Shown piece after piece: positions 1 through 10,160 of a stretch of DNA of 10,160 nt; the stretch's first letter is position 1, and the number at the start of each line of letters is the position of its first letter. A program made the position numbers and the translations under genes. The stretch spans positions 1 through 10,160 of the forward strand of contig DHXA01000006.1 of assembly GCA_002413455.1 (NCBI GenBank), in the 5' to 3' direction. The notes under the pieces are model-generated. The model had not been told where the DNA came from. It made no database searches and saw nothing but the letters and a program-made list of their open reading frames with translations. Source of the stretch: Rhodanobacter sp. UBA5168 (lineage in GTDB: Bacteria; Pseudomonadota; Gammaproteobacteria; Xanthomonadales; Rhodanobacteraceae).

Positions 1-101
1 CCGTTGTGCACGGGGGCGAGGCTGCTGCCGGCGTGCAGCGGTGCCACGAACGCAAGCAGGATCATGCAAAGCAGCGTGCGCATGCACGGGCGCATGCGCA
101 T
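1..101 (-). CDS. N-terminus of an exported protein, cut by the left edge
   Basis: Reading leftward from an ATG whose A is base 101, 33 codons stay open to the window edge. The start reads MRMRPCMRTLLCMILLAF, followed by VAPLHAGSSLAPVHNG. It has a basic n-region, a hydrophobic core at about residues 8-20 and a plausible signal peptidase I site after LHA (about residue 24). The ATG overlaps the stop of the upstream lyase gene as TGATG, a common translational-coupling arrangement that supports an expressed gene. Internal ATGs at 95, 83 and 65 are also possible starts, and the one at 83 gives a more typical signal peptide length. No mature domain is visible, so the function is unknown. Confidence 0.5.
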   Translation of the reverse strand, partial: MRMRPCMRTLLCMILLAFVAPLHAGSSLAPVHN

Positions 102-958
102 CAGCCGGGACGACGTGCGGCAGCGAGCAGGGCTTCGGCGCGCTTCAGGAAGGGCAGGTCGATCATCCTGCCATCGACCACGAAGGCACCGCGCGATTGC
201 GTCCTGGCCACCTCGGCCGCCGCGACGATGCGACGTGCCGCCGCGAGTTCCGCCTCCGAGGCAGCGAACGCGGCGTTCGCCAGGGGCACCTGCCGCGGAT
301 GCACGCAGGACTTGCCCACGAAACCCAGTCGTCGCGCCATGCATGCCTCCCCGGTGTAGCCGGCGTCATCATCGAATGCGGCAAAGGCGCCGTCCATCGC
401 GAACACGCCGGCCTGGGCCGCGGCCATGCGCAGGGCGAACATCGCCGCGTGCACATTGCGCGGATCGGTGCGGTCGATGCCATGCGGTTCGAACAGGTCG
501 CCCAGGCCGAGCTGCAGCCCGGCGACGCGCGGATGGGCGCCGGCGATGCGCGCGGCATCAGCCAGCGCCCGCGGCGTCTCGATGTTCACCAACAGTCCGA
601 TCGGACGGTCCAGTCCGTTCGCGCGTTCGGCGTGCTCGATCATCGCGACGGCGGCCAGCAAGGCCTCCGGCGATTCGATCTTGGGCAGGTTGATCAGGGC
701 GACGGCCGGATGGACGATCGCGGCAAGGTCGGGCGCGAAATGCGGTGAATCCGGGGCATTGGTTCGCACGATGACGACCTTGGCCGCCTGTGCCACGGCC
801 GCGCTGGCGACAAAGTCCGCCACGGCCTGGCGTGCCACGGCCTTGCGCTCCTCGGCCACCGCGTCCTCCAGGTCGAAGGACAGCGCATCGGCCTCGCCGG
901 CCAGCGCCTTGGCGAACAGTTCCGGCCGCGCACCAGGCACGAACAACTTGCTACGCAT
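101..958 (-). CDS. CitE/HpcH-HpaI family CoA-ester lyase (citrate lyase beta-like)
   Basis: A 285-residue protein of the usual length for stand-alone CitE-like lyases, which form or cleave carbon-carbon bonds in acyl-CoA esters (malyl-CoA, citramalyl-CoA and similar) in a TIM barrel with Mg2+. Visible family landmarks are the start MRSKLFVPGARPELF, the DLEDAV motif (29-34), the substrate-binding arginine in VRTN (65), LPKIE (92-96), the metal ligands Glu127 in NIETPR and Asp154 in GLGDLF, and the late GKSCVHPRQV segment (215-224). No CitD or CitF subunit gene lies nearby, so it is a stand-alone paralogue rather than part of citrate lyase. The ATG at 958 fits the family N-terminus exactly. It lies 131 bases downstream of the subtilase gene, probably with its own promoter, and is coupled to the exported protein after it. 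The substrate cannot be told from sequence. Confidence 0.9.
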   Translation of the reverse strand: MRSKLFVPGARPELFAKALAGEADALSFDLEDAVAEERKAVARQAVADFVASAAVAQAAKVVIVRTNAPDSPHFAPDLAAIVHPAVALINLPKIESPEALLAAVAMIEHAERANGLDRPIGLLVNIETPRALADAARIAGAHPRVAGLQLGLGDLFEPHGIDRTDPRNVHAAMFALRMAAAQAGVFAMDGAFAAFDDDAGYTGEACMARRLGFVGKSCVHPRQVPLANAAFAASEAELAAARRIVAAAEVARTQSRGAFVVDGRMIDLPFLKRAEALLAAARRPG

Positions 959-1089
959 GGGATGGTCCGCCGATCGCCCGCCTCGTCATGAGCGGCAGTG
1001 TGCGGCAAGGACTCCCGCGAATCGAGCGGACCCGGCATGTTCAAAAGATAGTTTTTCTATCTAGCTGGCCGGTGCCGCGGAAGCCAGAT
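959..1089 (-). other. Intergenic leader of the lyase gene
   Basis: 131 bases between the subtilase stop and the lyase start. It holds an AT-rich inverted repeat (described separately) in otherwise GC-rich DNA. No clear sigma-70 promoter boxes or strong ribosome binding site were seen. A short out-of-frame ATG reading frame of about a dozen codons lies just before the lyase start and is probably meaningless. Confidence 0.5.
1046..1062. promoter_or_regulatory. Inverted repeat AGATAG-N5-CTATCT (operator or weak terminator)
   Basis: A perfect 6-base inverted repeat with a five-base T (plus strand) or A (minus strand) spacer, in the gap before the CitE-like gene. ATAG/CTAT half-sites are typical of LysR-type regulators, though the usual OxyR-like spacing is 7, not 5. 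On the minus strand the right arm runs into TTTT, so a weak rho-independent terminator for the subtilase operon, 28-44 bases past its stop, is the alternative. The sequence does not decide between them, and no LysR gene lies in the window. Confidence 0.45.
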
Positions 1090-2391
1090 CTAATGAGCGC
1101 CTTTCTGCGTTTCGCGCAGTGCCGCCACTGCTGCCGCTGCGTTGACCTGGAACCTTCCGTGGGAGACTTTGCTGCTGCGTAGCAGGAGATCATGGACCGT
1201 GCGTGCATCCAGTCGGGGCGAGAGAGCCAGCAACAGGGCAACGATGCCGCTGACATGCGGAGCAGCCATGGATGATCCGGACGTGAAGTCATATCCGCCA
1301 CCGGGCTGGGTGGTCAGGATGTCGTTTCCGGGAGCGCTGACCACGCCGGGCGATGCTGCCGATGTGCCGCTGACGCGCACCACGATGACTCCAGGCGCAT
1401 CGGCCGGGAATCCGTCGACGTTGCCATCGGGTGGCATGGCGGCGACCACGATGCGGCCGTCTTCCAGTATGCGGACGAGCAGCTTGTCCAGTAGCGGATC
1501 GGCGGGGCCGCCCAGGCTCAGATTGATGATGCGGGCATCCGTATCGATGATCGCCGCCAGCGCCTTGGCGAGCGTAAAGGAATTGCAGCGTGCGCCGGCA
1601 TGAGACGCGGCCGGATACCAGCATGCCTTGTAGATGCTGAGCATGGCCTTGGGCGCCATTCCCACGATGCCGCGATGATTGTCGCCATCGGCGGCGATCA
1701 CGCCCGCCACTTCCGTGCCATGGCCATCGCGGTTGAACGCCGCCGCATCGTCATCGACCATGTTGTGCATGTCGTGGATACGCCCCTGAAGATCGGGATG
1801 CGTCGTGTCGACGCCCGTATCGACGACCGCAACATGAACCCCACTGCCTTCGCTGAAGTCATGTGCGAGGGCGGCATCGGTTTCGACGAAGCCGCGTTGG
1901 AGGCTGGCGTAGGGATCGTTGTCCTGGCGCGGCTGCGGCGGTTCGGTTGTGTAAACGGCGTAGTCGTGCAGCGGCTGTGCAAGCTGCACCCGGTCGTCCT
2001 TGGCGAGCGCCTTGATCAAGGCGTCCCGGGCCATGCCCGGCGGCGTCTTCACCACCACGCAGTACACGTCGAGGGCCTTGATCGGCCAGCCGGTGATCTC
2101 GCGCAAACCGTAATGTCGCTTCAGCGCAGCCAGGGTGGCAGCTGCGCGCTGTCCGGCGCCGTAATGCTTCGGCGGGGCATAACCCAGCAGGCTGGAGCCC
2201 GCGTGCGTGGCGGGGGGATCGATCGGATTGGCGACAGCCAGCACGATGTCGCGCTGACTGTCCATGGCGGACGCGTTGACGACCGGCGCATGGCCGGGAC
2301 TGGCGTGATCATCCTGCGGCGCCTTGGGACGCATAGAGGCGCACGCGCTCAAAGCCATGACGGCTGCGAGAAGGATGAGGCCGTGTTTCAT
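1090..2391 (-). CDS. Lipoprotein subtilisin-like serine protease (peptidase family S8)
   Basis: A 433-residue envelope subtilase. The ATG at 2391 is chosen because it overlaps the anti-sigma stop as ATGA and begins a lipoprotein signal peptide with lipobox LSAC (Cys17). Residue +2 is Ala, which in general favours sorting to the outer membrane. Residues about 47-146 look like an I9-type inhibitory prodomain ending in QLAQPL (136-141). The catalytic domain follows with Asp191 (VVDTG), His224 (GHGTE) and Ser374 (SGSSMAAPH). The oxyanion-hole Asn is probably Asn324, but the usual AAAGN segment reads AAMPPDGN, as if three residues were inserted. As the last gene of a sigma/anti-sigma operon it is probably co-expressed with its regulators and may act on the anti-sigma factor or on damaged envelope proteins. 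The protease family is secure; the signalling role is inference. Confidence 0.92.
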   Translation of the reverse strand: MKHGLILLAAVMALSACASMRPKAPQDDHASPGHAPVVNASAMDSQRDIVLAVANPIDPPATHAGSSLLGYAPPKHYGAGQRAAATLAALKRHYGLREITGWPIKALDVYCVVVKTPPGMARDALIKALAKDDRVQLAQPLHDYAVYTTEPPQPRQDNDPYASLQRGFVETDAALAHDFSEGSGVHVAVVDTGVDTTHPDLQGRIHDMHNMVDDDAAAFNRDGHGTEVAGVIAADGDNHRGIVGMAPKAMLSIYKACWYPAASHAGARCNSFTLAKALAAIIDTDARIINLSLGGPADPLLDKLLVRILEDGRIVVAAMPPDGNVDGFPADAPGVIVVRVSGTSAASPGVVSAPGNDILTTQPGGGYDFTSGSSMAAPHVSGIVALLLALSPRLDARTVHDLLLRSSKVSHGRFQVNAAAAVAALRETQKGAH

Positions 2392-3023
2392 GGCGCGCTG
2401 ATGACGGGCTCCGCCAGGCGGATGCCCCGTGTCGCGCGCAACTGCTGCAAGGTGGTCCGCGGTGCTGAAGCGGAATCCGTTGGCGCGACGGTGTAGGCAC
2501 CCACATCGTTGGGGCCACCCACCACCTTCAAGCGAAGGGCATGCAGCAAGGCATTCCAATCGGCCAATGTCATGGCCGTGTCAGGCACGACACGGATCGC
2601 GCCCGGCGCCGCCGGCGGAGCCTCCTGGCTGAGCGTGCGATACAGCGGGCTTCCGTCCGCCGACCACAACTTCATGCCCAGGGCACCGATACCGAGCGCC
2701 TGGAGCAGCACCACGGCGACCAGTGCCCGGTTCAACCAGTTTCCCGAGCGCGAGCGCAGGCGCACCTCCTGGGGCTCCGGCGTATCGAGACGGGCGAGCA
2801 GGCGGCCCAATCCGATGTTCGCGTCGACCGGAATGTCCGAAGGCAGCGACATGGCCAGCCGCAGGCGACTTTGCTGGTCATACTCCCTGCGGCAGGCCTC
2901 GCATTGCGCCAGATGACCTTCCAGCCATTCGCCTTGCTCGTGCGTGGCGCTGCCCTGCAACACCCACGGCATCGCCTCCCAGGCGCGGACGCAGTCCCGC
3001 TCGGAATTCGACGGGAACGTCAT
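2388..3023 (-). CDS. Membrane anti-sigma factor with zinc-binding ZAS motif
   Basis: A 211-residue single-pass protein. Residues 1-60 hold the anti-sigma zinc-finger helix motif H-x3-C-x2-C (His37, Cys41, Cys44), which binds and holds the cognate ECF sigma factor in the cytoplasm. One membrane helix lies at about 97-118, flanked by Arg/Trp before and Lys/Trp after, giving a periplasmic C-terminal part of about 90 residues. That part has a strand-helix-strand-strand-helix-strand pattern: IRVVPD (143-148), a helix at 152-163, VVGGP (167-171), AYTV (176-179), a helix at about 190-197 and RLAEPV (202-207). This resembles an I9-type protease prodomain. The ATG at 3023 overlaps the sigma stop as ATGA, and the gene ends in another ATGA overlap with the subtilase. 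A longer reading frame upstream to 3131 lies inside the sigma gene and was not used. Confidence 0.9.
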   Translation of the reverse strand: MTFPSNSERDCVRAWEAMPWVLQGSATHEQGEWLEGHLAQCEACRREYDQQSRLRLAMSLPSDIPVDANIGLGRLLARLDTPEPQEVRLRSRSGNWLNRALVAVVLLQALGIGALGMKLWSADGSPLYRTLSQEAPPAAPGAIRVVPDTAMTLADWNALLHALRLKVVGGPNDVGAYTVAPTDSASAPRTTLQQLRATRGIRLAEPVISAP

Positions 3024-3604
3024 GGCGCGTTCTCCCTGTGGATGGGCGTCTCTCCCGCGAGGCCGGGGAGCACATTGCGCAGCTTGACCCGCGCATGGAA
3101 CAGACGCGCCTTCACGGTGCCCACGGGGCACTGCATGATGACAGCGACTTCATCCAGGGTATGACCGACGCCATAGACCAGTTCGATCACGGTCCGTTGA
3201 TCCGCCGACAGGCGATCGAGCCCCTTGCCCAGCCAGTCGCGCAACTCGCGATCTTCATCCAGGTCATGGGCGGGAGTGCGCTGTTCGGGCAGGGTGTCGT
3301 CCTCGACCGGCTCGTCGCCGTGCTGCCGCAGCGCCTTCAGCCCACAGCGATAGGCAATGCCCATGAGCCAGGTGGAAACGCGCGAATCCCCGTGGAAGGT
3401 GCCCGCCTTCTGCCAGGCGATCCAGAAGCAGTCGTTGATGACTTCTTCGATGACGTCGGGGCGCCGCGTCAGGCGCGACAGGAAGCGGCAAAGCCTGCCG
3501 TGATAGCTGCGGTACAGCACACCCAGCGCTACGCGATCGCCCGCCGACATGCGCTGGAGCAGCATGCGGTCGGGGGCATCCGCATCGATATCGGTGTCGT
3601 TCAT
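3020..3604 (-). CDS. ECF (group IV) RNA polymerase sigma factor, RpoE-like
   Basis: 194 residues, the normal length for an ECF sigma factor with only regions 2 and 4. Region 2 covers about 29-93, with the core-binding and -10-recognition helices LYRSYHGRLCRFL and VIEEVINDCFWIAW, then STWLMGIAYR. Region 4 covers about 128-180: the start QRTVIELVYGVGHTLDEVA and the recognition helix GTVKARLFHARVKLR that reads the -35 box. The gene leads a tightly overlapped operon with its anti-sigma factor and a subtilase. About 36 bases before the ATG at 3604 the predicted transcription start of an ECF-like promoter is seen, implying autoregulation. No strong Shine-Dalgarno is visible. There is no SnoaL-type C-terminal extension. 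The signal it answers cannot be read from the sequence. Confidence 0.95.
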   Translation of the reverse strand: MNDTDIDADAPDRMLLQRMSAGDRVALGVLYRSYHGRLCRFLSRLTRRPDVIEEVINDCFWIAWQKAGTFHGDSRVSTWLMGIAYRCGLKALRQHGDEPVEDDTLPEQRTPAHDLDEDRELRDWLGKGLDRLSADQRTVIELVYGVGHTLDEVAVIMQCPVGTVKARLFHARVKLRNVLPGLAGETPIHRENAP

Positions 3605-3644
3605 GGGTTCGGACAGGTCGTCGGATCGTGGTTGGTCCGCTACG

Positions 3645-3674
3645 TAAGTACCGGATCAGCGCAAGAAGGTTGCC
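3645..3674 (-). promoter_or_regulatory. Predicted ECF promoter A, upstream of the sigma gene
   Basis: Minus-strand GGCAACCTT (3666-3674), 12 bases, then CGGTACTTA (3645-3653). AACC-type -35 boxes are typical of ECF sigma factors, and AACCTT to TACTTA leaves a 15-base spacer. The same pattern with the same spacing precedes two other transcription units here (7184-7213 and 7286-7315). It starts 8 bases after the beta-barrel gene ends and predicts a transcript start near 3639, a leader of about 36 bases. Autoregulation of ECF operons is common. Assignment to this sigma factor is inference. Confidence 0.7.
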
Positions 3675-3681
3675 TCTGCAT

Positions 3682-4518
3682 TCAAAAGGAGCGCGAAATC
3701 GTGGCGACCCAGGGGGAGGCGCCCAGATAGTACCGTTGTCGGCGTGTTTCCGGATCGGCCATGATGCGATCGAGCTCGATCCGCCAGGGTCCCTGGGTCC
3801 ATAGTAATCCCACATGGCCGTAGTTGCTCAGGCCAGCGCGGTCGGGGCGGTAAGACCTGGCCTGATCGTAACGATAAGGCCGGTAGGACGCGGCCAGGGA
3901 CTGGGCGACGCCGGCCCCGGCGGAAAGGGAGAGATGCTCCGCCAATGGCCAATGGAGACTGAGGTCGGCGGCACCACGGGGCCGGTGGCCCTCCGCACCC
4001 AGGACGTAGATGGCCGAGACGCCCAGGGTCAGCACGTCCCGATAGGTCCAGTTGAGCCCGGTTTCGGCGCGATCGGAGGTCCCTCCACGGTTGCCGCTGG
4101 AATACCGGTAATAGAGCAGGCTCGCCTGCATCTGCCAGTCATTGGACAGCGTCCAATGGCGGGACCCCTGGACGAGGGCTTCGGCCAGCCGGCCGGGCGA
4201 GCGCACGGCAGCACCTCCGGACAGGCCCAGCGACCAGCCCGCCGGAAACGTCCAGGACGCCGCCCCCTGCACGATGGGCGTATTGCCGGTGATCGCCTGA
4301 CCCCGGTCAACCAGCTGCGAGCTGAGTGCCACGGTGCCATTGAAGGTGGTCGATTGGGCATCCAGTGCCGGGGAAAGGCCGATGCCAACGGCCAATAAGG
4401 TGAAACCAAAGCCCTTGCGAATAATGGATTCGCCCCGGGTCGCGCCATCGGGGTGGCGGGAATCAACGGGACGATCGCGCAAACACATCGCCGCGCGCGG
4501 GAAGCGATAGTCCGTCAT
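3682..4518 (-). CDS. Outer-membrane beta-barrel protein, resembling the TorF/TIGR02001 putative porins
   Basis: 278 residues. After a hydrophobic segment (about 36-50) and a likely cleavage near ALDAQ (51-55), the chain is a run of amphipathic strands rich in aromatics and Gly/Ser. It opens with a segment like the family's first strand (SSQLVDRGQAITGNTPIVQG, 66-85) and ends in Phe, as outer-membrane proteins do. The 35 residues before the hydrophobic core are long and not signal-like, so the start is uncertain: ATG at 4518 and at 4488 both fit, and neither has a clear ribosome binding site. No in-frame ATG lies closer to the hydrophobic core. It is the last gene of the cytochrome group, 95 bases after cytochrome c. 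Family assignment is by eye, and no substrate can be named. Confidence 0.75.
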   Translation of the reverse strand: MTDYRFPRAAMCLRDRPVDSRHPDGATRGESIIRKGFGFTLLAVGIGLSPALDAQSTTFNGTVALSSQLVDRGQAITGNTPIVQGAASWTFPAGWSLGLSGGAAVRSPGRLAEALVQGSRHWTLSNDWQMQASLLYYRYSSGNRGGTSDRAETGLNWTYRDVLTLGVSAIYVLGAEGHRPRGAADLSLHWPLAEHLSLSAGAGVAQSLAASYRPYRYDQARSYRPDRAGLSNYGHVGLLWTQGPWRIELDRIMADPETRRQRYYLGASPWVATISRSF

Positions 4519-4613
4519 GAGCCAATCATCGGTTCATTACTTGAACGATCCATGCTGACGCGGCCAGTGCCCATGCCACTCCCGATCGATTCGGCGCAGG
4601 CCAAGGAAGATCA

Positions 4614-5003
4614 TCAGTGCAGCGTGCCAAGGTACGAAATGAGATCGTCCAGATCCTTGGCGTCGGTAAGGCCATCGTATTTCATTTTGGTGCCTGGATT
4701 GGCTTGATTTGCCGGTTGCGACAAATAACTGCGCAGCTTTTCCGGCGTCCAGACCCAGTCGCTTCGTCCGCGCAGGGCATCCGAATACTGGTAATCCGGC
4801 AATGTGGCCGCCTTGCGCCCCACGATGCCAAAAAGGCTGGGGCCCTTTTTATTGCGCCCCTCCCGGTTGCTGTGACACTCGGCGCATTCCGACTTGAAGA
4901 CATCCGACCCTGCAGCGGCGTCGGTGGCATGGGCAGGAAGAGCAGCCAGCGCCCAGCCCAGGACAAGTGCTGCGGCGGACAGACCCAACGGTAATTTCGT
5001 CAT
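4614..5003 (-). CDS. Soluble class I cytochrome c
   Basis: A 129-residue periplasmic monoheme electron carrier of the mitochondrial/c2 type. The signal peptide ends at about residue 26 (PAHA/TDAA). The heme site is Cys40-x-x-Cys43-His44 and the sixth ligand is Met107 in the PGTKMKYDG loop. FGIVGRKAA (58-66), YSDA, WTPEKL (85-90) and DLISYL (120-125) match the family layout. The ATG at 5003 sits two bases after the stop of the heme-porin gene, so the two are surely co-transcribed; a longer frame to 5129 lacks a signal peptide at its start and overlaps the porin gene. Its likely job is to carry electrons between the outer-membrane heme-porin and inner-membrane partners such as the b561 cytochrome. 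Identity is firm; direction of electron flow is unknown. Confidence 0.93.
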   Translation of the reverse strand: MTKLPLGLSAAALVLGWALAALPAHATDAAAGSDVFKSECAECHSNREGRNKKGPSLFGIVGRKAATLPDYQYSDALRGRSDWVWTPEKLRSYLSQPANQANPGTKMKYDGLTDAKDLDDLISYLGTLH

Positions 5004-5005
5004 TT

Positions 5006-6379
5006 TTAGAACGCCAGGCTCGCTGAAACCAGAAATGCATTGAGGTCGGCCGGCCGGGTTGTCGAAACGCCCGGCGCAGCGCCGAAGATGTTGTTCGTCG
5101 CGCCGTTGAACCGGGTGAAGCGGAACCACGTGGCGGCGATCTTCAGATTTGCCATGGCAGTGACCGAGTCATCCTTGCCGAACGGCGCCCAGAACACGCT
5201 GAGGAGATTGGCGGTGGTGTCGGGGTTGCCGTACGGGCCGAAGCGGACCGCATCGCGTGTGCCGTTGCTCTCCAGGTGCGCAAGCTGCAGGCCATAGCTC
5301 TGCCTGAAGGTGTAGGTGACGCTCAGGGTTTCATCGTGCAGCGCGCCGCGCGGCAGGGCGGTGAAGCCCGGAGTGCCAGGGTCCGGCGGTGTGCTGCCGT
5401 ACCGGCGCTTTTCGAGGATATTCACATAGCTGAGCTGCACGATGTTTTCCCGGTTACCGAGAAACTGGTAAGTCAGGTCGTAGCCCAAGTCAGTGAGTTT
5501 GTCCGCCGGTCCACTGCGCTGAAGCTGGCGCCTGGTCGTCAGTCCCACCACGCCCACCGAGAAGAACTGGCGCTTGAGATCCTTCATGTACGCGAAGCGG
5601 AAATAGCCGGTGTCGCTGAGTGTGCCCGGGTCGCCCGAGATGGAATAACCGAGGCGCTCCTGCGTGGAAGTCGGCAGCGAGTTGTAGGTGCCCACTTCGC
5701 CATACCAGTCCGAGTCATACAGGCCGTAGACAGTGGCGCCAATGACACGGTAGGCGGGTGCGTTGGCGCTGGACTGTTTGAGGAAGGTGCCAGTGGGTCC
5801 TTGGCCCCCGGGTGGCCCGAGGTTTGTCGCGGCGGGCAGCACGGCGATCGGATCATCGAAGCTCGGACTGTTGTTGACGCTTACGCCCAGCGTCAGGTCC
5901 TTGCCGCCGAGCTTGAGTTCCCTGGCGACAAAGCGCAGATCGACATTGCGGAGTTTGGTGTTGTAGGTGTTGTGTCCGACATGATCGGCCTCGACCTTGA
6001 CGTAACCGCCGACCTGATCGGTCAGGCGGCCGGCCAGGTAGAGGTCGGCCTCGGTGAGGTTCATGGTGCTCTCGCCACGGGCCGGTGCGGTATGCGTTTC
6101 GATCAGCTGGGCGGCCAGTGGAATCTTGCCGCCGTTGCCGTCCGTATCGGTGTAGCCGTTCAACTTGAAGCGCATCCCGTAGGGCGTCAGGTTCGGTCCG
6201 TTGCCGCCGCCGCCGTACGCACCGGCGTGACAGTCGGCACAGGCGGATCCGGTTTGTCGGGCATACACCGGAATGGCGTGAGCGGCGGTGCTGGCGAACA
6301 GCAGCAGCGCCGCAAGGCTGCAGTACAGCGTCACGATTCCGGAACGGAGATTCGCCCATCGGTGCGGAAAAGACGACAT
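5006..6379 (-). CDS. Cyc2-like outer-membrane cytochrome c-porin fusion
   Basis: 457 residues. A signal peptide (cleavage at about 35, TAAHA/IP) leads directly into PVYARQTGSACADCH, with one heme site at Cys47-Ala-Asp-Cys50-His51, followed by NLTPYGMRFKLNGYTD (63-78). This arrangement, a PxFARQTGxxCxxCH motif with LTPxGxxFKLxGYT shortly after, is the hallmark I know from Cyc2, the fused monoheme-porin of iron-oxidising bacteria. The remaining 360 residues are alternating amphipathic strands with loops, ending in Phe457, consistent with a porin-like barrel. Cyc2 proteins are about 400-500 residues, so the length fits. A loop of Gly-rich residues (GGGGNGP, 56-62) separates CH from the LTP motif. 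The start is set by a strong ribosome binding site. Neighbours are b561 upstream (52 bases) and cytochrome c downstream (2 bases). Many Cyc2 relatives are not proven iron oxidases; the electron donor or acceptor is unknown. Confidence 0.88.
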   Translation of the reverse strand: MSSFPHRWANLRSGIVTLYCSLAALLLFASTAAHAIPVYARQTGSACADCHAGAYGGGGNGPNLTPYGMRFKLNGYTDTDGNGGKIPLAAQLIETHTAPARGESTMNLTEADLYLAGRLTDQVGGYVKVEADHVGHNTYNTKLRNVDLRFVARELKLGGKDLTLGVSVNNSPSFDDPIAVLPAATNLGPPGGQGPTGTFLKQSSANAPAYRVIGATVYGLYDSDWYGEVGTYNSLPTSTQERLGYSISGDPGTLSDTGYFRFAYMKDLKRQFFSVGVVGLTTRRQLQRSGPADKLTDLGYDLTYQFLGNRENIVQLSYVNILEKRRYGSTPPDPGTPGFTALPRGALHDETLSVTYTFRQSYGLQLAHLESNGTRDAVRFGPYGNPDTTANLLSVFWAPFGKDDSVTAMANLKIAATWFRFTRFNGATNNIFGAAPGVSTTRPADLNAFLVSASLAF

Positions 6380-6383
6380 GAAG

Positions 6384-6390
6384 TCTCCTT
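6384..6390 (-). promoter_or_regulatory. Strong ribosome binding site of the heme-porin gene
   Basis: Minus-strand AAGGAGA, four bases before the ATG at 6379. It is the clearest Shine-Dalgarno in the window and fixes the start of the heme-porin gene. It suggests that this gene is translated more strongly than its neighbours. Confidence 0.85.
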
Positions 6391-6431
6391 GTTGGGACAG
6401 GTGCGGCAGTGAAGTAAGGGCCGTGCGCAGG

Positions 6432-7016
6432 TCAGCGACGGCGTCGCGGCAACATCGTCCGCAGCACGCCGTCGCGCCGGACGAAGTGATGCCAGAGCGC
6501 TGCCGCGATGTGCAGCAAAATCAGTCCGAGCAATAGCCAGGCGGCATCCTGGTGCCACAACTGCAGGGCATCGGCGAGATCCTCGTCGGCGCCCACCAGC
6601 GCAGGCAGGGTCGCACCCAGCAGATGCACCGGCTTGCCTTGCGCATCACTGAGCGCCCAGCCGAGCAGCGGCTGCGCGAGCAGCAACGCGTACAGGGCGA
6701 CGTGGGTCAGTATCGCCAGCAGTCGAATGAAGCGCGACGAATCGTTGTCGGCCGGCAGCCTGCCCAGTCGCACGCGCAGGGCCACGCGAGCGAAGAAAAG
6801 CACGAGCACGAGCAACCCGACATAGCGATGTCCCTCGAGCAACCACAGGCGCAGCGCTCGCCCGGCGACCTGGTCGCGGGTCAGGATCAACGCCGCCGCC
6901 AGCACCAGGCAAAGCGCGGTGAGCCAATGCAGGATCGTCAACTTCCTGGAGCGTGGTGGCGCTGCTTTTTCACCCGACCGATCTGGCGGGCGACGCAAAT
7001 CGCCGAGGTGAGACAT
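6432..7016 (-). CDS. Cytochrome b561 (CybB-like di-heme membrane protein)
   Basis: 194 residues with four membrane helices at about 27-46, 62-82, 97-120 and 156-178. Candidate heme ligands are His30 (LTILHW), His63 (LEGHRYVG), His155 (LWHQDAAW) and His169 (LLHIAAALWHH), with the usual family ending of HHFVRRDGVLRTMLP. CybB-type b561 proteins exchange electrons between quinol and other carriers in the inner membrane. Here the partner is probably the cytochrome c/heme-porin pair downstream. ATG 7016 gives a normal N-terminus; extending to 7067 or 7130 adds Arg-rich residues with poor codon use and was rejected. No clear Shine-Dalgarno precedes 7016. It is the first established gene after promoter B, about 160 bases from the predicted transcript start. 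Confidence 0.88.
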   Translation of the reverse strand: MSHLGDLRRPPDRSGEKAAPPRSRKLTILHWLTALCLVLAAALILTRDQVAGRALRLWLLEGHRYVGLLVLVLFFARVALRVRLGRLPADNDSSRFIRLLAILTHVALYALLLAQPLLGWALSDAQGKPVHLLGATLPALVGADEDLADALQLWHQDAAWLLLGLILLHIAAALWHHFVRRDGVLRTMLPRRRR

Positions 7017-7117
7017 GAGCACGACATTGCCGCCACGATCTGGCGGAGTTTTGTTTCCCAATCCCATACCTGGTGATGCCTCTGCGCGTTGTCGTCGTCG
7101 AACCGATACCCGCGCAT
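6938..7117 (-). CDS. Possible small protein in the leader of the b561 operon
   Basis: A 59-codon frame from ATG 7117, beginning MRGYRFDDDNAQRHHQ and continuing with VWDWETKLRQIVAAM, then a Cys-rich stretch SCSCLTSAIC and a basic tail. The first half shows GC-rich third positions that fit real coding better than the alternative frames here, and GTGGGA lies just before the ATG. The second half overlaps the start of the b561 gene in another frame, which is unusual. It could be a leader peptide, a small protein, or chance. No family is recognised. Confidence 0.25.
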   Translation of the reverse strand: MRGYRFDDDNAQRHHQVWDWETKLRQIVAAMSCSCLTSAICVARQIGRVKKQRHHAPGS

Positions 7118-7183
7118 GTCCCACGGCCAACCCGGCCGCCGAAAGAGAGACTCATGTGCAGCCCGAGAGTGACTTGGTACGCA

Positions 7184-7213
7184 TGAGTGCCGATTGCGCA
7201 ATGAAAGGTTGCC
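7184..7213 (-). promoter_or_regulatory. Predicted ECF promoter B, upstream of the cytochrome operon
   Basis: Minus-strand GGCAACCTT (7205-7213), 12 bases, then CGGCACTCA (7184-7192). It matches promoter A in the boxes and in spacing. The 12-base spacer contains the perfect palindrome ATTGCGCAAT (7193-7202). The predicted transcript starts near 7178 and reads into the b561, heme-porin, cytochrome c and beta-barrel genes after a leader of about 160 bases, longer than at promoters A and C. Confidence 0.65.
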
Positions 7214-7285
7214 TTCACCCGGATCACTCTCCTGCTTCGGCCAGCCAAGGTCGTCATCCAGCGCAAGCCCGCCGCATTGCAACGA

Positions 7286-7315
7286 CGCAACCTTTCGCCG
7301 GGCGCACGGCACTCA
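7286..7315 (+). promoter_or_regulatory. Predicted ECF promoter C, upstream of the sugar operon
   Basis: Plus-strand CGCAACCTT (7286-7294), 12 bases, then CGGCACTCA (7307-7315). It shares the boxes and spacing of promoters A and B. The predicted transcript start near 7321 leaves a leader of about 41 bases before the ATG at 7362, close to the geometry of promoter A. Confidence 0.68.
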
Positions 7316-7361
7316 GCTAGGTAGGGTGATCATCTTCGAAATTCACAGCGTGGCCTGGAAC

Positions 7362-7799
7362 ATGGAAATCGAGCGAATCCAGTTGCAGAAGCATGGCGAT
7401 AGCCGCGGCATGCTCATCGCCTTGGAGCAGGATAGAAACGTGCCCTTCGAGATCCGGCGCGTGTACTACCTGTTCGCCACGAAGAGCGATGTGCATCGAG
7501 GCCGCCACGCACACCGCCAGCTCAATCAGCTGGCGGTGACGGTGCGCGGCTCCGTCACTTTTCTGCTGGACGACGGCAGCGGTCCGGTGGCGGTCGTGCT
7601 CAACGATCCTTCGCAGGGATTGTTGCTCGGCCGCATGGTATGGCGCGAGCTGTACGACTTCAGCGAGGACTGCGTGCTGATGGTGCTGGCCGACCAGTTG
7701 TACGACCAGAACGACTACATCACCGACTACGCCGACTTCCTGCGTGAGGTCAACGGGACCCTGTACCCGCAGGACATGGCAGCATGTCTAGGCCGCTAG
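7362..7799 (+). CDS. FdtA/QdtA-type dTDP-4-keto-6-deoxyglucose 3,4-ketoisomerase (WxcM-like cupin)
   Basis: 145 residues, the usual size of these single-domain cupins. They move the keto group of dTDP-4-oxo-6-deoxyglucose from C4 to C3, the step before a 3-amino-3,6-dideoxyhexose is made. Family marks are HRGRHAH (45-51), holding the conserved active-site histidines, then QLNQLAVTVRGSVTF, and the C-terminal WRELYDFSEDCVLMVLADQ and YDQNDYITDYADFL segments. ATG 7362 gives the standard N-terminus (MEIERIQLQKHGDSRG); the frame is open upstream to 7194 but that part carries promoter C. The product FdtA (galacto) or QdtA (gluco) cannot be told apart here. The 3-aminotransferase normally required is not in the window and may lie downstream. 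Confidence 0.92.
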   Translation: MEIERIQLQKHGDSRGMLIALEQDRNVPFEIRRVYYLFATKSDVHRGRHAHRQLNQLAVTVRGSVTFLLDDGSGPVAVVLNDPSQGLLLGRMVWRELYDFSEDCVLMVLADQLYDQNDYITDYADFLREVNGTLYPQDMAACLGR

Positions 7800-8449
7800 T
7801 CCTTGTCGGAGCGGGCGAATTCGCGCAGATTGCCTGCGAATACTTCGAACACGACAGCGACCGTGACGTGGTCGCTTTCAGCGTCGAGCGCGACTATCTC
7901 GTGCAGCCGGTGCTGGCCGACCGCCCCGTGGTGGCCTACGAGACACTGGAGACGCACTATCCGCCGGCGGATGTCGATGTCTTCGTCGCGATCCCGGCCA
8001 GCCAGCTCAACCGCGTGCGCACGCGCTTGTACCAGGACGCCAAGCGCAAGGGTTACCGGTTCGCCACGTACGTCAGTACGCGCGCCTTCGTGTGGCGCAA
8101 TGCCGAGGTGGGCGAGAACAGCTTCATCTTCGAGGGCAATGTCATCCAGCCTTTCGTGCGCATCGGCAACAACTGCATTCTCTGGAGCGGCAATCACGTA
8201 GGTCATCGCACGGTCGTGCACGACAACGTGTTCGTCGCCTCGCACGCGGTCATTTCGGGCTACTGCGAGATCGGCGAGAGCAGCTTCATCGGCGTGAACT
8301 CCACCTTCAACGACCACGTGAAGATCGCGCCGGACAACGTGATCGGCGCCGGGGCGCTGGTGACGCGCGACACCGAGCCGGGGCGGATCTACGTCGGCTC
8401 TCCGGCCCGCGCGGTGCCCGGCAAATCCAGCCTCGACGTGAGGCTTTGA
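7784..8449 (+). CDS. PglD/NeuD-type sugar acyltransferase (left-handed beta-helix)
   Basis: 221 residues. The N-terminal part (1-75) is a small Rossmann-like domain with VLVGAGEFAQIACEYF (5-20), as in PglD. From about 95 a hexapeptide-repeat beta-helix follows (EVGENSFIFEGNVIQPFVRIG and later coils). His141 in NHVGHRTVVHDN is at the position of the catalytic His of the family, and it ends with VGSPARAVPG (204-213). These enzymes transfer acetyl (or other acyl) groups from CoA to an amino or hydroxyl group of a nucleotide sugar. It overlaps the ketoisomerase by 16 bases, so acylation of the 3-amino sugar made by that pathway is a fair inference. FdtC/QdtC enzymes lack the PglD-type N-terminal domain, so this is not a simple orthologue. 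Confidence 0.9.
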   Translation: MSRPLVLVGAGEFAQIACEYFEHDSDRDVVAFSVERDYLVQPVLADRPVVAYETLETHYPPADVDVFVAIPASQLNRVRTRLYQDAKRKGYRFATYVSTRAFVWRNAEVGENSFIFEGNVIQPFVRIGNNCILWSGNHVGHRTVVHDNVFVASHAVISGYCEIGESSFIGVNSTFNDHVKIAPDNVIGAGALVTRDTEPGRIYVGSPARAVPGKSSLDVRL

Positions 8450-8456
8450 AGAACGC

Positions 8457-9410
8457 ATGTTGGAATGGACCAAGAAGGGATTGGTGTTCGAGACCGTGCG
8501 CCATGGCGTGGGCGACTGGATGCTTCACTCGGCACTGACGCCAACGCCCTGGCGCATCGACGACGACACCATCCGCGTCTATGCGGGTTTTCGCGATGCC
8601 GAAGGCGTCAGCCGGATCGGCTACGTCGACGTGCGGGCCGACGATCCGACGTCCATCGTGCGCGTCAGCGCCGAGCCGGCGCTCGACATCGGCCGGGACG
8701 GCTGCTTCGACGACAACGGCGTGATCCTCGGCGATGTCGTCGAAGCGCCGGGTGGCCTGCACCTGTTCTACGTCGGCTTTCAGCACGTGGCCAAGGCCAA
8801 GTTCCTGGCCTTCACCGGCCTCGCCGTTTCGACCGATGGTGGCGAACATTTCCGACGCGTGCAGGAAACACCGATCCTGGATCGCGCGCCTGGCCGCAGC
8901 ACCATCGGCGCGGTGCATTCGGTCATCCACGAAAACGGTCGCTGGCGCATCTGGTATGCCGTTGGCGACGACTGGGAAACCATCGGCGGCCAACCGTTTC
9001 CGCGCTATCACATTCGCTATGCGGAGACGGCCGATCTGGGTGCGATACCGCGCGAAGACCATGTTTGCCTGCTGCCGCGCGGCAGCGAGTATCGGATCGG
9101 CCGGCCGCGCGTGTACCGGGTCGGCGGCAGGTACGTCATGTACTTCACGCGCGGCAATCGCGGCAGGGAATACTTTCCCGGCGTGGCGTACAGCGACGAC
9201 GGCATCCGCTGGGAGCGCCGCGACGAGGCGCTGGGGATGACGCTGTCCGCCGACGGCTGGGATTCGCTGGTCATCTGCTATCCCGCGCTGATCCGCCAGC
9301 GCGACAAGCTGCTGATGTTCTACAACGGCAACGACATGGGGCTGGATGGATTCGGCGTGGCCGAGGCCGACTGCGATCGCTTCGACGGTGATGCGGATGT
9401 TCACGGTTAG
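8457..9410 (+). CDS. Five-bladed beta-propeller protein, glycosidase-like (GH43/GH130-type fold)
   Basis: 317 residues, no signal peptide, so cytoplasmic. It has repeated propeller-blade patterns: IRVYAGFRDAEGVSRIGYVDV (39-59, blade 1), LHLFYVGFQH (101-110), RWRIWYAVGDDW (162-173), RYVMYFTRGNRG (225-236) and LLMFYNGNDMGLDGFGVA (285-302). Acidic residues at DDNG (85-88) and the Asp/Glu within the blades could be catalytic, but I cannot assign them with confidence. Such proteins occur in surface-polysaccharide clusters, where their role is poorly known; possibilities are a glycosidase, a phosphorylase or a non-catalytic sugar-binding protein. It starts 7 bases after the acyltransferase stop and overlaps the next gene, so it is part of the operon. 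Confidence 0.8.
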   Translation: MLEWTKKGLVFETVRHGVGDWMLHSALTPTPWRIDDDTIRVYAGFRDAEGVSRIGYVDVRADDPTSIVRVSAEPALDIGRDGCFDDNGVILGDVVEAPGGLHLFYVGFQHVAKAKFLAFTGLAVSTDGGEHFRRVQETPILDRAPGRSTIGAVHSVIHENGRWRIWYAVGDDWETIGGQPFPRYHIRYAETADLGAIPREDHVCLLPRGSEYRIGRPRVYRVGGRYVMYFTRGNRGREYFPGVAYSDDGIRWERRDEALGMTLSADGWDSLVICYPALIRQRDKLLMFYNGNDMGLDGFGVAEADCDRFDGDADVHG

Positions 9411-10160
9411 GCCCTATGCCCAGGCCGATGCGGCCGCCTGGGATGCAATGGTCGAGCGTTCCCGCAACGGCAACCTGCTGCACCGGCGCGGCTATATGGA
9501 CTACCACGCCGACCGCTTCGTCGACCGGTCGCTGGTGATCGAGCGCAACGGCGAAGCGGTGGCGGTTTTCCCCGCGAATATCCGGGACCGCACGGTGACA
9601 AGCCACGCCGGCCTTACCTATGCCGGCCTCATAGCGGGCGACGCCCTGCGCGCCGAATCGACGCTGGCGGTGTTCGAACAGATCGGCGACCACTATCGCG
9701 CGCTTGGCGTGGAACGCGTCGTCTACAAGGCGGTGCCGCATGTCTTTCACGCCTATCCCGCGGAAGAGGATCTGTACGCGCTGCATCGGCTGGGAGCTCA
9801 ATTGAAGCGCCGCGATCTTTCTTCGGTGATTCCGCTGCAGGAAGCATTTCACTTCACGCCGGGGCGCCGGCACGCCATCGACAAGGCGAAGAAGGCCGGC
9901 ATCCGCGTGCAGGCTGGCGCCGGCCTGGAAGATTTTCACGTCCTGCTTTGCGATGTGCTGCGCAAGCACGACGCCGTGCCCACCCACAGCCTGGCGGAGT
10001 TGCGTCTGCTGCAGGCCCGGTTTCCGCAGCACATCGTGCTGCATGAGGCGCGTATCGGGGAGGTCTTGCTGGCGGGCGTCCTCATCTACGATTTCGGTCG
10101 GGTCGTGCATACGCAATACATGGCGGTCTCCGAACAGGGGCGGCGTCTGGACGCGCTCAG
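9391..10160 (+). CDS. GNAT/FemAB-like acyltransferase, cut by the right edge
   Basis: An open frame of 256 codons from ATG 9391 (a second ATG at 9397 is equally possible) to the edge without a stop. It begins MRMFTVRPYAQADAAAWDAM and has LLHRRGYMDYHADRF (29-43 when counted from 9391), a pattern seen in GNAT-superfamily proteins of the FemAB type. A second acyltransferase-like half appears at about 135-256, with ARIGEVLLAGVLIYD and a VVHTQYMAVSEQG segment that would be the acyl-CoA-binding region. It overlaps the propeller gene by 20 bases, so it is translationally coupled. It could add an amino acid or acyl group to a sugar of the surface polysaccharide. The missing C-terminus prevents a firm assignment. 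Confidence 0.8.
   Translation, partial: MRMFTVRPYAQADAAAWDAMVERSRNGNLLHRRGYMDYHADRFVDRSLVIERNGEAVAVFPANIRDRTVTSHAGLTYAGLIAGDALRAESTLAVFEQIGDHYRALGVERVVYKAVPHVFHAYPAEEDLYALHRLGAQLKRRDLSSVIPLQEAFHFTPGRRHAIDKAKKAGIRVQAGAGLEDFHVLLCDVLRKHDAVPTHSLAELRLLQARFPQHIVLHEARIGEVLLAGVLIYDFGRVVHTQYMAVSEQGRRLDAL

Follow-up and report, generated by a model that had tools for sequence, protein, structure and literature searches.

A conserved ECF-type promoter motif appears to join a sigma factor operon, an exchangeable electron conduit and a surface-polysaccharide locus in Rhodanobacter and its relatives

Autoregulated ECF systems of the RpoE/RseA and SigW/RsiW type combine a sigma factor composed of sigma2 and sigma4 domains with an adjacently encoded class I (zinc-finger) membrane anti-sigma factor carrying an H...C..C finger and a hydrophobic helix, and a conserved site with AAC in its -35 box precedes the sigma gene itself. 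The locus described here has all of these features but differs in that the periplasmic domain of its anti-sigma factor appears to resemble a subtilisin prodomain and its operon encodes a subtilase. The ECF promoter words known to us differ from those of the two boxes found here, GCAACCTT and GGYACYYA. Subtilases were mentioned only for sigma groups without an anti-sigma factor in excerpts of PMC8999054 and did not appear in those of PMC7406223. A Xanthomonas campestris strain lacking nine group IV sigma factors other than RpoE1, which may or may not include an orthologue of the present one, retained its virulence (PMC6085468).

MtrAB/PioAB conduits comprise a decaheme DmsE/MtrA protein and an MtrB/PioB porin. 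Both are likewise encoded (DmsE/MtrA above the profile cut-off) in relatives of the present genome, in the slot between the sigma gene and the sugar gene fdtA, whereas the third gene of this slot specifies a diheme cytochrome c (only three genes were called there) and the conduit lies under the same motif as the Cyc2 of other species. How conduits of the Cyc2 and MtrAB types are regulated is, to our knowledge, poorly understood, and we know of no purpose assigned to them in soil and plant-associated Xanthomonadales. Cyc2 homologues have already been noted in Rhodanobacteraceae, a Rhodanobacter sp. and Xanthomonas (PMC10654088, PMC5566968, PMC8406198; excerpts). In a text search, surveys of Mtr and porin-cytochrome systems (PMC8805035, PMC4245776) contained no mention of Dyella, Rhodanobacter or Xanthomonas/Xanthomonad, and no prior description of the regulon was among the matches listed by a literature search whose scope excluded most subscription journals and preprints.

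Judged from sequence, one self-activating protein of this soil bacterium and its relatives appears to switch on an electron wire at the cell surface together with a coat of surface sugars; the type of wire varies from species to species, whereas the switch is constant. In the window, i.e. the whole stretch of 10,160 nt that was analysed (Table 1), the three copies of the motif are most probably promoters read by the ECF sigma factor and would drive the sigma, conduit and polysaccharide units.

Table 1. Features of the window.
Feature	Position	Strand	Evidence
S8 subtilase	1090..2391	minus	Peptidase_S8 125.6 bits; D192, H225, S375 invariant in 26 sequences
Anti-sigma factor	2388..3023	minus	zf-HC2 20.7 bits (cut-off 22.2); zinc-finger N-terminus, one hydrophobic helix, putatively subtilisin-prodomain-like C-terminus
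ECF sigma factor, 194 aa	3020..3604	minus	Pfam Sigma70_r2 39 bits, Sigma70_r4_2 46 bits; NCBIfam TIGR02937
ECF-type promoter motif, copy 1	3645..3673	minus	exact match, 41.3 bits; upstream of sigma gene, reads as autoregulation
TorF-like (Gcw_chp) putative outer-membrane porin	3682..4518	minus	TIGR02001 33.9 bits (E 2.3e-8; cut-off 47.15)
Monoheme cytochrome c	4614..5003	minus	Cytochrom_C 35.6 bits
Cyc2-like fused cytochrome-porin	5006..6379	minus	one CXXCH, 16 predicted strands; published signature from PMC8406198 (excerpt)
Cytochrome b561-type membrane protein	6432..7016	minus	Ni_hydr_CYTB 93.2 bits
Promoter motif, copy 2	7184..7212	minus	exact match, 24.2 bits; upstream of cytochrome b561 / Cyc2-like / cytochrome c operon
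Promoter motif, copy 3	7287..7315	plus	exact match, 29.1 bits; upstream of fdtA sugar operon
FdtA/WxcM-like sugar ketoisomerase-type protein	7362..7799	plus	FdtA 157.6 bits
Hexapeptide-repeat acyltransferase-type protein	7784..8449	plus	Hexapep 66.2 bits
Glycosidase/phosphorylase-like protein	8457..9410	plus	weak GH130/GH32: NF052550 E 7.3e-9, 35.4 bits (cut-off 450); Glyco_hydro_32N below cut-off
Conserved sugar-operon protein, runs off contig	9397..10158	plus	no Pfam match; orthologues at same place in relatives

The pattern GCAACCTT-N12-CGGYACTYA gave three exact matches in the window, and the same three sites were the only ones found when up to three mismatches were allowed; all motif searches covered the 12-base spacing only. 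As originally noted, each copy faces a transcription unit, with the start codons located 40 nt (sigma ATG), 46 nt (fdtA ATG) and 167 nt (cytochrome b561) away. The three places assigned earlier were correct, each range being one base too long at its 5' end, while the accompanying base count was slightly off, since 15 bases of the pattern are fixed and two are Y; the figure of 0.0001 expected matches is indicative only, because the pattern was defined post hoc. Dinucleotide shuffles of the window contained 0.06 matches on average, with none of 200 reaching three. Sites preceding sigma orthologues in other records (77 distinct ones) were compiled into a matrix, which found only the three motif places at ≥6 bits (scores in Table 1), compared with 6, 3, 2 and 0 matches at ≥8, 10, 12 and 14 bits in 1.54 Mb of reversed control sequence; this test is partly dependent, because the 77 sites had been chosen, within 400 bases of sigma, as those most like the window pattern, and L054, one of their sources, is a near relative. 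The three copies do not stem from duplication of a single piece of DNA: their 30-base flanks are identical at 5–8 of 30 positions and the N12 spacers at 2–5 of 12.

Across the draft genome that contains the window, 22 matches with up to three mismatches were obtained, compared with 28 for the backward-read control, and the three-mismatch class was thus regarded as noise. Only the five matches with zero to two mismatches stand out, and all of them lie on contigs C165, which carries the window, and C176. One three-mismatch site (C176 2488-2516, plus strand) precedes a radical-SAM gene, as it also does in genomes G161, G126 and G039 (two mismatches, relaxed pattern). Among 40 congeneric genomes, perfect relaxed sites were present in 22/22 with the sigma gene and in 0/18 without it, a co-occurrence that stays within one genus and partly reflects shared ancestry; the 18 sigma-negative genomes yielded five one-mismatch matches (control, 13).

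The original prediction had named scattering of the motif within genes, or its absence upstream of orthologues, as evidence against a regulon. In 80 named loci, 28 of them from Xanthomonas, 198 of the 212 matches with up to two mismatches precede sigma, fdtA or the operon in the intervening slot (reversed control, 2). Rhodanobacter, Dyella, Luteibacter and Xanthomonas all retain the motif upstream of orthologues, and four Burkholderiales retain it upstream of sigma. A site upstream of sigma was detected in 80/80 relatives at up to four mismatches to the strict pattern and in 77/80 at up to two to the relaxed one, and fdtA-bearing loci possess an fdtA-facing site in 62/65 and a slot-facing site in 59/65 cases. 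The motif consists of two conserved boxes separated by a stretch that is mostly unconserved apart from its T-rich start.

At up to one mismatch, the 16 genomes behind named loci gave 80 matches (control, 26). In the four Xanthomonas and two Rhodanobacter genomes among them, every perfect match lies in the sigma locus or 17–24 kb along, where the far site precedes HprK-like/ABC genes in L174 and L180, the two genomes inspected. Off-locus sites in Dyella precede a methyltransferase gene, accompanied by a flavin-reductase-like gene, and an AhpC-like gene, whose counterparts sit inside the cluster in Rhodanobacter (orthology assigned by eye from the N-termini). Contig C176 carries near-copies of the motif, and in a close relative the genes of both contigs form one locus with its outermost motif copies 27 kb apart. 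Motif place, conservation and tracking of the sigma gene thus support the proposed local ECF regulon, which seems to be larger than the three units first noted and to reach contig C176. The polysaccharide locus shares FdtA, a DegT aminotransferase, a flippase, GT2/GT4 glycosyltransferases, Wzz and a sulfotransferase with Wzx/Wzz-type loci, whereas here the ECF motif is found at both ends and an electron conduit lies alongside; a profile search matched no polymerase family.

The slot contained a Cyc2-type operon in 50 of the 80 loci and an MtrA-MtrB-diheme conduit in 17, and never both within one locus. The occupant changed at least seven times between Cyc2 and MtrAB on a sigma tree, an alternation that points to one role. 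In locus L057, the MtrA/DmsE decaheme protein scored 258.5 with TIGR03508 (cut-off 192.2) and matched PDB 6r2q_A, which we take to be MtrA, with E 4.7e-62; the MtrB/PioB porin scored 248.5 with PF11854 (cut-off 23) and 183 with NCBIfam TIGR03509, below the cut-off of 240. Seven of the 80 loci contain no conduit, and four of these have no slot-facing site either, yet the sigma and sugar sites are kept, so that the module can do without a conduit.

A general tie between conduits and sigma was ruled out, given that sigma-positive and sigma-negative congeners alike carry off-locus MtrB homologues as well as Cyc2-like homologues (28–39% identity); only close slot-type Cyc2 (at least 66% identity) goes with the locus, being present in 11/44 genomes, all sigma-positive. 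Control of off-locus MtrAB by the motif was unsupported except for one marginal candidate site in Frateuria terrea (9.5 bits), which lies some 200 nt upstream of MtrA. No site was found for the slot-type MtrAB of Dyella jiangningensis, about 34 kb from sigma, and none of ≥8 bits in 12/12 retrieved regions around off-locus MtrB homologues of Rhodanobacter, including the copy on contig C245 of the window genome. Likewise, MtrAB downstream of the protease (five loci) has no preceding site of ≥9 bits; in L069 and L076, where the MtrAB operon is inverted, its own 5' end also bears no such site.

The published Cyc2 signature is AXPXFAR[Q/K][T/Y] before CXXCH, with PXL four residues after it (PMC8406198, excerpt). 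In common with Cyc2 of iron oxidisers, the Cyc2-like proteins possess A-x-P-x-[F/Y]-A-R-Q-T before a single N-terminal CXXCH (29/29 aligned rows), with three residues between the two (29/29) and PXL 5 or 10 residues downstream (29/29; 10 in the window). They differ in that Tyr replaces Phe in 20/29 rows, the window included (nine match strictly), and in their linkage to b561, sigma and a polysaccharide locus, iron oxidation being putative here. The predicted structure of the window protein has 16 strands (mean pLDDT 68.9, pTM 0.70), and its best matches are porins (E down to 4.4e-10), OprO ranking 40th and OprP 48th. Its naming as Cyc2-like also holds.

Two-domain architecture, a length of about 190 aa and a cognate anti-sigma factor encoded in the same operon place the sigma factor in the ECF class (group IV); its best NCBIfam model was PRK12515 (132 bits, cut-off 236). 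In the anti-sigma factor, whose membrane helix was assigned by eye, H37, C41 and C44 are invariant in 31 sequences, and its periplasmic domain seems to resemble the N-terminal part of the subtilase encoded next to it, which suggests protease-controlled sigma release; the domain may be related to S8 prodomains with their beta-alpha-beta-beta-alpha-beta fold. We infer that the membrane anti-sigma factor would hold sigma inactive until an extracytoplasmic signal frees it, probably via the prodomain-like domain and the subtilase. Freed sigma would read the motif and transcribe its own operon, providing positive feedback, together with the outer-membrane conduit operon for cytochrome b561, the Cyc2-like cytochrome-porin and cytochrome c, and with the surface-polysaccharide locus that has its far end on contig C176. 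The purpose may be electron exchange with an outside partner, such as Fe(II) or minerals, coordinated with an exopolysaccharide matrix. A broader reading, put forward tentatively as falling just short of an even chance, is that a cassette of porin, ECF sigma, prodomain-mimicking anti-sigma and subtilase uses Cyc2 or MtrAB as interchangeable cartridges beside the same promoter and polysaccharide locus; electron transfer and matrix would then form one programme, with the anti-sigma domain competing with the protease's own prodomain for sigma release.

Chance, or recent promoter duplication within one genome, could be invoked because the window holds only three copies, but its probability is negligible: the shuffles and matrix scan rule out the former and the unrelated flanks and spacers the latter, and the motif is conserved in tens of species. 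It is also improbable that the motif is the operator of another activator or repressor with sigma merely one of its targets. A conserved site of 15 bases could serve as an operator, and certain perfect sites are located within or ahead of genes that look unrelated (a TonB receptor gene in G167, two places in G191). Against this speak the two-box layout, the promoter-like distances to the start codons (median 31 nt for sigma; 33–47 nt for fdtA in 62 loci), the confinement of perfect sites to congeners with the sigma gene, and the persistence of a site upstream of sigma in Burkholderiales whose locus comprises sigma, anti-sigma and protease but neither fdtA nor a conduit.

A stronger, though still rather unlikely, competitor is an envelope or polysaccharide stress regulon in which the electron-transfer genes ride along, supplying or protecting redox chemistry in the periplasm rather than serving extracellular exchange. 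The conduit-free loci, in which the sugar operon and sigma core persist, fit this idea, as do the AhpC-like and flavin-reductase-like genes of the cluster, and we know of no Xanthomonas recognised as an iron oxidiser. It accounts less readily for two unrelated families that repeatedly fill the locus and have in common the movement of electrons across the outer membrane. If the motif is indeed read by the window sigma factor, this dedicated regulator offers a handle, in that its induction should show under which conditions and to what end electrons are exchanged with the surroundings, and whether the polysaccharide belongs to this process. That two unrelated conduits replace each other under the same set of promoters provides evidence from nature that they do the same job, and a prodomain-like anti-sigma factor next to a subtilase provides a testable route to sigma release.

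The N-terminus of the Cyc2-like protein is hydrophobic (by eye). The subtilase has a lipoprotein-type signal (by eye) that is absent from some orthologues. The TorF-like porin adjoins sigma in 78 of the 80 loci, the exceptions being L069 and L133.

The whole window was searched for the putative ECF-type promoter pattern GCAACCTT-N12-CGGYACTYA, which gave three exact matches and no further match even when three mismatches were allowed. Three matches were reached in none of 200 dinucleotide shuffles, and the copies share neither related flanks nor related spacers. The original prediction of one motif in three copies, each facing a transcription unit, agrees with these positions.

Motif copies in the window and genes of the adjoining putative sensing module
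Feature	Position	Strand	Relation
Motif copy 1	3645-3673	-	40 nt before sigma start
Motif copy 2	7184-7212	-	167 nt before cytochrome b561 start
Motif copy 3	7287-7315	+	46 nt before fdtA start
S8 subtilase	1090-2391	-	
Anti-sigma	2388-3023	-	
TorF-like porin	3682-4518	-	

Conservation was assessed, at fixed motif spacing only, in named-genome loci from a scan with the sigma protein (best 80 of 94 candidates encoding a relative), which are not independent, 28 being from Xanthomonas. The best strict match within 400 bases upstream of sigma had 0-4 mismatches in 80/80 loci, from Rhodanobacter to Xanthomonas and including four Burkholderiales. Across the 1,540,005 bases of these loci, a relaxed pattern (up to two mismatches) matched 212 times versus 2 for the reversed pattern. 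Scattering within genes was not seen, as 77 matches lay before sigma, 62 before fdtA (first gene of the polysaccharide operon) and 59 faced the slot between fdtA and sigma that holds the conduit genes; some of the 14 elsewhere are plausible promoters too, two in locus L124 facing genes for MtrA and for a methyltransferase. A matrix built from 77 distinct sigma sites recovered, among the 65 fdtA-bearing loci, the fdtA site in 62 and the slot-facing site in 59. The motif is conserved upstream of orthologues.

The sigma gene was present in 22 of 40 genomes of the genus (E <= 1e-40); across all 40, the relaxed pattern with up to one mismatch matched 99 times versus 29 for the control. Sites without mismatch occurred in 22/22 sigma-positive genomes and 0/18 others; the latter, 12 of which are at least 90% complete, held five one-mismatch matches (in four genomes) versus 13 for the control, and hence no excess.

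The draft genome of origin (3.76 Mb, 275 contigs, 85% complete) contains the window as the entire contig C165. A full-genome search found 22 matches at up to three mismatches against 28 for the backward-read control, but at 0-2 mismatches only the three window copies and two on contig C176. C176 carries genes for an HprK-like kinase and an ABC transporter, for a B12 radical-SAM protein, and for a methyltransferase, a sulfotransferase and glycosyltransferases; a further product has an NTP_transf_5 nucleotidyltransferase as its counterpart in genome G161. On C176, kinase, nucleotidyltransferase, radical-SAM proteins, sulfotransferase and transporter stand together (L023:1309-7593). In G161, the closest relative among those searched (sigma 95% identical), C176-type genes come after the fdtA operon, and motif copies span positions 334,498 to 361,344 (27 kb; coordinates of the Rhodanobacter glycinis S10 record). 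Because both gene sets lie there on a single contig, we infer that C165 and C176 are probably pieces of one locus.

In 16 genomes behind the named loci, a looser pattern (up to one mismatch) gave 80 matches versus 26 for the control. Every perfect match in four Xanthomonas and two Rhodanobacter genomes fell within the sigma locus or 17-24 kb along it, the far site preceding HprK-like/ABC genes in both genomes inspected (L174, Xanthomonas phaseoli; L180, R. panaciterrae). Perfect off-locus sites in Dyella precede a gene starting MHTGEQYH, followed by a flavin-reductase-like gene (G181, G184), and an AhpC-like gene (G181); counterparts, with orthology judged by eye from N-termini, lie inside the cluster in Rhodanobacter G126 and G161 (first two genes) and G188. 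Further off-locus sites were found in G191 (two), in G183 before an acyltransferase-like gene and in Rhodanobacter G167 (perfect relaxed site L177:3405-3433 (-), roughly 146 nt upstream of a TonB-receptor-like gene), and one-mismatch sites within genes in G149 and G146; these are unexplained or noise.

Gene content between the slot-facing site and sigma differs among loci. A Cyc2-like gene occupies 50/80, usually alongside cytochromes b561 and c (L075 lacks both partners), and a decaheme MtrA, MtrB/PioB porin and diheme cytochrome c occupy 17/80, 12 upstream of sigma (two inverted) and five downstream of the protease. The L057 proteins match TIGR03508 (MtrA, 258.5 bits, cut-off 192.2; PDB 6r2q_A, E 4.7e-62) and PF11854 (porin, 248.5 bits). 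Neither type was found in seven loci with fdtA, six remained unclassified, and no locus held both, where typing covers up to 10 kb on each side and a second MtrAB elsewhere in the genome is possible. A quick sigma tree, several of whose branches are weak, requires at least seven changes between the two types, or 11 when conduit-free loci are counted. Both occupants come from families whose known role is electron transport across the outer membrane. Their exchange in one place therefore argues that such electron transfer may be the selected function of the slot.

The MtrA-MtrB-diheme conduit replaces the Cyc2 operon at the same place, with the same promoters, in L057:4436-8933, L058, L061, L065, L068 and L088. 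In two Dyella loci, L069 and L076, the MtrAB operon (-0.7 to -6.1 kb from sigma) has the opposite orientation, and its 5' end lacks the motif. The genome of origin has an off-locus MtrAB-diheme set without motif (L183, G000:C245:46000-54000), whose MtrB shares about 50% identity with the slot type. In Frateuria terrea, whose locus lacks a conduit, a weak motif copy (L182:3768-3796 (+)) lies some 200 nt upstream of an off-locus MtrA gene.

Cyc2 is marked, in the available part of PMC8406198, by AXPXFAR[Q/K][T/Y], CXXCH, PXL and a 16-stranded porin. The naming of the window protein as Cyc2-like is upheld by a single CXXCH with AIPVYARQT before it (Tyr for Phe, a replacement seen in 20 of 29 rows) and PNL after it, and by 16 strands in a porin-matching AlphaFold2 model (mean pLDDT 68.9, pTM 0.70; heme region low). 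Since the available parts of PMC8406198, from whose Cyc2 set Xanthomonas sequences were thinned, and of PMC10654088 and PMC5566968, which report homologues from the family Rhodanobacteraceae and from one Rhodanobacter sp., record such proteins, Cyc2 in these bacteria is already known, and the additions here are its promoter and partner genes.

The proposed local regulon of sigma, Cyc2-like conduit and surface-sugar genes is supported by a conserved, sigma-linked set of predicted promoters, which joins sigma and an electron conduit to polysaccharide genes (FdtA, DegT, flippase, GT2, Wzz, GT4, sulfotransferase) and would fit extracellular electron exchange within a self-made matrix. ECF autoregulation with local targets is of a known kind; no description of this regulon was found in the literature searched, whose reach excluded most subscription journals and preprints.

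The C-terminal third (periplasmic domain) of the anti-sigma resembles the N-terminal third of the subtilase in profile and prodomains in predicted fold, together suggesting possible prodomain mimicry. The TorF-like porin gene accompanies sigma in 78/80 loci, including three Burkholderiales (L129-L131), a hint that it may belong to the sensing module.
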